Below, in pieces: positions 1 through 64,000 of a stretch of DNA of 64,000 nucleotides (positions are counted from its first letter, which is position 1; each line of letters opens with the position of its first letter). This stretch comes from Alloscardovia macacae (GTDB taxonomy: Bacteria > Actinomycetota > Actinomycetes > Actinomycetales > Bifidobacteriaceae). The stretch covers positions 372,001 through 436,000 of the forward strand of contig NZ_MWWT01000001.1 in the NCBI RefSeq assembly GCF_002259705.1, given 5' to 3'. The position numbers were made by a program, and so were the translations under genes. The notes beneath the pieces were generated by a model. It was not told the DNA's origin. It worked only from the letters and a program-made list of their open reading frames with translations, and ran no database searches.

Positions 1-171
1 AGGTCAATTTCTCCTTCTCTTCTCATCTGTGTGTCGTCCCACGCATGGTATATACTAAACATCAGTTCGTTTATATAACGGCATTTTTTCAACGTAGATG
101 CTTTTCCTTCAGGCTTCTGATTTCAGAGCTACACCGTAGGATATAGTTTTACTATAGGAGAGGTCACACGA

Positions 172-2151
172 GTGGCAAATACGAATCTTAAAGACATGAA
201 GCTCCCAGAATTACGCGAGCTGGCGAAGCAAATGATGCTGCGCGGCACATCGACCATGCGTAAGCCTGAGCTCATCGACGTCATCGAGCGGGCGCGCAGT
301 GGTGGGGATGCGCCTGCAGGCGTGAGTGTGAAGACTGTGAAGCCTAAGAAGGCTGCAGCGAAGAAGACTGAAGCCGCTCCAGCTCCAGCTCCTGCTGAAG
401 AACCAGCGGAAGACGTGGCTGAAGCTGCTCCAGTCGCAGAGCCAGAAGCTCCAGCGCAGATGAATCTTCTGGACATCGAGCTACCTCCAGTAAAGAAAGC
501 GCCAGCTCGGGCGCGAAAGACCCCGGCTGCGGAAGAATTGGGCATTAAGCTGCCGAGCCGTACTGCGCCGAAAGCTGCAGCGAAGCCAGCACTCGACCTC
601 GGCGTGGAGCTGCCACGCCGCGCGCGCAAGCCTCTGCTGACGGAAGAAGAGCAGGCAGAGCGCGAGGCGAGCCGTCATCAGGCGAAGGCAGATCTGAATG
701 ACATTCTCTCGGCGCTGCCGGACCGTTCGGAGCGCGAACGCGCTGAAACCATCGCACAGGCTGCAGCACAGCGTGAAGCGCGTGCTGGAGCATCCATGAA
801 TGACCGTCGTAACCGCCTGTCGCGTGCAGACCGCATGCGTTTGGACGAGGAGGCAGAGCAGAACGAAAGCCGTGGGCGCGTCAGCGGATACCGTCATGAT
901 GACGAGGACGCGGACGAGCGCTACGAGCGCACGTCTCGTCGTGCCAGCTCCCGCTATGATGAGCGCGGCGAGCGTTCCGAGCGCGCAGACCGTACGGAAC
1001 GTGAGGACTCGCGCGATGCTATGAATGATGACCTCATTCCAGTGGCCGGTGTGGTAGACATCCTCGACTCGTATGCCTTCGTACGTACATCTGGCTACCT
1101 GCCAGGTCCGAATGACGTGTATGTGTCCATGGGACAGGTGAAGAAGTATGGCCTGCGTAAGGGGGATGCGGTGCGCGGCTACATTAAGAATGCGCGCGAT
1201 GACCGTCGTAACCAGCGCCAGAAGTTCGTGCCGCTGCAGTCCATCGAGACCATTAACGGTCTGAGCCTGGATGATGCAGCACAGCGCCCACAGTTCTCGA
1301 AGCTCACGCCACTGTATCCACAGGAGCGTCTGAAGATGGAGACGGCGCCGAATAACATCGTGGGGCGCATCATCGACATCGTGTCGCCTATCGGTAAGGG
1401 GCAGCGTGGTCTGATCGTCTCGCCTCCGAAGGCGGGTAAGACCATCACCCTGCAGTCCATCGCGAATTCCATCACGGCGAATAATCCGGAAGTCCACCTC
1501 ATGGTGGTCCTCGTGGACGAACGTCCAGAAGAAGTGACGGATATGGAGCGCACGGTGCAGGGCGAGATTATCTCCTCCACCTTCGACCGCCCAGCTACGG
1601 ATCACACCATCGTGGCAGAGCTGGCCATCGAGCGCGCGAAGCGTCTCGTGGAGCTTGGTCAGGATGTGGTCGTGCTGCTGGACTCCATGACCCGTCTGGC
1701 TCGCGCATATAACATCGCCGCTCCAGCCTCGGGACGCATCCTCTCTGGTGGTGTGGATGCTCAGGCGCTGTATCCTCCGAAGAAGTTCTTCGGTGCTGCT
1801 CGTAACATCGAGAATGGTGGCTCGCTTACCATTATCTCCTCTGCGCTTGTGGAGACGGGCTCGAAGATGGATGAAGTGATCTTCGAAGAATTTAAGGGCA
1901 CCGGTAACATGGAGCTGCGTCTGTCGCGTGAGCTGTCGGAGAAGCGTCTCTTCCCAGCTATCGACATTAATGCATCCTCCACACGTCGTGAAGAGCTCAT
2001 TACAGATCCGAGCGAGATGCCACTCATCTACCGTCTGCGCCGTGCGCTGGGCGGACTGGAGCCAGAGGCATCGTACCAGCAGCTCGTGGGTCGTCTGAAG
2101 AAGACCCAGACGAATGCGGAGTTCTTCCGTATGCTGGCACAGGGGAACTAA
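172..2151 (+). CDS. rho: Transcription termination factor Rho
   Basis: Hexameric RNA-dependent ATPase that ends transcription. The 659-residue product has a Rho_N helical domain (about 6-40), then a long Ala/Glu/Lys then Arg/Asp-rich insert (about 45-280) typical of high-GC actinobacterial Rho, a cold-shock-like RNA-binding domain starting near residue 284 ([20 protein letters not shown]), and the RecA-like motor with Walker A SPPKAGKT at 417-424 and Walker B VVLLDSM near 500. GTG start at 172 is preceded by AGGAG at about 157-161. The insert makes the protein longer than the roughly 420-residue E. coli Rho. Identification is secure; the function of the insert is not visible from the sequence. 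Confidence 0.98.
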
Positions 2152-2363
2152 GGCTTTTTCCGGGCGCTAGGCGCTAGGCGTAGAGCGAGGGCGGTGTCGC
2201 GTGTGGTCTGTGGGGGCTGTGCGTGGCGCCGCTTTTTGCGTGTGGCTGATGGCTGTGGGGGCGGGGGCGGACGTGCGGCGGACGCGTTGCGGACGTGCGG
2301 CGGACACGTGCTGCGCGAGAGCTCTCTGATTCGAGCACTCTAGAAAAAACGAGTAAAACGGGC

Positions 2364-2479
2364 TGTTTGTAGTCACGAATGACCGTTGACTTCGAGATGT
2401 AAACACAAGCTTTCTTCGAAAAACCGCAGAATATAGCCAAAAAGCCAGAAAGCCGGACGGTCATTTACGACTACAAACA
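2364..2479. repeat. Long palindromic element, TTTGTAGTC family, copy 1
   Basis: Arms 2364-2386 and 2457-2479 (23 nt, 3 mismatches) are inverted around 70 nt. The stem begins TGTTTGTAGTC and ends TGACCGT. The interior holds a CCGCAGAATATAGCC stretch that recurs in similar form in the copies at 21648 and 46425. It lies in the 354-bp gap between rho and chorismate mutase. The rest of that gap has short GC-rich direct repeats (GCGCTAG near 2164; GGACGTGCGGCGGAC around 2268-2305). Confidence 0.8.
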
Positions 2480-2505
2480 TCCCATTTTCACGAAAAGGAC
2501 ACATA

Positions 2506-2832
2506 ATGATACAGACAGATATTCAGGAACTTGCCGATAATCAGAGCACTCCAGCCCAGGCTATAGAAAGCCTCCGCACGCGCATCGACGAGATCGATGA
2601 TGAGATCATCCGCCTTCTCGCGCGTCGCTTCGAGGCCACGCACGAGGTGGGCGTGCTGAAGGCGCAGGCGGGCTTTGCGGCGCTCGATGCGAGCCGCGAA
2701 GAGCGTCAGCGCACGCGTCTGACTGCTCTCGCACACGACGTTCATCTCGACGAGGACATCGCGCGCGGATACCTCGAGTTCGTGGTGACGGAATCGAAGA
2801 AGCGGCATAAGCGCCTGTCTGGAGAGAAGTAG
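2506..2832 (+). CDS. Chorismate mutase, AroQ (type II) fold
   Basis: Converts chorismate to prephenate for Phe/Tyr synthesis. The 108-residue all-helical product carries the CM_2 signature: IESLRTRIDEIDDEIIRLLA (about 24-43), then RRFEATHEVGVLKAQAG and a C-terminal helix ending ESKKRHKRL. The Arg and Lys residues expected to bind the substrate carboxylates are present. AAAAGGA lies 8-10 bases before the ATG. Single-domain form, cytoplasmic. The palindromic element just upstream lies inside the presumed leader. Confidence 0.93.
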   Translation: MIQTDIQELADNQSTPAQAIESLRTRIDEIDDEIIRLLARRFEATHEVGVLKAQAGFAALDASREERQRTRLTALAHDVHLDEDIARGYLEFVVTESKKRHKRLSGEK

Positions 2833-2839
2833 CCTTATC

Positions 2840-3064
2840 GTGCGCTGGAGTCTGCCGTTTAACCCGCTCGAGAACGCCGAGCAGCGCGCGTACCTGGAAG
2901 CTGAGGATTCCGGATTTCAATTCTCCCATTCTTTCACTGAGCAGATAGGAGGACAGCTCGCTGCGGGATTCACGCTGACGGGGCTGTATGAGGATACCTT
3001 GAGCTCGGGGCCACTGGCGGAAAAGAACATTCCAGCATTCTTAGCGACGAGAGCGGTAAAGTAA
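2840..3064 (+). pseudogene. C-terminal remnant of a class I SAM-dependent methyltransferase
   Basis: A 74-codon GTG-started frame whose product matches only the tail of bifidobacterial class I methyltransferases: FNPLENAEQRAYLE, then FSHSFTEQIGGQLAAGF, a YEDT...GPLAEKNIPAFLATRAVK ending. The SAM-binding Rossmann core that should precede it is absent; the region upstream is occupied by chorismate mutase. It starts 7 bp after the mutase stop codon. I read it as a deletion remnant. A short stand-alone protein is possible but would have no catalytic domain. Confidence 0.6.
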
Positions 3065-3144
3065 AAGCATCGGCGTGTCGCGCTGGGTAAACGATATACT
3101 AGTACGTAGAGATACAAGGTTGTACTAGATGGAGGACACCGACG

Positions 3145-4788
3145 ATGACCGACCAGCCTCGCCAGAGCACACAGGAACCACTGACCGCACGCATTATCGC
3201 GGACGACCACTTCGAGCTTTCCGCAGTGCCAGACCGCATCTTCGGCTCGTTCGTAGAGCACCTCGGACGCTGCGTGTACGAAGGAATATACGAGCCAGGA
3301 CATCCTCGCGCAGATGAGGACGGCTTCCGGGAAGATGTGCTGGAGCTGGTGCGAGAATTGGGAGCGACGACTATCCGCTATCCGGGCGGAAACTTCGTCT
3401 CGGGCTACCGGTGGGAGGACGGCGTGGGGCCGCGCGACAGCAGGCCGCGCCGGCTCGACACGGCCTGGCACTCCACGGAAACGAACGAATTCGGACTGCA
3501 CGAGATGGACGCGTGGCTGAAAAAGCTTAGCGTGGATGGACGGCCGAATGAATTGATGGAAGCGGTGAATCTCGGCACGCGCGGGCTGCAGGAAGCGCTC
3601 GACCTCGTCGAATACGCGAACGTGCCGGGCGGCACGCAGCTGTCCGAGCAGCGCCGCGCGAACGGAGCGGACGAACCGCTGAACATCCGCATGTGGTGCC
3701 TCGGAAACGAGATGGACGGGCCATGGCAGCTCGGCCATAAAAGCGCAGAGAACTACGGAACGCTCGCCGCGGACGTGGCGCGCGGCATTCGGCAGATCGA
3801 CCCGAACGTGGAACTCGTCGTGTGCGGATCGAGCGGACATAACATGCCGACCTTTGGACAGTGGGAAGATACGGTGCTGAGCCATACGTATGATCTCGTG
3901 GACTTCGTGTCCTGCCATGCGTACTACGAGCCGGCGCGCTACGACGGCGACATGCAGAGTTTCCTCGCGTCCGGCGTGGACATGGACGGCTTTATTAAGG
4001 AAGTGGGAGCGCTCATCGACGCGGCGAAAGCGAAGGCGAAGAGCGCGCATGACGTGTACATCAGCTTCGACGAATGGAACGTGTGGTATCAGAGCGCTCA
4101 GCCGAGCGTCGTGCCGGCGGGCATAGGCAACTGGCCGGTGGCGCCGCACCTGCTCGAAGACGTGTACACGGCGGCGGACGCGGTGGTCTTCGGCGACCTG
4201 CTCATCACGTTGCTGAAGAACGCGGACCGTGTGAAGTCCGCCTCGCTCGCACAGCTCGTGAACGTCATCGCTCCTATCATGACTCAGCGTGGAGGCGACG
4301 CGTGGCGTCAGACCACGTTCTACCCGTTCTCGCTGACCGCGCGTCTGGCGAAGGGCGGCACCGTCCTCGCGCCGAAGCAGACGTCCACGCTGATACAGGC
4401 GAAGGCGTACGGGGATGTCGAGTCTGTCAATTCTGTCGTTATCAAGCGTGAGGACGGCTCGTACGCCGTCTTCCTCACGAACCGCTCGCTGGATACGGCG
4501 GCGGATGTAGAAATCGTGGTACCGTCTGACTTTGCGGGCTCATCCGGGTTCAGCGAAGTCGAGGCGACCACCCTGCACGATGATGATCTCTCTGCCGCGA
4601 ACACAGTAGAGAATCAGGATCGTGTCACACCTGCGCGTAATGATACGGCGCGGCTCATCAGTGGCGGAAGTGCTGGTGATGAGTCTGCATCCGAATCCGG
4701 TGGGGCCGGGGAATCTGGTGTGTCCGGAGCAACGCGCGTGAAAGTCACCCTCCCAGCGGTCTCGTGGACTGCTGTGGTGGTGAGGTAA
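3145..4788 (+). CDS. Intracellular alpha-L-arabinofuranosidase, GH51
   Basis: Releases terminal arabinofuranose from arabino-oligosaccharides. The 547-residue (beta/alpha)8 enzyme shows the GH51 opening (FGSFVEHLGRCVYEGIYEPG), the acid/base Glu189 in WCLGNEMDGPW and the nucleophile Glu310 in SFDEWNVWY. There is no signal peptide, so it acts on imported oligosaccharides. GGAGG lies 9 bases before the ATG. A low-complexity Gly/Ser/Glu loop near residues 505-525 interrupts the C-terminal beta domain. A LacI-type regulator starts 9 bp downstream and probably controls it. Confidence 0.95.
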   Translation: MTDQPRQSTQEPLTARIIADDHFELSAVPDRIFGSFVEHLGRCVYEGIYEPGHPRADEDGFREDVLELVRELGATTIRYPGGNFVSGYRWEDGVGPRDSRPRRLDTAWHSTETNEFGLHEMDAWLKKLSVDGRPNELMEAVNLGTRGLQEALDLVEYANVPGGTQLSEQRRANGADEPLNIRMWCLGNEMDGPWQLGHKSAENYGTLAADVARGIRQIDPNVELVVCGSSGHNMPTFGQWEDTVLSHTYDLVDFVSCHAYYEPARYDGDMQSFLASGVDMDGFIKEVGALIDAAKAKAKSAHDVYISFDEWNVWYQSAQPSVVPAGIGNWPVAPHLLEDVYTAADAVVFGDLLITLLKNADRVKSASLAQLVNVIAPIMTQRGGDAWRQTTFYPFSLTARLAKGGTVLAPKQTSTLIQAKAYGDVESVNSVVIKREDGSYAVFLTNRSLDTAADVEIVVPSDFAGSSGFSEVEATTLHDDDLSAANTVENQDRVTPARNDTARLISGGSAGDESASESGGAGESGVSGATRVKVTLPAVSWTAVVVR

Positions 4789-4797
4789 GATAGAACC

Positions 4798-5874
4798 ATG
4801 TCCAAACGAGTCACCATCACCCAGGTCGCCGCGGCCGCAGGCGTGTCCATCAAGACTGTGTCGAACGTGCTGAATGATACGGGGAATATGCGCCCTCAGA
4901 CGCGCGCTCGCGTGCGCCGGGTGATGGATGAGCTCGGATATCAGGTGAATCTCGCCGCGCGGACTATGCGTACGGGCGCGACGAAGCTGCTGGGCCTCGG
5001 CATCGCGGACTTTTCGCAGCCGTTTAGCGCGTATTTGACGGATAATATCATTCAAGCGGCACGCGCTCGCGGCTATGGTGTGGTGACGAGCACGTACGGC
5101 TTCCATCATCAGAGTGCGGAGAGCATTCTGCCGGAGACGCATAAGCTGCCTGCGGATGGCTGGATTTTCTTTTTGGGAGACCGCGCTGCGGAAGATTCGC
5201 CAATTTTCTCTCAGTCGTACCCGGTCGTCTTCGCGTCAGAATTTGACGCCTTCGGGAAAGTGGACAGCGTGACCATGCCGAGCTACGAGATGACGAAGGA
5301 TGTGGTGACTCGTCTCATTCGTTCCGGCAAGCAGCGCATCGCCTTTGCGGGAGCACCTCTGCGCTCCGAGGACGAATCCGAGTCAGACTATCTCGCGCGC
5401 ATCGACGCCTCGTGCTTTGGTACAGTGGATATGCGCACGAAGGGATACTGTGATGCGCTTCGGGAAAACGGGCGGACAGTAGATACCCGCGTTATTCGTG
5501 ACTGCATGTTCATAGATCATAAGAATGGCGCCGAGCTCGCCGCGCACCTTCTCGAAGACATCGACGCGGGGCATCTCGAACTGCCTGACGCTATCGTCTG
5601 CGCGAATGACGCAGTCGCTTTCGGCGTCATTCACGCGCTCGCCTCACGCGGAGTGCGCATTCCTGAAGACGTGGCCATCGTAGGTTTTGATAATGTCCCT
5701 GAAGCCCAGTACTCGAACCCTACGCTCACCACCATTAATCCGCATGTGGATGACTTTGCGCGCGCAGCAGTGGACTTTCTCATCGAGCGCATCGAAGGGT
5801 ATAAAGGGCCTGTGCGCAGGTACTCGACCACATGTGACCTGCAGATACGCCAGTCCGCACTACTGGAGCTGTAA
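4798..5874 (+). CDS. LacI-family transcriptional regulator
   Basis: 358-residue DNA-binding repressor: HTH at about 4-25 (VTITQVAAAAGVSIKTVSNV), hinge, then a periplasmic-binding-like sugar domain ending LQIRQSALLEL. It lies 9 bp after the GH51 gene, so arabinose or arabino-oligosaccharides are the likely effectors (inference). A TAAGAT hexamer 6 nt before the ATG suggests it can also be transcribed on its own as a leaderless message. Confidence 0.93.
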   Translation: MSKRVTITQVAAAAGVSIKTVSNVLNDTGNMRPQTRARVRRVMDELGYQVNLAARTMRTGATKLLGLGIADFSQPFSAYLTDNIIQAARARGYGVVTSTYGFHHQSAESILPETHKLPADGWIFFLGDRAAEDSPIFSQSYPVVFASEFDAFGKVDSVTMPSYEMTKDVVTRLIRSGKQRIAFAGAPLRSEDESESDYLARIDASCFGTVDMRTKGYCDALRENGRTVDTRVIRDCMFIDHKNGAELAAHLLEDIDAGHLELPDAIVCANDAVAFGVIHALASRGVRIPEDVAIVGFDNVPEAQYSNPTLTTINPHVDDFARAAVDFLIERIEGYKGPVRRYSTTCDLQIRQSALLEL

Positions 5875-5885
5875 GGCATAAAAAG

Positions 5886-5917
5886 ATGGCTGAGCCTTTC
5901 CAGACTCAGCCATTTTT
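5886..5917. terminator. Bidirectional intrinsic terminator
   Basis: Perfect 9-bp stem 5886-5894/5905-5913 (ATGGCTGAG) with a 10-nt loop, A-run before and T-run after, between the convergent LacI and YhbY genes. Confidence 0.9.
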
Positions 5918-5937
5918 CTTTACTCGCGCTACTCGCC

Positions 5938-6249
5938 CTACTCGCGCACGAGCTGAATGTAGTTCTTATAATCCTTCCGGCGCGAACGGCGGTACAGGAC
6001 GAAGCGATGCCCTATGGTCTGCACCACAGCAGCGCCCGTATTCTCCGCGAGCTCAGCCGCCGCTTCCTTCGCAGTGAGCAGGGAACCTTCCTGAAGCTGG
6101 CCCTTAATGAGCTCATGATCATTCAGCAGGTCATTCGTCTGCGCGAGAACCGTCTCCGTGATGTTATTCTTCCCTATGAGCAGGAGCGGGCTGAGCTGAT
6201 GAGCCATACCGCGCAACTGCTTAATCTGCGGTTTCGTTAAATCTACCAT
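5938..6249 (-). CDS. yhbY: YhbY-type CRM-domain RNA-binding protein
   Basis: 103-residue single CRM domain protein, a family that associates with pre-50S ribosomal particles. It shows the family order LTKPQIKQLRGMAHQL, a GKN loop (IGKNNIT), DHELIKGQL and IGHRFVLYRRS. The loop reads GKNN rather than the usual GKxG. The start has AAGAGG and also a TAAGAT hexamer 7 nt before the ATG; the permease on the other strand is divergently transcribed from nearly the same promoter region. Confidence 0.9.
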   Translation of the reverse strand: MVDLTKPQIKQLRGMAHQLSPLLLIGKNNITETVLAQTNDLLNDHELIKGQLQEGSLLTAKEAAAELAENTGAAVVQTIGHRFVLYRRSRRKDYKNYIQLVRE

Positions 6250-6314
6250 ACCTCTTATCTTACGGTATGAGCCGTACCGGGAAATTGACGGTCATCCACG
6301 CTAAACTAAGCCCT

Positions 6315-7856
6315 GTGAAAACTACGAGAGAGACGAGAAACGCGGGCCTTCTGCGTACGAAATCCATAGAATCCGCACTTGAGCAGACCCATGCCGAGGG
6401 CAGGTCGCTCAAGCGCGAACTCGGCGTGTGGGATCTGGCCACGATGGCTGTGGCGGTGGCCGTGGGAGCGGGCATCTTTTCCATCGGCGCGCAGACCATC
6501 GCCTTCCACGCGGGGCCGGCGGCTATCATCAGCTTCCTCATCGCGGGCGCGGTATGCACGGGTGTGGCGCTGTGTTATGCGGAGTTTGCATCCATGGTTC
6601 CGGCGGCGGGATCAGCGTACACCTTCACGTATACCACGCTCGGCGAATTCGTGGCGTGGATCATCGGCTGGGATCTTATCCTCGAGATGCTCATGGCCGG
6701 CTCGGTCGTCGCGAAGTACTGGGGCGTGTACCTCGGGGACTTCTTGCGGCTCGTGGGACTGCCAGTGAGCACGAGCGTGCGGCTCGGAGGCTCGGGTGGT
6801 CTAACCGTGGACCTCGCGCCGTTCGTGGTCGTGGCCTTCTTTACCGTCCTGCTCATCCTCGGTACGAAGCTGTCGAGCCGCGTGGATTCGGTGCTGACCG
6901 TCATTAAAGTGGGCGTGGTCCTCTTCATCATCGTCGTGGGCTTCTTCTACTTTAATCCGGGACATTTCGTGCCGTTTATTCCAGACGCGACGAGCGCTCA
7001 GACTGCGGGTGCTGCGGCTGATGCGGGTGCTGCAGGAGCAGGCGCGGTATCCTCGGCCCTCGTCACCCTCGAGCAACCCCTGTTCCAATGGCTCTCCGGC
7101 GCCCCAGCCACCATGTATGGCGTGGCCGGCATCTTCTCGGGTACCGCTCTCGTCTTCTTCGCCTTCCTCGGATTTGATGTAGTGGCCACGGCCTCGGAAG
7201 AGGCGAAAGATCCGAAGCGCACTATTCCGCGCGGCATTACGCTGGGCCTCGGCATCGTCATCGCGCTGTACATTCTCGTGGCCATCGTCACATCCGGCAT
7301 GGTCTCGTATAAGGATCTCGCGAAGCAAGCGAGCCCGTCCCTGTCCACGGCCTTCGAGCTCGTGGGGGCGAACTGGGCTGCCACCATCATTTCCTTCGGC
7401 ATCGTCATAGGCCTGACTACCGTAGTCATGGTACTGCTTCTGGGCCTGACCCGCGTCATCTTCGCCATGAGCCGCGACGGCCTGCTGCCTCACGGCCTCT
7501 CGAAGACGAACGCGCGCGGCATTCCGGTGGGTCTTCAGCTCGCCGTCGGCGCCGGGATAGCGGTCATCGCTTCCACGCTGGACGTGGGGATTCTCGCGGA
7601 TATGGTGAACATCGGTACGCTTTCGGCATTCGTCCTCGTCTGCGTGGGCGTGCCCATCATGCGCCGGCGTCGCCCGGACCTCGACCGCGCTTTCCGCGTT
7701 CCGGGCAGTCCGTGGCTGCCCGTGCTGATAGCCTGCGCCTGCCTGTTCGTTATGGTCAATCTTTCCGTCCTCACCTGGATTCGCTTCCTCGTGTGGCTGG
7801 CCGCAGGCATAGTCCTCTACTTCGCCTACTCATACCGGCATTCGAAGCTGAACTAG
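6315..7856 (+). CDS. APC-family amino acid permease
   Basis: About 513-residue inner-membrane transporter with about 12 hydrophobic segments and the APC/cationic-amino-acid-transporter signature VGAGIFSIGAQTI in TM1, then FASMVPAAGSAYTF. An Ala/Gly-rich loop lies near residues 230-245. The frame is open from an ATG at 6267, but I prefer GTG 6315: TAAACT (6302-6307) lies exactly 7 nt before it, the spacing of a leaderless promoter, and the ATG has no ribosome site. Substrate cannot be assigned from sequence. Confidence 0.9.
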   Translation: MKTTRETRNAGLLRTKSIESALEQTHAEGRSLKRELGVWDLATMAVAVAVGAGIFSIGAQTIAFHAGPAAIISFLIAGAVCTGVALCYAEFASMVPAAGSAYTFTYTTLGEFVAWIIGWDLILEMLMAGSVVAKYWGVYLGDFLRLVGLPVSTSVRLGGSGGLTVDLAPFVVVAFFTVLLILGTKLSSRVDSVLTVIKVGVVLFIIVVGFFYFNPGHFVPFIPDATSAQTAGAAADAGAAGAGAVSSALVTLEQPLFQWLSGAPATMYGVAGIFSGTALVFFAFLGFDVVATASEEAKDPKRTIPRGITLGLGIVIALYILVAIVTSGMVSYKDLAKQASPSLSTAFELVGANWAATIISFGIVIGLTTVVMVLLLGLTRVIFAMSRDGLLPHGLSKTNARGIPVGLQLAVGAGIAVIASTLDVGILADMVNIGTLSAFVLVCVGVPIMRRRRPDLDRAFRVPGSPWLPVLIACACLFVMVNLSVLTWIRFLVWLAAGIVLYFAYSYRHSKLN

Positions 7857-7866
7857 GCGAGGAGCT

Positions 7867-7901
7867 GTGTGATGGGCCGTGGAATGAGCGGCCCATCACA
7901 C
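7867..7901. terminator. Hairpin between convergent genes
   Basis: Perfect 13-bp stem 7867-7879/7889-7901 (GTGTGATGGGCCG) with a 9-nt loop; no T-run, so terminator activity is inferred from its position between the permease and DUF4926 genes. Confidence 0.7.
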
Positions 7902-7911
7902 GTAGAGACAT

Positions 7912-8112
7912 TTAATATCCACGTTTTCTGTCGAAACTATGGACGAGTTCGAGAAGTTCAGCTGGTACGGTAACGACGTCTATAGTGTCGCCGTCAGTAT
8001 CGAAGAACTCCACATCAAACGCTTCGGTGTAATCCGACACTATTGCTCCTCGTGTTCCAAGGCGGATACCATCAAAATCTTTGAGCAATTTCACGGAATC
8101 GTATTCTTTCAT
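7912..8112 (-). CDS. DUF4926 family small protein
   Basis: 66-residue acidic protein (KEYDSVKLLKDFDGIRLGTRGAIVSD..., ending FDRKRGY) resembling DUF4926, a small beta-rich family of unknown function. The ATG at 8112 has GAGG 8 bases upstream; a GTG three codons earlier lies in the same frame. It starts about 15 bp after the stop of the DUF1624 gene on the same strand, so the two are probably co-transcribed. Confidence 0.75.
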   Translation of the reverse strand: MKEYDSVKLLKDFDGIRLGTRGAIVSDYTEAFDVEFFDTDGDTIDVVTVPAELLELVHSFDRKRGY

Positions 8113-8127
8113 ATTAGCCACCTCGCT

Positions 8128-8883
8128 TTAGATAGAGAGCATATATACAAATCCTACCACCACTGCATAAATAACCACCTGGTGTCCGAGGTAGATGGCC
8201 AGGGAATGACGCCCCATCCATTCGAGTCCTCGGCCGAGAGGGGTGGGGGCGTGGTGGGAGAAAATTGGCAGGAAGGATGAAGAGCAGCGGTACGCGCACA
8301 GGCCGGCCAGCATGACGAAGACGTGCGGCACGAGCGGGTAGTAGTCTGAGGAGACGAAGCCGGCGGGCGGGAAGCCGAGCAGGGCGGTGAAGGAGTTTGC
8401 GTACAGCCAGGACTGAGCGCCGCCGGACTGCACGTCATGGAAGACGACGAACGCGGCCAGGCTCAGCACTCCGAGCAGAGCCATCCACGCCGGATGCAGC
8501 GTGCGCGTCCACGCGTGGACGAGGGCGAGCAGAAGCATGCCGAAGCCGATGAGCGTGAGCACGCCGAAACGTACAGGCTCGTCCGCAATGGCTAGAAATG
8601 TGACGAGGGAGATGACTTCTCCGAGCGCGATGAGCTCTACGCCACGACGCAGGGGGTAGCGGCCGAGCGGGAAGCAGAAGCCGGCGAGGAAGATGAAGGT
8701 GAAGCCTATGGCCTGCTGCCACGTGTGGATGGCGGGGGTGAACAGGAGGGCGGGAGTGAGGGCTCCTGCGCTGTTCTGGGGTATGGTCTGCGGAACAGTC
8801 TGAACTACGTCCCAGAGCGTGTGGTAGGCGATCATATTCACGAGGGCGAAGCCGCGCAGGGCGTCGAGAAGGTGGTAGCGCAT
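8128..8883 (-). CDS. DUF1624 membrane protein (heparan-alpha-glucosaminide N-acetyltransferase-like)
   Basis: 251-residue multi-spanning protein beginning RYHLLDALRGFALVNMIAYH, the signature of the DUF1624/HGSNAT catalytic family, which moves acyl groups across the membrane to sugars. About seven hydrophobic segments follow; the tail has GRHSLAIYLGHQ, the usual last-helix motif of these acyltransferases. Substrate unknown; a cell-envelope glycan is a reasonable inference. The start lacks a clear ribosome site. Confidence 0.82.
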   Translation of the reverse strand: MRYHLLDALRGFALVNMIAYHTLWDVVQTVPQTIPQNSAGALTPALLFTPAIHTWQQAIGFTFIFLAGFCFPLGRYPLRRGVELIALGEVISLVTFLAIADEPVRFGVLTLIGFGMLLLALVHAWTRTLHPAWMALLGVLSLAAFVVFHDVQSGGAQSWLYANSFTALLGFPPAGFVSSDYYPLVPHVFVMLAGLCAYRCSSSFLPIFSHHAPTPLGRGLEWMGRHSLAIYLGHQVVIYAVVVGFVYMLSI

Positions 8884-8960
8884 GGGGTGTGGGGTGCTTT
8901 CGGTGTGGGGTGTGGGGTGGGTGTGTGAGGGACTGGGCTACGCTGACTGATTTTTGTGAC

Positions 8961-9024
8961 TTTTTTGCGAGTTATTCCATTTTCCTCGATGAGGAAGGCT
9001 CAAAGTGGAATAACTCGCAAAAAA
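8961..9024. repeat. Variable-stem hairpin, 26-nt loop (copy A)
   Basis: Perfect 19-bp arms 8961-8979 and 9006-9024 (TTTTTTGCGAGTTATTCCA) around a 26-nt loop that starts TTTTC and ends CAAAG, closed by CCA/TGG. The T-run is on the 5' side of the stem, so it does not have the layout of an intrinsic terminator. Lies between the DUF1624 and ArsC-like genes. Confidence 0.85.
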
Positions 9025-9045
9025 GAGCCACGTCGTCGTCTGCAC

Positions 9046-9444
9046 TTACAGCAGTGCCGCTTCCCATTCGGCCACTTTAAACCCCACAGCCACGAAGTTC
9101 CCCTCGGCATCCAGTATGAGAGGACGCTTGCACAGCATACCGTCGGTGCTCAGCAGATCGATGGCCTTCGTCTGGACCTCAGCCGGACTCAGCGTCTTCT
9201 CCCAGTCATCCAGCTGAGCCTTCACATTCTGAGAGCGGTACGCCATGCCCGACGTGTTAAAGAATCGGCGGATGCTCAGACCGCTGGTAGGAATCCAGCG
9301 CGAGAGCTCATCTGACGAAGGATTCTCCTCGATGATGCTACGCCAGTGATACTCGATGCCGTGCTCATCCAGCCAGGCGAGAGCCTTCGCACAGGTGGAG
9401 CAGCGTGGATGGCACAGAACAGTAAGAGGAGCGGAAGCAGTCAT
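9046..9444 (-). CDS. ArsC/Spx-family thioredoxin-fold protein
   Basis: 132-residue ArsC-like protein with a CHPRCSTC motif (Cys11, Cys15, Cys18), then SIIEENPSSDELSRWI, FFNTSG and a LCKRPLIL stretch, the conserved cis-Pro region of the family. Could be an arsenate-reductase-like oxidoreductase or a redox regulator; there are no other arsenic genes nearby. AAAGGATG precedes the ATG. It follows azlD by about 30 bp on the same strand and is probably part of that operon. Confidence 0.85.
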   Translation of the reverse strand: MTASAPLTVLCHPRCSTCAKALAWLDEHGIEYHWRSIIEENPSSDELSRWIPTSGLSIRRFFNTSGMAYRSQNVKAQLDDWEKTLSPAEVQTKAIDLLSTDGMLCKRPLILDAEGNFVAVGFKVAEWEAALL

Positions 9445-9474
9445 GGGACATCATCCTTTCGAGGAAAAGAAAAT

Positions 9475-9810
9475 TTATGCAAACACAGTCTGGATAAGAA
9501 CCATATACAGGATAGTCCCCACAGCCATACTCACCAGCATATTCCGCCAGCGCAGATGCACAGCGACAAGCGCCGCCAGCGAAATCAGCTCAGGGGCACC
9601 ATACGGAGCGCTGAGTACAGGAGTGGAACGCAGCGAGTACACGACGAGCATACCCATCACCGCCAGAGGCAGCGCCTTGCCTAGGTAGAGAATAAACGGG
9701 GGAACGGGCTTATTCTCCGGGAAAACGAGGAACGGCAGGAAGCGCGTGCACATCGTGCCGAGAGCGGCTGCGGCTATCATCAGCAGGCTCTGGAGAAGAG
9801 TCATGGTCAT
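9475..9810 (-). CDS. azlD: AzlD branched-chain amino acid export subunit
   Basis: 111-residue hydrophobic protein with about four membrane segments, matching the small partner of the AzlC/BrnF exporter (LGTMCTRFLPFLVFP near the N-terminus is typical). Its ATG overlaps the azlC stop (ATGA at 9810-9807), so translation is coupled. Together they export branched-chain amino acids or Met in characterised relatives. Confidence 0.9.
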   Translation of the reverse strand: MTMTLLQSLLMIAAAALGTMCTRFLPFLVFPENKPVPPFILYLGKALPLAVMGMLVVYSLRSTPVLSAPYGAPELISLAALVAVHLRWRNMLVSMAVGTILYMVLIQTVFA

Positions 9811-10598
9811 GAGAGGAGGTCCTTCGAAGAAGAGGAAGAATTGGCAGAAGAAGCAGAAGACGCAGAACGCCGCCAGTACAGGACGCTGAAGATGGCGAGC
9901 ATCCCCAGCATGGTCGGAATGAGGAAGGCGTTCGGGCCGAAGACGAGCAGGCAGCCGAGCGATACGAGCACGCCGATGGCCGCGGACGAATGACGGCGCG
10001 TCTTCAGCCATTCGTCGAGGAAGATGGTCACGAACATGGCCGTGAGCACGAAATCGATACCGCGCGTGCTGAACGGTAGACTCGCGCCGATGAGCGAGCC
10101 GAACAGCGAACTGAGTACCCAGTAGCCGTGGCTGAAGAAGGTGACGAAAAAGTATACCCACCCGCGGCTCGCACCTCGCGCAGCGTCGCGCTCGCTGATC
10201 TCGAGCGAGGAATTAACCGCAAAGGTCTCATCGGTCAGACCGAAAATGAGATACCACTTTTTCGGGCCGGTGCCGCGGTATTTCGTGAGCATCGCGAGGC
10301 CGTAAAAAAGAAAGCGCGCGTTCACCATGAGTGCCATGAGGAAGGCGAGAAGCGGGTTAAAGACGCTGAGCAGAAGGTCTACCGTGACGAATTCGAGCGA
10401 TCCGGCGAAGATAACCGTGGCCATGAGCGCGGTATACCAGTGCGGGAAGCCTTTCGACTCCATGAGCAGGCCGTACGACAGTCCGAGGAAAAACCACGCG
10501 AAAGCGATGGGCAGAGTAAGCGGAAACGCCGCGCGGGCACTGCTCAGGATAGATGTGCGCGTGTCGTGTCTCGGTATATGGTCGCTTTTTTCTGTCAA
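9807..10598 (-). CDS. azlC: AzlC branched-chain amino acid export permease
   Basis: 263-residue membrane protein (ALPLT-type start FPLTLPIAFAWFFLGLSYG, then FAGSLEFV and LTDETFAV), the large subunit of the AzlCD exporter. The most upstream start is TTG at 10598, 3 nt after GAGGAG. An ATG just upstream in another frame gives a four-codon frame whose TGA overlaps this TTG. The C-terminus is Ser/Ala-rich. Confidence 0.9.
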   Translation of the reverse strand: MTEKSDHIPRHDTRTSILSSARAAFPLTLPIAFAWFFLGLSYGLLMESKGFPHWYTALMATVIFAGSLEFVTVDLLLSVFNPLLAFLMALMVNARFLFYGLAMLTKYRGTGPKKWYLIFGLTDETFAVNSSLEISERDAARGASRGWVYFFVTFFSHGYWVLSSLFGSLIGASLPFSTRGIDFVLTAMFVTIFLDEWLKTRRHSSAAIGVLVSLGCLLVFGPNAFLIPTMLGMLAIFSVLYWRRSASSASSANSSSSSKDLLS

Positions 10599-10639
10599 TT
10601 TCTCCTCATCTTTCAGTCTGTCTCTGCTGGCGGTGTGGG

Positions 10640-10688
10640 CGACACGCCGGAAAAGGTCGGGAAAATTCCGAAAATATACGGCGTGTCG
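10640..10688. repeat. Inverted repeat upstream of the pilin-like gene
   Basis: 10-bp arms CGACACGCCG / CGGCGTGTCG at 10640-10649 and 10679-10688 with a 29-nt spacer, in the divergent region between azlC and the surface protein. Could be an operator or a cruciform; no further evidence. Confidence 0.5.
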
Positions 10689-10734
10689 CGGGCGTTTTCT
10701 ATGCCGTCACTATCTTAGCGGGAGGTGGGTAAGT

Positions 10735-10743
10735 GGGGGGGGG
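10735..10743. promoter_or_regulatory. G9 homopolymer upstream of an adhesin gene
   Basis: Nine consecutive G residues about 128 bp before the start of the LAKTG adhesin. TAGAAT at about 10749-10754 lies just 3' of it. If that is the -10 box, the tract sits in the promoter spacer, where slippage would change expression. Confidence 0.6.
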
Positions 10744-10870
10744 TATTAGTAGAATAGCGTACTAGGAAGTTGGGTACATTCTGCTAATGATTTAGCGGTT
10801 AACCATATACAGCATAACTAAAAAATATAAACTTACAGAGGTTCAAAGAGGAAGAAGAGAGAGGACCGAT

Positions 10871-13800
10871 ATGAGTGTACGAAAAGCGTACACAAAAATA
10901 GTGCTATCCATACTCGCTGTGCTCTGCTTTATATTTAGCTCAGGAGCTATCAGCGCTGTAGGAGGAACTACGCGTGCTTATGCAGATGATGCCGTGGCGA
11001 ATACGACGCACACGGTGAATTTCTGGCGTAACAGGAATACGGCAGATGAATATAAAGTCACGTGTGTGATTCAGTCTGGGCAGTTTATACCTGGTGTGGG
11101 CCAGGGCACTGACGTAGCCACGTACGCGCCGCTTGGTAAAGATGACGCAGGAAAGGATACATACTGCGTTCAGCCGAATGTGTGGGGTCCGAACTTCGGA
11201 CGAAAGGATGCACTCGAGATTTTCGGCATGGTCCTCGGCGGAAGCCGTTTTAGCGCATGGAATACAGCGCGAGATGGCTCTGGCACGTATTACCGCGGCC
11301 AGCAGGTGCTCACGGATAGTGATTCGGCGGAGATAGATCTTTACGAGCAGTGGGCGAGCGCTCAGAGCTTGCTGGATGGAGCCAAAGATTTCGCGACGCA
11401 GAAGCCACAGGTGTGGATAGAGAATAGTCTCGACCATCAGACGGATGCCACGGCGCTGAATGTGTGGCAGGCGGGCTCTTTACACTACCGTGCGACGCTG
11501 GACTTTAGCCAGAACCGGAATACGCTGTCCACGCTGTGGGGGCGTATCGACCGTGTAACCGATTATAAGGGCTTTATTAAGGCGAAGATAGACTCGAAGT
11601 ATACGTTCGACAAGCCGCTTGACATCGTGTTCGCATCCACATGGCTCGTGCCGAATCAAGAAGAAATGCAGAAGGCTGTATATTCTGGTGTGACTGTCAC
11701 TCAGGTGGATGTGACGAATACTCTCGATGGTAAGCCAGAAAAAGCCTGGAAGTTTACCTATCCTGCTTCCTATGTGGGTCAGGAGACGCAGACTATAAAT
11801 GTGAACGGTACAGACCGCACGTTTAATGTCATTAATATTCCTGTGACCATGATCTCGAAGGCTGAGATGTATAAGCTCAGCTTCGATGACTTCATGCGCC
11901 CTATGGAACTGAGCGTGGCGGATGACTATGCACGTGGTCTGAATGCTGTGATTAGTGAAGAGCAGTATAATGCCATAGCGGTGAGCGACGACCCGTACCT
12001 GCGTGTGGGTGGCGAGATAGACATGGAGATTAATGGTAACTCCGTGCGTAACGATCCGAATGATACGACGAACGCATATACCCATTACAGTAACCAGAAT
12101 CCACAGGCGAACTGGCAGGTAGCGCGTCTCTTCCCATCCTCGCAGCTGGATGTAGCTCTCTATGACATCCAGACAGGAGAAAAGCTTACCGCTGCTAGCC
12201 CTATCACGAATACCGTGACGAATGCGGCACCTCAGGGGGACTCCGCACTCTACGGTCCGAAGGGTGCTGCTATGAGTCAGAATGCTGGTGGAGGGTATTC
12301 TGTAGCGGGAGACCAGAGCGCGTCTACGTTCTGGCGCTCGCGCGGTCGTTCGAAGCAGCCAGTCTATACGAGCGCGGATCCGAATGATCCTTTTAATACT
12401 GCGGATACGTGGAAGGTGACTCCTCCAGACATTCCTGGATACATGTATGTGAAGGCTATGCTTCCATCCACGCAGCCGACGAGTACGACGGGCGTATCCG
12501 AAAGCTTCGTCCCATGCCCTACCTCGGGCGCAGGATGCCGCGATGCTTCGGAGGCAGATCTGGAAGGCTCCTATGACTTCCGTACTCCGCAGGAACGCAC
12601 ACTCTTCTATGCGCGCCTTGGTTCCATAGGAACGAAGGTGTGGATAGATGCGAATCGCGATGGTGTGTACCAGGATGGTGAAACCGTCGTCCCAGATACG
12701 AAGGTGGAGCTGCTCTATCCAGATGGAACTCCAGCGCTGAATACTTCTGGCCAGCCTATTACGGCGACGACGGATGCTCAGGGGAACTATGAGCTGACGA
12801 ACATCATTCCGAATGAATTCGCTGGAGCTGGACACGAGACGTACATGGTACGTTTCACGCTACCGAGCGGATACTCGGTGACCCGTATAGGCGATGCGAC
12901 GACCGGGATAAACAGTACATCTGACCGGCAGGGGTATGTGCGTGACGTGGTCGTGGGGCCTGGCCAGCATAACCCTACAGTGAACCTCGGTATGTATGCA
13001 TCCACGTCCATCACGGTGACGAAGAAGTGGGATGACCGCGCGAATGTGGCTTCTGAGCGGCCTGAGAGCATTCATGTGAAGCTCATGAATGCTGCCGACG
13101 TAGATGCTGAGACGCATACGGCGAAGGATGGTGCGCAGCCTGTGGCAGAAGCTGACATGTCCGCTGCTGCTGATGGAACGTGGTCCCATACGTTCACGGA
13201 TATTCCTACACATGATGCGAGCGGTGCTCAGCTCTCCTATACGGTTCTCGAAGATCCCGTGGCTGGATATGAGGCCGGGGCGTATTCCGGAGATGCTGCG
13301 AGTGGCTTCACCATCACGAATGCGAAGCGTTTCATAGATATTCCTGTGCGGAAGGTGTGGCTGGACGCTCAGGGTGCTGTGGATACTTCGAATACGAATC
13401 CTGTGACTGTGGAGCTGTGGAAGAATGGTGTGGCTACGGGCCGGACTGTGGAACTGAATGCTTCGAATAACTTCACCGGGCGCTTTACTAATGTGGCTGT
13501 CGATCCTGGCTCGAATGCAGATGAAGTGTACTCTGTGCGCGAATCCGGTGCTAACGGTTCGCTTATCTCTGTGAATGGCGCTCTATATATGGTGGATGAT
13601 AACGACGGAAAGGTGACGGATGCTGCTGGCGTGACCATCACGAACATGCGGCTCACGACGGATAACCCAGTGACTCCAGATCCAGACCGTCCAGTAGCTG
13701 AGCGTCTGAACATTCCTGTACAGAAAGTATGGGATGATCGCGATAACGTAGCTGCTGGTCGTCCTGCGAGCGTGACCGTGCATCTGCTGGCGAATGGTAC

Positions 13801-14923
13801 TGAGGTGGCTAGTACTGAGCTGAATGCTGCTGGCTCCTGGAAGCACGTCTTCGAAAACCAGCCAGTAGTGGATGCTTCTGGTGCGCGCATTACGTATAGC
13901 GTGACGGAAGATGCTGTAGCTGGGTATGAATCTCCTTCGTATACTGGGAATGAACGTGACGGCTTTACAGTAACGAATGCGAAGCGTTTCCTGGATATTC
14001 CTGTGCGGAAGGTGTGGCTGGATGCTCAGGGTGCTGTGGATGCGTCGAATACGAACCCGGTGACTGTGGAGCTGATGAAGAAAGATACGGCTACGGGCGT
14101 GACTGTGGCGACGGGGCAGACTCTCGTACTCAATCCTGCGAATAACTTCACGGGGCGCTTCACGAACGTGCCTGTGGATCCGGGAACGGATGCAGATAAG
14201 GTGTACACGGTTCAGGAAGTGGGCGTAACGGATTCTGTTATCTCTGTGGATGGTAAGCAGTATGCCTCTGATGTGCAGGGGAGTGCCATGGCTGCAGATG
14301 GTTTTACTGTGAGGAATATGCAGCTCGCCCCGAATACGCCTGTGACACCTGATCCAGACCAGCCTGTGGCTGAGCGTCTGAACATTCCTGTGCAGAAAGT
14401 ATGGGATGACCGTAATAATGCAGATAAGGCACGTCCAGAAAGTATCACGGTTCATCTTTATGCGAATGGTACCGAGGTAGCTTCTGCTCAGCTGAATGAA
14501 GCAGGTGAGTGGAGGAACATCTTCCAGAATCAGCCTGTCGTAGATGCTCGCGGCGAGCGGATTCGCTATGCTGTGGTAGAAGATGCCGTAGAAGGATATA
14601 ATGCTCCAGAATATGCAGGTAACGAGCGTGATGGCTTCACTGTGACGAATACGAAACCTGCGGGTACGGTCACCGTCCCAGGTGAGCCAGGAGATCCTGA
14701 AAATCCGAGAGATACTCCGAAGGATAAGCCAGGTGAGCCAGGAACTACCGTCCCAGTGACGAAGACGCCTTCGTCTCCATCGTCTCGCGCTGCACGTGGT
14801 AAGCAGAATCTCGCGAAGACCGGTGCAGAAGTCTCTGTGGCTGTTACGGGTATGGCTTTGTGTGCTGTTCTCGGGGCAGGAGCAGTACTACTGCGAAAGC
14901 GTGGAACTGCGTCTAGAGCATAG
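10871..14923 (+). CDS. Sortase-anchored Cna-B repeat surface protein (pilin/adhesin type)
   Basis: 1350-residue secreted protein. The signal peptide ends at AYA/DD (about residue 38). An N-terminal domain of about 550 residues that I do not recognise follows. Next is an SdrD-B-like domain near 590-700 (GTKVWIDANRDGVYQDGE). Five Cna-B repeats then start near 714, 822, 946, 1040 and 1170, alternating an IPVQKVWDD type with an IPVRKVWLD type. A Pro/Thr stalk leads to LAKTG at 1314-1318, a membrane helix and a basic tail. Sortase links such proteins to the wall or polymerises them into pili; no sortase gene lies in the window. A G9 tract lies upstream. The leader has GAGAGAGGA before the ATG. Confidence 0.9.
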   Translation: MSVRKAYTKIVLSILAVLCFIFSSGAISAVGGTTRAYADDAVANTTHTVNFWRNRNTADEYKVTCVIQSGQFIPGVGQGTDVATYAPLGKDDAGKDTYCVQPNVWGPNFGRKDALEIFGMVLGGSRFSAWNTARDGSGTYYRGQQVLTDSDSAEIDLYEQWASAQSLLDGAKDFATQKPQVWIENSLDHQTDATALNVWQAGSLHYRATLDFSQNRNTLSTLWGRIDRVTDYKGFIKAKIDSKYTFDKPLDIVFASTWLVPNQEEMQKAVYSGVTVTQVDVTNTLDGKPEKAWKFTYPASYVGQETQTINVNGTDRTFNVINIPVTMISKAEMYKLSFDDFMRPMELSVADDYARGLNAVISEEQYNAIAVSDDPYLRVGGEIDMEINGNSVRNDPNDTTNAYTHYSNQNPQANWQVARLFPSSQLDVALYDIQTGEKLTAASPITNTVTNAAPQGDSALYGPKGAAMSQNAGGGYSVAGDQSASTFWRSRGRSKQPVYTSADPNDPFNTADTWKVTPPDIPGYMYVKAMLPSTQPTSTTGVSESFVPCPTSGAGCRDASEADLEGSYDFRTPQERTLFYARLGSIGTKVWIDANRDGVYQDGETVVPDTKVELLYPDGTPALNTSGQPITATTDAQGNYELTNIIPNEFAGAGHETYMVRFTLPSGYSVTRIGDATTGINSTSDRQGYVRDVVVGPGQHNPTVNLGMYASTSITVTKKWDDRANVASERPESIHVKLMNAADVDAETHTAKDGAQPVAEADMSAAADGTWSHTFTDIPTHDASGAQLSYTVLEDPVAGYEAGAYSGDAASGFTITNAKRFIDIPVRKVWLDAQGAVDTSNTNPVTVELWKNGVATGRTVELNASNNFTGRFTNVAVDPGSNADEVYSVRESGANGSLISVNGALYMVDDNDGKVTDAAGVTITNMRLTTDNPVTPDPDRPVAERLNIPVQKVWDDRDNVAAGRPASVTVHLLANGTEVASTELNAAGSWKHVFENQPVVDASGARITYSVTEDAVAGYESPSYTGNERDGFTVTNAKRFLDIPVRKVWLDAQGAVDASNTNPVTVELMKKDTATGVTVATGQTLVLNPANNFTGRFTNVPVDPGTDADKVYTVQEVGVTDSVISVDGKQYASDVQGSAMAADGFTVRNMQLAPNTPVTPDPDQPVAERLNIPVQKVWDDRNNADKARPESITVHLYANGTEVASAQLNEAGEWRNIFQNQPVVDARGERIRYAVVEDAVEGYNAPEYAGNERDGFTVTNTKPAGTVTVPGEPGDPENPRDTPKDKPGEPGTTVPVTKTPSSPSSRAARGKQNLAKTGAEVSVAVTGMALCAVLGAGAVLLRKRGTASRA
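13336..14650 (+). repeat. Tandem Cna-B domain duplication within the adhesin gene
   Basis: DNA starting near 13336 (IPVRKVWLDAQGAVD) recurs near 13996, and that near 13706 (LNIPVQKVWDD) recurs near 14378, a two-domain unit of about 660-670 bp. It is similar enough at DNA level to recombine and change repeat number. Confidence 0.75.
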
Positions 14924-14961
14924 GGTAGAGAAAGAGAGTCCCAAAGAGCCCACAGAAGGCT

Positions 14962-15012
14962 AGAGGGGGCGTGGCAGAGAACGTATCTCAGGTTCTTAGC
15001 CACGCCTCTTTC
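14962..15012 (+). terminator. Terminator of the Cna-B adhesin gene
   Basis: Stem AGAGGGGGCGTGGC / GCCACGCCTCT at 14962-14975 and 14999-15009 with a short T-run, 40 bp after the stop codon. Confidence 0.8.
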
Positions 15013-15275
15013 GTATGCTGTCATTCAGGTGAGTTCGCGGAGATGATACTAGTTTTAGTACGTCCCCTTAGCCCTTGTACTATAAGGCCTTAAGGATGTT
15101 TTAAGCCGCACATAATGGCCTATAACGGCTCATCATTTCGCGCCATGGCTTGTGTATGCGAGTGGAAAGCGCGGGATATACGCGGGATATACGCGGGATA
15201 TACGAAAGGGGTCTGTGTGGTGTTCACACAGACCCCTGAACTGACGCGTTCCCGCCTCGAGTACTTGCTTGCTTT
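15013..15275. other. Gap between two convergent adhesin genes
   Basis: Holds an ATACTAGTTTTAGTACG palindrome-like site (15046-15062), three direct copies of GCGGGATATAC-type repeats (about 15172-15204) and the terminator at 15196. No reading frame here looks coding. Confidence 0.6.
15196..15226. terminator. Hairpin ending the 15276-18041 gene
   Basis: Perfect 13-bp stem 15196-15208/15214-15226 (AGGGGTCTGTGTG) with a 5-nt loop between convergent genes; on the minus strand it is followed by TTTCG. Confidence 0.85.
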
Positions 15276-18041
15276 TTAGTCTTCGTTCGTGCGGCGCATG
15301 AGGATCATGCTGCCGCCGAGGACGATGAGTACTGCTGCTGTCGTGGCGAATCCTACGATGTCAGAGCCAGTCTTTGCGAGGCTTGCTCCGGAGGAGGTAG
15401 AGACAGCCTTTGCAGAATTCTGAGCGCCGTTATCTGCTGGCACTACGCATCGTGCTACGCCGCTGATGGTGTAGTTGATGGTGACGCTCAGACCGTTTGG
15501 ATAGGCCTTCGTGCCTGGCTTGTAGGTGACGGTTAGTGGGTACGTGCCGTCCTTGGTGAAGTTAACCTTGCTGGTGTCTATCTTCAGATCAGACTTTTTC
15601 CAGGAGATTTCTGCGCCGTCGTCCCCGCGTATATGCGTGATAGCGGCGAGAATCGTCTCATCGGAGTAGACGCATGGGTTTATGGACAGCTTGTTCTTAT
15701 CCACGTCGATTCCCGCCTGGGACTTCGTCCATTGCGCGTAGAGCTTCACGTCTGCCTTTACATCCGTGAGTTCGGAGCCGAGTGCATGCGCGGTGCCGGA
15801 CCCGTCAGCCGCGGTATTCCATCCCGAAAGCAGATATCCCTCGCGAGACAGCTCAGTTCCACGAGACAGCTTTACTGTTCCGCTCTTATCTGCGGTATAC
15901 TGCACCTTTTGAGATGGTACAGTTCCCGTTCCCCTGTTCGCATCGTACGAGACTGTCGCTGCGCACTGTGCTACGCCGCTGAGCGTGTAGTTGACGGTGA
16001 CACTCAGTCCGTTCGGGTATGCTGGAGTTCCGCGCGTATACGTAACGGTCACCGGATACGTTCCGTCCTTACTGAAGTCCACCTTACTGCTGTCTACCTT
16101 CAGGTCAGACTTCTGCCACATCAGCTCGGCGCCGTCGTCCCCGCGTATATGCGAGACGGTGTTCAGGATCGTCTCATCCGAGTAGGTGCATGGATTTTCT
16201 TTGGTCAATTTCCCCTCATCCACACCTATCTCCGCCTGAGACTTGGTCCACTGCGCATAGAGCTTCACATCAGCCTTCACACCGGTAAGCTGGGAACCCA
16301 GCGCGTGAGTCGTGCCACTTCCATCAGCAGCGGTATTCCAGGAGCTGAGCGTATAGCCTTCGCGAGAAAGCTGCTCGCCGGATGCGAGAGTAGCCTCACC
16401 TGGCTTATCATCCGTATACGTGACTTTCTGGGAAGGCACAGTACCCTGACCAGCGTTTGCATCATAGGAGACTGTCGCCGTTTCTTCTGGTGGGCAGGAA
16501 GTAGCATTCTGGGCAGTGATGTACAGGCGCGTCTTCGAAGAGGTAGAAAGCTGCGTACGTGAGCCATCTGCATTCGCACTGTAATAGCGGTAGGTGATGG
16601 TGTATTTTCCTGGCTTTGAGGTGTCTGGAGCAGATACTTCGTTACCCTGAGCATCGGTGTACGTTATGTCTATGAGCTTCTTCTGCGCATCATTATTGAG
16701 CGGATCATTTATCTGAGCGCCATTATATGGGCGAACCCAGCTAATGCCCTGTGCAGGATTAAATGTATCTCCCACAGTCATGCAGATATTCTGTGCAGTG
16801 GACAGGTAGTGCCACAGCTCGATGTATGCGAATGGGTGACCAGATTTGATGACGTCAGAGTTCTCAGCACCGCGAATCACCAGAGTCTTAGAATCCGTCG
16901 TGTGATACGTATAACGGTCGAGATACCAGCCGTTTGTGGACCAGCCTGTGCCGTCATATGCCTTCTTCACCTTAGCAAGATTAATAGTGTAGTATCCTCC
17001 ACGAGTATACGCTAGAGTACCATTCGCTATCATGTCCGCTACGTTCATGTACTGTGCAGAGCCAGCATTCTTATAGCTAAAGTCGCTCGCATCGAGTCCG
17101 ACGATGTTATTCGGAATCTGTGGAACATCAGTAAAGGTATAATCGTAGCTCGTGCTCGGAGATATAGCATTATTCGTCGTATAAACGAAGTCGAGAGTCT
17201 TATCCTTCAGTGGCTCGTACTTATCCCAGTATGGGTTGTATGGTGCAGAATCCGTCTTCGCGAAACGCAGTCCGGCGGTAGAGGTACCCCAGTTAGCATA
17301 TGTTCCCCATGGTGCTATAACCAGAGAGTTACCGATGTTATTAGTCAGTGAAACTGGGCTGCTCGTAGCCTTGAGATCCAGTTCATCAGCATTCGTCAGA
17401 GCCAGAGGGATAGTGACAGTAAGCTTCTGACCAGCGGTCAGAGATCCATGCAGATACATGTAGTACACGTTTGGCATGGTCTCGCCGTACTGGGCCTTAT
17501 ACTGTGCGGCCTTCGCATAGCTTCCTGGATTAGACGTATTCGAGTATTCAGTCGCAGCCTGGACAGCGGCAGCATTCGCACCGCTGAAGGTAGGTTCGCC
17601 CGTGAACTGTACATGGGGCATTCCAGTGCCCTGGTTTGCTGAAGGAGTCACGATGTCATATTGAAGAATCGGCACATCTTTTTCAGCAGTCAGCTCTATG
17701 ACGGCATTAAAGTGATAGTATCCATCTGCACCCTTCGTCATCTGGTCGAGATTCAGTACAGAATCTGGGACGGCAGGGCTAGAACTGGAGTAGTTCGAGG
17801 TGTAGGTCTGTCCATCGCTACCCTGAGCAGTGAAGTACATGGTATGTTCGAAACTATTCGAGTTATCCGCAGGAATAGATGTAACCGTCTGACGGTTTGG
17901 GGTATCTCCGTTCGTCATTACTTCCGTATACGCAGCATGCGCGGGGCTCACAGGCATAAGAGCATTCACTCCTACGAATCCTGCAAGGAGAAGAGCGCAT
18001 GAGAGTATGACGGACAGCAGGCTTTTACGAGTCCGAGTCAT
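15276..18041 (-). CDS. Sortase-anchored surface protein with InlB-type B repeats
   Basis: 921-residue secreted protein. The signal peptide ends near SPAHAA (residue 36). A roughly 480-residue N-terminal domain has no family I recognise. Then come two copies of a unit made of an InlB/Flg_new-like B repeat (VSYDANAGQGTVPSQKVTY..., ending KLYAQWTKSQ) and a beta domain (CTYSDETIL..HIRGDDGAE). The end is LAKTG at 888-892, a hydrophobic helix and a charged tail. B repeats occur in many Gram-positive adhesins. The ribosome site is weak (GAGAAAG). Confidence 0.87.
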   Translation of the reverse strand: MTRTRKSLLSVILSCALLLAGFVGVNALMPVSPAHAAYTEVMTNGDTPNRQTVTSIPADNSNSFEHTMYFTAQGSDGQTYTSNYSSSSPAVPDSVLNLDQMTKGADGYYHFNAVIELTAEKDVPILQYDIVTPSANQGTGMPHVQFTGEPTFSGANAAAVQAATEYSNTSNPGSYAKAAQYKAQYGETMPNVYYMYLHGSLTAGQKLTVTIPLALTNADELDLKATSSPVSLTNNIGNSLVIAPWGTYANWGTSTAGLRFAKTDSAPYNPYWDKYEPLKDKTLDFVYTTNNAISPSTSYDYTFTDVPQIPNNIVGLDASDFSYKNAGSAQYMNVADMIANGTLAYTRGGYYTINLAKVKKAYDGTGWSTNGWYLDRYTYHTTDSKTLVIRGAENSDVIKSGHPFAYIELWHYLSTAQNICMTVGDTFNPAQGISWVRPYNGAQINDPLNNDAQKKLIDITYTDAQGNEVSAPDTSKPGKYTITYRYYSANADGSRTQLSTSSKTRLYITAQNATSCPPEETATVSYDANAGQGTVPSQKVTYTDDKPGEATLASGEQLSREGYTLSSWNTAADGSGTTHALGSQLTGVKADVKLYAQWTKSQAEIGVDEGKLTKENPCTYSDETILNTVSHIRGDDGAELMWQKSDLKVDSSKVDFSKDGTYPVTVTYTRGTPAYPNGLSVTVNYTLSGVAQCAATVSYDANRGTGTVPSQKVQYTADKSGTVKLSRGTELSREGYLLSGWNTAADGSGTAHALGSELTDVKADVKLYAQWTKSQAGIDVDKNKLSINPCVYSDETILAAITHIRGDDGAEISWKKSDLKIDTSKVNFTKDGTYPLTVTYKPGTKAYPNGLSVTINYTISGVARCVVPADNGAQNSAKAVSTSSGASLAKTGSDIVGFATTAAVLIVLGGSMILMRRTNED

Positions 18042-18195
18042 AAGAACTTTTCTTTCTCAAATAAAATTGTCTCTTTCCATAAAAAATTTTAACAGGGGGT
18101 CTAACGAAAAGCGTTTGTTTGTTTTGAGGAAGGCGAGTCGTGTCAGAGGATGTGTGCAGACTGGGTGATACTAGTGAAAGTAATGAATATACGCC

Positions 18196-18420
18196 GCACG
18201 GGGAAAGTCTAGGGATAGACTTTCCCCAGTGTGCATAATGAAAGGACGAATGATAAGCGCCCTATCAGTCATAGCCAACTCACCAAAAGTCTTAGCATGC
18301 ATCACATAGTGGCGAGAAGTAGCACGCTATGTCCTGACACACTCTATTCTACGTGCAGACATAGAATGACAAAGAGCCTCACGCTTGGGACAGTCATCTC
18401 AGGCGTGAGGCTCTTTTCTC
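18196..18420 (+). ncRNA. Structured RNA, tandem copy 1, unknown class
   Basis: About 225 nt: a strong 5' hairpin (18196-18234, GGGGAAAGTCT/AGACTTTCCCC), a 103-nt core (18264-18366), and a strong terminator (stem 18374-18384/18403-18413, then TTTT). The core is about 91% identical to copy 2 at 18610-18712. Both flanking helices differ from copy 2 by base pair-preserving changes, so the structure appears to be under selection. There is no downstream gene on this strand for it to control. A 19-codon frame (ATG 18250 to TAG 18307-18309) lies inside. Not recognised as tmRNA, RNase P, 6S, SRP or a T-box by eye. Confidence 0.7.
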
Positions 18421-18536
18421 CTATCAGAAAACATTATTACGTCTTTGTCATCTCCTCGCTTAGGCCAGCACCAGTCACGGGGCACAGTGCCTCTCGCAAA
18501 CCAAACTTAAGCGATAATGTTAGTCCCTATATGCCA

Positions 18537-18765
18537 GATGGGGAAAGTACACGAAGCACTTCCCCCATCTTACATAGTAAACAAGGAGGGATGTAGCAAT
18601 AGACACCCCATCAGTCATAGCCAACTCGCCAAAAGTCTTAGCATGCATTACATAGTGACGAGAAGTAGCACGCTATAATCTGACAAGCTCTATTATACGT
18701 GCAGACATAGAAGGGAAGGGCCTCACGCTTGGGACAGTCATCTCAGGCGTGAGGCCCTATTTCCT
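18537..18765 (+). ncRNA. Structured RNA, tandem copy 2
   Basis: Second copy of the RNA above, same order: 5' hairpin 18537-18569 (GATGGGG.../...CCCCATC), core 18610-18712, terminator stem 18718-18728/18747-18757 (GGGCCTCACGC). A GATAAT-like box near 18512-18517 could be its own promoter. Its terminator stem also lies just after the valS stop codon and could end valS transcription on the other strand. The short frame of copy 1 is conserved over 14 codons (Ser-Val-Ile-Ala-Asn-Ser-Pro onwards) but has no ATG, GTG or TTG. Confidence 0.7.
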
Positions 18766-18775
18766 CGCTGTAGTA

Positions 18776-21535
18776 TTACTTCTTCTTCGCCGGCGCTTCG
18801 CCCAGTTCAGAAGCAGTCACGACGACGCTATCCGCATCCTCGCCATCCTGAGCACCATCAGAAGCAGACGCAGCCACGAGCTGAACATCGCCCGTCACAC
18901 GTCCAGCCTCCCAGATGTCTGCGGCAGCTGCACGGACGGCATCCATGCCTGCTGGAGACAGAGCTAAGGTGGCAGAAAGAATTGGCGTCTTCATGGAGAC
19001 CTTCGCCTCAGACTTAATCTTACGCAGAGCAGCCAGAGCGCGACCAGCCCAGAGCAGGACGTCTGCATCCGCATCCGCAGCGGCAGCGCGGTACAGGTCC
19101 GCGGTCGGCCAGGCGGTGCGGTGGACGGATCCCTCGCCAGCGTGCATCCAGGAGTACACCTCTTCCGTGGCATACGGCAGATACGGAGCGAGCAGACGCG
19201 CGAACGCATCCAGTCCCAGGCCCAGCGTCGTGCGCGCAGACAGGACATCCGCCTCAGATGGCTCAGCGCCCGTGGCGTCCGCGGTACCGTACGCGCGGTT
19301 CTTCGCCAGCTCGATGTAATCGTCGCAGAACTGCCAGAAGAAGGTCTCTATGGTGTCCAGTGCGCGCGCGTGGTCGTAGTCGTTCAGAGCAGCCGTAGCC
19401 GTCTCGACGACGGACGCCAGCTGCGCCATGACCGAGCGGTCCAGAGGATTCACCACATCAGCAGCATTCCACTGCGCTTCAGCAGCCGAACCTACGTGAT
19501 GGTTCTCGTCCTCGCGGCCGATGGCCAGCGCGAACTTCGTCGCATTCAGCAGCTTAATGGCCAGGCGGCGGCCTATCTTCATCTCGCCTATCTCATAGGC
19601 AGCATCCGTGCCGAGGCGAGCCGAAGCAGCCCAGTAGCGCACTGCATCCGCGCCGAACTTCTCGATAGGCTCGGACGGAACGACCACATTACCCTTCGAC
19701 TTACTCATCTTCTTATGATCAGGGTCGAGAATCCAGCCGGACAGGCCCGTGTGTGCCCATGGCAGCACGCCATTTTCGAGGTGCGCGCGCACCACAGAGC
19801 TGAACAGCCACGTGCGGATGATGTCCTGACCCTGCGGACGCAGATCCATAGGGAAGGTGGCCTTAAAGAGTGCTTCGTTCTCCTCGCCCGGCTCAGCCCA
19901 CTTCGTCACGATCTGTGGGGTGAGAGAGGAGGTAGCCCAGGTATCCATGATGTCCTTTTCGGCTGTGAAGCCGCCAGGCACGTCACGCTGATCCTCAGTG
20001 TATCCAGCCGGGGTATCCACGCTCGGATCTACTGGCAGAATGTCTTCTGCAGGAGTCAGCGGGTGCTCGTAGTCCACCTCGCCCGACTCGTCGATAGGGT
20101 ACCACAGTGGGAATGGGACGCCGAAGAAGCGCTGGCGAGAGATGAGCCAGTCACCACTCAGGCCGTTCACCCAGTTCTCGTAGCGCACGCGCATGAAGTC
20201 TGGATGGAAGTCCAGCTCCTTACCGCGCTGAATGAGCTCAGCGTTCAGCGCGCGGTCCGTGCCGCCGTTCGAGAGATACCACTGGCGCGAGGTGACGATC
20301 TCCAGAGGCTTGTCGCCCTTCTCGTAGAAGTTCGTCATACGCTTCGTCGGCGTAGGCTCGCCAGCGAGGTCACCAGACTCGCGCAAAGCGTCCACGATGA
20401 TCTTACGTGCAGAGAAGGTGGTCTTACCCGCTATCTCGTCGAAGAGAGCACGGCCAGACTCGGACTCTATCCACTCTGGAGTGGTGAGCGTAAGGCGGCC
20501 GTTTCGCTGGATGATGGACCGCGTAGGCAGCTGCAGGTCGCGCCACCACTGGACGTCCGTCATGTCACCGAAGGTGCAGCACATGGCTATGCCCGCGCCC
20601 TTATCCATCTCGGCTGCTGTGTGCGCGATGACTGGCACCTTCACACCGAACAGAGGCGAGTACACGTGCTTTCCGAAGTACTTCTGGTAGCGCTTGTCAT
20701 CGGGATGCGCGATGAGAGCCACACAGGCTGGCAGCAGCTCTGGGCGCGTGGTCTCGATGTAGAGTGGCTCTGTGCCCTCGGACCCATCCTCGTTTTCGAG
20801 GTGGAAGGCCACCTTATGGTAGAAGCCGTCATACTCGCGGCTTTCGAGCTCAGCCTGAGCCACTGCAGTCTGGAAGGTTACGTCCCACAGGCCTGGAGCT
20901 TCCTTCTGGTACGCCTGGCCGCGTGCGAGGTTACGCAGGAAGGCCTTCTGTGCCACGCGACGAGGATGCTCGCCGATGGTGTGGTACGTCTGCTTCCAGT
21001 CCACCGACAGACCCAGCGTGCGCCACAGCTTTTCGAAGAGCTTTTCGTCTTCGCTCGTCAGGCGTTCGCACAGCTCGATGAAGTTCTGGCGAGACACCGG
21101 CACCTGGTCTTTCGCCTGGATCTTCTTACCGTCCGTGCCTTCGAATGGTGGCTTAAAGTCTGGGTCATACTTCAGCGAGGTGTCTACGCGCACGCCGAAG
21201 TAGTTCTGCACGCGACGTTCGGTAGGCAGGCCGTTATCATCCCAGCCCATCGGGTAGAACACGTCGAAGCCGTTCATGCGCTTGAAGCGAGCGATGACGT
21301 CCGTGTGCGTGTACGAGAAGACGTGGCCCACGTGCAGGCTACCGGAGACGGTAGGAGGTGGGGTGTCTATGGAGTACACGGCCTTACGGTCGCGTGTGCC
21401 CTGGAATGCGTACGTTTGCTCGTCTTCCCACGTGGCGCCCCACTTCTCCTCGAGACCCTCGACGCCGGCTTTATCCGGCAGCGCGGTCAGGTGTGCGGAC
21501 ACGCTCAATTCGTGTGCTTGTGCTTCATTAGTCAT
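18776..21535 (-). CDS. valS: Valyl-tRNA synthetase
   Basis: Class I synthetase charging tRNA-Val. About 919 residues with GSLHVGHVF (HIGH motif), an editing CP1 insert, DHKKMSKSKGN (KMSKS) and an anticodon-binding domain near the end. The frame extends to a GTG at 21565, but ATG 21535 has TAAACT exactly 7 nt upstream, fitting a leaderless transcript; neither start has a ribosome site. The C-terminus is acidic and Ala-rich, ending in lysines. No T-box is visible upstream. Confidence 0.96.
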   Translation of the reverse strand: MTNEAQAHELSVSAHLTALPDKAGVEGLEEKWGATWEDEQTYAFQGTRDRKAVYSIDTPPPTVSGSLHVGHVFSYTHTDVIARFKRMNGFDVFYPMGWDDNGLPTERRVQNYFGVRVDTSLKYDPDFKPPFEGTDGKKIQAKDQVPVSRQNFIELCERLTSEDEKLFEKLWRTLGLSVDWKQTYHTIGEHPRRVAQKAFLRNLARGQAYQKEAPGLWDVTFQTAVAQAELESREYDGFYHKVAFHLENEDGSEGTEPLYIETTRPELLPACVALIAHPDDKRYQKYFGKHVYSPLFGVKVPVIAHTAAEMDKGAGIAMCCTFGDMTDVQWWRDLQLPTRSIIQRNGRLTLTTPEWIESESGRALFDEIAGKTTFSARKIIVDALRESGDLAGEPTPTKRMTNFYEKGDKPLEIVTSRQWYLSNGGTDRALNAELIQRGKELDFHPDFMRVRYENWVNGLSGDWLISRQRFFGVPFPLWYPIDESGEVDYEHPLTPAEDILPVDPSVDTPAGYTEDQRDVPGGFTAEKDIMDTWATSSLTPQIVTKWAEPGEENEALFKATFPMDLRPQGQDIIRTWLFSSVVRAHLENGVLPWAHTGLSGWILDPDHKKMSKSKGNVVVPSEPIEKFGADAVRYWAASARLGTDAAYEIGEMKIGRRLAIKLLNATKFALAIGREDENHHVGSAAEAQWNAADVVNPLDRSVMAQLASVVETATAALNDYDHARALDTIETFFWQFCDDYIELAKNRAYGTADATGAEPSEADVLSARTTLGLGLDAFARLLAPYLPYATEEVYSWMHAGEGSVHRTAWPTADLYRAAAADADADVLLWAGRALAALRKIKSEAKVSMKTPILSATLALSPAGMDAVRAAAADIWEAGRVTGDVQLVAASASDGAQDGEDADSVVVTASELGEAPAKKK

Positions 21536-21647
21536 GCTCACGAGTTTACGTGCCGAACGCGACACGCAGGCGAGAGCTGTGCGGGCTGTGACGCGGACGC
21601 GCGGGATGTCGTCTTCTACACTCTGGAAATTTTTGTGAAGATGGCGC

Positions 21648-21763
21648 GTTTGTAGTCACGTTTGACCGTTTTTTTCGAACGCGTTCGAATAGTCAATCCG
21701 CATTATTCCGCCGTTTTCAGCTCATGCCAGATGACCTGACCACGGTCATTCATGACTACAAAC
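21648..21763. repeat. Long palindromic element, TTTGTAGTC family, copy 2
   Basis: Arms 21648-21669 and 21742-21763 (22 nt, 3 mismatches) around 72 nt. The interior starts with a perfect TTCGAACGCGTTCGAA palindrome and holds a CCGCATTATTCCGCCG stretch matching the other copies. GTGAAGATGGCGC outside the left arm matches the right flank of copy 3 in reverse complement, so the true terminal repeat is about 35 nt. Lies between the peptide-binding protein and valS. Confidence 0.8.
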
Positions 21764-21816
21764 TGCCCGTTTTGCGGAAAATTTCTGTAGTGCTCGGCGC
21801 AGTACGAGGGATGCTC

Positions 21817-23385
21817 TTACTTCTTCACGATCCCGCTCAGGCTCACATGGCTATCGGCCAGCTCTCCCGACCCCGGCGCTCCACTCACACCAGCGCGAGC
21901 AGCCACGAGAGGCTGCTCTTCATACAGCCACAGTACAGGCGTATCCTCAGCGAGGAAGGAGCCGAGCGTGCGCGCGGCCTCAGCATATGCAGAATCAGTA
22001 GGAGCGGCAGCAAGAGCTGCACGGTCCGTCTCGGCGGTATCACTCGAGTACTGGAGGAGATTATTCGGGTCCGCTACGTTACTGACATCATGGCTGTCTG
22101 GATAGTCGAGAAGAGCCATGTCGAAGTTTTTCTTTTCCAGCACTTCTGAAGTCCACTGGTCATCTGCTACAGCGCGTACAGTAATGCGTCCTCCCAGCGC
22201 GCTCATCTGCTGAGCGAGGAGGTTCGGCAGAGCATCGCCCGCACTTTGTTTATACACGAGCGTCATATTTCGCGCGTATCCGAAGAAGCTGAGGAGCTGA
22301 CGCGCCTGCTGGATACTGTACGGGTAGGATGCTGTGTAGTCCTCATATCCCGGGTCGAGGCTCGCTATAGGCCCTGCTATAGGCATGGCGCTCACGCCCA
22401 GCGTGCTCAGGAGAGTGTTCTTATCGAGCATGGCGCGGTAAGCCTGGCGGATGTGGGTGTCGGAGAAGAGCGAGTCTGCGCTGTTATTCAGTGCGACGGC
22501 CCATCGCCGTGTGCTCGCCGTCTGCGTGATGGTGACGTTCTGTAGCTGGCTGAGCTTGGTGCGCGCAGCGACGAGATTCGGCGTGGCAGGGGAGTTCGCT
22601 AGAGGAAGAATGAGGTCAATTTTCCCGCTTTCGAGGTCGTTCACTGCCGTGCTCGCATCCGTGTAGGCGGTCATGTGCACGGTAGACGAGCCCTGCACGT
22701 CGCCGCGCCACGAGCGAGGATTCACCGTGAGGGTCAGAGACTTTCCTGCTTCGAAATTACTGACTTCGTACGGTCCCGAGCCCACAGAGGTATCCGCTTG
22801 AGAATCATAGACCACGCCAGCACGTGTGCTCAGCGACCATAGGAGCGCTGGGTCTGGCTGGGAGAGCGCGAGTGTGACGGTCTCATTCGCTCCATGCACG
22901 TTCGTGATGCGTGAAAGGCGTTCGGAGCCCGCATATTTTTTCTGAATAATTTGCTGGAGGGAATAGACCACGTCATCCGCGTTTAATTCATCCCCATTCG
23001 AGAAGTGCATACCTGTGCGAAGAGTGAAGGTGTACGTTTTTCCATCCTCAGAGATGGTCCATTTTTCAGCAAGCCCATTCGTATCTGGCACATTTTTTGC
23101 ATTTCGCCCCACCAAGGTGTCATAGACGTTCCCGAGAAGAGCCTGATCGAGAGCAGCATCTTCAGCACTGGACGCGTGTTTCGTCATATCGACAGAGGCC
23201 AGAGGAACAGCAGTAGCCACGTTCAGCGTGGTGCCATTACCTTCGGCAGAGCGTGTTCCTGGAATGTGGATACGCTGAGTCATCACAGCCCATACTCCTG
23301 CCACGATAAGGCTGAGTGCCAGGAGCGTGGCGACGAAGATAATGCCAGGGTTTATGCGCTTTTTCTGGGTACTCGAATGCTTCAT
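21817..23385 (-). CDS. ABC transporter substrate-binding protein, peptide/Opp family (SBP_bac_5)
   Basis: About 522-residue extracytoplasmic binding protein of family 5 (peptides, nickel or opines). After an N-terminal membrane anchor (GIIFVATLLALSLIVAGVWAV) come the family stretches YTFTLRTGMHFSNGDELNADDVVYS and HIRQAYRAMLDKN. There is no lipobox Cys, so it is tethered by an uncleaved helix or signal peptide. Start chosen at ATG 23385 because TAAAAT lies 7 nt before it. No permease or ATPase genes are adjacent, so its partners are elsewhere. Confidence 0.88.
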   Translation of the reverse strand: MKHSSTQKKRINPGIIFVATLLALSLIVAGVWAVMTQRIHIPGTRSAEGNGTTLNVATAVPLASVDMTKHASSAEDAALDQALLGNVYDTLVGRNAKNVPDTNGLAEKWTISEDGKTYTFTLRTGMHFSNGDELNADDVVYSLQQIIQKKYAGSERLSRITNVHGANETVTLALSQPDPALLWSLSTRAGVVYDSQADTSVGSGPYEVSNFEAGKSLTLTVNPRSWRGDVQGSSTVHMTAYTDASTAVNDLESGKIDLILPLANSPATPNLVAARTKLSQLQNVTITQTASTRRWAVALNNSADSLFSDTHIRQAYRAMLDKNTLLSTLGVSAMPIAGPIASLDPGYEDYTASYPYSIQQARQLLSFFGYARNMTLVYKQSAGDALPNLLAQQMSALGGRITVRAVADDQWTSEVLEKKNFDMALLDYPDSHDVSNVADPNNLLQYSSDTAETDRAALAAAPTDSAYAEAARTLGSFLAEDTPVLWLYEEQPLVAARAGVSGAPGSGELADSHVSLSGIVKK

Positions 23386-23400
23386 ACGAGCCATTTTACG

Positions 23401-24075
23401 CTAGGCGGTATAGAGACCGTAGCTCGGGCAGCTTTCGCGTAGCGGGCAGACCTCGCATTTCGGCTTTCGCGCGGTGCAGGTGGAGCGTCCGAAGAGGATG
23501 AGACGGTCGGATACATTCTTCCATTCGGAGGGCTCAAAGTACTGTGTCACTTCGTGCTCGATGTGCACGGGATCCGGCTTCGTGGTGCGCCAGTCCGTGC
23601 GCCAGCGCAGGCGCTTCGTCAGACGTATGACGTGCGTGTCTACCGGAAAGCCCGGCGCGTTAAACGCGTGCCCGAGGACCACATTCGCTGTTTTACGTCC
23701 TACACCCGGGAGTGCGACTAATTCTTCCATAGTGGAGGGAACCTGGCCAGAAAAATTGGCCACTAAAGCAGCAGATATCTCTACCGCATGCTGCGCCTTA
23801 ACACGGTAAAAGCCTATCGTGTGGATTATCTCAGAGACGACCGCCACGTTCGCGCGGGCCATAGCCTGAGGCGTCGGAAAAAGCGCGAACAGTTCGGGCG
23901 TCACCGTATTTACGCGGGCGTCGGTGGTCTGAGCGCTCAGCATCGTGGCGATGAGCAGCTCGAACTCATTACGAAAGTTCAGCCCGGGCTTCGGATCGGG
24001 GATCTCATGGCATAAAATCTCGTACTCCGTAGCTATGCGCGCACGGCGCTGAGCGGCGGTCTCACGAGCGGTCAT
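23401..24075 (-). CDS. nth: Endonuclease III, DNA glycosylase/AP lyase
   Basis: Removes oxidised pyrimidines. About 224 residues with the helix-hairpin-helix LVALPGVGRKTANVVLGHAF, catalytic Lys in the GVGRKT loop, the FPVDTHVIR aspartate region, and a C-terminal iron-sulfur cluster Cys-X6-Cys-X2-Cys-X5-Cys (CTARKPKCEVCPLRESC). The start at 24075 overlaps the end of the regulator gene upstream (stop at 24062), so the two are co-transcribed. Confidence 0.96.
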   Translation of the reverse strand: MTARETAAQRRARIATEYEILCHEIPDPKPGLNFRNEFELLIATMLSAQTTDARVNTVTPELFALFPTPQAMARANVAVVSEIIHTIGFYRVKAQHAVEISAALVANFSGQVPSTMEELVALPGVGRKTANVVLGHAFNAPGFPVDTHVIRLTKRLRWRTDWRTTKPDPVHIEHEVTQYFEPSEWKNVSDRLILFGRSTCTARKPKCEVCPLRESCPSYGLYTA

Positions 24076-24811
24076 CAGCATCACCTTCCTGAGGAGGGTC
24101 GAAACGGTAGCCGACGTTCCTCACCGTGCCGATGACGGACTCAAACTCGACGCCCAGCTTTGCGCGCAGACGGCGCACATGCACGTCTACCGTACGCGTA
24201 CCGCCATAATAATCATATCCCCACACTTCCTGCAGCAGCTGCGTGCGGGTAAAGGCGCGGCCAGGATGCATGACGAGGTACTTCAGCAGCTCGAACTCTT
24301 TATATGCGAGGTCGAGCGGCTCTCCGCGCAGCGTGGCCGTATATCCCACGGTATCCACCTCGAGCGCGCCGCAGGTAATCATGCCTTCCTGAGCCTCGTC
24401 TGCAGAGTCGTCCTGCGGGGCAGGGTCTTCGGAGCGGGAGCCGTCAGTGAAATTCGACTGCTTGAGTCCACCGTCAGCGATGACGCGGATGCGCGTCTCC
24501 ACTTCAGCAGGGCTTGCGGTATTTACTACAAACTCAGCGGCCTGCCACTGGCCATTAAAGGCGAGGCAGCCCCCTTCGCTGAGGATGACGATGAGCGGAA
24601 ACTGTACGCCCGAAGCCGCGGCCATGGAGCAGAACGTCTTCGCACCTGCTACGTCATCACGTGCGTCGAGGAACGCGATGGTAGTATCCGGAATGCGTAC
24701 GAGGGAGGAGGTATCTGCGGGCAGGACACGCACACGATGCTGCAGCAGGGCGAGGGCAGGCAGGACGGATGCGGGATCCGTGGCATTCGTGATAAGAGTG
24801 AGGTCGCTCAT
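24062..24811 (-). CDS. GlnR/OmpR-type winged-helix regulator
   Basis: 249 residues: a degenerate receiver domain (1-115; FLDARDD but no clear complete acidic pocket) and a C-terminal winged helix (LAYKEFELLKYLVMHPGRAF, TRTQLLQEVWGYDYYGGTRTVDVHVRRLR, ending NVGYRF). The layout matches actinobacterial GlnR, an orphan regulator of nitrogen metabolism that works without a partner kinase; MtrA-like regulators are the alternative. No kinase gene is adjacent. Start at 24811 has AGGAAGGA upstream. Confidence 0.85.
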   Translation of the reverse strand: MSDLTLITNATDPASVLPALALLQHRVRVLPADTSSLVRIPDTTIAFLDARDDVAGAKTFCSMAAASGVQFPLIVILSEGGCLAFNGQWQAAEFVVNTASPAEVETRIRVIADGGLKQSNFTDGSRSEDPAPQDDSADEAQEGMITCGALEVDTVGYTATLRGEPLDLAYKEFELLKYLVMHPGRAFTRTQLLQEVWGYDYYGGTRTVDVHVRRLRAKLGVEFESVIGTVRNVGYRFDPPQEGDADDRS

Positions 24812-24993
24812 ATCTTTCCTTCCTGTGAGCCGTGCGCGGTATTCTGTTCTGCTGATCGGCGAGGTCTGCGGTGTGCAGGTGTACACGTACTATAAATATT
24901 AGTCAATAATACTAGTGGTTTAGTACGAACTCGTGTATGCGCGGAGTGTAATCACACATGCCGCACGCATATGCGAGGAGCCTGGAGGGCGAG

Positions 24994-25746
24994 ATGAGTG
25001 AGTCCATGAGTAAGTCAGGAATATGGCGGACGGTTCATGTGGCGGTGGCCAGCGCCATCAGTGCTCTGGTTATGCCGCTTCTCGCGCTGACGGTGGCCTT
25101 CCTCGGGGACGAATGGTATGAGGCAGGCTTCGAGGACGTGGAGTTCTGGGTGATGGCCGTCATCGTAGTGGTGGCTGTGGGCATCTTCGCTTATCTTTTC
25201 CCAGCAGAGCGCTACACGCCTACGCCTCGAGCCTCGCGCATAGCTGCCGTGGCTGCGGCTGCAGCGGGTGGTTTTGCCGGCGTCATGACGTCCACGGCAG
25301 AGCACTTCGGTATCGCGCTTTTCCTCATGATGACAGCGCTCATCGCCGGTGGATTCCTCTACGAAATGCTGCGCGAAAAGCGAGAGAACCTCATTCGCTC
25401 ACTGTCCTTCATCATTTTTATGGGAACGCTGGGGCTGGTGTGCTCGGGATGGATGACCACAAGTCTGGCTGTGGATTATCTCCTACCTCATCCGCGCATT
25501 ACTGTGGCCGCTGCTATCTTCGTGGTGCTGGGTGTGGTGGCTATTAGCGCGTGTGTGGCGCTGTGGTCGCGCGATGCGCAAACAGAGACGGAGAAAGATT
25601 CTGCAGTCAAGAGCGAGGCTGGAGAGGACAGCGAGGGTGTGGTGTACGCTTCGCCGGTCTGGGGATATAGTGGAGTGGCAGCGCTTCTCAGCGGCATCTT
25701 CCCCCTGGTCATCGTGCTGATGTTCGGCGTGTGGGAGTCGCTGTAA
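24994..25746 (+). CDS. Integral membrane protein, unknown function
   Basis: About 250 residues with roughly six hydrophobic segments separated by short charged loops (for example VEFWVMAVIVVVAVGIFAYLF, YLFPAERYTPTPRASR). An acidic cytoplasmic stretch (ETEKDSAVKSEAGEDSE) precedes the last helix. ATG 24994 is preceded by GGAGGG. Divergent from the GlnR-like gene. I do not recognise the family. Confidence 0.75.
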   Translation: MSESMSKSGIWRTVHVAVASAISALVMPLLALTVAFLGDEWYEAGFEDVEFWVMAVIVVVAVGIFAYLFPAERYTPTPRASRIAAVAAAAAGGFAGVMTSTAEHFGIALFLMMTALIAGGFLYEMLREKRENLIRSLSFIIFMGTLGLVCSGWMTTSLAVDYLLPHPRITVAAAIFVVLGVVAISACVALWSRDAQTETEKDSAVKSEAGEDSEGVVYASPVWGYSGVAALLSGIFPLVIVLMFGVWESL

Positions 25747-25792
25747 ACGCTCGGACGCGCCGGAGCTCCGGTGCGCACGCGTAGACGAAAAA

Positions 25793-25834
25793 AAGGACCG
25801 CATGCCGTGCTCAGGTGCAGGGCATGCGGTCCTT
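25793..25834. terminator. Bidirectional terminator
   Basis: Perfect 14-bp stem AAGGACCGCATGCC (25793-25806/25821-25834), A-run before, between the membrane protein and ppa genes. Confidence 0.9.
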
Positions 25835-25857
25835 GTATGGACGCGTAAAACTCGCGA

Positions 25858-26349
25858 CTACTCAGCGTCTGCGAGGCGCTGGCGAGCAGCGACGATTTCT
25901 TCCTCGGCCTTCGCTGCAGAAGTCCAGTAGGATCCTGGGAGTACTTCCTTGCCTGGCTCTAGAGCCTTATACTGGTTAAAGAAGTGCTCGATTTCCTTCT
26001 TATGGAACTCGTTCACATCGTCGATGTCCTTAATGTCGTCGAAGCGAGGATCTGCTGGAACGCACAGAACCTTATCATCTCCACCGGCTTCGTCGACCAT
26101 GTGGTACAGGCCTACGGCGCGGCACTCGACCACGCAGCCTGGGAAGACAGAGTTCGGAATCATGACGAGAGCGTCGAGTGGGTCACCATCTTCGCCCAGA
26201 GTGTTCTCGATGTAACCGTAATCATCTGGGTAGCCCATGGAGGTGAACAGTGTGCGGTCCAGCTTAATGCGACCAGTCTCGTGGTCCACTTCGTACTTGT
26301 TCTTCGATCCGCGTGGGATCTCCACCAGAACATCAAATGTTTCTGCCAT
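25858..26349 (-). CDS. ppa: Inorganic pyrophosphatase, family I
   Basis: Hydrolyses pyrophosphate. 163 residues with [17 protein letters not shown] at the N-terminus, [12 protein letters not shown] and the metal-binding signature [10 protein letters not shown]. Start at 26349 has GAGGAG 5-10 bases upstream; the frame runs on to 26406, but the extension does not match the family. Confidence 0.97.
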
Positions 26350-26476
26350 ATTTTTCTCCTCTACAGAGATGTGACGTAATCCTTCGACGCGCTCGCTGAG
26401 GCTCATGTCTCAGTGCGACCACGTACTGCCTCTAAGCTTACTGGTGGGAGGGTATAAGACGAGCTGACGCGGGCAG

Positions 26477-26528
26477 TTATTCACACGACAGGGGGGTTAT
26501 CCACATAGGTTCGACACGGTTGTCCACA
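26477..26528. promoter_or_regulatory. Cluster of three DnaA-box-like sites
   Basis: TTATTCACA (26477-26485), perfect TTATCCACA (26497-26505) and TTGTCCACA (26520-26528), all in the same orientation, in the divergent gap between ppa and the surface-protein gene. No dnaA or dnaN is nearby, so this is not an obvious oriC. Confidence 0.6.
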
Positions 26529-26632
26529 TCTGCCAACAATCGAAAAATAAGTAGGCATTCCGATGCGTTTTAGGGCAGTCTGGAAGAGAGGAATAATTGC
26601 CTTTCGAAAACTCTAAGAGAAGAGAGAAAACG

Positions 26633-28960
26633 ATGAATAAACGCATACACGCAGTCGGCGCCCTCCTCGCGCTCCTGCTCGCCTGCCTGTTCGTGCTGCC
26701 GGGCGCACTGCCGCAGGCCAGCGCCAAGCCGACGAGCGGCACTCTGAAGCGTCCTGACCGCAGTACGTACATGATGGTACCGGGCTTCCGTGGGTACGCG
26801 CTCGGGCCCATAGCCATAGCGGATAACGGTGACCGTATGTACTGCCATGAGTGGGGTGTGACCGAATCGATGACGTACACGAACTCCACCCCGCTGCCGG
26901 ACAGCGCAGACACACGAGCAGCCGGATACCTTATCCAGAAGTACCAGCACTCGCCGGACGCGCTCATCCAGGCCGCGCTCGCGCTGAACATGCATGACCA
27001 CTTCGACCTCGCCTCGTCGCGTCCTGCCTGGGATAAAGACAGGCCTACCGTTATCGCGAAACTTCCTCAGGTGCTCGCCACAGCGCAGGAACTCTGGGCT
27101 GAGGGGCAGGCGCATGCGGTGGCTGGTACACAGGTATCCGTGCAGTACGCGCAGGCGCAGCGCCGCGGACAGGTGAGCGTGCGCGTAACGAATGCATCGG
27201 GAACTTCGGTAGAAGGCGTGCCCGTGAAGGTACAGCTCAGCGGTCCGGCGCTCTTCGACTCCACACATACGGCATCTGCTACGGTGACGAGCGGGCGCGA
27301 CGCTGTAACGCTCAGCTGGACGGCGACGGGCGAGGGAGAGGTAAGCGTCACGCAGCAGCTGTCCGTGCAGACACTGGATGACATCGAAAGCGCACAGAAC
27401 TTCGTGCGGCTCGGCGACGCGAAAGAGGTGAGCTTTGAGGGAGTACGGTTCCACGTGAAGAAGGCTTTTAGGCCAATTCTTTCGACCCATGTCCCTGGTC
27501 TCACTCTCGAAGCAGGATCCCTGCCTTCGGATACCGTGCATACAGCTGTAGCTCCGGGAGATGCGTGGGAAGAGGGAGTGACGCTGAATGCGCGCGGATA
27601 CTTCTTCGCTGGTCTGAGTCATGAAGCTGTCTCGAGTCTGCTGAACCGCGGTGTGACTGCCGTAAAGCCGGGGGAAAAAGCTGCAGACTATCTCCAGAGG
27701 CTGGAGGACGCTGGACTGACGCCTGTGGCTACAGCGCAGGTGGATGTGAGTGAAGCGGATGCAGAATATGATGTAGTAGCACGCGACTTCGCTTCCTCTG
27801 CGCAGCGCTATGAACTCAGTGAGTCTGATAGGTTCTCCTCATGGGTGTGGACCATAGCTGCAGCTGACCAGAGCTCGGAGGCTCGGGGGTGGATAGACGG
27901 TGATGCCATCTCGGGACTGCTCGATGTGAAAGAAAGTATCTCCACGAGACGTCACCTCATGGTGGACTCGACGGTGACCGAGCACTCTGCTTTTCTTCAT
28001 GAAGCGCTGACAGATAGGATAACGGTTTCGGGATATCCTTCGGACCACGGTGCTTTCGCGGGGAATGCGGAGTTCGGCTGGACAGCAGATACAGCGCTCG
28101 CTCAGGTGAGTGTGTACTGGTCGAAAGAGAAGCCATCGCGGGAGGCTGTACCCGAGCTTGATGACGAGCATGAGCTGCTAGGAACGTGGGACTATGCCGC
28201 GGTGAATGGTGTCATCGCTGTGGGAGGTGGAAAGCCGGATGCTCATGGTAAGCCTGTCCATATCTATGCACAGAAGCAGGGATACTATGCCTTCGTCTAT
28301 AGCTTCGCGGGAGATGACCGGGTCATGCCAGTGCAGAGTGCCTGGAATGACGAGTGGGAGTATACGCATGTGATGGATGTGCCGGTGCGGGTGGAGATTA
28401 ACACACATGTCTCGGATACGCATGTGGATCATGGCGAAGATTTTCACGATGTGGCGCGCATTACGGGAGATGTGCCGGAAGGTGCCTATGTGACCTTTGA
28501 CGCCTATGATGCGGTGGAATCCTCTTCTGATATGGGCTCTAGTGAGCTGCTGACGCGAGGAGAGCGTGTGCCTGTGCGTGGCAGTGACCGGGATGCTGAT
28601 GGTTCGTATGTGGTGGAAAGCCCTGCAGTTCATACCGAGTCGGGTGGCACCGTGTACTGGAAAGCTACAGTGTGGAATCCGGGAGGAGAGGTGCTGGCTT
28701 CGCATGGTCTGGGAGTGCCAGGGGAGAGCACGGAGGTGACGCCTCCGCCAGCGCCAGAGGTGCCTCCTGTGCCTGCTGAACCAGAACCGAAACCGGAGCC
28801 TCCTACTCCGCCTACGCCATCTGAACCTCCGGTACTGGCGAAGACGGGTGTGAGCATAGGCTTTATCCCACTCGTGGGGATGTGCGCGAGTGGGGGAGCG
28901 TTCTTTATCCTCTGTGCGTATGCGGTGGATAAGGTAAGGAGGGATAACGCACAAGCGTAG
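26633..28960 (+). CDS. Sortase-anchored surface protein with a TQXA/thioester-like domain
   Basis: 775-residue secreted protein. Signal peptide (GALLALLLACLFVLPGALPQ, then ASA). The N-terminal domain has Cys71 in MYCHEWG and Gln113 in IQAAL, the arrangement of TQXA-type thioester domains that bond covalently to host surfaces; the Trp usually found after the Gln is missing. Beta-sandwich regions follow, then a Pro/Glu stalk, LAKTG at 735-739, a helix and a basic tail. Start at ATG 26633 after AGAGAG. Thioester formation is inferred, not shown. Confidence 0.8.
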   Translation: MNKRIHAVGALLALLLACLFVLPGALPQASAKPTSGTLKRPDRSTYMMVPGFRGYALGPIAIADNGDRMYCHEWGVTESMTYTNSTPLPDSADTRAAGYLIQKYQHSPDALIQAALALNMHDHFDLASSRPAWDKDRPTVIAKLPQVLATAQELWAEGQAHAVAGTQVSVQYAQAQRRGQVSVRVTNASGTSVEGVPVKVQLSGPALFDSTHTASATVTSGRDAVTLSWTATGEGEVSVTQQLSVQTLDDIESAQNFVRLGDAKEVSFEGVRFHVKKAFRPILSTHVPGLTLEAGSLPSDTVHTAVAPGDAWEEGVTLNARGYFFAGLSHEAVSSLLNRGVTAVKPGEKAADYLQRLEDAGLTPVATAQVDVSEADAEYDVVARDFASSAQRYELSESDRFSSWVWTIAAADQSSEARGWIDGDAISGLLDVKESISTRRHLMVDSTVTEHSAFLHEALTDRITVSGYPSDHGAFAGNAEFGWTADTALAQVSVYWSKEKPSREAVPELDDEHELLGTWDYAAVNGVIAVGGGKPDAHGKPVHIYAQKQGYYAFVYSFAGDDRVMPVQSAWNDEWEYTHVMDVPVRVEINTHVSDTHVDHGEDFHDVARITGDVPEGAYVTFDAYDAVESSSDMGSSELLTRGERVPVRGSDRDADGSYVVESPAVHTESGGTVYWKATVWNPGGEVLASHGLGVPGESTEVTPPPAPEVPPVPAEPEPKPEPPTPPTPSEPPVLAKTGVSIGFIPLVGMCASGGAFFILCAYAVDKVRRDNAQA

Positions 28961-29008
28961 AGGGGGAGAACGCAGGCCAGAGATCTCAGAACAGGGATCC
29001 CAGAACGG

Positions 29009-29089
29009 AGAGCGCACAAAATTCCGCACAAACGAACATAAAAATGTGTACGAATGTGAGGTAATTCCGTTAGGAATACTGTGCGCTCT
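29009..29089. repeat. Inverted repeat before the alcohol dehydrogenase promoter
   Basis: 17-nt arms 29009-29025 and 29073-29089 (AGAGCGCACAAAATTCC, 2 mismatches) around 47 nt. The right arm ends 4 bp before TATACT (29094-29099), the likely -10 box of adh. It could be an operator, or a hairpin ending the upstream surface-protein gene. Confidence 0.6.
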
Positions 29090-29175
29090 GCGGTATACTG
29101 GAAGAGGTTCTGAGCACGGAAGCGAAGAACGTATACATCTCTATGTAGAGAGGGTCTACAGTAAAGGAGGTCGCG

Positions 29176-30186
29176 ATGAAGGCGATCGTAGCTACGCAGG
29201 ATAAGAAGGCAGCAGTAGTAGAAAAGGAGCTGCGTCCACTCGAGTACGGTGAGGCACTCCTGGATATGGAATGCTGCGGTGTGTGCCATACGGATATGCA
29301 TGTGATGCACCAGGACTTTGGTGATAAGACAGGCGTAGTCCTCGGACACGAGGGAATAGGTCGTGTGAAGGAAGTAGCTGATGGTGTCACCACTCTGAAA
29401 GTGGGAGACCGCGTCTCTGTAGCATGGTTCTTTAAGGGCTGTGGCCACTGTGAGTACTGCACGACGGGCCGTGAGACTCTGTGCCGTTCCGTGCTGAATG
29501 CAGGGTACACTGCAGACGGTGGCATGGCTCAGGAGTGCATCGTTCCAGCAGACTATGCTGTAAAGGTTCCTGAAGGTCTCGACTCCATGGCTGCGAGCTC
29601 CATTACCTGCGCTGGTGTGACCTGCTATAAGGCCATTAAGGAGTCTGGTGTACATCCAGGTGAATGGATTCTCATCTCCGGCCTCGGTGGACTCGGAAAC
29701 CTCGCACTTCAGTATGCGAAGAACGTCTTCCAGGCACACGTCATCGCAGTGGATATAAATGATGAACAGCTCGAGTTCGCGAAGAAGTTCGGTGCTGACC
29801 TGTGCGTGAATCCTCTGAAGGAAGACGTAGGTGAGGTAGTGCAGCGTGAATGCGGTGGCGCTCATGGTGCCGTCGTGACGGCAGTAGGGAAGAGCGCATT
29901 TAATGGTGCTGTAGATGCCCTGCGTGCTGGTGGTACGCTGGCGGCTGTGGGCCTTCCTACAGAGTCGATGGATCTGAGCATTCCTCGACTCGTTCTCGAC
30001 GGCATTCGCGTGGTCGGCTCTCTCGTAGGAACGCGTAAAGACCTCGAAGAAGCCTTCCAGTTTGGCGCTGAAGGAAAGGTAGTGCCACAGTGCCAGTCCC
30101 GCCCTATGGAGGATATTAATGATATCTTCGCAGAGATGGAGGCTGGAAAGATTCGCGGCCGCATGGTTATAGATCTGAAGCACTAA
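29176..30186 (+). CDS. adhP: Zinc-dependent alcohol dehydrogenase (AdhA/AdhP type)
   Basis: 336-residue medium-chain dehydrogenase that interconverts ethanol and acetaldehyde with NAD. It shows catalytic zinc ligands in [11 protein letters not shown] and [11 protein letters not shown], the structural zinc Cys cluster in [15 protein letters not shown], and the nucleotide-binding [14 protein letters not shown]. Strong AAAGGAGG before the ATG and heavy use of optimal codons suggest high expression, consistent with a fermentative redox role. Confidence 0.95.
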
Positions 30187-30200
30187 ATTATATTCTGATG

Positions 30201-30232
30201 AGGAGGGACTACTCAGACGAGTAGTCCCTCCT
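30201..30232. terminator. Bidirectional terminator
   Basis: Perfect 14-bp stem AGGAGGGACTACTC (30201-30214/30219-30232) with loop AGAC between convergent adh and nrdG. Confidence 0.9.
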
Positions 30233-30249
30233 CCTGTATGTGATACTCG

Positions 30250-30990
30250 CTACCTATTCTCCAGTGCTCCCTCAGTAGCCGCTCTTTCTTTCCCATACAT
30301 TTCCGGTATAAACCGCTCCTGGTCGTGAAGCTTATCCCAGATGACGGCATGCCCCGCCTCGAAGCTCTTCGCCACATCGAGAATCCGCTGGTTTGAGGAA
30401 CCGCGGAATTGAAGCAAAGAATCATGTAGACTGCTGATGTACCGCCCATCGACGAGGATGTCTATCCTGTGCAGAAGCTCGAGCTTATCCGGAGTCTCTC
30501 CCTCGCGCATAAGCTCTTCCCACGTATATCCGGTCCATGCCCAGATGTCCTTAGATGACCCAAACTCCGAACGAATGCGCTCAGTGAGACGCAGTAGCAT
30601 GGGAGTGTTCAGCAGGGGCTCTCCGCCGAGAAGAGTAATACCTTGCACATAGTCGAGGCTGAGATCCGAGATAATCTGGTCTTCGAGAGCCTGTGTGTAT
30701 TCGTGTCCGGCTTTAAAGTCCCAGATGGAGGAGTTATAGCAGTCGTGGCAGTGGAAGGGGCAGCCACTTACATAAAGCGAACAGCGGATTCCTTCGCCAT
30801 CGGTGACGATGAAGCGCTTATAGTCTGCCACGATGTTCTTCGAGAGCCTGCGGCCATCCCACTGGCCGGCGCGAGGATTATTCGCGAGATCTGTCGGTAT
30901 GCTCGGTCCACGCCCTGTCTCGCCGCGCGCAAAGTCGCGGTGTGCGCTTGTCCGCCTTTTTACTCCCGTTTTTTTAAATTCATCTGCCAT
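30250..30990 (-). CDS. nrdG: Anaerobic ribonucleotide reductase-activating protein
   Basis: Radical-SAM enzyme that installs the glycyl radical on NrdD. About 246 residues with CPFHCHDC (the CX3CX2C iron-sulfur ligands) and TLLGGEPLLN. A basic N-terminal extension of about 45 residues precedes the core. Start at 30990 has GAGGAAG upstream. It follows nrdD with a terminator-like hairpin between them (31011-31051). Confidence 0.95.
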   Translation of the reverse strand: MADEFKKTGVKRRTSAHRDFARGETGRGPSIPTDLANNPRAGQWDGRRLSKNIVADYKRFIVTDGEGIRCSLYVSGCPFHCHDCYNSSIWDFKAGHEYTQALEDQIISDLSLDYVQGITLLGGEPLLNTPMLLRLTERIRSEFGSSKDIWAWTGYTWEELMREGETPDKLELLHRIDILVDGRYISSLHDSLLQFRGSSNQRILDVAKSFEAGHAVIWDKLHDQERFIPEMYGKERAATEGALENR

Positions 30991-31010
30991 GCTGATAAGC
31001 TTCCTCTCTG

Positions 31011-31051
31011 AAAAAACGAGCGGGCTTGGAGAGTTCCCCTCGTCCAAGCCC
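31011..31051 (-). terminator. Intra-operon hairpin between nrdD and nrdG
   Basis: On the minus strand GGGCTTGGA (31051-31043) pairs with TCCAAGCCC (31030-31022) and is followed after GCTCG by six T (31016-31011). Likely a partial terminator that lowers nrdG relative to nrdD. Confidence 0.75.
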
Positions 31052-31071
31052 ACGACATCATTCATAAACGC

Positions 31072-33444
31072 TTACTTCGCGTCATCCCACCATTCACGCA
31101 CAGTGCCGTCCGCGAGGGTCACGTGCCCAGTCTCGCCAGCCATGTGCTTGACGCGGTGGGCTATCTCCTCGTGGCGGCCGTGCGCCATAGGGCGCTGGAC
31201 AGGGTTACCGAGGTAGCCGCACGTGCGCTTGGTGACGTTACACGTGTTCGGGTCGCTGTTCCCGCACTCTGGGCAGGTAAAGCCTGTCTCCGTAGGCTGG
31301 AAGTCCCCTTCGAAACCACACTTAAAGCAGTGGTCTATAGGTGTGTTCGTGCCGAGGTAGCCTATGCCTATGTTATGAGCGTAGTCCCACACGGCTTCCA
31401 GTGCCTTCGGGTTCGACTGAAGGCTCGGGAACTCGCAGTAGTTTATGAAGCCACCGTTCGCCAGGTATGGGAAGTCGCGCTCGTAGGAGAGCTTTTCCAT
31501 AGGCGTAGGGCGCAGCCACACTGGGTAGTGGAAGGAGTTCGTGTAGAAGTCGTGGTCGGTCACGCCATCCACCACGCCGAACTGCTCCTTATCCAGGCGT
31601 GCGAAGCGGTCAGTGAGAGACTCTGCTGGAGTGGAGTAGACGGAGTAGTGGTATCCTTCGGCATTATCCCACTCCACGCACAGGTTATGCATGCGACGCA
31701 CTATCTCGAGAGCGAACTCCTTACCGTTCTCATCCCAGCTGTGGTCCTGCATCCAGTCCTTACCGTAGAACATGGCCACAGTCTCATACAGGCCTATGTA
31801 TCCCAGCGAGATGGTGGCACGTGAGCGGTTAAAGAGCTGGTCCACGTTATCCCCAGGCTTGAGGCGTCCGAAAGCACCATGCTGGAAGAGGGTAGGAGCG
31901 TTTATAGGTGTGGCTTCCTTACAGCGCTTAATGCGGAACTGCAGAGCTTCGTGTGCTATGGCCATGCGCTGGTCGAAGAGCTTCCAGAAGCGCTTCTTAT
32001 CCCCATGCGACTCGAGTGCGATGCGTGGGATGTTCACCGTAACCACGCCGAGGTTCAGGCGAGAGTCCTCCACATCCTTACCGGTGTCTGGATCCGTCCA
32101 GCCATTCAGGAAGGAGCGGCAGCCCATCGGAGCCTTAAACGATCCAGTAATCTTCACGATGTTCTCATAGAAGACCACGTCTGGGTACATGCGCTTGGTA
32201 GCGCACTCGAGAGCCAGCTGCTTCAAGTCATAGTTTGGCTCGTTATCACGCGAGTTCACGCCATGCTTCACAGTGAAGACAAGCTTCGGGAAGATGGCGG
32301 TGTGACGGTCCTTACCTAAGCCCCGAATGCGCACGAGCAGGATGGCACGCTGAATCTCGCGTGCGAACCAGTCCTGGCCGAGTCCGAATCCCACGGTCAC
32401 GAATGGCGTCTGACCGTTACTGATGCGGTTCGAGTTTATCTGATACTCCATGGTCTGCATGGCGTCATAGATGTTCTTGCGTGTGAGAATCTTCGCATAC
32501 ACTTCGCGAATCTGCTCGAGCTCGTCTGCGTCCTCGTGGAACGGTGTATCCATAGGCAGAGGCTCGCGGTTTTCGAAGTGCAGCCAGTCTGCTTCACGCT
32601 TCTTAAACTCCTCGATGGCATGCTGGGCTACATCCAGAGGCTCGCCGTCGGGGAAGACCACGCGTGCCATCTCCATGTTCTTCGCATAGTCGAGTTTTGC
32701 GTACGGTGCGAGCATCTCGTCTGCGCGGTTCACCGTCTGGCCGCCATACTGCGAGCCCGCTATGTCCTTAATAATCTGCGTAATCTGCGTAGCAGCGGTA
32801 CCGATGGACTTCGGAGAGTCCATCATGGCGTTCCCGAGGATGAATCCGTGCGCGAGCATGTTCCCGAAGTCTGGCAGAGAGCAGTTCGTCATCGGCGTGA
32901 ATGGGCTGTAATCCGCGTCGTGGAAGTGGATGTCTCCCTTAATGTGCGCGTTCGCCACTTCTGGAGGCAGCATGCTCATGGCACTGGCCTTTGAGACGGC
33001 TCCGGCGAGCAGGTCGCGCTGGGTGGCGTAGACGTTCGAGTCCTTGTTCGCGTTTTCGCGCATGATGGTTTCGTCACGGTTTATGAACTTCTTAATGGCT
33101 TCGTTCACGTCGCTCGCCTTCGCGCGCGCGATGTCCTTATTCAGACGCCAGGTCGTGTACGCCTGCGCTATCTCGTACAGGTGATTATTTATGAGAGTGT
33201 GTTCCACTGCGTTCTGGATGTCATCGATGCGCACGTTCCCCGTATAGCGGCCTGTAATGACGCTTTCCACGGTAGACGTCATGTCCTCGATGCGGCGTTC
33301 ATTCTGGGAGTCCAATTCTTCCCCTACTGCGTGAAACGCTGCTTCGATGGCATGAATGATGTTCATGCGGTCGAAAGGAACCACGCGTCCGTCGCGCTTT
33401 TCTACCTGAAGTCCCTTCGTCTGTACAGCCGTCGCAGTAGCCAT
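31072..33444 (-). CDS. nrdD: Anaerobic ribonucleoside-triphosphate reductase, class III
   Basis: Makes dNTPs without oxygen, using a glycyl radical. About 790 residues: an N-terminal ATP-cone (VEKRDGRVVPFDRMNIIHAI), the catalytic barrel, a zinc site (CFKCGFEG...CPECGN) and the radical loop RTCGYLGNP near the C-terminus. ATG 33444 is preferred over one three codons upstream because GTGGAG lies at normal spacing. NrdR and DnaA boxes lie upstream. Confidence 0.97.
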   Translation of the reverse strand: MATATAVQTKGLQVEKRDGRVVPFDRMNIIHAIEAAFHAVGEELDSQNERRIEDMTSTVESVITGRYTGNVRIDDIQNAVEHTLINNHLYEIAQAYTTWRLNKDIARAKASDVNEAIKKFINRDETIMRENANKDSNVYATQRDLLAGAVSKASAMSMLPPEVANAHIKGDIHFHDADYSPFTPMTNCSLPDFGNMLAHGFILGNAMMDSPKSIGTAATQITQIIKDIAGSQYGGQTVNRADEMLAPYAKLDYAKNMEMARVVFPDGEPLDVAQHAIEEFKKREADWLHFENREPLPMDTPFHEDADELEQIREVYAKILTRKNIYDAMQTMEYQINSNRISNGQTPFVTVGFGLGQDWFAREIQRAILLVRIRGLGKDRHTAIFPKLVFTVKHGVNSRDNEPNYDLKQLALECATKRMYPDVVFYENIVKITGSFKAPMGCRSFLNGWTDPDTGKDVEDSRLNLGVVTVNIPRIALESHGDKKRFWKLFDQRMAIAHEALQFRIKRCKEATPINAPTLFQHGAFGRLKPGDNVDQLFNRSRATISLGYIGLYETVAMFYGKDWMQDHSWDENGKEFALEIVRRMHNLCVEWDNAEGYHYSVYSTPAESLTDRFARLDKEQFGVVDGVTDHDFYTNSFHYPVWLRPTPMEKLSYERDFPYLANGGFINYCEFPSLQSNPKALEAVWDYAHNIGIGYLGTNTPIDHCFKCGFEGDFQPTETGFTCPECGNSDPNTCNVTKRTCGYLGNPVQRPMAHGRHEEIAHRVKHMAGETGHVTLADGTVREWWDDAK

Positions 33445-33528
33445 AATCTCCACGTCATCCCCTCTAGATATCCCTCGTGATGAAGCCCTTTCATCACATC
33501 ACCGTGAAAATATAGTAGGACTACCGTA

Positions 33529-33575
33529 CGACTATATCTGGAGTACATTTTCCGTATAAATACTATATATAGTGT
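33529..33575. promoter_or_regulatory. Paired NrdR boxes upstream of nrdD
   Basis: 33560-33575 (ATACTATATATAGTGT) is a near-perfect NrdR box; 33529-33544 (CGACTATATCTGGAGT) is a weaker one. Their centres are 31 bp apart, three helical turns, the usual NrdR pair geometry. NrdR represses ribonucleotide reductase genes when dATP is high. Confidence 0.85.
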
Positions 33576-33595
33576 TTTTCGCCTTTGTGAGCGAA

Positions 33596-33658
33596 TGTGG
33601 ATAACTCGCCCTTTTGGCGCAAATCGGCGCGTGTCCACGTGGATGAAATCGTGGATAA
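33596..33658. promoter_or_regulatory. DnaA boxes upstream of nrdD
   Basis: TGTGGATAA (33596-33604) is a perfect DnaA box in reverse, and CGTGGATAA (33650-33658) has one mismatch. They lie just beyond the NrdR boxes, suggesting coupling of dNTP supply to replication initiation as known for E. coli nrdAB. Confidence 0.6.
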
Positions 33659-33662
33659 AAAA

Positions 33663-33688
33663 ACACGCCCACTAAATAGTGGGCGTGT
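33663..33688 (-). terminator. Terminator of the MFS gene
   Basis: Perfect 12-bp stem ACACGCCCACTA (33663-33674/33677-33688), 2-nt loop, followed on the minus strand by a T-run. Confidence 0.92.
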
Positions 33689-33711
33689 CGAAGGAGAAGG
33701 GAAAATTGACC

Positions 33712-35133
33712 TTACTCGTGCGAAAGCTCGTCGTTATACTTCGCGTCCTTCGTCTCCTTAGACAGAACGAGGGATACGAGCGTGAGAGCCGCCGCCACAG
33801 CGAGGTAGACGCCTACCATCCACGTGCTGCCGCCAGCCGCACGCCACAGCGCCACCGCGATGATAGGAGCGAGAGCCGCACCCAGGATGGAGCTGATGTT
33901 ATACGCGATAGCCGAACCGGTGTAGCGCACGTTCGTCGGGAACATCTCAGGCAGGAACGCACCCATAGGACCGAAAGTAATACCCATGAAGATGAAGCCC
34001 ACGATGAGGAAGGCTTCAGCAGCCCAGACGCTCGCCGGCGTGCCGTGACCGAAGTCGAGGAACAGCGGGAAGAGGAAGCCGAGGATGATGATGCCCACGG
34101 TCACCCAGATGAGCAGCGTACGGCGGCCCACCTTATCTGCCCATGGACCGGACAGCAGGGTGAAGATGGCGAAGAAGATGACGCCTATGATCTGCATGAG
34201 CACGAACTGCGTGTACGGAATGCCCAGGCCGTTCTTCTCGGTCGGCGTGGTGCCGAAGCTCAGGATCCACGTGGTGGTCAGGTAGAACAGCACATAGGTA
34301 GCCAGCATAGCGAAAGTACCGAGCACCACTTCCTTAAAGTGGTAACGGAAAGTATCTGCCAGAGGAGACTTCACGACCTTATCCTGCTCCACAGCCTTCT
34401 TAAAGGTCTCGGATTCGTTCAGCTTTACGCGCACCCACATGCCTACGGCCACCATAAGAGCCGAGAAAATGAACGGAATACGCCAGCCCCAGCTCAGGAA
34501 TGCTTCGGACTGCAGTACAGAGCTCGTCGGGTGAGGCAGCGCGAAGTTAATGATGAGGAACAGACCATTCGCGATGATGAAGCCGATAGGAGCGCCGAGC
34601 TGTGGGAAAGTACCATACAGTGCGCGCTTATCTTCAGGAGCGTTCTCCGTGGCTACGAGAGCTGCACCGGACCATTCGCCGCCGAGTGCGAAGCCCTGCG
34701 TCAGGCGCAGAATGAGCAGGAAGAATGGCGCCCACAGGCCTATCTGATGGTAGGTCGGCAGGAAACCGATGATGAAGGTGGCTATACCCATGGTCAGCAA
34801 GGAGATGACCAGAGTGGTCTTACGGCCGAGGCGGTCGCCCAGGTGGCCGAAGAAGATGGCGCCGAGTGGACGCGCCACCATCGCTGCGCCGAAGACAGCG
34901 AAGGAGCTCAGGAGGCTCACGGTGTCATTCCCCTTAGGGAAGAACAGGCTCGGGAAGACGAGCGCTGCTGCCGTCGCGTAGACGTAGAAGTCGTAGAATT
35001 CGATGGTCGTACCCACCAGGGAGGCTGCTATGACCTGGCCTGGGGTGTTATAACTGGATTTCTTCGCGGACGCGGTGTGCGCGGTGTGCGCGGTGTTCGC
35101 AGTGTTCGCGGGGGACGATGGTGCCTCTGACAT
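33712..35133 (-). CDS. MFS transporter, metabolite:H+ symporter (MHS) type
   Basis: About 473 residues, 12 membrane segments. The opening AASLVGTTIEFYDFYVYATAA and GHLGDRLGRKTTL are typical of MHS transporters (proline/betaine, shikimate, citrate); the substrate cannot be told. The N-terminus has a Thr/Ala/Asn/His repeat encoded by a 9-bp DNA repeat (about 35074-35106). Start at 35133 after AAAAGGGG. A terminator-like hairpin sits in the leader. Confidence 0.9.
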   Translation of the reverse strand: MSEAPSSPANTANTAHTAHTASAKKSSYNTPGQVIAASLVGTTIEFYDFYVYATAAALVFPSLFFPKGNDTVSLLSSFAVFGAAMVARPLGAIFFGHLGDRLGRKTTLVISLLTMGIATFIIGFLPTYHQIGLWAPFFLLILRLTQGFALGGEWSGAALVATENAPEDKRALYGTFPQLGAPIGFIIANGLFLIINFALPHPTSSVLQSEAFLSWGWRIPFIFSALMVAVGMWVRVKLNESETFKKAVEQDKVVKSPLADTFRYHFKEVVLGTFAMLATYVLFYLTTTWILSFGTTPTEKNGLGIPYTQFVLMQIIGVIFFAIFTLLSGPWADKVGRRTLLIWVTVGIIILGFLFPLFLDFGHGTPASVWAAEAFLIVGFIFMGITFGPMGAFLPEMFPTNVRYTGSAIAYNISSILGAALAPIIAVALWRAAGGSTWMVGVYLAVAAALTLVSLVLSKETKDAKYNDELSHE

Positions 35134-35182
35134 GATGGCCCCTTTTCTGTCTCTTCTCAAGTTTCACTCTATCTAAACGAAA

Positions 35183-35218
35183 AGAGCAGCCTCGGATGTT
35201 TTGCATCCTCGCTGCTCT
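35183..35218 (-). terminator. Hairpin in the MFS gene leader
   Basis: AGAGCAGC/GCTGCTCT outer stem (35183-35190/35211-35218) with an inner CGGATG/CATCC stem and TTTTCGTTT after it on the minus strand, 50 bp before the MFS start. It could attenuate the transporter or end stray transcription. Confidence 0.6.
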
Positions 35219-35368
35219 GTATGGTTATGAATTATGGCATATGGGAGACGCGCGCGGCGAAAGTGTCCACTACGTGAGAAAGGCGTGCGGGAAGAGGCTG
35301 CGTTTTTCTGCTATACTGAATGTCAATTTCCCCTGTACTTTCAGGGGTCTCATGGAAAGGGAGAGATA

Positions 35369-35650
35369 ATGAAAGATTTTCACGATTTTCTCGATGACAC
35401 GATGCAGGACAGCATGGGGCAGGCTCTGACGAAGAAGTCCACCATGTACCTCTTCGCTTTTATCTCGGCTGTATGCAGCCTTCTGGTGGCGTGCTTGTCT
35501 CCGAAGAAGAATACGGCGAGCGTCGCTCTGGGTGCAGTGGGTGCCACTCTCTGGGGTGTGCTCGCTTACACATCTTTCGTTCAGGAAAAGGATGAAGCGG
35601 ACGCTCTGTACGAGCTCGCGAGTGTGGCGGATGAGGCTGCGGGGGAGTAG
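35369..35650 (+). CDS. Small membrane protein, unknown
   Basis: 93 residues: an acidic amphipathic start (MKDFHDFLDDTMQDSMGQAL), two membrane helices (TMYLFAFISAVCSLLVACL and TASVALGAVGATLWGVLAYTSF) and an acidic tail. GGGAGAG precedes ATG 35369. TATACT at about 35312-35317 is a likely -10 box. No family recognised. Confidence 0.75.
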   Translation: MKDFHDFLDDTMQDSMGQALTKKSTMYLFAFISAVCSLLVACLSPKKNTASVALGAVGATLWGVLAYTSFVQEKDEADALYELASVADEAAGE

Positions 35651-35675
35651 ACCTCGTTCTCGTTAAAACCTGTAA

Positions 35676-35753
35676 AAAAACTTGGCCAATGGTTATGCCC
35701 ATTTTCTGCCTGACAGAGACGGAAAAATGGCTCAAACCATTGGTCAAGTTTTT
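35676..35753. repeat. Variable-stem hairpin, 26-nt loop (copy B)
   Basis: Arms 35676-35701 and 35728-35753, beginning AAAAACTTG and closed by CCA/TGG, with about five mismatches. The 26-nt loop begins TTTTC and ends GGAAAAA. This copy has A-run before and T-run after and could also terminate both convergent neighbours. Confidence 0.85.
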
Positions 35754-35775
35754 CAGTGAGCGGGGCGCTTACTTC

Positions 35776-36789
35776 TTACTGCGCGTCCAGAATATCCACC
35801 ACGAAGACGAGAGTGGAGTTTGCCGGGATGTTATTCTGCGCAGTGCTACCGTAGCCGAGGTCTGGTGGGATGATGAGCAGAACCTGCGAGCCTACCTTCT
35901 GGCCGGTCAGGCCCTGCGTCCAGCCCTTGACTACCTGCTGGAGGCTGAAGGTGGCGCTGGAGCCGCGAGACCACGAGCTGTCGAATGGCTTTGAGGCATC
36001 GCCTCCGAGGACCCAGCCCTTATACTGCACAGTAACCGTGCTGTTCTGCGTCACATCTGCGCCGGTGCCCTGGAGAAGAGTCTGGACCTTGAGCTGACCG
36101 TCTGACTTATAATCCTTCAGATCGGTAGCGTCGATGTTTGGCTCGCCATCCTTCGCGAGGGTGATCTTCGGCAGGCTCGAGTCGATGCCGTCCACAGCCT
36201 TACCATCTGCTCGGGTAGGGATGGTCTTTGCGCTGACGATGGTCAGGCCCATGATGTAGGCGGTGACCTCATTCTCAGAGTTTGAGGAGTTCGACGAGCT
36301 GGAGCTCGACGACTGTGAAGACGACGTGGAGGATTTCGAACCTTCCGAGGTGACGCCGATGGCCACGGTGGAGTTTACCTTCATGGACTTGAAAAGCTTA
36401 TAGAATGCTGGCTGGAGGTTCTTTTCAGAAAGCGTGGTCGTGCAGTCTGCCGCAGTCTCCCAGGTGGAGCTGACCTCTTTACCCGTCTTCGGGTCGAGGA
36501 CTATCTGCTGAATGCACAGCTTCTGGCCGTCCTTCAGCTCTGCTCCGTCACCCGTCTGAAGCATTTCATACGAATTATTCGTCACCTTAAAAGGTGTGGT
36601 GAAAGTAATAGTAGGCTTCTGGCCGAGTGCGCCTTCCGCCTTCAGTCCCGTCATCTGCGTGAAGGTGATGTCATTCGACGAGGATGAGGACGAGGAGGAT
36701 GACGAGCCGCACGCTGCCGTAGTAAGAACGAGCGCGGTGCTCATGAGAAGCGCGCCAGCTGTGCGCGCGAGTGTACGTGGTATATGCAT
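35776..36789 (-). CDS. FKBP-type peptidyl-prolyl isomerase lipoprotein
   Basis: 337 residues. A lipoprotein signal with lipobox TTAAC is followed by a run of about ten Ser. The middle domain has another Ser-rich stretch, and the C-terminal FKBP domain runs VTVQYKGWVLGG...VVKGWTQGLTGQKVGSQVLLIIPP and YGSTAQNNIPANSTLVFVVDIL. It folds secreted proteins outside the membrane. Start at 36789 because TAAAGT lies exactly 7 nt before the ATG; the longer frame to 36849 gives no signal peptide. Confidence 0.93.
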   Translation of the reverse strand: MHIPRTLARTAGALLMSTALVLTTAACGSSSSSSSSSSNDITFTQMTGLKAEGALGQKPTITFTTPFKVTNNSYEMLQTGDGAELKDGQKLCIQQIVLDPKTGKEVSSTWETAADCTTTLSEKNLQPAFYKLFKSMKVNSTVAIGVTSEGSKSSTSSSQSSSSSSSNSSNSENEVTAYIMGLTIVSAKTIPTRADGKAVDGIDSSLPKITLAKDGEPNIDATDLKDYKSDGQLKVQTLLQGTGADVTQNSTVTVQYKGWVLGGDASKPFDSSWSRGSSATFSLQQVVKGWTQGLTGQKVGSQVLLIIPPDLGYGSTAQNNIPANSTLVFVVDILDAQ

Positions 36790-37013
36790 ACGTCTCACTT
36801 TACCCACTGAGCCGGTCAAGCGCGAGCACAGAATGTGCAGGAATAACACAGGAATGTCAGAAAATGGCTTTTTTAAGGTCCTCCATGTAAAATGGTGTGG
36901 TTATAGAAAAGAAATTTCTGAGGGTGCGCCCCCAGATGCGAACGCAGATCAGCGGCTCGCGTGTTATGACAGTTGACTAGATACGCACGCGAGCTCGGAT
37001 CAAGGAGTCTGAC

Positions 37014-38240
37014 ATGCCTGAAACGTCTGAAGCACACGAAGAAGAGGGGAGCCCACTGAAGAAGTGGGATCGGCGCAGGATTATGCGCTGGATAGTGATG
37101 CCACTCGCCGCTGTTCTGGCCGTGGCAGCACTCGTCATGGGTGTGCTGAATCTGACCATCCTGCGCCCGGCGCGTGTGGTGTCTGCTTCGGCAGGAACGT
37201 CCACGAATTATGTGGTCCTAGATGCGGGCGTGGCGAATCTCGTCAGTTCGGAAGTATCCGTGACAGCCACTATTAAGGAATCGGCTGAGCAGCGCTCACA
37301 GGCTCGCTCGGGAGATGATAATTCCGCTCAGCGCATGATGTGCGTGGTCGCAGGATCCACCACAGATGTGGATGCGTGGATGGCTGCACAGGCTGTGGCG
37401 TACACGCGCGTGACAGGTCTGAGCAGCTGGACGAGCCTGTCCACGCAGAATGTGGCGAAGACGGGAACGGCAGCGAAGGACCAGGTTCAGCTTAGTGATT
37501 CGGACCTGTGGGCTCTGAGTAATTGTGCTGAGCGTACGGCCACACTCCGTATTACTGGCGCTCAGCCGTATGAAAAGGTCATCGCTTACAGCCCGAGTGG
37601 AGTGAGCAGCGTGCGGGTGAACTGGAACCGCACGAACATGCCGAATACCGCCATCCCATGGTTCAGCTGGGCAGCAGTCTTCATCGTGGTGGCGGTCCTC
37701 GCCATGACGTGGCTGTCTGGAGAAGATCCATTCGGCGCACAGCGCAGGAAAAGGAAGCGTGAAGAGCAGCTCGCTGCTCTCGAGGCTCGTGGTATCGATA
37801 CGGGCATGATTCCGAGCCTTGACGAACCGTACGTGCCGTACCAGAAGAAGAGTAAGTCGGGCATTACGCACCGCACGCGTACGAATGGTCTGTTCGGTGG
37901 TCTGTTCGGTAAGAAAGAGACCACCCCAGAGGACTCCACTCAGAAGGATACGCCGAAGCCTACGGTGGTCGATCCGAGCTCGGTGAATCTCGTGGCCTCC
38001 ACGGGTGCTGGTGCCACAGACAGCGCATGGTCGCCGTCCGTGATTAATCGCACAGATTCACAGGCACAGTCCGAGCACACTGGCACGCTGACCGGCCAGG
38101 AGCTGCTGGAATACCTCGCACGTCTGGCGGTGGAAGGCCGCTCGGACACTGCGGAAGATACGGCTGAAGACACGGCGGAAGAGATGAGCGAAGAGAGCGG
38201 AAAGATTGACACTTCCGAAAAGGACGATGCACATGAATAA
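37014..38240 (+). CDS. Bitopic membrane protein, actinobacterial, unknown function
   Basis: 408 residues. A charged cytoplasmic start, TM1 (WIVMPLAAVLAVAALVMGVL), an extracellular domain of about 150 residues, TM2 (WFSWAAVFIVVAVLAMTWL), then a long cytoplasmic tail with basic and finally acidic Glu/Thr repeats (DTAEDTAEDTAEEMSEESG). AAGGAG precedes ATG. The stop overlaps the start of the next lipoprotein gene, so the two form an operon and probably act together at the cell envelope. Confidence 0.78.
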   Translation: MPETSEAHEEEGSPLKKWDRRRIMRWIVMPLAAVLAVAALVMGVLNLTILRPARVVSASAGTSTNYVVLDAGVANLVSSEVSVTATIKESAEQRSQARSGDDNSAQRMMCVVAGSTTDVDAWMAAQAVAYTRVTGLSSWTSLSTQNVAKTGTAAKDQVQLSDSDLWALSNCAERTATLRITGAQPYEKVIAYSPSGVSSVRVNWNRTNMPNTAIPWFSWAAVFIVVAVLAMTWLSGEDPFGAQRRKRKREEQLAALEARGIDTGMIPSLDEPYVPYQKKSKSGITHRTRTNGLFGGLFGKKETTPEDSTQKDTPKPTVVDPSSVNLVASTGAGATDSAWSPSVINRTDSQAQSEHTGTLTGQELLEYLARLAVEGRSDTAEDTAEDTAEEMSEESGKIDTSEKDDAHE

Positions 38241-39228
38241 AAACCTCGCAGTACGCGCCGTAGCGGGCCTCGCCGCCGTTTCCGCGCTCGTTTCGCTCGC
38301 CGCATGCACGCCGTCGCCGCAAGCGCAGGCAGACCCGGACGGCGCTCCCGTCGTCACCACGGATCAGGAGCAGAAGATTCGCCAGAACGTGCTGAAAGCG
38401 ATTAAAGCCGCGGACGATGCGCGCGACACGAAGGCGCTGGCCGCACGCATGTCTGGTCCGGCGCTCACCGTGCGTGAAAGCCAGCTGAAGATAGCGCAGA
38501 GCACGAATAAGCTGGACTCGAGCGCCACTATCCCAGACTCGCTGAGCCAAAGCATCGTGAGCACGTCGAAGACCTGGCCGCGCGACCTCTTCGCCATCAC
38601 CACGGTCACGGACCAGCAGCAGTCGCAGCGTCTGCTCGTGCTCGACCAGGAGAAAGCGACGAGTAATTATAAGATTTGGGGTCTCGTGCGCCTCTTCTCG
38701 GGCGTGCAGATGCCGAAGTTCGCCGTGGCGACCATAGGCTCCGAGCAGGGGGATGCGAATACGTCCGGTTTGCTTCTTACTCCTGCGCAGGCGGCTCAGC
38801 AGTACGCGGACGTGCTTGAGAAGGGCTCGAACAGTTCGAACGCGAACCGTTTCGCGGACGATTCGTTCCGTCAGCAGCTGGCTACGCTTACCGAGAGCGT
38901 GCAGAGTGCTATCGCGCAGAACGAGGGCTCTCAGACGCAGACGTACAGCGCGGATACGAAGAATATGAAGGTCATCCGGACGGCTGATGGCGGCGCTCTG
39001 GCCGTCGTAGCCATTACGTCCGTGTGGACGCGTACGGCTGGGTCGAACCGCAAGTCGCTGCCTGCTTCGGAGAGCGAGACCGCGCTGTTCGGGAACGCGC
39101 AGTCCACGAGTACGCTCGAAGTGACGTATATGAACGAGGTCGCGCTGTACATTCCGGCGTCCGGCTCGAGTGAGCAGATACGCGCGGTAGGCGCGGAACG
39201 TCAGCCAATTTCCGTGGTAGCGAAGTAG
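38233..39228 (+). CDS. Lipoprotein, unknown function
   Basis: About 331 residues with a signal peptide and lipobox LAAC (VSALVSLAACTPSP). The mature part is alpha/beta with many Gln, Ser and Thr and no recognised family. Start at ATG 38233, nine bases after AAAAGGA; an ATG at 38227 is too close. It overlaps the upstream membrane-protein gene by 8 bp, which predicts translational coupling. Confidence 0.8.
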   Translation: MNKNLAVRAVAGLAAVSALVSLAACTPSPQAQADPDGAPVVTTDQEQKIRQNVLKAIKAADDARDTKALAARMSGPALTVRESQLKIAQSTNKLDSSATIPDSLSQSIVSTSKTWPRDLFAITTVTDQQQSQRLLVLDQEKATSNYKIWGLVRLFSGVQMPKFAVATIGSEQGDANTSGLLLTPAQAAQQYADVLEKGSNSSNANRFADDSFRQQLATLTESVQSAIAQNEGSQTQTYSADTKNMKVIRTADGGALAVVAITSVWTRTAGSNRKSLPASESETALFGNAQSTSTLEVTYMNEVALYIPASGSSEQIRAVGAERQPISVVAK

Positions 39229-39267
39229 TCGCAGTCATTCAGGGGAAACGTATAAAGGAGGAAGCGC

Positions 39268-40242
39268 ATGGCACAGGATGCATACCGTCCCAGCTTTTCG
39301 CTGGCAGGGGCAGTAGATCTCGAATCGCTCAAGCATAAAGCAGAAGCCCAGATGGGTGAAGAGGGGGGAGCTCCAGCAGCAGGTGGCTACGTCATCGACG
39401 TGACCGAGGCGAGCTTCGAAGCCATGGTGAACTCCTCGAACACCTTCCCTGTGCTTCTGCTCGTGTGGATGCAGGATGATCAGCGTTTCTTCGACGTGGC
39501 GCGTGCTCTGGCTCGCATGGTTACTGCTCTGAATGGTGGGATGCAGCTGGCGCGCATCGACGGTGCGTCGAATCCGCAGATAGTGCAGGCGCTGCGCGTG
39601 CAGGGGGTGCCAGCGCTATTTGCTCTCGTGGGTGGCCGGCCTATCCCTCTGCTCCAGGGCATGCCGTCTGAGGCGGAGCTCACGCAGCTCGAGGAGACGC
39701 TCCTACCACAGGTCGTGGCTATGGCTCAGCAGTCTGGGGTAACCGGCACAGCGCCGTTCGTGGGGGATTCGTCTGCGGATGCGTCTGGTGCTACTGACGA
39801 GGCCGCCGGACCAGCTGAGCCAGCCATTCCAGCCGGGCACGAGACTGCCCACGCACTGGCGGCCGCTGGACAGTATGACCAGGCTGCTGCCGAGTACGCC
39901 AAGCTCGTGGAGCGTGACCCTCATGATGCCGAGGCAGCACGACAGCGTGCTCTGTGCTTGCTGCTGGCTCGAAACGGCCAGTCGGATGTGCGCGTGGTGC
40001 GCGCTGCGGCGGCAGAGCGCGTGGACGACGTGCAGGCGCAGCTCGATGTGGCTGATGTGGATATGATAGGCGGGCAGATATCTGATGCGTTCGGGCGTCT
40101 TCTGGACTTTATCGCTGTGCCAGCACACCGCGAGCATCTCGCTGTGGTGCGTGAACGTCTCGTAGAGTACTTCGCTATTCCTGAAGCGAGCGATCCACGG
40201 CTGAAGGCTGCGCGGCAGAGGCTGATGACGCTGATGTACTAG
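39268..40242 (+). CDS. Thioredoxin-fold/TPR protein (CnoX-like)
   Basis: 324 residues. A thioredoxin-like domain (about 42-155; FPVLLLVWMQDD...ARIDGASNPQIVQALRVQGVPALFALVGG) has WMQDD where WCxxC would be, so it is not a disulfide reductase. A C-terminal tetratricopeptide region follows (HALAAAGQYDQAAAEYAKLVERDPHD). This architecture matches CnoX/YbbN co-chaperones. AAAGGAGG precedes the ATG. Confidence 0.88.
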   Translation: MAQDAYRPSFSLAGAVDLESLKHKAEAQMGEEGGAPAAGGYVIDVTEASFEAMVNSSNTFPVLLLVWMQDDQRFFDVARALARMVTALNGGMQLARIDGASNPQIVQALRVQGVPALFALVGGRPIPLLQGMPSEAELTQLEETLLPQVVAMAQQSGVTGTAPFVGDSSADASGATDEAAGPAEPAIPAGHETAHALAAAGQYDQAAAEYAKLVERDPHDAEAARQRALCLLLARNGQSDVRVVRAAAAERVDDVQAQLDVADVDMIGGQISDAFGRLLDFIAVPAHREHLAVVRERLVEYFAIPEASDPRLKAARQRLMTLMY

Positions 40243-40328
40243 TGGCTGCGGAGCTGCCCGGGGGGTGTAGCGGCGCTGCGCGCGGTAGGACGCGCTCGTG
40301 CGGGCTTGTGCGGGCGAGACGTGAGTTA

Positions 40329-40407
40329 TGTGTAAGTCATCTCACGTCTCGCTCTTTTTTATGCCTTTTCGCGTACTTTCGAGAGCGAAAATGAGATGAC
40401 TTACACA
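40329..40407. repeat. Long hairpin element (copy C)
   Basis: Perfect 16-bp arms 40329-40344/40392-40407 (TGTGTAAGTCATCTCA) around 47 nt, with further pairing inside (CGCTCT/AGAGCG). Its right arm resembles the neighbouring copy D (ATGAGAYGAYTTACA then AACTGGC). Together they fill the 389-bp gap between the TPR and CYTH genes; the rest of the gap shows nothing else. Confidence 0.8.
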
Positions 40408-40470
40408 GAACTGGCTCGAGGGGGATGGGAGGTGGATATGGAGAGGCCGAGGAGGGGATGTGAAAAGACA

Positions 40471-40548
40471 AGTTGTTTGTAAATCGTCTCATTTTTACCC
40501 TCTCCATCCCGGCGAAGAAGCAAAAAATGAGACGATTTACAAACAACT
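40471..40548. repeat. Long hairpin element (copy D)
   Basis: Perfect 26-bp arms 40471-40496/40523-40548 (AGTTGTTTGTAAATCGTCTC onward) with a 26-nt loop. The stem's outer GTTTGTA resembles the TTTGTAGTC family. No T-run follows the stem. Confidence 0.88.
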
Positions 40549-40631
40549 GGCCGTGAGTTTCCTTGAAACTGCACTCAGAGAGGCGAAGTGCGCCCAGCCC
40601 GGCCCTGCCCCAGCCGAAGCCGGCCCTGCCC

Positions 40632-41279
40632 CTACTCCTCCTCGCGGCGATTCTCTCCGAAGCTGTCGAGGAAGAGTGGCCCCACTTCCTCGAGCTCAGC
40701 AGCGAAGTCATCCTTCCATGCGCTAAATGGCTTTCCGGCGAGTCCGTCGTTCGAGAAGCGCGCCTGGTCAGTGATTTCCGTGGTGCAGAAGGATGGAATG
40801 ACGAGATTCGTCACAGGATTATGGCGCTCCACCTCAGCTACGATGAGTGGATAATTATCCGCGCCAAAGAGGTCTATCTTCCAGCCATCTTCGCCCTGCC
40901 AGATGCTGTAGCGGTTCTTAATAATCGCCTTTCCACCGCGGAAGACGAGCTCCGCAGCTACGTCGGGATCTATAGAGTTCTCCAGCTCATAGCGTGTACC
41001 GCCCACGGCTGGGCCCTTCGCTGTGAGCGTGGCTTCAGTAAAGCTATCGCGGTAGCGGGCGAGGACAGAAATGGGATCGGTATCCTCAGCCATGTCGAGG
41101 CGCACATTTTTCGCGTTCAAACGTACACGCAGAGCGTAGTTATCCTGGTGCACGTAATAGCTCTGGACGATGAGCGTAGGAGCCTCGTCAGCCAGAATCT
41201 CCGACGGAATGCTCTCACAGAAGAAGCGGCGTTCGTATTCGAAATGATCGAAGTGGTCGAGCTGATCGAGAGAATCCAT
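40632..41279 (-). CDS. CYTH domain protein
   Basis: 215 residues. FEYERRFF matches the ExExK-like opening of CYTH proteins (triphosphate tunnel metalloenzymes), with ARYRDS, ELVFRGGKAIIKNRYSIWQG and DLFG further on. The family hydrolyses inorganic triphosphate or makes cyclic AMP; the activity of this one is not assignable. The Lys of ExExK is replaced by Arg here. GGAGG precedes ATG 41279. Confidence 0.85.
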   Translation of the reverse strand: MDSLDQLDHFDHFEYERRFFCESIPSEILADEAPTLIVQSYYVHQDNYALRVRLNAKNVRLDMAEDTDPISVLARYRDSFTEATLTAKGPAVGGTRYELENSIDPDVAAELVFRGGKAIIKNRYSIWQGEDGWKIDLFGADNYPLIVAEVERHNPVTNLVIPSFCTTEITDQARFSNDGLAGKPFSAWKDDFAAELEEVGPLFLDSFGENRREEE

Positions 41280-41373
41280 GGCTACCTCCAGTAGTGGTAC
41301 ATACACCTGTACCACGATTTTAACATGCGCGGGTATGCGTGTTTCCGCTCCACTTGTTATAATCGTGGACGAT

Positions 41374-41447
41374 GGGTCTGTAGCTCAGCGGATGAGAGCA
41401 TCTGTTTCCGGTACAGAAGGTCGAGAGTTCGAATCTCTTCAGGCCCA
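41374..41447 (+). tRNA. tRNA-Arg (CCG)
   Basis: 74 nt with acceptor GGGTCTG/CAGGCCC (one G-T pair), D-arm, anticodon stem TCTGT/ACAGA with loop TTCCGGT (anticodon CCG, codon CGG), T-arm GAGAG TTCGAAT CTCTT and discriminator A. CCA is not encoded. TATAAT at 41358-41363 is a perfect -10 box. Confidence 0.96.
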
Positions 41448-41582
41448 CTTTTGGTCAGGTGCTTCCCGTAGTGCTTCCCGTAGCAGTGCCCGCAGCCTTC
41501 CCGCACAGCAGTGTACGACGCTTTTAGTACTCTTATATTCCATAGATAATACTCCTTCTATCGAGGACATGAGTAGAACGTT

Positions 41583-43244
41583 ATGGAAGAATTGACAGAA
41601 GAACAGACCGAAAAGAGCGAAAACGCCAGCGGAATGAATACCGTGGAACGCGCGGAACTCCTGCTGAAGCAGGACGAAACCATAGCCGAGCGCATCGCGG
41701 GCGGAGCGAGCCTCGACGAGGCCATCGACCCGTCGAACGAGCAGTACGGGCCGCACGCGCACCCGGAGCAGGTGCAGATGCGCGTGGCGAAGCGTTCGCT
41801 CATGCTGCAGAACGGGGTCGATCCGTACCCAGCCGAGCTGCCTGTCACGCATACCATTCAGCAGGTACGCGAGGCGTACGAGGGGAAGCTCGAAGCCGGG
41901 CAGGAGACGGACGACGTGGTAGCGCTGGCCGGTCGCGTCATCTTCCTGAGGAACGGCGGCGGCCTGTGCTTCGTGCAGCTCGAAGCCGGCGACGGCACAC
42001 CTATCCAGGGTATGCTTTCGAAGAAGGAGATCGGTGCAGACAGTCTGAAGGAATTTAAGCAGCTCGTGGATCTCGGGGACTTCCTCTTCCTCAAGGGCCG
42101 CGTCATCTCCTCGAAGACCGGAGAGCTCTCCATCTTCGCCAGCGAGTGGAAGATCGCGACGAAGGCGCTGCGCCCTCTGCCAGCGCTGCATAAGGAGCTG
42201 AACGAGGAACAGCGCACGCGTAAGCCATACCTCGGGATGATCGTGGATGATGCGATGCGTAAGATGGTGCGAAACCGCGCATCTGTGGTCTCCTCGCTGC
42301 GCCGGAACTTCGAGTCCCGCGGATACATCGAGGCGGAAACGCCTATGCTCCAGACGCTGCGCGGTGGTGCTACAGCGCGTCCGTTCACCACGCATATTAA
42401 TGCTTTCGACATGGGCCTGTATCTGCGCATCGCTCCAGAACTTTTCCTCAAGCGTATGCTCGTAGGCGGCATAGACCGTGTCTTCGAGATAAACCGCGCG
42501 TTCCGTAACGAGGGTGCAGATGCCACGCACGCACCAGAATTTACCACCATCGAAGCGTACGAAGCGTATGCTACGTATGACACCATGGCCACGATCACGC
42601 AGTCGCTCATCCAGCAGGCAGCTCTGGACACCTTCGGCTCCACCACGGTGACGCTGGCAGATGGAACGGAGTATGACCTCGGCGGCCAGTGGCGCGAGCT
42701 GGACATGTATGAGTCGCTGTCTGAAAAGCTCGGTGAGGAAGTCACGCCGGCCACGTCCGTCCAGACCCTGCAGGCCTTTGCGGATAAGCTGGGCGTGGAG
42801 CATGAAAAGGTGGAAAACCACGGTAAGCTCGTGGAAAACCTCTGGGATCACTTCTATACCGAGGACCCGCATCAGCTCTGGGAGCCTACTTTCGTGCGCG
42901 ACTTCCCTGTGGAGACTTCGCCGCTGACGAAGTCGCACCGCTCGAAGCCGGGCCAGGTGGAGAAGTGGGATCTGTACATCCGCGGTTTCGAGCTGGGGAC
43001 GGCATACTCGGAGCTGAATGATCCTGTCGTCCAGCGTCAGCGCTTCGTGGAGCAGGCGAAGATGGGTATGGCGGGCGACGACGAGGCTATGGACATCGAC
43101 GAGGACTTCATCGAGGCTCTCGGCGTGGGCATGCCTCCTGCGGGCGGCATGGGCATGGGATTAGACCGTCTGCTCATCGCGCTGACGGGCGCTACTATCC
43201 GCGAGACCATTACGTTCCCGCTGGTGAAGCCGCTGAGTATGTAA
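41583..43244 (+). CDS. lysS: Lysyl-tRNA synthetase, class II
   Basis: 553 residues: a family-atypical acidic N-terminal tail, an OB-fold anticodon domain (VALAGRVIFLRNGGGLCFVQL), class II motif 2 (FEINRAFRNEG) and motif 3 (GGMGMGLDRLLIALTG). Charges tRNA-Lys. The chosen ATG has no clear ribosome site; an in-frame ATG 17 codons later is possible. It follows tRNA-Arg by 135 bp, a stretch with GTGCTTCCCGTA direct repeats. Confidence 0.96.
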   Translation: MEELTEEQTEKSENASGMNTVERAELLLKQDETIAERIAGGASLDEAIDPSNEQYGPHAHPEQVQMRVAKRSLMLQNGVDPYPAELPVTHTIQQVREAYEGKLEAGQETDDVVALAGRVIFLRNGGGLCFVQLEAGDGTPIQGMLSKKEIGADSLKEFKQLVDLGDFLFLKGRVISSKTGELSIFASEWKIATKALRPLPALHKELNEEQRTRKPYLGMIVDDAMRKMVRNRASVVSSLRRNFESRGYIEAETPMLQTLRGGATARPFTTHINAFDMGLYLRIAPELFLKRMLVGGIDRVFEINRAFRNEGADATHAPEFTTIEAYEAYATYDTMATITQSLIQQAALDTFGSTTVTLADGTEYDLGGQWRELDMYESLSEKLGEEVTPATSVQTLQAFADKLGVEHEKVENHGKLVENLWDHFYTEDPHQLWEPTFVRDFPVETSPLTKSHRSKPGQVEKWDLYIRGFELGTAYSELNDPVVQRQRFVEQAKMGMAGDDEAMDIDEDFIEALGVGMPPAGGMGMGLDRLLIALTGATIRETITFPLVKPLSM

Positions 43245-43253
43245 GGTAGGTTT

Positions 43254-43296
43254 ACGAACGTCGCAGACTTTCGCACGAACGTCGCAGACTTTCGCA
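43254..43296. repeat. Tandem 21-bp repeat upstream of menA
   Basis: Two back-to-back copies of CGAACGTCGCAGACTTTCGCA-like sequence, followed by two copies of GCACGTCGTGCGG (about 43294-43337). They lie in the lysS-menA gap. Confidence 0.75.
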
Positions 43297-43361
43297 CGTC
43301 GTGCGGCTGCCTCGGGAACTGCTCGCACGTCGTGCGGACGTCACGCACAAGGAGGGCTCGC

Positions 43362-44336
43362 ATGCGCACACTTCGGCTTTTGATCCTCGGATCGCGCCCG
43401 CGCACGTGGGCCCTTTCTGTATGCCCCGTGCTCGTGGCGCTGCTGTGCGCGAGCATGGATTCGTATCTGCTCGGCACGACCTTCTGGTCCGGCTCTGTGC
43501 GAGTGCCGCTGGAGGCGCTACTGTGCGTGGTGGTAGCGCTGAGCCTGCAGATTTCTGCCAATTTTTCGAATGATTACATCGATGGCATCCGCAGCGTAGA
43601 CCGCTTGCGTGGGGACGGTGCGCCGGTGCGGATGAACGCAGCGGGCGGCATAGCGCAGCCTCTCGCTCTGCGTGCTGCCCTCGCTACCTCACTATTCGGC
43701 GTGGTCGCCGGCGTAGCGGCCGTGTGTCTCAGCCGGCAGTACTGGCTGCTGGGTGTGGGTGCGCTGTGCGTGCTCGCGGCGTGGGGATACTCGAGCTGGG
43801 CGAGTGCGCGTGGACTCGGCGAGCTTCTGGCTTTCCTCTTCTTCGGGCCTGTGGTCGTACTCTGCGTGGAGGCGCTCATACTGTCGGGTGGGGGCGGCTC
43901 GGCCCACGTAGGGCCGTGGGCGCTCCTGGGCAGTGTGCAGTGTGGCGTGCTTGCGGCGAGCGTGCTACTCGTGAATAATCTGCGTGACGAGTATAGCGAC
44001 CGCGCTGCTGGGAAACGCACGCTCGTCGTACGCTGGGGAGGCGCTTTCGGGCGCTGGCTGCTGGCTGCGTGGCTCGGCTGTGTGCTCGTGCTTTCCTGGG
44101 GGCAATTCTTCGTGGCTCTTTTCACGCTGTCGTTCCGCGTGAACGTGTGGCTTTCCTTGGCTGACGTGCTCGTGCTTGCTGCTCTGAATGCGGTGACTAT
44201 CTGGGGACTGCTGCACGTGTGGCGAGCTGTGAAGCGTCCAGCTTTCTACGCCCGAGTCTTTTCCTCGGTGAATCTTCTCATGATTCTTCTGACTCTCCAC
44301 ACGGCTGCGGTGTGGCTCGTCGCGAACGCGCTTTAA
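43362..44336 (+). CDS. menA: 1,4-dihydroxy-2-naphthoate polyprenyltransferase-like (MenA), UbiA family
   Basis: 324-residue membrane enzyme with about eight helices and both prenyl-diphosphate motifs, [14 protein letters not shown] and [20 protein letters not shown], the second typical of MenA. It would join a polyprenyl chain to DHNA to make demethylmenaquinone. AAGGAGGG precedes ATG 43362. No other men gene is in the window. Confidence 0.88.
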
Positions 44337-44346
44337 ACTAGTGAGT

Positions 44347-45084
44347 ATGACTTACAAGTTAGTACTGCTCCGTCATGGACAGAGCGCATGGAATAAGACT
44401 AACCAGTTTACTGGTTGGGTAGATGTACCCCTGACCGAACAGGGTGTGGAAGAAGCGAAGCGTGGTGGCGAGCTGCTGAAGGAGAAGAACGTTCTCCCAG
44501 ACATCGTCTTCACGTCTCTGCTGCGCCGCGCTATTAACACCGCGAACATCGCACTGGATGCTGCAGACCGCCTGTGGATTCCAGTAGAGCGTAACTGGCG
44601 CCTGAACGAGCGTCACTACGGTGCTCTTCAGGGTAAGAATAAGACCGAGATTCGTGAAGAATACGGTGACGAGAAGTTCATGATCTGGCGTCGCTCCTAC
44701 GGCACTCCACCTCCTGAGATCGATCCAAACGACGAGTACTCGCAGAATAATGACCCACGTTACGCAGGTGCAGAAGTCCCAGAGACCGAAGCTCTCTCGA
44801 ACGTGGTCACTCGCGTAACCCCATACTGGGAAGAGACCATTAAGCCACAGCTGAAGGCTGGTAAGACAGTCCTCATCGCTGCTCATGGTAACTCTCTGCG
44901 TGCCATCGTGAAGATGCTCGACGGTCTGAGCGAAGAGGAGATAGCTAAGGTGAACATTCCTACCGCTATCCCACTGCTCTACGAACTGGATGAGAACTTC
45001 AAGCCTATCAAGCCTCGTGGTGAATACCTCGATCCAGAGGCAGCAGCTGCAGGTGCTGCAGCAGTGGCGAACCAGGGTAAGTAG
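44347..45084 (+). CDS. gpmA: 2,3-bisphosphoglycerate-dependent phosphoglycerate mutase
   Basis: Interconverts 3- and 2-phosphoglycerate. 245 residues with the phospho-His loop [10 protein letters not shown] (His10), [24 protein letters not shown] and [15 protein letters not shown] 7 nt before ATG 44347 suggests a leaderless message; a GTG two codons upstream is less likely. Codon use is strongly biased, as expected for a highly expressed glycolytic enzyme. Confidence 0.97.
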
Positions 45085-45115
45085 TTTTCATCGGTTTTCT
45101 ATAAAGCTGAATACA

Positions 45116-45153
45116 AAAAGGGCGAGTTCCTCGTGTGAGGGCTCGCCTTTTGT
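45116..45153 (+). terminator. gpmA terminator
   Basis: AAAAGGGCGAG (45116-45126) pairs with CTCGCCTTTTG (45142-45152), ending in TTTT. Confidence 0.85.
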
Positions 45154-45201
45154 ATGCTCTCGGCGAAAAGTAGTAATAAAAAAATTGACAACTAACTCCC
45201 G

Positions 45202-45242
45202 CTCCTTTAAGCTGTAACTATAAACATTACAGCTTAAAGGAG
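45202..45242. promoter_or_regulatory. Perfect palindrome over the ribosome site of the ywnB-like gene
   Basis: Perfect 16-bp arms CTCCTTTAAGCTGTAA (45202-45217) and its complement (45227-45242) with a 9-nt centre. A consensus TTGACA lies at 45185-45190. The right arm contains AAAGGAG, the ribosome site of the next gene. Likely operator of the Rrf2 regulator encoded 660 bp downstream, or an RNA hairpin masking the ribosome site. Confidence 0.85.
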
Positions 45243-45249
45243 TATGTGC

Positions 45250-45879
45250 ATGAAGATAGCAGTAGTAGCAGCAAACGGTAAGGCCGGACAGCTCATCGTG
45301 AAGGAAGCAGTGGAGCGTGGTCTGGACGTTACGGCCATCGTACGCAGCGCGAACAAAACTGTAGCGCAGAACGTTCTCGTGAAGGACACTTTCGACCTGA
45401 CGGCAGACGACCTGCGCGGCTTTGATGTGGTCGTGGACGCTCTCGGCGCATGGGGGCCGAATGCATCGGATATTTATAAGGCTACCGAGCATCTGACTGC
45501 AGTGCTGAAGGGAACGGACACGCGTCTGATCGTCGTGGGTGGTGCGGGAAGCCTGTATGTGGATGACACGCACACGAAGACTGTTCTGGATATGGCAGTA
45601 GGCTTCCCAGAAGAAGCCATGGCCGTGGTGAAGGCGCATGCACACGCGCTCGCGGGGCTGCGCGAGGTGCGCGACGTGAAGTGGACGTATGTGAGCCCAG
45701 CAGCGGAGTTTGAAGCAGACGGTGCGCGTACGGGCGAGTACCAGATCGGCGGCGACCAGATGCTTCTGAATGCTGAGGGTAAGAGCGTCATCTCGTACGC
45801 CGACTATGCCATCGCTGTGGTGGATGAAGCTGAGTCTGGCGCACACGTGCAGCAGCGCATCAGCGTGGTGAGCAAGTAA
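45250..45879 (+). CDS. NAD(P)-binding oxidoreductase, YwnB-like
   Basis: 209-residue atypical short-chain dehydrogenase (NmrA/BVR-B type) with a nucleotide-binding start KIAVVAANGKAGQLIVKEA, DVVVDALGAWG and LIVVGGAGSLYVD. AAAGGAG precedes ATG 45250. An Rrf2 regulator follows after 17 bp, the same pairing as ywnB-ywnA of Bacillus subtilis. Probably responds to redox or electrophile stress (inference). Confidence 0.9.
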   Translation: MKIAVVAANGKAGQLIVKEAVERGLDVTAIVRSANKTVAQNVLVKDTFDLTADDLRGFDVVVDALGAWGPNASDIYKATEHLTAVLKGTDTRLIVVGGAGSLYVDDTHTKTVLDMAVGFPEEAMAVVKAHAHALAGLREVRDVKWTYVSPAAEFEADGARTGEYQIGGDQMLLNAEGKSVISYADYAIAVVDEAESGAHVQQRISVVSK

Positions 45880-45896
45880 GCGGTAGACTAGCGTAT

Positions 45897-46379
45897 ATGC
45901 AGATAAGTAGTCGGTTTACCATAGCTGTGCACGCGCTCGCGTACATCGATCTTTTTGAGTCGCAGATGCGCGTGACGAGTGCTGTGCTCGCGCAGAGTAT
46001 TCGCGTGAATCCTGTCATCATCCGCGGTGTCCTGTCTGACCTGAAGGCGGCGGGCATCGTGGATGCGCGCAAGGGCAGCGGTGGCACGTGGCTGGTTCGG
46101 CCGTTAAGCGCAGTGACGCTGTATGACGTGTTTGCGGCGGTGGATCCGGTGGGAGGGGCTTCGGGTTCGGAGCTCTTCCACTTCCACGAGAATCCGGCAC
46201 CGCAGTGCGTCGTGGGTGGAAATATCCACACTGCGCTGGATGATAAGCTCCAGGCTGCGCAGGACGCCATGGAAGAGCAGCTCCGGGCTGTGACGCTGGA
46301 TACGGTGGTGGCAGACCTCGTGGGGGCGGCGCGCTCGCGCGGGCAGGAGGTGCCTGAGGTGGGGAGTGCTGCTGCGTGA
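45897..46379 (+). CDS. Rrf2-family regulator, YwnA-like
   Basis: 160 residues: winged helix (SRFTIAVHALAYIDLF, VTSAVLAQSIRVNPVIIRGVLSDLKAAGIVDARKG, GSGGTWLVRP) and a helical dimer arm with one Cys (PQCVVGG). There is no three-Cys cluster, so no iron-sulfur centre is expected. TAGACT lies 7 nt before the ATG, so it has its own leaderless promoter as well as possible read-through from the operator-controlled gene. Confidence 0.9.
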   Translation: MQISSRFTIAVHALAYIDLFESQMRVTSAVLAQSIRVNPVIIRGVLSDLKAAGIVDARKGSGGTWLVRPLSAVTLYDVFAAVDPVGGASGSELFHFHENPAPQCVVGGNIHTALDDKLQAAQDAMEEQLRAVTLDTVVADLVGAARSRGQEVPEVGSAAA

Positions 46380-46423
46380 GGAAGGCGCTCGTCGGCACTC
46401 TGAGTTTTTCGTCCAATTTTAGT

Positions 46424-46539
46424 GTTTTGTAGTCAGTTCTGACCGCGTGGCTGAGCTTCGTGTGGGGACAAGAACCGCAGTATTTAGCCGTTTTTCATTT
46501 CGAACACGTTCGAGAAAACGGTCAAAACTGACTACAAAC
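46424..46539. repeat. Long palindromic element, TTTGTAGTC family, copy 3
   Basis: Arms about 46425-46445 and 46519-46539 (TTTGTAGTCAGTTCTGACCG, 1 mismatch) around 73 nt containing AACCGCAGTATTTAGCCG and TTCGAACACGTTCGAG, both shared with other copies. Lies between the Rrf2 gene and a surface-protein gene that has its own terminator. Confidence 0.82.
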
Positions 46540-46563
46540 TCGCCATCTTCACAGAACATACAT

Positions 46564-46595
46564 GAAGGGCTTCGGAATTCTCTCCGAAGCCCTTC
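46564..46595. terminator. Bidirectional terminator
   Basis: Perfect 13-bp stem GAAGGGCTTCGGA (46564-46576/46583-46595), 6-nt loop, between the Rrf2 and surface-protein genes. Confidence 0.9.
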
Positions 46596-46616
46596 ATTGC
46601 GCAGACATTATGTGGC

Positions 46617-48206
46617 TTATGCGCGCATACGCCGGTATGCTACCACGCCTATGCCCAGAGCGCTGAGAGCTGCGGCAGCAGCACCCAGAGCGAGAACATT
46701 CGAACCAGTCTTCGCTAGAGGCTGGGAGTTCTTTTCGGAGGTTTGCTCGGTCGGAGTAGTCGTGGTGGTGGTCGTGGTATCTGTGTTATACGAGGTGCCG
46801 GTATTTACGTTCGAGAGCGCGGTGACCGTGTCAGCGAGAGGATTTCCATCCTCATCCACGTAGTGGACGACCACAGAGCCTACCTTATGGGTGTAGTAAT
46901 GCGTCGTATTCGTAGGAATAACGAGGTCGTTATAGAGCGGATTTGCGAGGCTTCGCGTGCCATTCGTCTCCGGAGTAGATGTGGAGACATAGAGGCTCTT
47001 GCCCGCCTCAGTGGATGAGTAGGGGCGCACATTCAGGTTATTATATCCATTAAAGCCGAGTCGGATAGTGTAGCCATCCTTATCCCAGATGGTCACCTGA
47101 TGACCGAATCCCTCGACGGGCTGGGTAGCCAGTGCTTTTATCTGAGCTGCTTCGTCGGCAGTGATAAAGTCTTCGCCTGTGCTCGTGGTACTCGTGAGGA
47201 CATCCGTATTCGTATTTACGGAATTTGATGCCATGGCATTCGTGCGCAGGACTTCGATGAAGCCTGTGGTACTCGTATCCTCATAGTTTTGTGTGCCAGT
47301 ATATGTGGGATCTGCCACGTAGAGGGACTTGACCACAGTTCCATCAGACTGAATGGTACGCAGAATCTTGATAAAGAAGCGCTGGGTATCTGAAGCGGGG
47401 CGGTCGAGAGCTGTGCCTTCTTCTGTGTTTGCTAGTGTGGTTACCGAGCGCGTATACGTGTAATCGCTGAACTCACGCGGATTCGATGGAGTAGAGGTCT
47501 GCCCGGCGCCATCCATCATCTCATAGGTAGCCAGAGTTTTTCCATCTTCTGTGGCATAGGTGGTAGTGGACACCTGTGGCTTTGAGAGATTTGTGCTACC
47601 TACAGTATAAGGTCCGAGCTGGCCACCATACATCCAGGAAGCAGATATGCTGCCATACGTGGTATCGCTGGCGGTAGCAGTGCTATAGGTGAGAGTAATC
47701 GGTGTATTTGCGACGCCTGTAGTGATAGTAGGGAACGCGGTGACGAGTCCCGTTAAGGATGCACTCGACCCTGGTGTCAAAGTATGAGATTCCACCACGG
47801 AATTATCCGAAATGCGGACGAGCTCCGCGAGAACATTTTCATCCGAACGGTCCGTATTCATGGATAAACGCAGGAAGTACTGCTGAGCTATGGCTGATCC
47901 ATTCGACATGCCAGCAAAAGCGAAATATCCCAGTCCGAGATAGGACACGGTATACATGCCCTCTGCAGAAGTAGGAGACCAAGAATCCACATGCATAGGC
48001 TCGCTCAGCTTGGCGCCATTCGGGTCGCTCATATCCGGGGAGACGCTCTGCGTGGTGTCTACGAGAGTGCCGATACCTTCGCCTACATTCAGGCTAGAAG
48101 CATCGGCGGCGTGAGCGGGAAGAAGACTGACCACAGCGCATGCTGCAGCGAGTACTCCCACAGTAGCAGCGGTCAGAGTACGGCGTACTCGGCGAGAAAG
48201 AAACAT
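46617..48206 (-). CDS. Sortase-anchored surface protein, MucBP-type, paralogue A
   Basis: 529 residues. Signal peptide ending AHA/AD, a beta-rich domain starting NVGEGIGTLVDTTQ, one shortened MucBP-like segment (GSVVVHYVDEDGNPLADTV), a Thr run, LAKTG and a hydrophobic tail ending YRRMRA. Closely similar along its length to the 662-residue gene upstream (48375-50363), so the pair arose by duplication. This copy lacks the second half of the MucBP region. AAGGA precedes the ATG. Confidence 0.85.
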   Translation of the reverse strand: MFLSRRVRRTLTAATVGVLAAACAVVSLLPAHAADASSLNVGEGIGTLVDTTQSVSPDMSDPNGAKLSEPMHVDSWSPTSAEGMYTVSYLGLGYFAFAGMSNGSAIAQQYFLRLSMNTDRSDENVLAELVRISDNSVVESHTLTPGSSASLTGLVTAFPTITTGVANTPITLTYSTATASDTTYGSISASWMYGGQLGPYTVGSTNLSKPQVSTTTYATEDGKTLATYEMMDGAGQTSTPSNPREFSDYTYTRSVTTLANTEEGTALDRPASDTQRFFIKILRTIQSDGTVVKSLYVADPTYTGTQNYEDTSTTGFIEVLRTNAMASNSVNTNTDVLTSTTSTGEDFITADEAAQIKALATQPVEGFGHQVTIWDKDGYTIRLGFNGYNNLNVRPYSSTEAGKSLYVSTSTPETNGTRSLANPLYNDLVIPTNTTHYYTHKVGSVVVHYVDEDGNPLADTVTALSNVNTGTSYNTDTTTTTTTTPTEQTSEKNSQPLAKTGSNVLALGAAAAALSALGIGVVAYRRMRA

Positions 48207-48331
48207 ACGGTAATCCTTAAAAGATAAATGTATCTGGATGCAGAAAGTTCCCCTCTTCCTGGAACTTCACTCGCGCCACTGTAGAGATGAAATCTGAAAA
48301 AGAGCTAAAAATTGGCACAGAATATGCGAAA

Positions 48332-48360
48332 AGGCCTTCCCGCACGCGGCGAGAAGGCCT
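48332..48360 (-). terminator. Terminator of the 662-residue surface protein
   Basis: Stem AGGCCTTC/GAAGGCCT (48332-48339/48353-48360), followed by TTTTCGC on the minus strand. Confidence 0.85.
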
Positions 48361-48374
48361 GGATAAGCGTGAAA

Positions 48375-50363
48375 CTACGCTCTACGCATACGGCGCCACG
48401 CTACAGCAGCCATGCCGAGCGCACTCAGAGTGAGAGCAGCGGCAGACAGCGTCAGCACATCCGAACCCGTGCGAGCCAGAGTCGTGGCAGAAGCAGGCGC
48501 GAAAACGTGCGTCACGTTCCCCACGGCATCCGTATCTGTGCGCACGAAACGGTATCCTGCAAAGCTCGAAGCCGGCAGAGTGCCGTTCTCGCGAGCGCGC
48601 AGAACGGTGCCATCCGTGGTCACCCAGATGGTGGTCTTCGTAGTAGGAACCGTCGTCACCTTACGGTAGATGTACGTCACATGCGTGGTGCCTTCCACGA
48701 CTTTACCCGTCGCGTTATTATCCTTCACGCGAACGTACTCGTACTTCTCTCCGTTAAAGGAAATGGTAGATGGACGGTGGTCCTCATCCGTGTTATAGGT
48801 CAGGCCTGTGTTTACGTTATCCTCGTCCGTCTGGTCGGCAGCGATGGTATTCCCGTCTTCATCTACGTAGTGGACCACGACCGAGCCCTTCTTATGGGTG
48901 TAGTAGTGGATTACTTCACCGTGGAAAGTAACGTCATTCCACAGCTGGATATTCGTGCTACCATTCTGGCCGGTACCGCCATTACCATACAGGCCGATGA
49001 GCGAGAGGTAGAGGCTCTTTCCCGCAGTGAGGTTCCACACTGGGGCAGCAGTCTTATTATTCGCCCCATTAAAACCGAGACGCACTTCCTTACCATCCTG
49101 GCTCCACACCGTTACCTGAGCATTCGCAGAGCCATTCCCATCTGCAGTGGACTGCTTCGCCAGAGCTTCTACCTGTTCCGCTTCAGATTCGGTGATGAAC
49201 TCTTCGCCCGAAGCAGTCTTCTGGCCTGTGACGAGGTGAAGCTCAGTATTTACGGTATTCGGTGCCATCACATTCGTCTCGAGGACCTTAATGAAGCCGG
49301 TCGTGCTTGCGTCCGTGTAGTTCACTTCGCCCGTGTAGGTAGGATCCTGAACATAGACAGACTTTACAGTAGAACCATCTGCAGCGACGATACGGTAGAG
49401 GCGCTTCATCTTATAGAGTGGGGACTGCACATCCAGCTGCTCCGTATTCAGGTCCTTCGTACCATTTATTACCGTGCGCGTATAGGTGTAATCCGAAAAC
49501 TCACGCTTTTCGGATGGAGTAGCAGACTGGCGAGCGCCCGTCATGAGAGAGTAGGATGCGAGCGTGTCTCCGCCCTCCGTCTTATACAGAGTGTTAAAGA
49601 GGTATGGCTTTCCTACGATGGAGTTATTCACTTCGTAGAGAGTGCCAGCGACGTTATACTGCAGCTTCAGGTTACCGTACTGATCATCATTCGCACCAGA
49701 GGTATCGTAGAAGACGTTTATATCTCCTGTGGTGAGCGTCGTGCTGCCGAGAGTGAGCTGTGGGTATGCCGTCTTAAACTCAGTCAGAGAGGTGCGCTCT
49801 CCTGGCTGAACGTCATGAGACTCGACCACAGTATTATCTGAGGACCTTACGAACTCTACGCGTACCCAGTGGACGGAGGCGTCGCGTGGCATGGACAGGC
49901 GGACATAATACGAGTCGAAGATAGACGTCCCCTGGCTAAAGCCCGACTGCATGAACCAGTTCAGTGGAGCGTAGTTAAAGGTATACATATCTGTATCCGT
50001 AATAGGCTGCCAGGATGGCAGACGTGCTGGCAGCTCTTCGATGGCAGCTCCATTCGCATCCGACATAGCTGGCGTAGCTGTCTGGGACTCATCTATGAGG
50101 ACTCCAGCGCCCTCACCTATCTTCAGGTTCTTCGTCGCATCCTGAATCTTCTGGTGCAGTTCAGTGGTAGGAGTCACAGCAGCATGAGCTGCATTCTGAG
50201 GAGCGAGTGTAAGCGCTCCTGTAGTCACGAGTGTGAGTGCTGCCAGGCTGACGAGAGTAGCACGAGCAGCATGCTTTACTCGCGAGGTGCGCGAGGTGCG
50301 CGAGGTGCGCGAAAGGCGCAAAAGGCGCGAAAGGCGCGCAGAAAAAGCGGTAAGTAGAGCCAT
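48375..50363 (-). CDS. Sortase-anchored surface protein, MucBP-type, paralogue B
   Basis: 662 residues. A long basic start with an Arg-Thr-Ser repeat (encoded by GAGGTGCGC DNA repeats at 50281-50310), a signal helix ending NAAHAA, a beta-rich domain starting KIGEGAGVLIDESQ, a MucBP domain (GSVVVHYVDEDGNTIAA... YEYVRVKDNNATGKVVEGTT), then a second beta segment and LARTG, a helix and WRRMRRA. MucBP domains bind mucin glycans, so a host-binding role is likely. AAGGAAG precedes the ATG. Confidence 0.86.
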   Translation of the reverse strand: MALLTAFSARLSRLLRLSRTSRTSRTSRVKHAARATLVSLAALTLVTTGALTLAPQNAAHAAVTPTTELHQKIQDATKNLKIGEGAGVLIDESQTATPAMSDANGAAIEELPARLPSWQPITDTDMYTFNYAPLNWFMQSGFSQGTSIFDSYYVRLSMPRDASVHWVRVEFVRSSDNTVVESHDVQPGERTSLTEFKTAYPQLTLGSTTLTTGDINVFYDTSGANDDQYGNLKLQYNVAGTLYEVNNSIVGKPYLFNTLYKTEGGDTLASYSLMTGARQSATPSEKREFSDYTYTRTVINGTKDLNTEQLDVQSPLYKMKRLYRIVAADGSTVKSVYVQDPTYTGEVNYTDASTTGFIKVLETNVMAPNTVNTELHLVTGQKTASGEEFITESEAEQVEALAKQSTADGNGSANAQVTVWSQDGKEVRLGFNGANNKTAAPVWNLTAGKSLYLSLIGLYGNGGTGQNGSTNIQLWNDVTFHGEVIHYYTHKKGSVVVHYVDEDGNTIAADQTDEDNVNTGLTYNTDEDHRPSTISFNGEKYEYVRVKDNNATGKVVEGTTHVTYIYRKVTTVPTTKTTIWVTTDGTVLRARENGTLPASSFAGYRFVRTDTDAVGNVTHVFAPASATTLARTGSDVLTLSAAALTLSALGMAAVAWRRMRRA

Positions 50364-50782
50364 TCTTCCTTCTTATCTCTTATGGTCGAACTTATCGTGT
50401 CGGTATGTATGTTTTTCAGTTCCAGAAGAGTTCATTCTAGCATAGTGGATGGCATTTTCCTTGGGGGAGCGAGACGGTGTGGCGAGTATGAATTCAGAAT
50501 GAATGACTCATGAATCACGAATGAATATAAACTGAACAGAATCTGGAGGAAACTCGATATAGCCCCCTGCTGGTAAAATAAAAAACACGAAAAGAAGAGC
50601 TCATAAAACGTAGAATTAAGAACGCTACGGATGCGTTTCTTTGATGAAATCCCGAGCAGTAGTGAAGAATGTGCTGGCGGGAGAATTGACGGGTTACTAC
50701 GCGCTAGCCAGAACTCTGACGCACGCATAACGGATGCGAGGCAGAAGCAGAACGAGCGAGCGCCAGAAAGATATAGAAAATC
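50364..50782. other. 419-bp gap before the helicase gene
   Basis: Divergent promoter region. Contains GAATGAAT direct repeats (around 50494-50525), a small AACGCTACGGATGCGTT hairpin (about 50620) and an AATTGAC word (50683). The helicase start lacks a good ribosome site, so a long leader is likely. No coding frame seen. Confidence 0.6.
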
Positions 50783-52570
50783 ATGAAGTTTGAAGAACTG
50801 GGCCTGAGCCCACAGATTTTGCGTGCCGTACAGGATATGGGATTCGAGGAAGCCTCGCCTATCCAGGCAGCCGCCATCCCGGTCGTCATGAGCGGCCGCG
50901 ATATGATAGGCCAGGCGCAGACCGGAACCGGTAAGACCGCATCCTTCGGCATCCCAGTCCTCGAAAAGGTGGATCCGAAGGACTACAGCACACAGGTGCT
51001 CATCCTCGCTCCTACACGAGAGCTGGCCATCCAGTCCTCCGAAGAGCTGCACCGCCTTTCGAAGTACATGCACGGCGTAAAAATCGTGCCTATTTACGGC
51101 GGTGCAGATATGGCTCGTCAGATTCGCGCGCTGAAGGACGGCGTGCAGATCATCATCGGTACGCCAGGGCGCGTTATGGACCATCTGCGTCGCGGTACGC
51201 TCACCACAGAGCACATCCACACCATCGTGCTCGATGAAGCCGATGAGATGCTGAACATGGGCTTTAGGGAAGACATCGAAGCTATCCTCGACCAGATGCC
51301 GGAGGAAGGCCGCCAGATGGTGCTCTTCTCGGCCACCATGGCGAAGCCTATTATGGACATCACCACGAAGTACCAGAAGGATGCCGAGCTGGTGAAGGTG
51401 GCGCAGACTGAGCTGACCGTGCCGAACATCGACCAGTATTACTATGACGTGCGCCGTAAAGATAAGACGGACGTGCTCACACGACTGCTGGATTACTACT
51501 CGCCGAAGCTGTCCCTCGTCTTCTGTAATACGAAGTCCATGGTGGACGAGCTCGCCGAGACTCTGCAGTCGCGCGGATACGCGGCGGAGGGCCTGCATGG
51601 GGACATGAAGCAGTCTGCCCGCGACCGCGTGATGAAGCGGTTCCGCTCGGGGAAGGTCGAGGTGCTCATCGCGACGGACGTGGCGGCGCGCGGTATCGAC
51701 GTGGATGACGTCGAAGCTGTGTTCAATTATGACATTCCTCGCGAAGTGGAATACTACGTTCACCGCATCGGCCGTACCGGCCGTGCGGGTCGTGCAGGGC
51801 GTGCCTTCAGCTTCGTGCGCGGTAAGGAAGTCTATAAGCTGCGTGACATCCAGCGCTACTGCAAGACGAAGATAGTGGCGCAGCACATTCCTACTCTGGC
51901 GGACGTGCAGGCCATGAAGACCGAAAAGGTTATGGATGATGTCCTCAGCGTGGTGGAAGCTGGTGGCCTGCATGAGATGATAGACATCATCGAGACGCAG
52001 ATAAACACCTCAGACTACACGGCCATGGACATCGCTGCAGCCTTCCTGAAGAAGGCTCTCGAAGGTGCCAGCGACATGAGCGCACAGAACGCGGATGGCG
52101 TGGACACGCTGACTGCTTTTGATAAGCGGGGTGAGGATCCTGGATTCGATCTGGCTGGCGAGCGACCGAACCGTAAGAAGCGCCGCGAGCGGGAGTTCGG
52201 CGAGGGGCATGACGGCTCTCGGGGCGAGGGCGGACGCGGTCGCGACGGCGGGCGTGATGGGCGTGACGGTGGACGCGGCTCACGCAAGCATAACCTTCAT
52301 AAGGAAGACGTGGAAGTGGGCATGACCCGCTTTAAGATAAGCCTCGGAAAGAAGCATGGCATTCGCCCGAATGACGTGGTGCGCATCATCTCCAGTGAAG
52401 CACACATCCCTGGCCGCGCCATCGGAGCTATCGAGCTGAATGATAATACCAGCTACGTGGAGCTGCCGTCCGAGCTGTCCTCTCTCGTGCTGAAGTCCAT
52501 GAAGAAGGTAAAGTTTAAGGGAAAGAAGCTCGGTCTCGAGCTGGCCTTTACGAAAAAGAAGAAGAAGTAA
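50783..52570 (+). CDS. DEAD-box RNA helicase, DeaD/DbpA type
   Basis: 595 residues: Q-motif (FEELGLSPQILRAVQDMGFEEASPIQ), AQTGTGKT, PTRELA, VLDEADEMLN, SAT and HRIGRTGRAGR. After the two RecA domains come a spacer rich in Arg, Gly, Asp and Glu (about residues 455-510) and a C-terminal DbpA-type RNA-binding domain (RFKISLGKKHGIRPNDVVRII). It remodels RNA in ribosome assembly or cold adaptation. Confidence 0.95.
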   Translation: MKFEELGLSPQILRAVQDMGFEEASPIQAAAIPVVMSGRDMIGQAQTGTGKTASFGIPVLEKVDPKDYSTQVLILAPTRELAIQSSEELHRLSKYMHGVKIVPIYGGADMARQIRALKDGVQIIIGTPGRVMDHLRRGTLTTEHIHTIVLDEADEMLNMGFREDIEAILDQMPEEGRQMVLFSATMAKPIMDITTKYQKDAELVKVAQTELTVPNIDQYYYDVRRKDKTDVLTRLLDYYSPKLSLVFCNTKSMVDELAETLQSRGYAAEGLHGDMKQSARDRVMKRFRSGKVEVLIATDVAARGIDVDDVEAVFNYDIPREVEYYVHRIGRTGRAGRAGRAFSFVRGKEVYKLRDIQRYCKTKIVAQHIPTLADVQAMKTEKVMDDVLSVVEAGGLHEMIDIIETQINTSDYTAMDIAAAFLKKALEGASDMSAQNADGVDTLTAFDKRGEDPGFDLAGERPNRKKRREREFGEGHDGSRGEGGRGRDGGRDGRDGGRGSRKHNLHKEDVEVGMTRFKISLGKKHGIRPNDVVRIISSEAHIPGRAIGAIELNDNTSYVELPSELSSLVLKSMKKVKFKGKKLGLELAFTKKKKK

Positions 52571-52600
52571 GGGTAAGTCAGTCAGTACGTAAGCGCCGGG

Positions 52601-52672
52601 AACTTTACCCCGAATTGTGACCATATTTTGTCTCAGATAGGAGCCGAAATGGTCACAATTCGGGGTAAAGTT
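52601..52672. repeat. Variable-stem hairpin, 26-nt loop (copy E)
   Basis: Perfect 23-bp arms 52601-52623/52650-52672 (AACTTTACCCCGAATTGTGA onward, closed by CCA/TGG) around exactly 26 nt ending CCGAAA. First of three in a row in the 436-bp gap between the helicase and phoU. Confidence 0.88.
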
Positions 52673-52712
52673 TTATGACCATCGTAGGAGCTGCACGTTT
52701 TCATGACATCGG

Positions 52713-52790
52713 ACAAACTTACGCTCAAGATTTAGCCATTTTCTCCTTCTGATAGGGCGAAAAATGGCTAAATCTTTAGCGTAAGTTTGT
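52713..52790. repeat. Variable-stem hairpin, 26-nt loop (copy F)
   Basis: Arms 52713-52742/52761-52790 (30 nt, 1 mismatch; ACAAACTTACGCT... ...GCCATTTT). Counting from CCA/TGG, the loop is again 26 nt (52739-52764), beginning TTTTC and ending CGAAAAA. No T-run follows. Confidence 0.88.
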
Positions 52791-52842
52791 TATCTGCTGT
52801 CGAAGGAGCGTGAATCGGAGAGGAAGCGCGCACTCCTACTGC

Positions 52843-52931
52843 AAAAAATGCGACTTTTCTAGAAGTTCATCGATTTGCTGAGCCTGAGCAGCCCATTTTT
52901 TCGACAAACTTCTAGAAAAGTCGCATTTTTT
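52843..52931. repeat. Variable-stem hairpin (copy G)
   Basis: Perfect 25-bp arms 52843-52867/52907-52931 (AAAAAATGCGACTTTTCTAG onward) around 39 nt that contain GCCCATTTTTTCG, a version of the CCATTTTC loop motif. A-run before and T-run after, so it can also act as a terminator. The remaining 75 bp to phoU is a CAGCCC-rich stretch. Confidence 0.88.
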
Positions 52932-53006
52932 AAAAAATCTCAGCAGCCCGACCGACCAGCCCAGCCCGCCCCAGCTCAGCCCAGCCAGACCCAGCAGATC
53001 GCCAGC

Positions 53007-53693
53007 CTAGTCCCCGTCGCTATCCACGCCGATGAAGCGGGACGGATCCTTCGACGGGTCAAAGCCAGAGACCATGTATACGAGACGGCGGCCGATGGAC
53101 ACGCTGTGGTCTCCGATGCGCTCGTAGTACCGGCTCAGCAGTACGGAATCGATGGTCTGATCCGTGGTGGCCGTCCACTCGTCCGAACGCGCGATGGTAT
53201 ACACACTTTCGAAAAGCTTATCCATGGTGTCATCACTGAGGATGAGGCGCTGTGCAGCCTTTTCGTCATGCGACGTCATAAGGTCAGACAGGGTAGAGGT
53301 GGTCTTTTCCGCGAAGTCCTGCATCTGGAGGAAGATGTCCTTCACCTGAGGAGCCAGCGGCGAGTCCGGGTACGTGCTACGTGCGGTTTCAGCTATGTGG
53401 CGTGCGAGGTCGCCTATGCGTTCGAGCAGCGAGGCGATGCTCATGGTAGAGACGACGATGCGCAGATCCGTAGCTACAGGACTCTGCTTCGCCAGTAAGA
53501 TAACGCACTGGTTATTAATGGAATGCTCGAGAGCATCGATGTGCGCATCCCCGTCGATAACGTCCTGCGCGAGCTCGATGTTCCCCTCGAACAGTGCCCT
53601 GCCAGCATCCTCGACAGCGTCGTGCACAGCTGCTGCCATGGAGGTGAGATCCTCCGCGACCTGCTGTAATTCCTCGTTAAATATAGCGCGCAT
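53007..53693 (-). CDS. phoU: PhoU phosphate-signalling regulator
   Basis: 228 residues forming two three-helix repeats (DLTSMAAAVHDAVEDAGRAL, NNQCVILLAKQSPVATDLRIVVSTM, RIGDLARHIAET; second repeat ERIGDHSVSIGRRLVYM). It links Pst phosphate uptake to a sensor kinase. AGGAG precedes the ATG. Divergent from the kinase-like gene at 53790, the usual partner. Confidence 0.95.
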   Translation of the reverse strand: MRAIFNEELQQVAEDLTSMAAAVHDAVEDAGRALFEGNIELAQDVIDGDAHIDALEHSINNQCVILLAKQSPVATDLRIVVSTMSIASLLERIGDLARHIAETARSTYPDSPLAPQVKDIFLQMQDFAEKTTSTLSDLMTSHDEKAAQRLILSDDTMDKLFESVYTIARSDEWTATTDQTIDSVLLSRYYERIGDHSVSIGRRLVYMVSGFDPSKDPSRFIGVDSDGD

Positions 53694-53789
53694 GAGTGCT
53701 CCTGTTCGGTTTAGCGTTCCTCGTACCGTGTGCTTCCATTTTACGGGTAGCCCGTGTCATTCGGATAGCGCGTGTGGGAAAATGAGAGT

Positions 53790-55064
53790 ATGCATCTAGA
53801 TCTCACGTTTGTGCTGTCCCTCGTGGTCATCACTGTGCTTACGCTCGCGCTCGCCGGATGGCTTCTGTCCGTTCTGTGGCGTTTATTTATGCCAATTTTC
53901 CAGAACCGGGGCCTATGGCGCGCTGCGCGCTCCCTTACGTGGCGCATGCAGTACTCACGGCGCCGGCGCATAAAGAAACGGTTCGATGTCCTCGAAGATG
54001 ACGATGAGGACGAGGATGAGGACGACGAGCTGGATTCCTCTACCCTGCGGGTGCTCACCGCGCTGGATGCGGCCACCATCGTGGTAGATGGGGATGATGA
54101 AGTAGAGCGTGCTTCTGCGTCCGCCTACCGCTGGAGCCTCGTGAAGAATGATGAGATAGCGAATGACCAGATAGCCGAAGCTATACAGAAAACGCGACAG
54201 GGAGAAGGTCGCCAGAAGTTCGACATCGTCACGTATACAGCAGATGACCTCGTGAAGGATAGTGAAGAGGATACGCATGTGACAGCTCGGCCACACTGGC
54301 TGAGCGTAACGGTGAGCATGATTAGCGAGCGTAGAGCAGTAGTGCTTATCTCAGACCAGAGCGAAGCGAAGCGCTTCGCACAAACTCGTGATGACTTCGT
54401 TACGAATGTGGCTGAGCAGCTCCTCGAACCTGCGGACAGTCTCGCGAGCATAGGGCAGGCATGGTCACAGTCCACGAATGAGGTGGCGGCGCGTGACGGT
54501 AAAGTTATCTCCACGCAGGCTCGGCACATGCATAAGCTCGTGTCTGACCTTCTGCTTCTCATCCAGGCTCAGGAGAAAGTGACTCCATCTGAGGAAAACA
54601 GGCTCGACCTCGGTGCATTGGTACGTCGTGTGGTGGATAGCATGACGCCAGACCGTGGCGTACGTATCCATGTGCGTGCCAGAGACGGTGTGCTGGTGAA
54701 CGGCAGCGCGGTGCAGATAGAGGCGGCAGTGGGGAAATTGACCTCAAATGCAGTGCGCTACTCGAAGAAAAACGGCGTCGTAACGGTGGTCGTAGATACT
54801 GCGCGCGACGAGAACTATGCGGCCATCCGCGTCATCGACACAGGGCTGGGCATACGGCCGGACGAGCAGGAGCACATCTTCGAACGCTTCTACCGGGGAA
54901 GCATCCAGCCGAACGATGCGGTCGCGCGAAACGAGGATGCCGTGGGCCTGGGCCTCGCCATCGTGAAGCACGTGGCGCTGACGCATCGCGGAACGGTGAG
55001 CGTGTGGAGCGCGCCGGGGCAGGGCAGCACGTTCAGCCTCTTCCTGCCGAAAGCGACGAAATAA
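53790..55064 (+). CDS. SenX3/PhoR-like histidine kinase with a missing phospho-acceptor His
   Basis: 424 residues: one N-terminal membrane helix (LTFVLSLVVITVLTLALAGWL), a cytoplasmic region with an acidic Asp/Glu run (about 70-82), a degenerate dimerisation helix and an intact-looking HATPase domain (LTSNAVRYSKK N-box, DTGLGI G1, FERFYRG F-box, GLGLAIVKH G2). The H-box position reads FVTNVAEQLLEP, with Glu209 where FVANVSHELKTP has His. It may be an allosteric pseudokinase or phosphatase. No response regulator is adjacent. Confidence 0.85.
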   Translation: MHLDLTFVLSLVVITVLTLALAGWLLSVLWRLFMPIFQNRGLWRAARSLTWRMQYSRRRRIKKRFDVLEDDDEDEDEDDELDSSTLRVLTALDAATIVVDGDDEVERASASAYRWSLVKNDEIANDQIAEAIQKTRQGEGRQKFDIVTYTADDLVKDSEEDTHVTARPHWLSVTVSMISERRAVVLISDQSEAKRFAQTRDDFVTNVAEQLLEPADSLASIGQAWSQSTNEVAARDGKVISTQARHMHKLVSDLLLLIQAQEKVTPSEENRLDLGALVRRVVDSMTPDRGVRIHVRARDGVLVNGSAVQIEAAVGKLTSNAVRYSKKNGVVTVVVDTARDENYAAIRVIDTGLGIRPDEQEHIFERFYRGSIQPNDAVARNEDAVGLGLAIVKHVALTHRGTVSVWSAPGQGSTFSLFLPKATK

Positions 55065-55081
55065 GCTGATCGACAGCTTAC
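55063..55081. terminator. Short hairpin at convergent stops
   Basis: TAAGCTG/CAGCTTA (55063-55069/55075-55081) overlaps the stop codons of both the kinase-like gene and the DUF2530 gene. Confidence 0.5.
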
Positions 55082-55341
55082 TGCTGCATGAGGGCGAGCA
55101 GACGATACAGGTGGCGGTTATACAGCTCCCACACGAGGCCGGAAATGCCGAAAATAAGCCCCCAGATGCAGATCATAAACTCGCGGTGGAAGCTACCATG
55201 CAGGAAAAACATGGCTGCGAAAGCGATGGAAGGGATAAGCCACAGAAGCGTGCCCACCAGAAAAATGACATGAAGATCCACTTGCTCGGCCTGCGGCGTC
55301 TCGCGGCGCTGCTCAGGATCATAAATCGGTGCTATCTTCAT
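55078..55341 (-). CDS. DUF2530 membrane protein
   Basis: 87 residues with two membrane helices (VIFLVGTLLWLIPSIAFAAMFF and FMICIWGLIFGISGLVWELY), matching DUF2530, a family commonly found beside serC in Actinobacteria. Function unknown. Start at 55341: TAGAGT lies exactly 7 nt upstream (leaderless). The frame extends to 55413, but that part is Pro/Arg-rich and unlikely. Confidence 0.85.
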   Translation of the reverse strand: MKIAPIYDPEQRRETPQAEQVDLHVIFLVGTLLWLIPSIAFAAMFFLHGSFHREFMICIWGLIFGISGLVWELYNRHLYRLLALMQQ

Positions 55342-55419
55342 GTCATTTACTCTAGAACTATCGGGGGACTCGGGGGCTGGGGCTCGTGGCTGGGCTCGGG
55401 GACGCGCGCGCAAAGAAGC

Positions 55420-56682
55420 CTATGCACGCAGTTGCGCCACTACGGCGTCGATGCAGTCGGTCAGTGCTACCACGTCTGTCGTGTCCACGGATGGGAAGAC
55501 TCCCACGCGCAGCTGATTTCTTCCGAGACCTCGGTATCCTGCCACATCCACGATGCCATTCGCGCGCAGGGCGGCGAGGACGTCTGCGGCAGGCAGCTCA
55601 TCAGTCAGATCGATGGTGACCACCACGCTCGAGCGCGCTTCACGATCCGCGACGAAGGGGTGGGCGAACGTGCTCGCCTCTGCCCACTCGTAGAGGACGT
55701 TCGCGGACGCTGCGCAGCGTGCGGCGGCCCATTCTAAGCCTCCATTCTTCAGCAGCCAGTCTATCTGGTTTTTCATGAGCAGAAGTGTGGCTATGGCAGG
55801 AGTGTTTAGGGTCTGATGCTTACGCGAATTCGCCACGGCCTTCGTAAACGAGAGGAACGGCGGAATCCAGCGGCCGGAGCTTTCTGAAGGGTGGAGTTTC
55901 GCGTGAGCGTCTGCCTGAGCGTCTGCCTGAGCGTCTGCCTGAGCTTCGATGCGCTCAGCGCGCTCTATGGCACGTGGCGATGCGAGCGCCACCCACAAGC
56001 CTCCATCTGCACCAAATCCTTTCTGCGGGGAGAAGTAGTACACGTCTACTTCACGTGGGTCGATAATGGTGCCGGCTGCTGCAGACGTGCCGTCCACGAT
56101 GGTGAGAGCATCTGGTCGCGTGGCACTATGCACGCGACGCACTGGAGTCAGTACGCCTGTGGACGTTTCGTTATGTGCCCAGGCGAAGACATCTGCATCT
56201 GCTGCCTCACCTGTAGCTTCAGGAAGTCGGTAGCGTCCTGGCTCTGTCTCGAAGAGCACAGGAGCCTCGAGGAATGGAGCACGAGCAGCACTATCGGCGA
56301 ACTTTTTACTAAATGAGCCATACACGCCGAAAGCAGCTTTCCTCTCTATGAGGCACGCGCAGGCCATGTCCCAGAAGGCGCTCGCGCCACCGTTTCCGAG
56401 GACTACGTCGTAGTCATCTGGAAGATGGTAGAGCTCGCGAATGCCCTGCTGAATGCTCGCTACCACGTCTTTTATAGGAGCCTGACGGTGAGATGTCCCC
56501 ATGAGCTGCGCGCCTTCGCCCGTGAGATACTCAAGCTGCTCGTGGCGGATTTTACTCGGGCCAGAGCCGAAGCGACCATCCGATGGAAGGAGGTCGAAGG
56601 GCAGCAGGTCGAGCGGCAGCGGGTCGAGTGGGAGCGGCTGAATGCCGGCGGAGTCACTCATATGTGCACTTTTTTCAGTCAT
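55420..56682 (-). CDS. serC: Phosphoserine aminotransferase
   Basis: 420-residue class V PLP enzyme of serine synthesis. It has GSGPSKIRHEQLE, GTSHRQAP, LGNGGASAFWDMA and the PLP-lysine motif YYFSPQKGFG. Two in-frame repeat tracts are unusual: an N-terminal Leu-Pro-Leu-Asp-type run (residues 15-33) and an Ala-Asp-Ala-Gln repeat near 255-267 encoded by a 12-bp DNA repeat. TATATT 7 nt before the ATG suggests a leaderless message. Confidence 0.94.
   Translation of the reverse strand: MTEKSAHMSDSAGIQPLPLDPLPLDLLPFDLLPSDGRFGSGPSKIRHEQLEYLTGEGAQLMGTSHRQAPIKDVVASIQQGIRELYHLPDDYDVVLGNGGASAFWDMACACLIERKAAFGVYGSFSKKFADSAARAPFLEAPVLFETEPGRYRLPEATGEAADADVFAWAHNETSTGVLTPVRRVHSATRPDALTIVDGTSAAAGTIIDPREVDVYYFSPQKGFGADGGLWVALASPRAIERAERIEAQADAQADAQADAHAKLHPSESSGRWIPPFLSFTKAVANSRKHQTLNTPAIATLLLMKNQIDWLLKNGGLEWAAARCAASANVLYEWAEASTFAHPFVADREARSSVVVTIDLTDELPAADVLAALRANGIVDVAGYRGLGRNQLRVGVFPSVDTTDVVALTDCIDAVVAQLRA
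55905..55948. repeat. 12-bp minisatellite inside serC
   Basis: Direct copies of GCGTCTGCCTGA in frame. Changes in copy number would add or remove four residues without frameshift. Confidence 0.8.
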
Positions 56683-56856
56683 GTATCATAATATACTTAT
56701 TTTTTCGCCGGTCGGGTAATTTTATCCCATATTTTCCCCGTCATTTCGCGCTTTACCCGATATATACGGGAGAACCGCCGTGGACATCTGGTTGCGAGCG
56801 TTCTGAGACACGCGTAGAATAGTGCGAGTCCGAAAACTTTTTGAGGAGTGATTTTT

Positions 56857-57759
56857 ATGAAGCACGCAGCGCCTAAGTCGGCTTCGGCCCACAGACGCAC
56901 TGCACGACATGGAGTAGGAGTTTTCACGCCGGGTGTCCCCGTGGAAAGTCTGAATGAAGCAGTAAAACGCGAAGTGAACGCAATGCCGCGTACACGCCGC
57001 GAACGCCGCGAATATGCTCGCGCATATGCACGTAAAAACCGATTTACTATGTCTGGCGCAGTAACCCTCCTGTTCGGCACCGTGGGTACAGCAGTCGTGG
57101 CCACAGCGCTGAGCACAAATACGAATCTTTTCGACCGCACTATGGCTGTGGCCATGGCAGCAGATACAGGAACGCTGTCCACGGATTCCACAAATGCCAC
57201 CGCTTCAGCCACGAGTACGGATTCTGCGGATGCATCCGCAGTCTCTCGCTCCTCTGAGCGTTCTGCGACGAGGGATGCGAATGGCGTGGCGAACGCATCC
57301 CTGACGCAGGAAACCGCTTCGGTGAGCACCTCTGCAGCAGTGGAGTGGAATGCGGAAGATGGTGCTACAGCTATCGACGTGAGTAACCTGACGAAGAGCG
57401 ACCATCCTACGGGAGACACGGGCAACGCCTACCCATTCTCGGAGTGCACATGGTGGGCGTACACTCGCCGCCATCAGCTGGGTCTTCCGGTAGGCTCTTA
57501 CTTCGGTAATGGTGCGCAGTGGGCGAAGTCTGCGCGTGCTCTCGGATACCAGGTGGACCATACGCCAGAGGTGGGCGCGATTATGGTCTTCCAGCCTGGT
57601 GAGGAAGGCGCTGCAGCGTATTACGGTCACGTGGCCATAGTGGAGAAGATAAATCCTGATGGTTCTGTGGTGACGTCGGAATCCGGCTCCATTATGCAGG
57701 GGAAGACGTATACGCGCACTATCTCGAACCCAGAACGTTTCGAGTTCATCCACGATTAG
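56857..57759 (+). CDS. Secreted CHAP-domain cell-wall hydrolase
   Basis: 300 residues: a basic cytoplasmic start with many Arg, one membrane helix or signal ([19 protein letters not shown]), a Ser/Thr/Ala-rich linker and a C-terminal CHAP domain with catalytic Cys197 ([12 protein letters not shown]) and His258 ([11 protein letters not shown]). CHAP enzymes cut peptidoglycan peptides. GAGGAG precedes ATG 56857. Confidence 0.93.
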
Positions 57760-57780
57760 CTCTCTCTTTGCGAACGTGTG

Positions 57781-57814
57781 AAAAGCCCCGGACTGTGAAC
57801 GGTCTGGGGCTTTT
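57781..57814 (+). terminator. Terminator of the CHAP gene
   Basis: AAAGCCCC-GGAC pairs with GTCT-GGGGCTTT, followed by TTATTTTT. Confidence 0.85.
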
Positions 57815-57881
57815 ATTTTTCGCCCGCCGTGTCGCGCGCTAGAATGGGCAGTACGAGATACGCTCGAACGAGGAGGTTCTT

Positions 57882-58922
57882 ATGGCACGGTATGATAAGG
57901 CTATCTTAGTAGGCGTGGATGGCTCGGACGCCGCATATAAGGCGGTCTGGTGGGCTGCCAATTACGCACATCACGCGGGATTAACCCTACACATCGTCAG
58001 CGCATACACGCTGCCGAGTTATTCCGCGGTGTCGTTTGATAATACATTCACTGTCTCGGGCGATGATGCAACCTCGCGTCAGGATGCGCAGGAAATCCTC
58101 GGACGCGCGAAGGCCATAGCCACGAAACAGGGCGTCGAAGCGACCACACTCATCGTCACGGGAGAGCCGTCCGCAGTCTTTATAGAATTGTCCAGAAACT
58201 ATAACCTCGTGGTCATAGGAAACCGCGGGAAAGGCGGACTCGCCGAACGTCTGCTCGGCACGACGTCGTCCAGCCTGCCGGCGTACGCGTACTGCCCTAT
58301 CGTGGTGGTGCCGTACACGGATGATGCGGGGAATAAAGTGCATCTGCATAACCAGATTACACACGTGGTCGTGAACTCGGACGAATCAAAGTGGGGTCTC
58401 AAAGCTCTCGACATCGCCGCCGAATTCGCGCACAGCTGGGGAGCGCAGCTGAAGGTCATCAGCGCGGTTCCCGCACTCAGTAATCTCGACGAATCCGAAA
58501 TGGCTAGTGTACTCGAGTCCTATGCGGATGACCTGCACACGCGTCTCGCCCCGCTGCGCGTCCAGTACCCGAACCTTGCCATCGACGAACAGGTGGCTGT
58601 GGGCACGTCTGTCCACGCGCTTGAGGCGACTCTTCCGGACACGGATATCGTGGTGGTGGGCTCGCGCGGTCGCGGAGGCCTGACGGGTCTGCTCTTCGGT
58701 TCGGTCAGCCAGGCGCTGCTGCAGCATTCGGATAAGCCGGTGTATGTGGTGCCGCGCCGTTACGTGCAGGCTGCGGAGAGCGAGCTGGATACCATTCCAG
58801 ATTCGCCGAGCGAGGTGGCCACGAAGCCGCTGAGCGACATCGGCGGCGTGGAGTCTGTGACGGTGCAGCAGGCGGAGGATTCCGAGCTGCAGAGCATCGA
58901 GGAGACTATCGACCCGCGGTAG
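57882..58922 (+). CDS. Tandem universal stress protein
   Basis: 346 residues with two UspA domains (about 5-150 and 165-295), each with an ATP-binding GxxG-type loop (VIGNRGKGGLAERLLGTTSSSL; VVGSRGRGGLTGLLFGSVSQAL). An acidic tail follows. GAGGAGG precedes the ATG. A stress-induced ATP-binding role is known for the family; its target is not. Confidence 0.93.
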   Translation: MARYDKAILVGVDGSDAAYKAVWWAANYAHHAGLTLHIVSAYTLPSYSAVSFDNTFTVSGDDATSRQDAQEILGRAKAIATKQGVEATTLIVTGEPSAVFIELSRNYNLVVIGNRGKGGLAERLLGTTSSSLPAYAYCPIVVVPYTDDAGNKVHLHNQITHVVVNSDESKWGLKALDIAAEFAHSWGAQLKVISAVPALSNLDESEMASVLESYADDLHTRLAPLRVQYPNLAIDEQVAVGTSVHALEATLPDTDIVVVGSRGRGGLTGLLFGSVSQALLQHSDKPVYVVPRRYVQAAESELDTIPDSPSEVATKPLSDIGGVESVTVQQAEDSELQSIEETIDPR

Positions 58923-58942
58923 TGCGGTTTTTGGGTTCTGTG

Positions 58943-58979
58943 CGGGGAGTGGCTGCGTGTGCGGCTGCTCCCCGTTTTT
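58943..58979 (+). terminator. Terminator of the UspA gene
   Basis: CGGGGAG/CTCCCCG (58943-58949/58968-58974) followed by five T. Confidence 0.85.
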
Positions 58980-59004
58980 GCGTGGGGTGGGGTGCTCCGG
59001 GCGG

Positions 59005-59138
59005 GAGGAGTGAGCTTTTCGGGACGTTCAGGCGTGGAGCTGCCTGCTAGGCTGGGATGAGAATGGCTTTTTTCTGCCAATTTTCCGTGTGAGCGTACGG
59101 GGCGGGAGTGAGGAAGCGTTCCGAGAAGCTCACTCCTC
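59005..59138. repeat. Long inverted repeat
   Basis: 22-nt arms 59005-59026/59117-59138 (GAGGAGTGAGCTTTTCGGGA onward, 2 mismatches) around 90 nt. First of two palindromic structures in the 583-bp gap between the UspA and OsmC genes. Confidence 0.75.
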
Positions 59139-59211
59139 GCTGGGAGGAGGGGTTTCGAGAGGTAGTGGTCTGGCGACGCGGGTGGGTATGTGATGGTTGT
59201 GTGGTGAATGC

Positions 59212-59431
59212 GCAGTTGTGGGCTAATTCGGACGTGTGTTCTGGAGCGGTCTGGCAGTTTGGGGCTAATTCCGACGCGGGTGCCGCCGTGCGCTGTGTTC
59301 CGCGAACGGAGAACCCCATATTTACGCCATTGCGTCTCCCGGGCGTCTGACCGCGTGGAGAGCTCTCGTCGGAATTGGCCCTAAAGTGCAGAACAGCAGA
59401 AAAGCGGGCGTCGGTTTTAGCCCTAAACTGC
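59212..59431. repeat. Doubled inverted repeat
   Basis: Two direct 23-nt copies of a GCAGTTTGGGGCTAATTCCG-like arm (59212-59234, 59254-59276) face two inverted copies (59367-59389, 59409-59431). Either left arm can pair with either right arm. No frame between them looks coding. Confidence 0.8.
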
Positions 59432-59445
59432 TCTCCGCGCGCAGA

Positions 59446-59482
59446 CAAAAAGGGCGCTCAGCTGCAGCAGCCGAACGCCCCT
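59446..59482 (-). terminator. Terminator of the OsmC gene
   Basis: On the minus strand GGGCG...CGCCC with an inner GGCTG/CAGC stem, followed by five T. Confidence 0.82.
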
Positions 59483-59505
59483 CGAAGCCTCGCGAAACTA
59501 AAGCT

Positions 59506-59922
59506 CTAGTGGCGGATCTCCACGTCCATGCGGACCGGGGTCTCCTGCGTGTACGTGTGCATGACGGTGCAGCCCTTCTCGATGTGGCGGCGCACGCGCT
59601 CAGCCAGCTTCTGCGCGGCGGCCTCGTCGAGCCCTGCCTCGAGAGCGTCCACGACCACCTGCTCGCTGAAGCTCAGGTAGCGGTCCTCGTCAGCGTCATA
59701 CGCGGCGTCTACCACGATGCGCGCGCCCTTACCCTCGCCGAGCGCAGACTCGACGGCGAACTGGCTGGACAGCGCGGCGCATGCTGCGAGCGCGACCTTG
59801 CTTAGATCTCCCGGCGAGAACAGACCCTTATCCGAGCCGCGGCCGAACTTGATGTGTGCGCCGTCATCGCTGAACGCGTCCCACGAACCGTCCTTGTTAC
59901 GTTCTACCCACAAGCGTGCCAT
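59506..59922 (-). CDS. OsmC-family peroxide-resistance protein
   Basis: 138 residues with the OsmC fold. One Cys lies in LAACAALSSQ and another in the C-terminal helix (HIEKGCTVMHT), the pair that reduces organic peroxides with thiols. Useful in an organism without catalase (inference). AAAGGAG precedes the ATG. Confidence 0.9.
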   Translation of the reverse strand: MARLWVERNKDGSWDAFSDDGAHIKFGRGSDKGLFSPGDLSKVALAACAALSSQFAVESALGEGKGARIVVDAAYDADEDRYLSFSEQVVVDALEAGLDEAAAQKLAERVRRHIEKGCTVMHTYTQETPVRMDVEIRH

Positions 59923-60116
59923 AGTATCTCCTTTATGCGTCGTGTGCTGTGTGCATTCACCTTCTAGAATACCGTCTGGCGCGGTTTTATTCCTGGCCGC
60001 GTCGCGTTTTTGCGGTGAGCGTATGGCGCTGTGTTTTTTCGGCCAATTTTCCCTCGTCCGTACTAGCCCTTCGCGCTGAGCGAGCTTCGCCTGCCTCGCG
60101 TGCTACTCTCATAACT

Positions 60117-60989
60117 ATGGCACTTACACAGCATGAACTCGATGACATCCGCGCGCGCATCCCGGAGCGCCCAGACACAGACATTCCTATGCCGTATGAG
60201 GATACCGTACGAGACATCCTCCTGAACGGATCACTGAAGTCGGACCGCACGGGCACGGGCACAGTCTCCGTCTTCGGACGTCAGATGCGTTTCGACCTGA
60301 GCGAGTCTTTCCCGCTTTTGACGACGAAGCGGGTGTTCTTTAAGGGCATAGCGTACGAGCTGCTCTGGTTCCTGAAGGGCTCGCAGAACATTCACTGGCT
60401 GCAGGAGCATAATGTGCACATCTGGGATGAGTGGGCGGATGAGAATGGTGACCTCGGCCCGGTCTACGGTGTCCAGTGGCGTAGCTGGCCAGCTCCTACG
60501 GCCGATGACCCGGAGCATACCATCGATCAGATATCGAACGTGCTCGAACAGCTGAAGACGAATCCAGACTCGCGCCGTATGCTCGTGACCGCGTGGAATC
60601 CTGCAGAAGTGGAGAATATGGCGCTGCCTCCATGCCACTCGCTCTTCCAGTTCTACGTGGCGGATGGGAAGCTGTCCTGCCAGCTTTACCAGCGCTCGGC
60701 AGATATGTTCCTCGGCGTACCGTTTAACATCGCGTCGTACGCGCTGCTCACGCTCATGATGGCGCAGCAGGCGGGTCTCGAGCCGGGCGAATTCGTCTGG
60801 ACGGGTGGAGACTGCCACATTTATGATAATCACATGGAGCAGGTGCTCGAGCAGCTGGGACGCACGCCATATCCATATCCGCAGATGCGCGTGAGGAAGG
60901 CGCCGTCGCTTTTCGAGTATGATTACTCGGACTTCACTATAGAGAACTACGAGTACCATCCCACCATTAAGGCGCCGGTGGCTGTATAG
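60117..60989 (+). CDS. thyA: Thymidylate synthase
   Basis: Makes dTMP from dUMP with methylene-THF. 290 residues with catalytic Cys173 ([12 protein letters not shown]), [11 protein letters not shown] and [11 protein letters not shown]. The frame is open from 59949, but the start is ATG 60117: the family begins here, and TACTCT lies 7 nt upstream with no ribosome site. Its stop lies in a run of three GGTGGCTGTATA-like repeats. folA follows, giving the usual folate pair. Confidence 0.97.
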
Positions 60990-61036
60990 GTAGCTGTATA
61001 GGTGGCTGTATAAACGCTGCATCGCATAGACATGAC

Positions 61037-61080
61037 ATCGAGTGGGTAGATATTCAGAGTTTTGCCCACTCGATTTGTTA
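61037..61080 (+). terminator. thyA terminator
   Basis: ATCGAGTGGG/CCCACTCGAT (61037-61046/61065-61074) followed by TTGTTA. Confidence 0.8.
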
Positions 61081-61139
61081 CACTAGAGCGCATACGATAC
61101 GACACAGGATACCCACGCGTATCTAAGGAGAGTACAGAC

Positions 61140-61835
61140 ATGGAGCACGATAGTAGTCGCACTGGCTACCACCAACCTCAGCCCGCCTCGGCCGGGCATA
61201 ACTTCCGCAGTTTCGCGGAGGACGCCGAGGAACAGTGGGATGATGACATCATCGAAGAATCGACTCACACCACACATCCACGCATTAAGCTCATCTGGGC
61301 TCAGGCGTATGACCAGGACGGCCGTCCAGGAGCCATAGGGCTTCAGGGGCAGATGCCGTGGCATCTTCGCGAGGATATGAAGCATTTTAAGGACTGCACC
61401 ATCACGCATCCGGTCATTATGGGCCGTAGGACGTGGGAGTCGCTGGATCCGAAGTTCCGTCCTCTGAAGAACAGGGATAACTACGTTATCTCGAGGAATC
61501 CTGAGTTTACCGCCCTCGGAGCCATCGTCATGCCGTCGCTGGACGAAGCCATAGACCTCGCCTCTGAGCCTGCCATCCCGGATGATGGCGTGCGCAGGGA
61601 CGAGATATGGATTATCGGCGGAGGCCAGCTCTACGCGGAGGCACTCCAGTTCGCGGACGAGATCTACATTACGGACATCGATGCACGCGTGCAGGCAGAC
61701 ACCTACGCTCCAGACATGCAGGCACACATCGAGCGCGGCCTGTTTACGGAAGAAATTCTGCGCGACTGGACCGCTCCGGAGGACCCGACGAGCGGGATCG
61801 CGCGCTACCGCATTCGCGTTCTGAAGCACGCGTAA
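61140..61835 (+). CDS. folA: Dihydrofolate reductase
   Basis: 231 residues. An extra hydrophilic N-terminal extension of about 50 residues precedes the DHFR fold (KLIWAQAYDQDGRPGAIGLQG, MPWHLREDMKHFKDCT with the catalytic Asp region, VIMGRRTWESL, IWIIGGGQLY). Regenerates THF used up by ThyA. AAGGAG precedes ATG 61140. Starts an operon with the phosphatase and GH43 genes. Confidence 0.95.
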   Translation: MEHDSSRTGYHQPQPASAGHNFRSFAEDAEEQWDDDIIEESTHTTHPRIKLIWAQAYDQDGRPGAIGLQGQMPWHLREDMKHFKDCTITHPVIMGRRTWESLDPKFRPLKNRDNYVISRNPEFTALGAIVMPSLDEAIDLASEPAIPDDGVRRDEIWIIGGGQLYAEALQFADEIYITDIDARVQADTYAPDMQAHIERGLFTEEILRDWTAPEDPTSGIARYRIRVLKHA

Positions 61836-61869
61836 GGCGCGAGTCACGACCACACACGAGGAGACACAC

Positions 61870-62373
61870 ATGTACACCATTATGACCGTCTGCACGGGGA
61901 ATATCTGCCGCTCGCCTATGGCGGAGATAGTTCTGCGCAAGTATGTGGAGGACGCGGGGCTCGCAGACCGCGTCCAGGTGAAGTCCTCTGCTGTCTCCTC
62001 GGAAGAGCATGGGAATCCCATAGACCGTCGTGCGCAGCGTGCTCTGCGCGCTCGCGGCTATGAGCTGCCAGCGCATCACTTCGCCCACCGCATTACGCGC
62101 GACGAGATAGACGAGACAGATCTGTTCCTGCCTATGACGGCCTCACATAAGAGCGCGCTTCTGCGCCAGATTCCGTCGAGTGATGCCTCTGAGGTGCACA
62201 TGTACCGCAGCTTCGACCCGAAGCTTCCTGCGGTGAGTGCTGCGCAGGAGTCGCGCATCGACCTCGTGGATCCGTGGTATGGCGGCCCGGAGGACTTCGA
62301 GATAGCGCTCGACCAGATAGAAGAGGTCGCTCCGTACATCGTGGACTGGGTGAGCACTCAGCTCGACGAGTAA
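61870..62373 (+). CDS. Low-molecular-weight protein tyrosine phosphatase
   Basis: 167 residues with the P-loop CTGNICRS (Cys8, Arg14) and the general acid Asp in DLVDPWYGG. Removes phosphate from tyrosine or arsenate-like substrates; targets unknown. GAGGAG precedes the ATG. Lies 34 bp after folA. Confidence 0.93.
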   Translation: MYTIMTVCTGNICRSPMAEIVLRKYVEDAGLADRVQVKSSAVSSEEHGNPIDRRAQRALRARGYELPAHHFAHRITRDEIDETDLFLPMTASHKSALLRQIPSSDASEVHMYRSFDPKLPAVSAAQESRIDLVDPWYGGPEDFEIALDQIEEVAPYIVDWVSTQLDE

Positions 62374-62391
62374 GCTCGGGGCAGGCGAGAG

Positions 62392-63939
62392 GTGAATCCG
62401 TTCCTTCCTGAGGGCGAATATATTCCAGACGCGGAGCCGTACATTTTCGGCGACCGCGTCTACATCTATGGCTCGCATGACCAGTTCGGCGCTCCCATCT
62501 TCTGCACGGGAGACTACATGGCGTGGTCAGCGCCCGTGGAGAGCTTCGAAAAGCCGGGTGCATGGCGCTGTGATGGCGTGCTGTATAGAAAGACGCAGGA
62601 TCCGCTGAATACGCTGGGTCTGCGGCTTCTTTTCGCTCCGGACGTCTGCCAGGGGCCAGATGGGCGTTTTTACCTCTACTATGCGTTCGATTTTATGGGC
62701 ATTATGGGCGTGGCCGTGGCGGACGAGCCTGCTGGTCCGTTTGAATTTTACGGCCACGTACGACACGCCGACGGCACGCTGTGGGGACGCCGTGCTGGGG
62801 ACTCGTTTCCGTTCGACCCGGCTGTCCTCGTAGATGGCGGCCGCGTGTACCTCTATTCCGGCTTTTATACGCCCGTTTCGCGCGTTCTGACAGGCTTTCA
62901 TCAGCTCAATTTTCCCGGAGGCGTGGTCGTGGAACTCAGCGACGATATGCTCACGCTGAAAGGGGAGGAAGAATTGGCCTTTCCGAGGGAAGACGGCGAA
63001 TTCTTCGAAGCCAGCTCTATCCGGAAGATAGGCGCATACTATTACTTCGTCTACTCCTCGCAGCGTAACCATGAACTCAAATACGCGGTCAGCAGCAGGC
63101 CGAACGGCGGGTTCGAGTACGCGGGCACGCTCGTGAGTATAGGAAATGTGGGCCTGCACGGCATTACGGACGAGCGACACGCGGATAATTACCTGGGAAA
63201 TACGCACGGCGGACTGCTCCAGCGCGGCGAGGATTTTTACATCTTCTACCACCGCCAGACGAACCGCACGTCGTACGCGCGCCAGGCCTGCGCGGAAAAG
63301 CTCACGTACACGCGAGACGCGCGTGGCATGCTCCACTTCCAGCAGGCGGAAATAACGACACGCGGAGCAGATGACGCCCCGCTCACGCTCGGCGTGTCTG
63401 CAGAGACGTCTCTCAAGGCGTACACGGCGAGTACGCTGTGGGCGGGTGGGCACGAGACGCTGCGCTACGACGCGCCTATGACCCGTGCTGAGCGGGCGAA
63501 ACATCCGTACTTCACGCAGGAGCGCGGAGAAGACGGCGTGTCGGGTATCGCGGTTCGTCAGTACATAGCGAATATGACAGATGGCGCGACATGCGGATTT
63601 ACGTACGTCTCCACGGCGTGTCTCGAAGAGCTTAGCCGAGTGAGTGTGCGAGCGCGTGCTCGGCGTGGCGCGGTGGGAGAACTCGTCGTGTCTGTACAGG
63701 CGCGAGGGCAGGCGCGAGGGCAGCGACGGGAGAGCCAGCGTGCGGTTCTCGCCCGGATTCCAGTGAGTGGAAGAGGTACGCGTGGTTTTGTCATGAAGCC
63801 GCAGTGGGCGGTGTATGAGGCGGCTGCTTTTGCTCTGGAGCGTAAGGAAATCGGCGCGGATGAGGTAGCGCTATATGTGACGTACGAGGGGACGGGTGCT
63901 GTGGATTTGCTCGATATGTGCGGCACGTGTGGCGAATGA
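62392..63939 (+). CDS. GH43-family glycoside hydrolase
   Basis: 515 residues. Five-bladed propeller with the expected acidic triad: Asp13 (IPDAEPYIFGDRVYIYGSHD), Asp84 (FAPDVCQGPDG) and Glu206 (FFEASSIRKIG). A C-terminal beta-sandwich of about 170 residues follows. No signal peptide. Likely acts on xylosides or arabinans, complementing the GH51 enzyme 58 kb away. GTG start after GGCGAGAG, 18 bp after the phosphatase stop. Confidence 0.9.
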   Translation: MNPFLPEGEYIPDAEPYIFGDRVYIYGSHDQFGAPIFCTGDYMAWSAPVESFEKPGAWRCDGVLYRKTQDPLNTLGLRLLFAPDVCQGPDGRFYLYYAFDFMGIMGVAVADEPAGPFEFYGHVRHADGTLWGRRAGDSFPFDPAVLVDGGRVYLYSGFYTPVSRVLTGFHQLNFPGGVVVELSDDMLTLKGEEELAFPREDGEFFEASSIRKIGAYYYFVYSSQRNHELKYAVSSRPNGGFEYAGTLVSIGNVGLHGITDERHADNYLGNTHGGLLQRGEDFYIFYHRQTNRTSYARQACAEKLTYTRDARGMLHFQQAEITTRGADDAPLTLGVSAETSLKAYTASTLWAGGHETLRYDAPMTRAERAKHPYFTQERGEDGVSGIAVRQYIANMTDGATCGFTYVSTACLEELSRVSVRARARRGAVGELVVSVQARGQARGQRRESQRAVLARIPVSGRGTRGFVMKPQWAVYEAAAFALERKEIGADEVALYVTYEGTGAVDLLDMCGTCGE

Positions 63940-64000
63940 AAAAAAACGAGTAAAATAGTATGTACTCATAAGCCATCGTGGGCTGAACGAGAATACTCGG

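Follow-up and report, generated by a model that had tools for sequence, protein, structure and literature searches.

The gap between a surface-protein gene and valS in the window, as we call the whole 64,000-nt stretch of Alloscardovia macacae DNA that was analysed, probably holds two tandem, partnerless minus-strand copies of a new family of small RNAs (sRNAs) built on type I antitoxin logic. This apparently undescribed RNA family belongs to bifidobacteria and their plasmids. The predicted RNA is about 150-160 nt long and starts with a covarying three-helix domain. Its recurring partner in the family is a small hydrophobic protein (SP) encoded divergently, and most of the RNAs contain, between the domain and the terminator, a segment that is reverse-complementary to that partner's Shine-Dalgarno sequence or its immediate surroundings.

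The gap (18042-18775) is flanked by two minus-strand genes and carries two copies of one unit, as the original prediction had claimed: they align over 114 nt at 89% identity and over 46 nt at 93%, with start-to-start spacings of 346 and 344. Folding energies of the two copies on the plus strand lie well below those of dinucleotide shuffles (z of -7.9 and -5.9), and copy 1 gives a z of -6.5 on the minus strand. Covariance-model matches (models R2 and R3, see below) cover 18258-18352 for copy 1 and 18604-18698 for copy 2. The strand given below for both copies follows from wobble asymmetry, promoter register and terminator side, each measured on the family. The features of the locus are:

18190-18339, minus strand: predicted transcript of sRNA copy 1, starting near 18339 and ending near 18190 (strand evidence from the family)
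18528-18685, minus strand: predicted transcript of sRNA copy 2, starting near 18685 and ending at about 18528 (strand evidence from the family)
18346-18351, minus strand: putative -10 box of copy 1, TAGAAT, with TTGTCA at 18367-18372 and a spacer of 15
18692-18697, minus strand: putative -10 box of copy 2, TATAAT, without a good -35
18265-18337, minus strand: predicted three-helix domain of copy 1, its pairing evaluated on 27 members
18265-18268/18334-18337, minus strand: helix P1 of copy 1, also predicted by RNAalifold
18279-18284/18311-18316, minus strand: helix P3 of copy 1, also predicted by RNAalifold, as is the inner P2
18295-18300: loop palindrome GCATGC of copy 1
18641-18646: loop palindrome GCATGC of copy 2
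18230-18247, minus strand: putative seed of copy 1, antisense to a ribosome-binding site (RBS), placed by homology; the plus strand reads TGTGCATAATGAAAGGAC
18570-18589, minus strand: putative RBS-antisense seed of copy 2, placed by homology; the plus strand reads TTACATAGTAAACAAGGAGG
18200-18227, minus strand: hairpin at the terminator position of copy 1 (formerly taken as a 5' hairpin), without a clear T run
18537-18569, minus strand: hairpin at the terminator position of copy 2, without a T run
18371-18416: hairpin upstream of the copy 1 promoter (formerly taken as the terminator of unit 1)
18717-18758: hairpin in the interval from the valS stop to the copy 2 promoter; may be the terminator of valS
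18776-21565, minus strand: valS, valyl-tRNA synthetase
15276-18041, minus strand: gene for a surface protein with List_Bact_rpt and Big_3; the two sRNAs lie upstream of it on the same strand

The reading frames through both copies matched no Pfam family, and a 19-aa frame was rejected as a gene, its start codon being present in copy 1 and missing from copy 2 (by eye). Beyond the gap, two large surface-protein genes face each other at 10871-18041, one with five Cna_B domains and SdrD_B, the other with List_Bact_rpt and Big_3. The valS on the other side is closest to those of A. theropitheci and A. criceti (88-89%), in keeping with a genome of Alloscardovia.

The two units had first been read as plus-strand RNAs, each opening with a 5' hairpin and closing with a 3' terminator. 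This assignment is contradicted in the family by three measures, and the family transcripts, those of the window copies included, most likely lie on the minus strand of the window. All seven pairing failures in the four core sequences are A.C, which is U.G on the opposite strand; in two larger sets A.C/C.A outnumber G.U/U.G by 19 to 6 and by 69 to 31, although the alignments were fitted to the plus strand. At the end of the core, a minus-strand -10 box with at least five of six matches falls at one register in 60 of the 71 distinct RNAs, the next best place, on the plus strand, reaching 9 of 71. The -10 boxes listed for the members share the common register in 67 of 71 (the exceptions being L152, L225, L181 and L229), and the site spreads over several positions, owing to length differences, when measured from the other end of the core. 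Many members also have a -35 element, often TCGACA, 17 nt upstream. In 34 of 71 the site matches a full promoter at 9 or more of 12 positions, compared to at most 3 of 71 anywhere else; when scored with a spacing penalty, the counts are 27 of 71 vs 0 on the sense strand (shuffled mean 0.46). Moreover, four or more T occur in the 8 nt after the hairpin to the left of the core in 27 of 71 RNAs on the minus side, compared to 2 of 71 on the plus side. Judging by the promoter register, the side of the T run and the wobble, P1 is therefore the most likely start of the transcript and the former '5' hairpin' its most likely end. The roles of the hairpins are thereby reversed: the supposed 3' terminators (18371-18416 and 18717-18758) sit upstream of the inferred promoters, and the supposed 5' hairpins occupy the terminator position. 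The hairpin at 18717-18758 starts 17 nt beyond the stop codon of valS and on the strand of that gene, and may hence be its terminator. Two plus-strand RNAs ending at strong hairpins are hardly credible against the family wobble, promoter register and terminator side, which all indicate the minus strand; the plus strand does fold strongly and has TTTTCTCC after the copy 1 hairpin, but no clear U run is found there for copy 2. The paired changes cited in support of selected structure are of unequal value. The change from GAGCC/GGCTC to GGGCC/GGCCC in the terminator hairpin is real (alignment columns 197/234, AU to GC). That in the 5' stem, GCAC/GTGC vs GAT/ATC, pairs only if the register is shifted and one A is bulged out (by eye) and is therefore weak evidence. 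Overall, the window copies are weak examples of the family, with imperfect predicted promoters and terminators.

On the minus strand, both RNAs are upstream of the surface-protein gene at 15276-18041, which starts 217 nt past the core of copy 1; the statement that no gene follows on the RNAs' own strand is thus true for the plus strand only. A leader or attenuator of this same-strand gene is nevertheless very unlikely, since each copy has its own -10 box and hairpin and since the recurring partner, SP, is on the other side. Indeed, among the 71 members, the nearest ORF past the terminator (mechanically called, 90 aa or more) is co-oriented in 24, opposed in 31 and absent from the locus in 16. 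A co-oriented downstream ORF is not conserved across the family; the homologues do not look leader-like, and the downstream gene on the same strand by which a cis-regulatory leader or riboswitch would be recognised is not a family trait.

The three-helix domain was evaluated over 27 members, in an alignment fitted to the model, which favours the model's pairing: 85.3% of the cells pair vs 68.3 after shuffling, both sides change in 14 of 16 pairs, and 77 double-change cells compare with 21.9 (sd 4.1) in shuffled and at most 12 in slid versions. The outer P2 pairs (columns 14-95 and 15-94) are mostly unpaired, in 14 and 17 of the 27 members, respectively. RNAalifold, run on the same alignment, recovered P1, the inner P2 and P3, and 11 of the 13 pairs it predicts change on both sides; MAFFT alignments gave the same arms by eye. 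A 6-nt palindrome occupies the apical loop in 59 of the 71 distinct RNAs (23.7 when shuffled) and in 29 of 34 representatives with less than 75% identity (shuffled 11.3, sd 2.5, maximum 19), with no such excess in the arms flanking the loop. The palindromes vary, TGCGCA, TGTACA, GTATAC, GTCGAC, GCATGC, GCGCGC, TGGCCA and AAGCTT being among them; AAGCTT takes a different position in the loop from the others and is frequent in the loops of members from genomes G176 and G179. That they change and yet stay palindromic suggests that copies of the same RNA may pair with each other through their loops. Alternatively, the palindrome may be a DNA site for a protein.

A covariance model built from the two window copies (R1) found two copies in one more Bifidobacteriaceae genome (G046), in which the core of the window copies is recognisable by eye. 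In the set of four core sequences, changes on both sides occur at several pairs of the three helices; the model made from it (R2), applied to 189 Bifidobacteriaceae genomes, gave matches with an E of 1 or less in 16, those in four of the genomes (L142, L144, L145 and L147) being dropped as lying inside coding sequence (by eye). With a 27-sequence model (R3), the candidate type I toxin-antitoxin (TA) family extends to 34 of the 189 genomes at E up to 0.1, in 70 copies, in addition to the Bifidobacterium plasmids. One match (L226:709-741) was left out and identical RNAs were counted once; these genome numbers are lower bounds because the stricter filters of large searches lose weak matches. No copy was detected by R3, under such filters, in four sister Alloscardovia species. 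Among 396 genomes of the order, family members included, five from outside the family gave weak R3 matches (E 0.0025-0.081), which were taken as chance since they had no SP (best SP E 0.3). The RNA was also found by R2 in 11 of 12 fetched Bifidobacterium plasmids, twice in pEK13, with five matches at E up to 6.3e-7 and seven at E 0.058, the score being equal across the seven records. BLAST with copy 1 against 99 genomes returned itself and one match elsewhere, taken as chance; both copies, as well as the relative L117, had no match in phages and plasmids. Two long DNA patterns found nothing among viral contigs, and the 24 matches of a 15-nt pattern there were dismissed as chance. The absence of any recognised RNA class was borne out by a covariance-model search: no Rfam 15 family reached its gathering score in the gap, and the whole window yielded tRNA only. 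The best lax match in the gap, mir-7445 on the long hairpin (E 0.0055, 29.7 of 79 bits), and the sub-threshold Rfam 15 matches at ten homologous loci were likewise put down to chance.

The partner was followed with a profile (A7) of 13 sequences of the small ORF; with an E of 0.1 or less, it had matches in 53 of the 189 genomes. From 73 matches at E up to 1e-3, 70 SP loci were examined (the top match in each of 30 genomes plus 40 more), leaving out G177, G173:C4 and G157:C7:151193. An RNA divergent to SP lies 115-209 nt from the ORF start in 56 of these 70 loci. The remaining 14 have no RNA model match on the expected side; a diverged RNA is visible by eye in six of them (L209, L214, L216, L231, L232 and L239), L180 has its RNA on the far side of the ORF, and several look eroded. 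Conversely, 47 of the 70 RNA copies have an SP match within 260 nt and 23 do not, a count in which decayed ORFs would be missed. SP is 35-70 aa long in 60 of 63 cases (median 54), and its best 19-aa Kyte-Doolittle mean is at least 1.6 in 55 of 60. For SP itself, no promoter can be seen at a constant position. Genomes G176, G179, G173 and G194 have six to nine SP matches each, which in G194 include genes in two pieces. By tblastn, one SP found 18 plasmid records, all of Bifidobacterium (B. longum, B. breve, B. bifidum and others), and nothing in phages; a viral-contig search with one SP gave no relative. The RNA lies 118-127 nt from the ORF start in 10 of the 12 fetched SP plasmids; pKJ50 (L168) is an eleventh plasmid with the RNA, and in the twelfth the ORF is 72 nt from the end of the record. 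As the plasmids were picked for the SP ORF, these figures express association and are not a census. Of the two sRNA-SP modules in plasmid pEK13 (L161), each is close to a rep gene, of which this plasmid has two; by contrast, L169 has two rep genes and one RNA match.

The RBS-antisense sequence differs from locus to locus; at L138, for example, the RNA has GCGGCATACATTGAAAAGGAC and the stretch before the ORF GCGGCATACATTGAAAGGAC. Local matching was scored for the 63 RNAs that have an ORF no more than 480 nt away, a set that also takes in farther tandem copies and decayed ORFs. Cognate pairs score at least 9 in 42 of 63 cases, compared to 4.7% of non-cognate pairs; 21 of 63 stay below 9, and the cognate is the best match, ties allowed, for 34 of 63. 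A score of 9 or more is reached by 19 of 30 representatives, and the sum over all 30, 294, was equalled in 0 of 10000 permutations (permuted 173.5, sd 8.0). In the arrays of G150 and G127, the RNAs nearest to the ORF score 9.0, 10.5 and 13.0 against the RBS, and two farther scored RNAs 6.0 and 5.0. From this complementarity to the SP RBS we read a predicted repression of translation. Substitutions between seed and RBS do not favour those tolerated by G.U pairing (14 vs 17; representatives 10 vs 7), so that a direct repeat at the DNA level is conceivable. The seed would then stem from duplication or recombination, with the RNA acting otherwise, e.g. as a single-strand origin or a copy-number RNA. 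The palindromic loop, suggestive of self-contact, and the position of the modules near plasmid rep genes, two with two in pEK13, agree with this. It is, however, unlikely in view of the fixed promoter and terminator, the many chromosomal copies, the conserved SP frame and the locus-specific match at the Shine-Dalgarno sequence, and L169 pairs two rep genes with one RNA match.

Antisense repression at the RBS is therefore retained as the preferred reading, and the family shows by sequence the hydrophobic partner, the own divergent promoter and the RBS complementarity of type I TA systems. We infer that SP may be toxic solely from its likeness to type I toxins. SP could instead be an ordinary membrane protein, e.g. 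a transporter modulator or a plasmid immunity or exclusion peptide, repressed through its RBS. Six SPs compared with Pfam, NCBIfam and PHROG matched no family at a meaningful E-value, so nothing there points to a toxin, and the nine SP matches in the G176 chromosome are many for toxins. An SP that is not a toxin nonetheless appears rather doubtful, because its size, its hydrophobicity and its carriage on plasmids near rep genes better fit type I toxins, as do decayed SP copies (L157 and L149, by eye) and the divergent RNA directed at the RBS. The SP of the window's own genome gave a sub-threshold match to the Fst toxin (E 0.31, 10.9 of 26 bits).

For either window copy, no SP partner was found. 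The original prediction of RNAs with no target gene thus holds for the pair and fails for the family, with its recurring divergent SP and an RNA that matches the SP RBS in antisense. Duplicated, apparently stand-alone structured RNAs with covariation are supported, and a role in trans is plausible. Tandem RNAs recur elsewhere, as two arrays in G150 and one triple in G127; partnerless tandem copies would therefore be a habit of the family. A complete third module, sRNA with SP, is present in the same genome (L154), where a 374-aa ORF with a zinc-finger-like CXXC start, transposase-like by eye, lies beyond the sRNA terminator. The window seeds score 6.0 and 7.5 against the RBS of this own-genome SP, and its cognate 10.5. 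Their best matches among the RBSs of the set reach 10.5 and 11.0, which is not strong because each is the best of about 60. With up to three mismatches allowed, seed 1 occurs 10 times in the genome, counting its own locus, vs 7 times for a reversed control, and seed 2 finds only itself. No convincing cognate RBS for the window seeds was found in their own genome; the 12 nt that seed 1 shares with the RBS of a GH25-like ORF (named by eye; L272, G000:C16:50324) were dismissed, as such a match does not rise above the reversed-pattern control. Whole-molecule duplex energies with the own SP leader were as low in 58 of 100 shuffles for sRNA1, in 2 for sRNA2 and in 22 for the cognate sRNA3, so this measure fails to pick out the cognate.

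Small hydrophobic proteins with an RNA repressor are also carried by plasmids in fst/par of pAD1. In hok/sok and fst/par the RNA overlaps the toxin transcript in antisense, whereas in the present family the RNA and SP genes are divergent, and the complementarity comes from a short, separate copy of the RBS region. Type III TA systems (ToxIN-like) likewise have tandem RNA units beside a protein gene; they differ in that their endoribonuclease is encoded after the repeats on the RNA strand, whereas no endoribonuclease was recognised here and the partner is divergent, hydrophobic, about 50 aa long and without a Pfam match. To our knowledge, the family has no sequence relation to the divergent type I pairs of E. 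coli, as compared through Rfam and protein-family scans. In these pairs, tisB/istR-1, dinQ/agrB, zorO/orzO and shoB/ohsC (PMC8167048, PMC5668327), a small hydrophobic protein, a divergent RNA and limited complementarity to the toxin leader are combined as in the present family, and similar copies likewise occur in a single genome (zorO/orzO and zorP/orzP). In the present family the seed is located at the RBS, whereas the zorO and shoB sites are far upstream of it (PMC8167048, PMC5668327). Further differences from the E. coli pairs are the covarying three-helix domain with its palindromic loop, the plasmid modules, the tandem partnerless copies and a toxicity that is here only presumed. Plasmid carriage of a small hydrophobic protein and its RNA repressor is shared with hok/sok (PMC5668327). 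The titles and opening lines of abstracts of the open-licence papers that were searched contain no description of such a family in Bifidobacterium. A November 2025 review of Bifidobacterium TA systems covers, in excerpt, type II and leaves other types, e.g. type I, possible (PMC12724246); four type II systems are reported on a megaplasmid (PMC10832533) and 11 high-confidence sRNAs in B. animalis (PMC4338058). The Ms1 region is described as absent from Bifidobacterium (PMC9130861), and the conserved presence and synteny across related genera that mark an Ms1/6S-like RNA are not seen in the family, no copy of which was detected in the four sister species under the stricter filters.

In the proposed mechanism, the sRNA would bind the SP mRNA at the Shine-Dalgarno region and block its translation, unrepressed SP would harm or slow the cell, and on plasmids the module would aid maintenance. 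The window pair may have outlived its SP genes or been copied without them; the two copies may now serve as spare antitoxins, regulate other ribosome-binding sites in trans, or be decaying. Taken further, a type I TA system native to bifidobacteria and to their small plasmids, with self-recognising kissing loops and with tandems like that of the window acting as anti-addiction or trans-RBS regulators, is a tentative possibility. If SP is toxic, the module would help explain the persistence of small cryptic plasmids and might matter in vectors built from them. To RNA biologists, it offers a covarying sRNA family with variable palindromic loops. A recent copy of a whole module was observed at L141/L151 (G151:C29, at about 1833 and 7119), where two mutually inverted sRNA-SP units, some 5.3 kb from each other and with unlike flanking sequences, agree completely by eye over about 470 bp.
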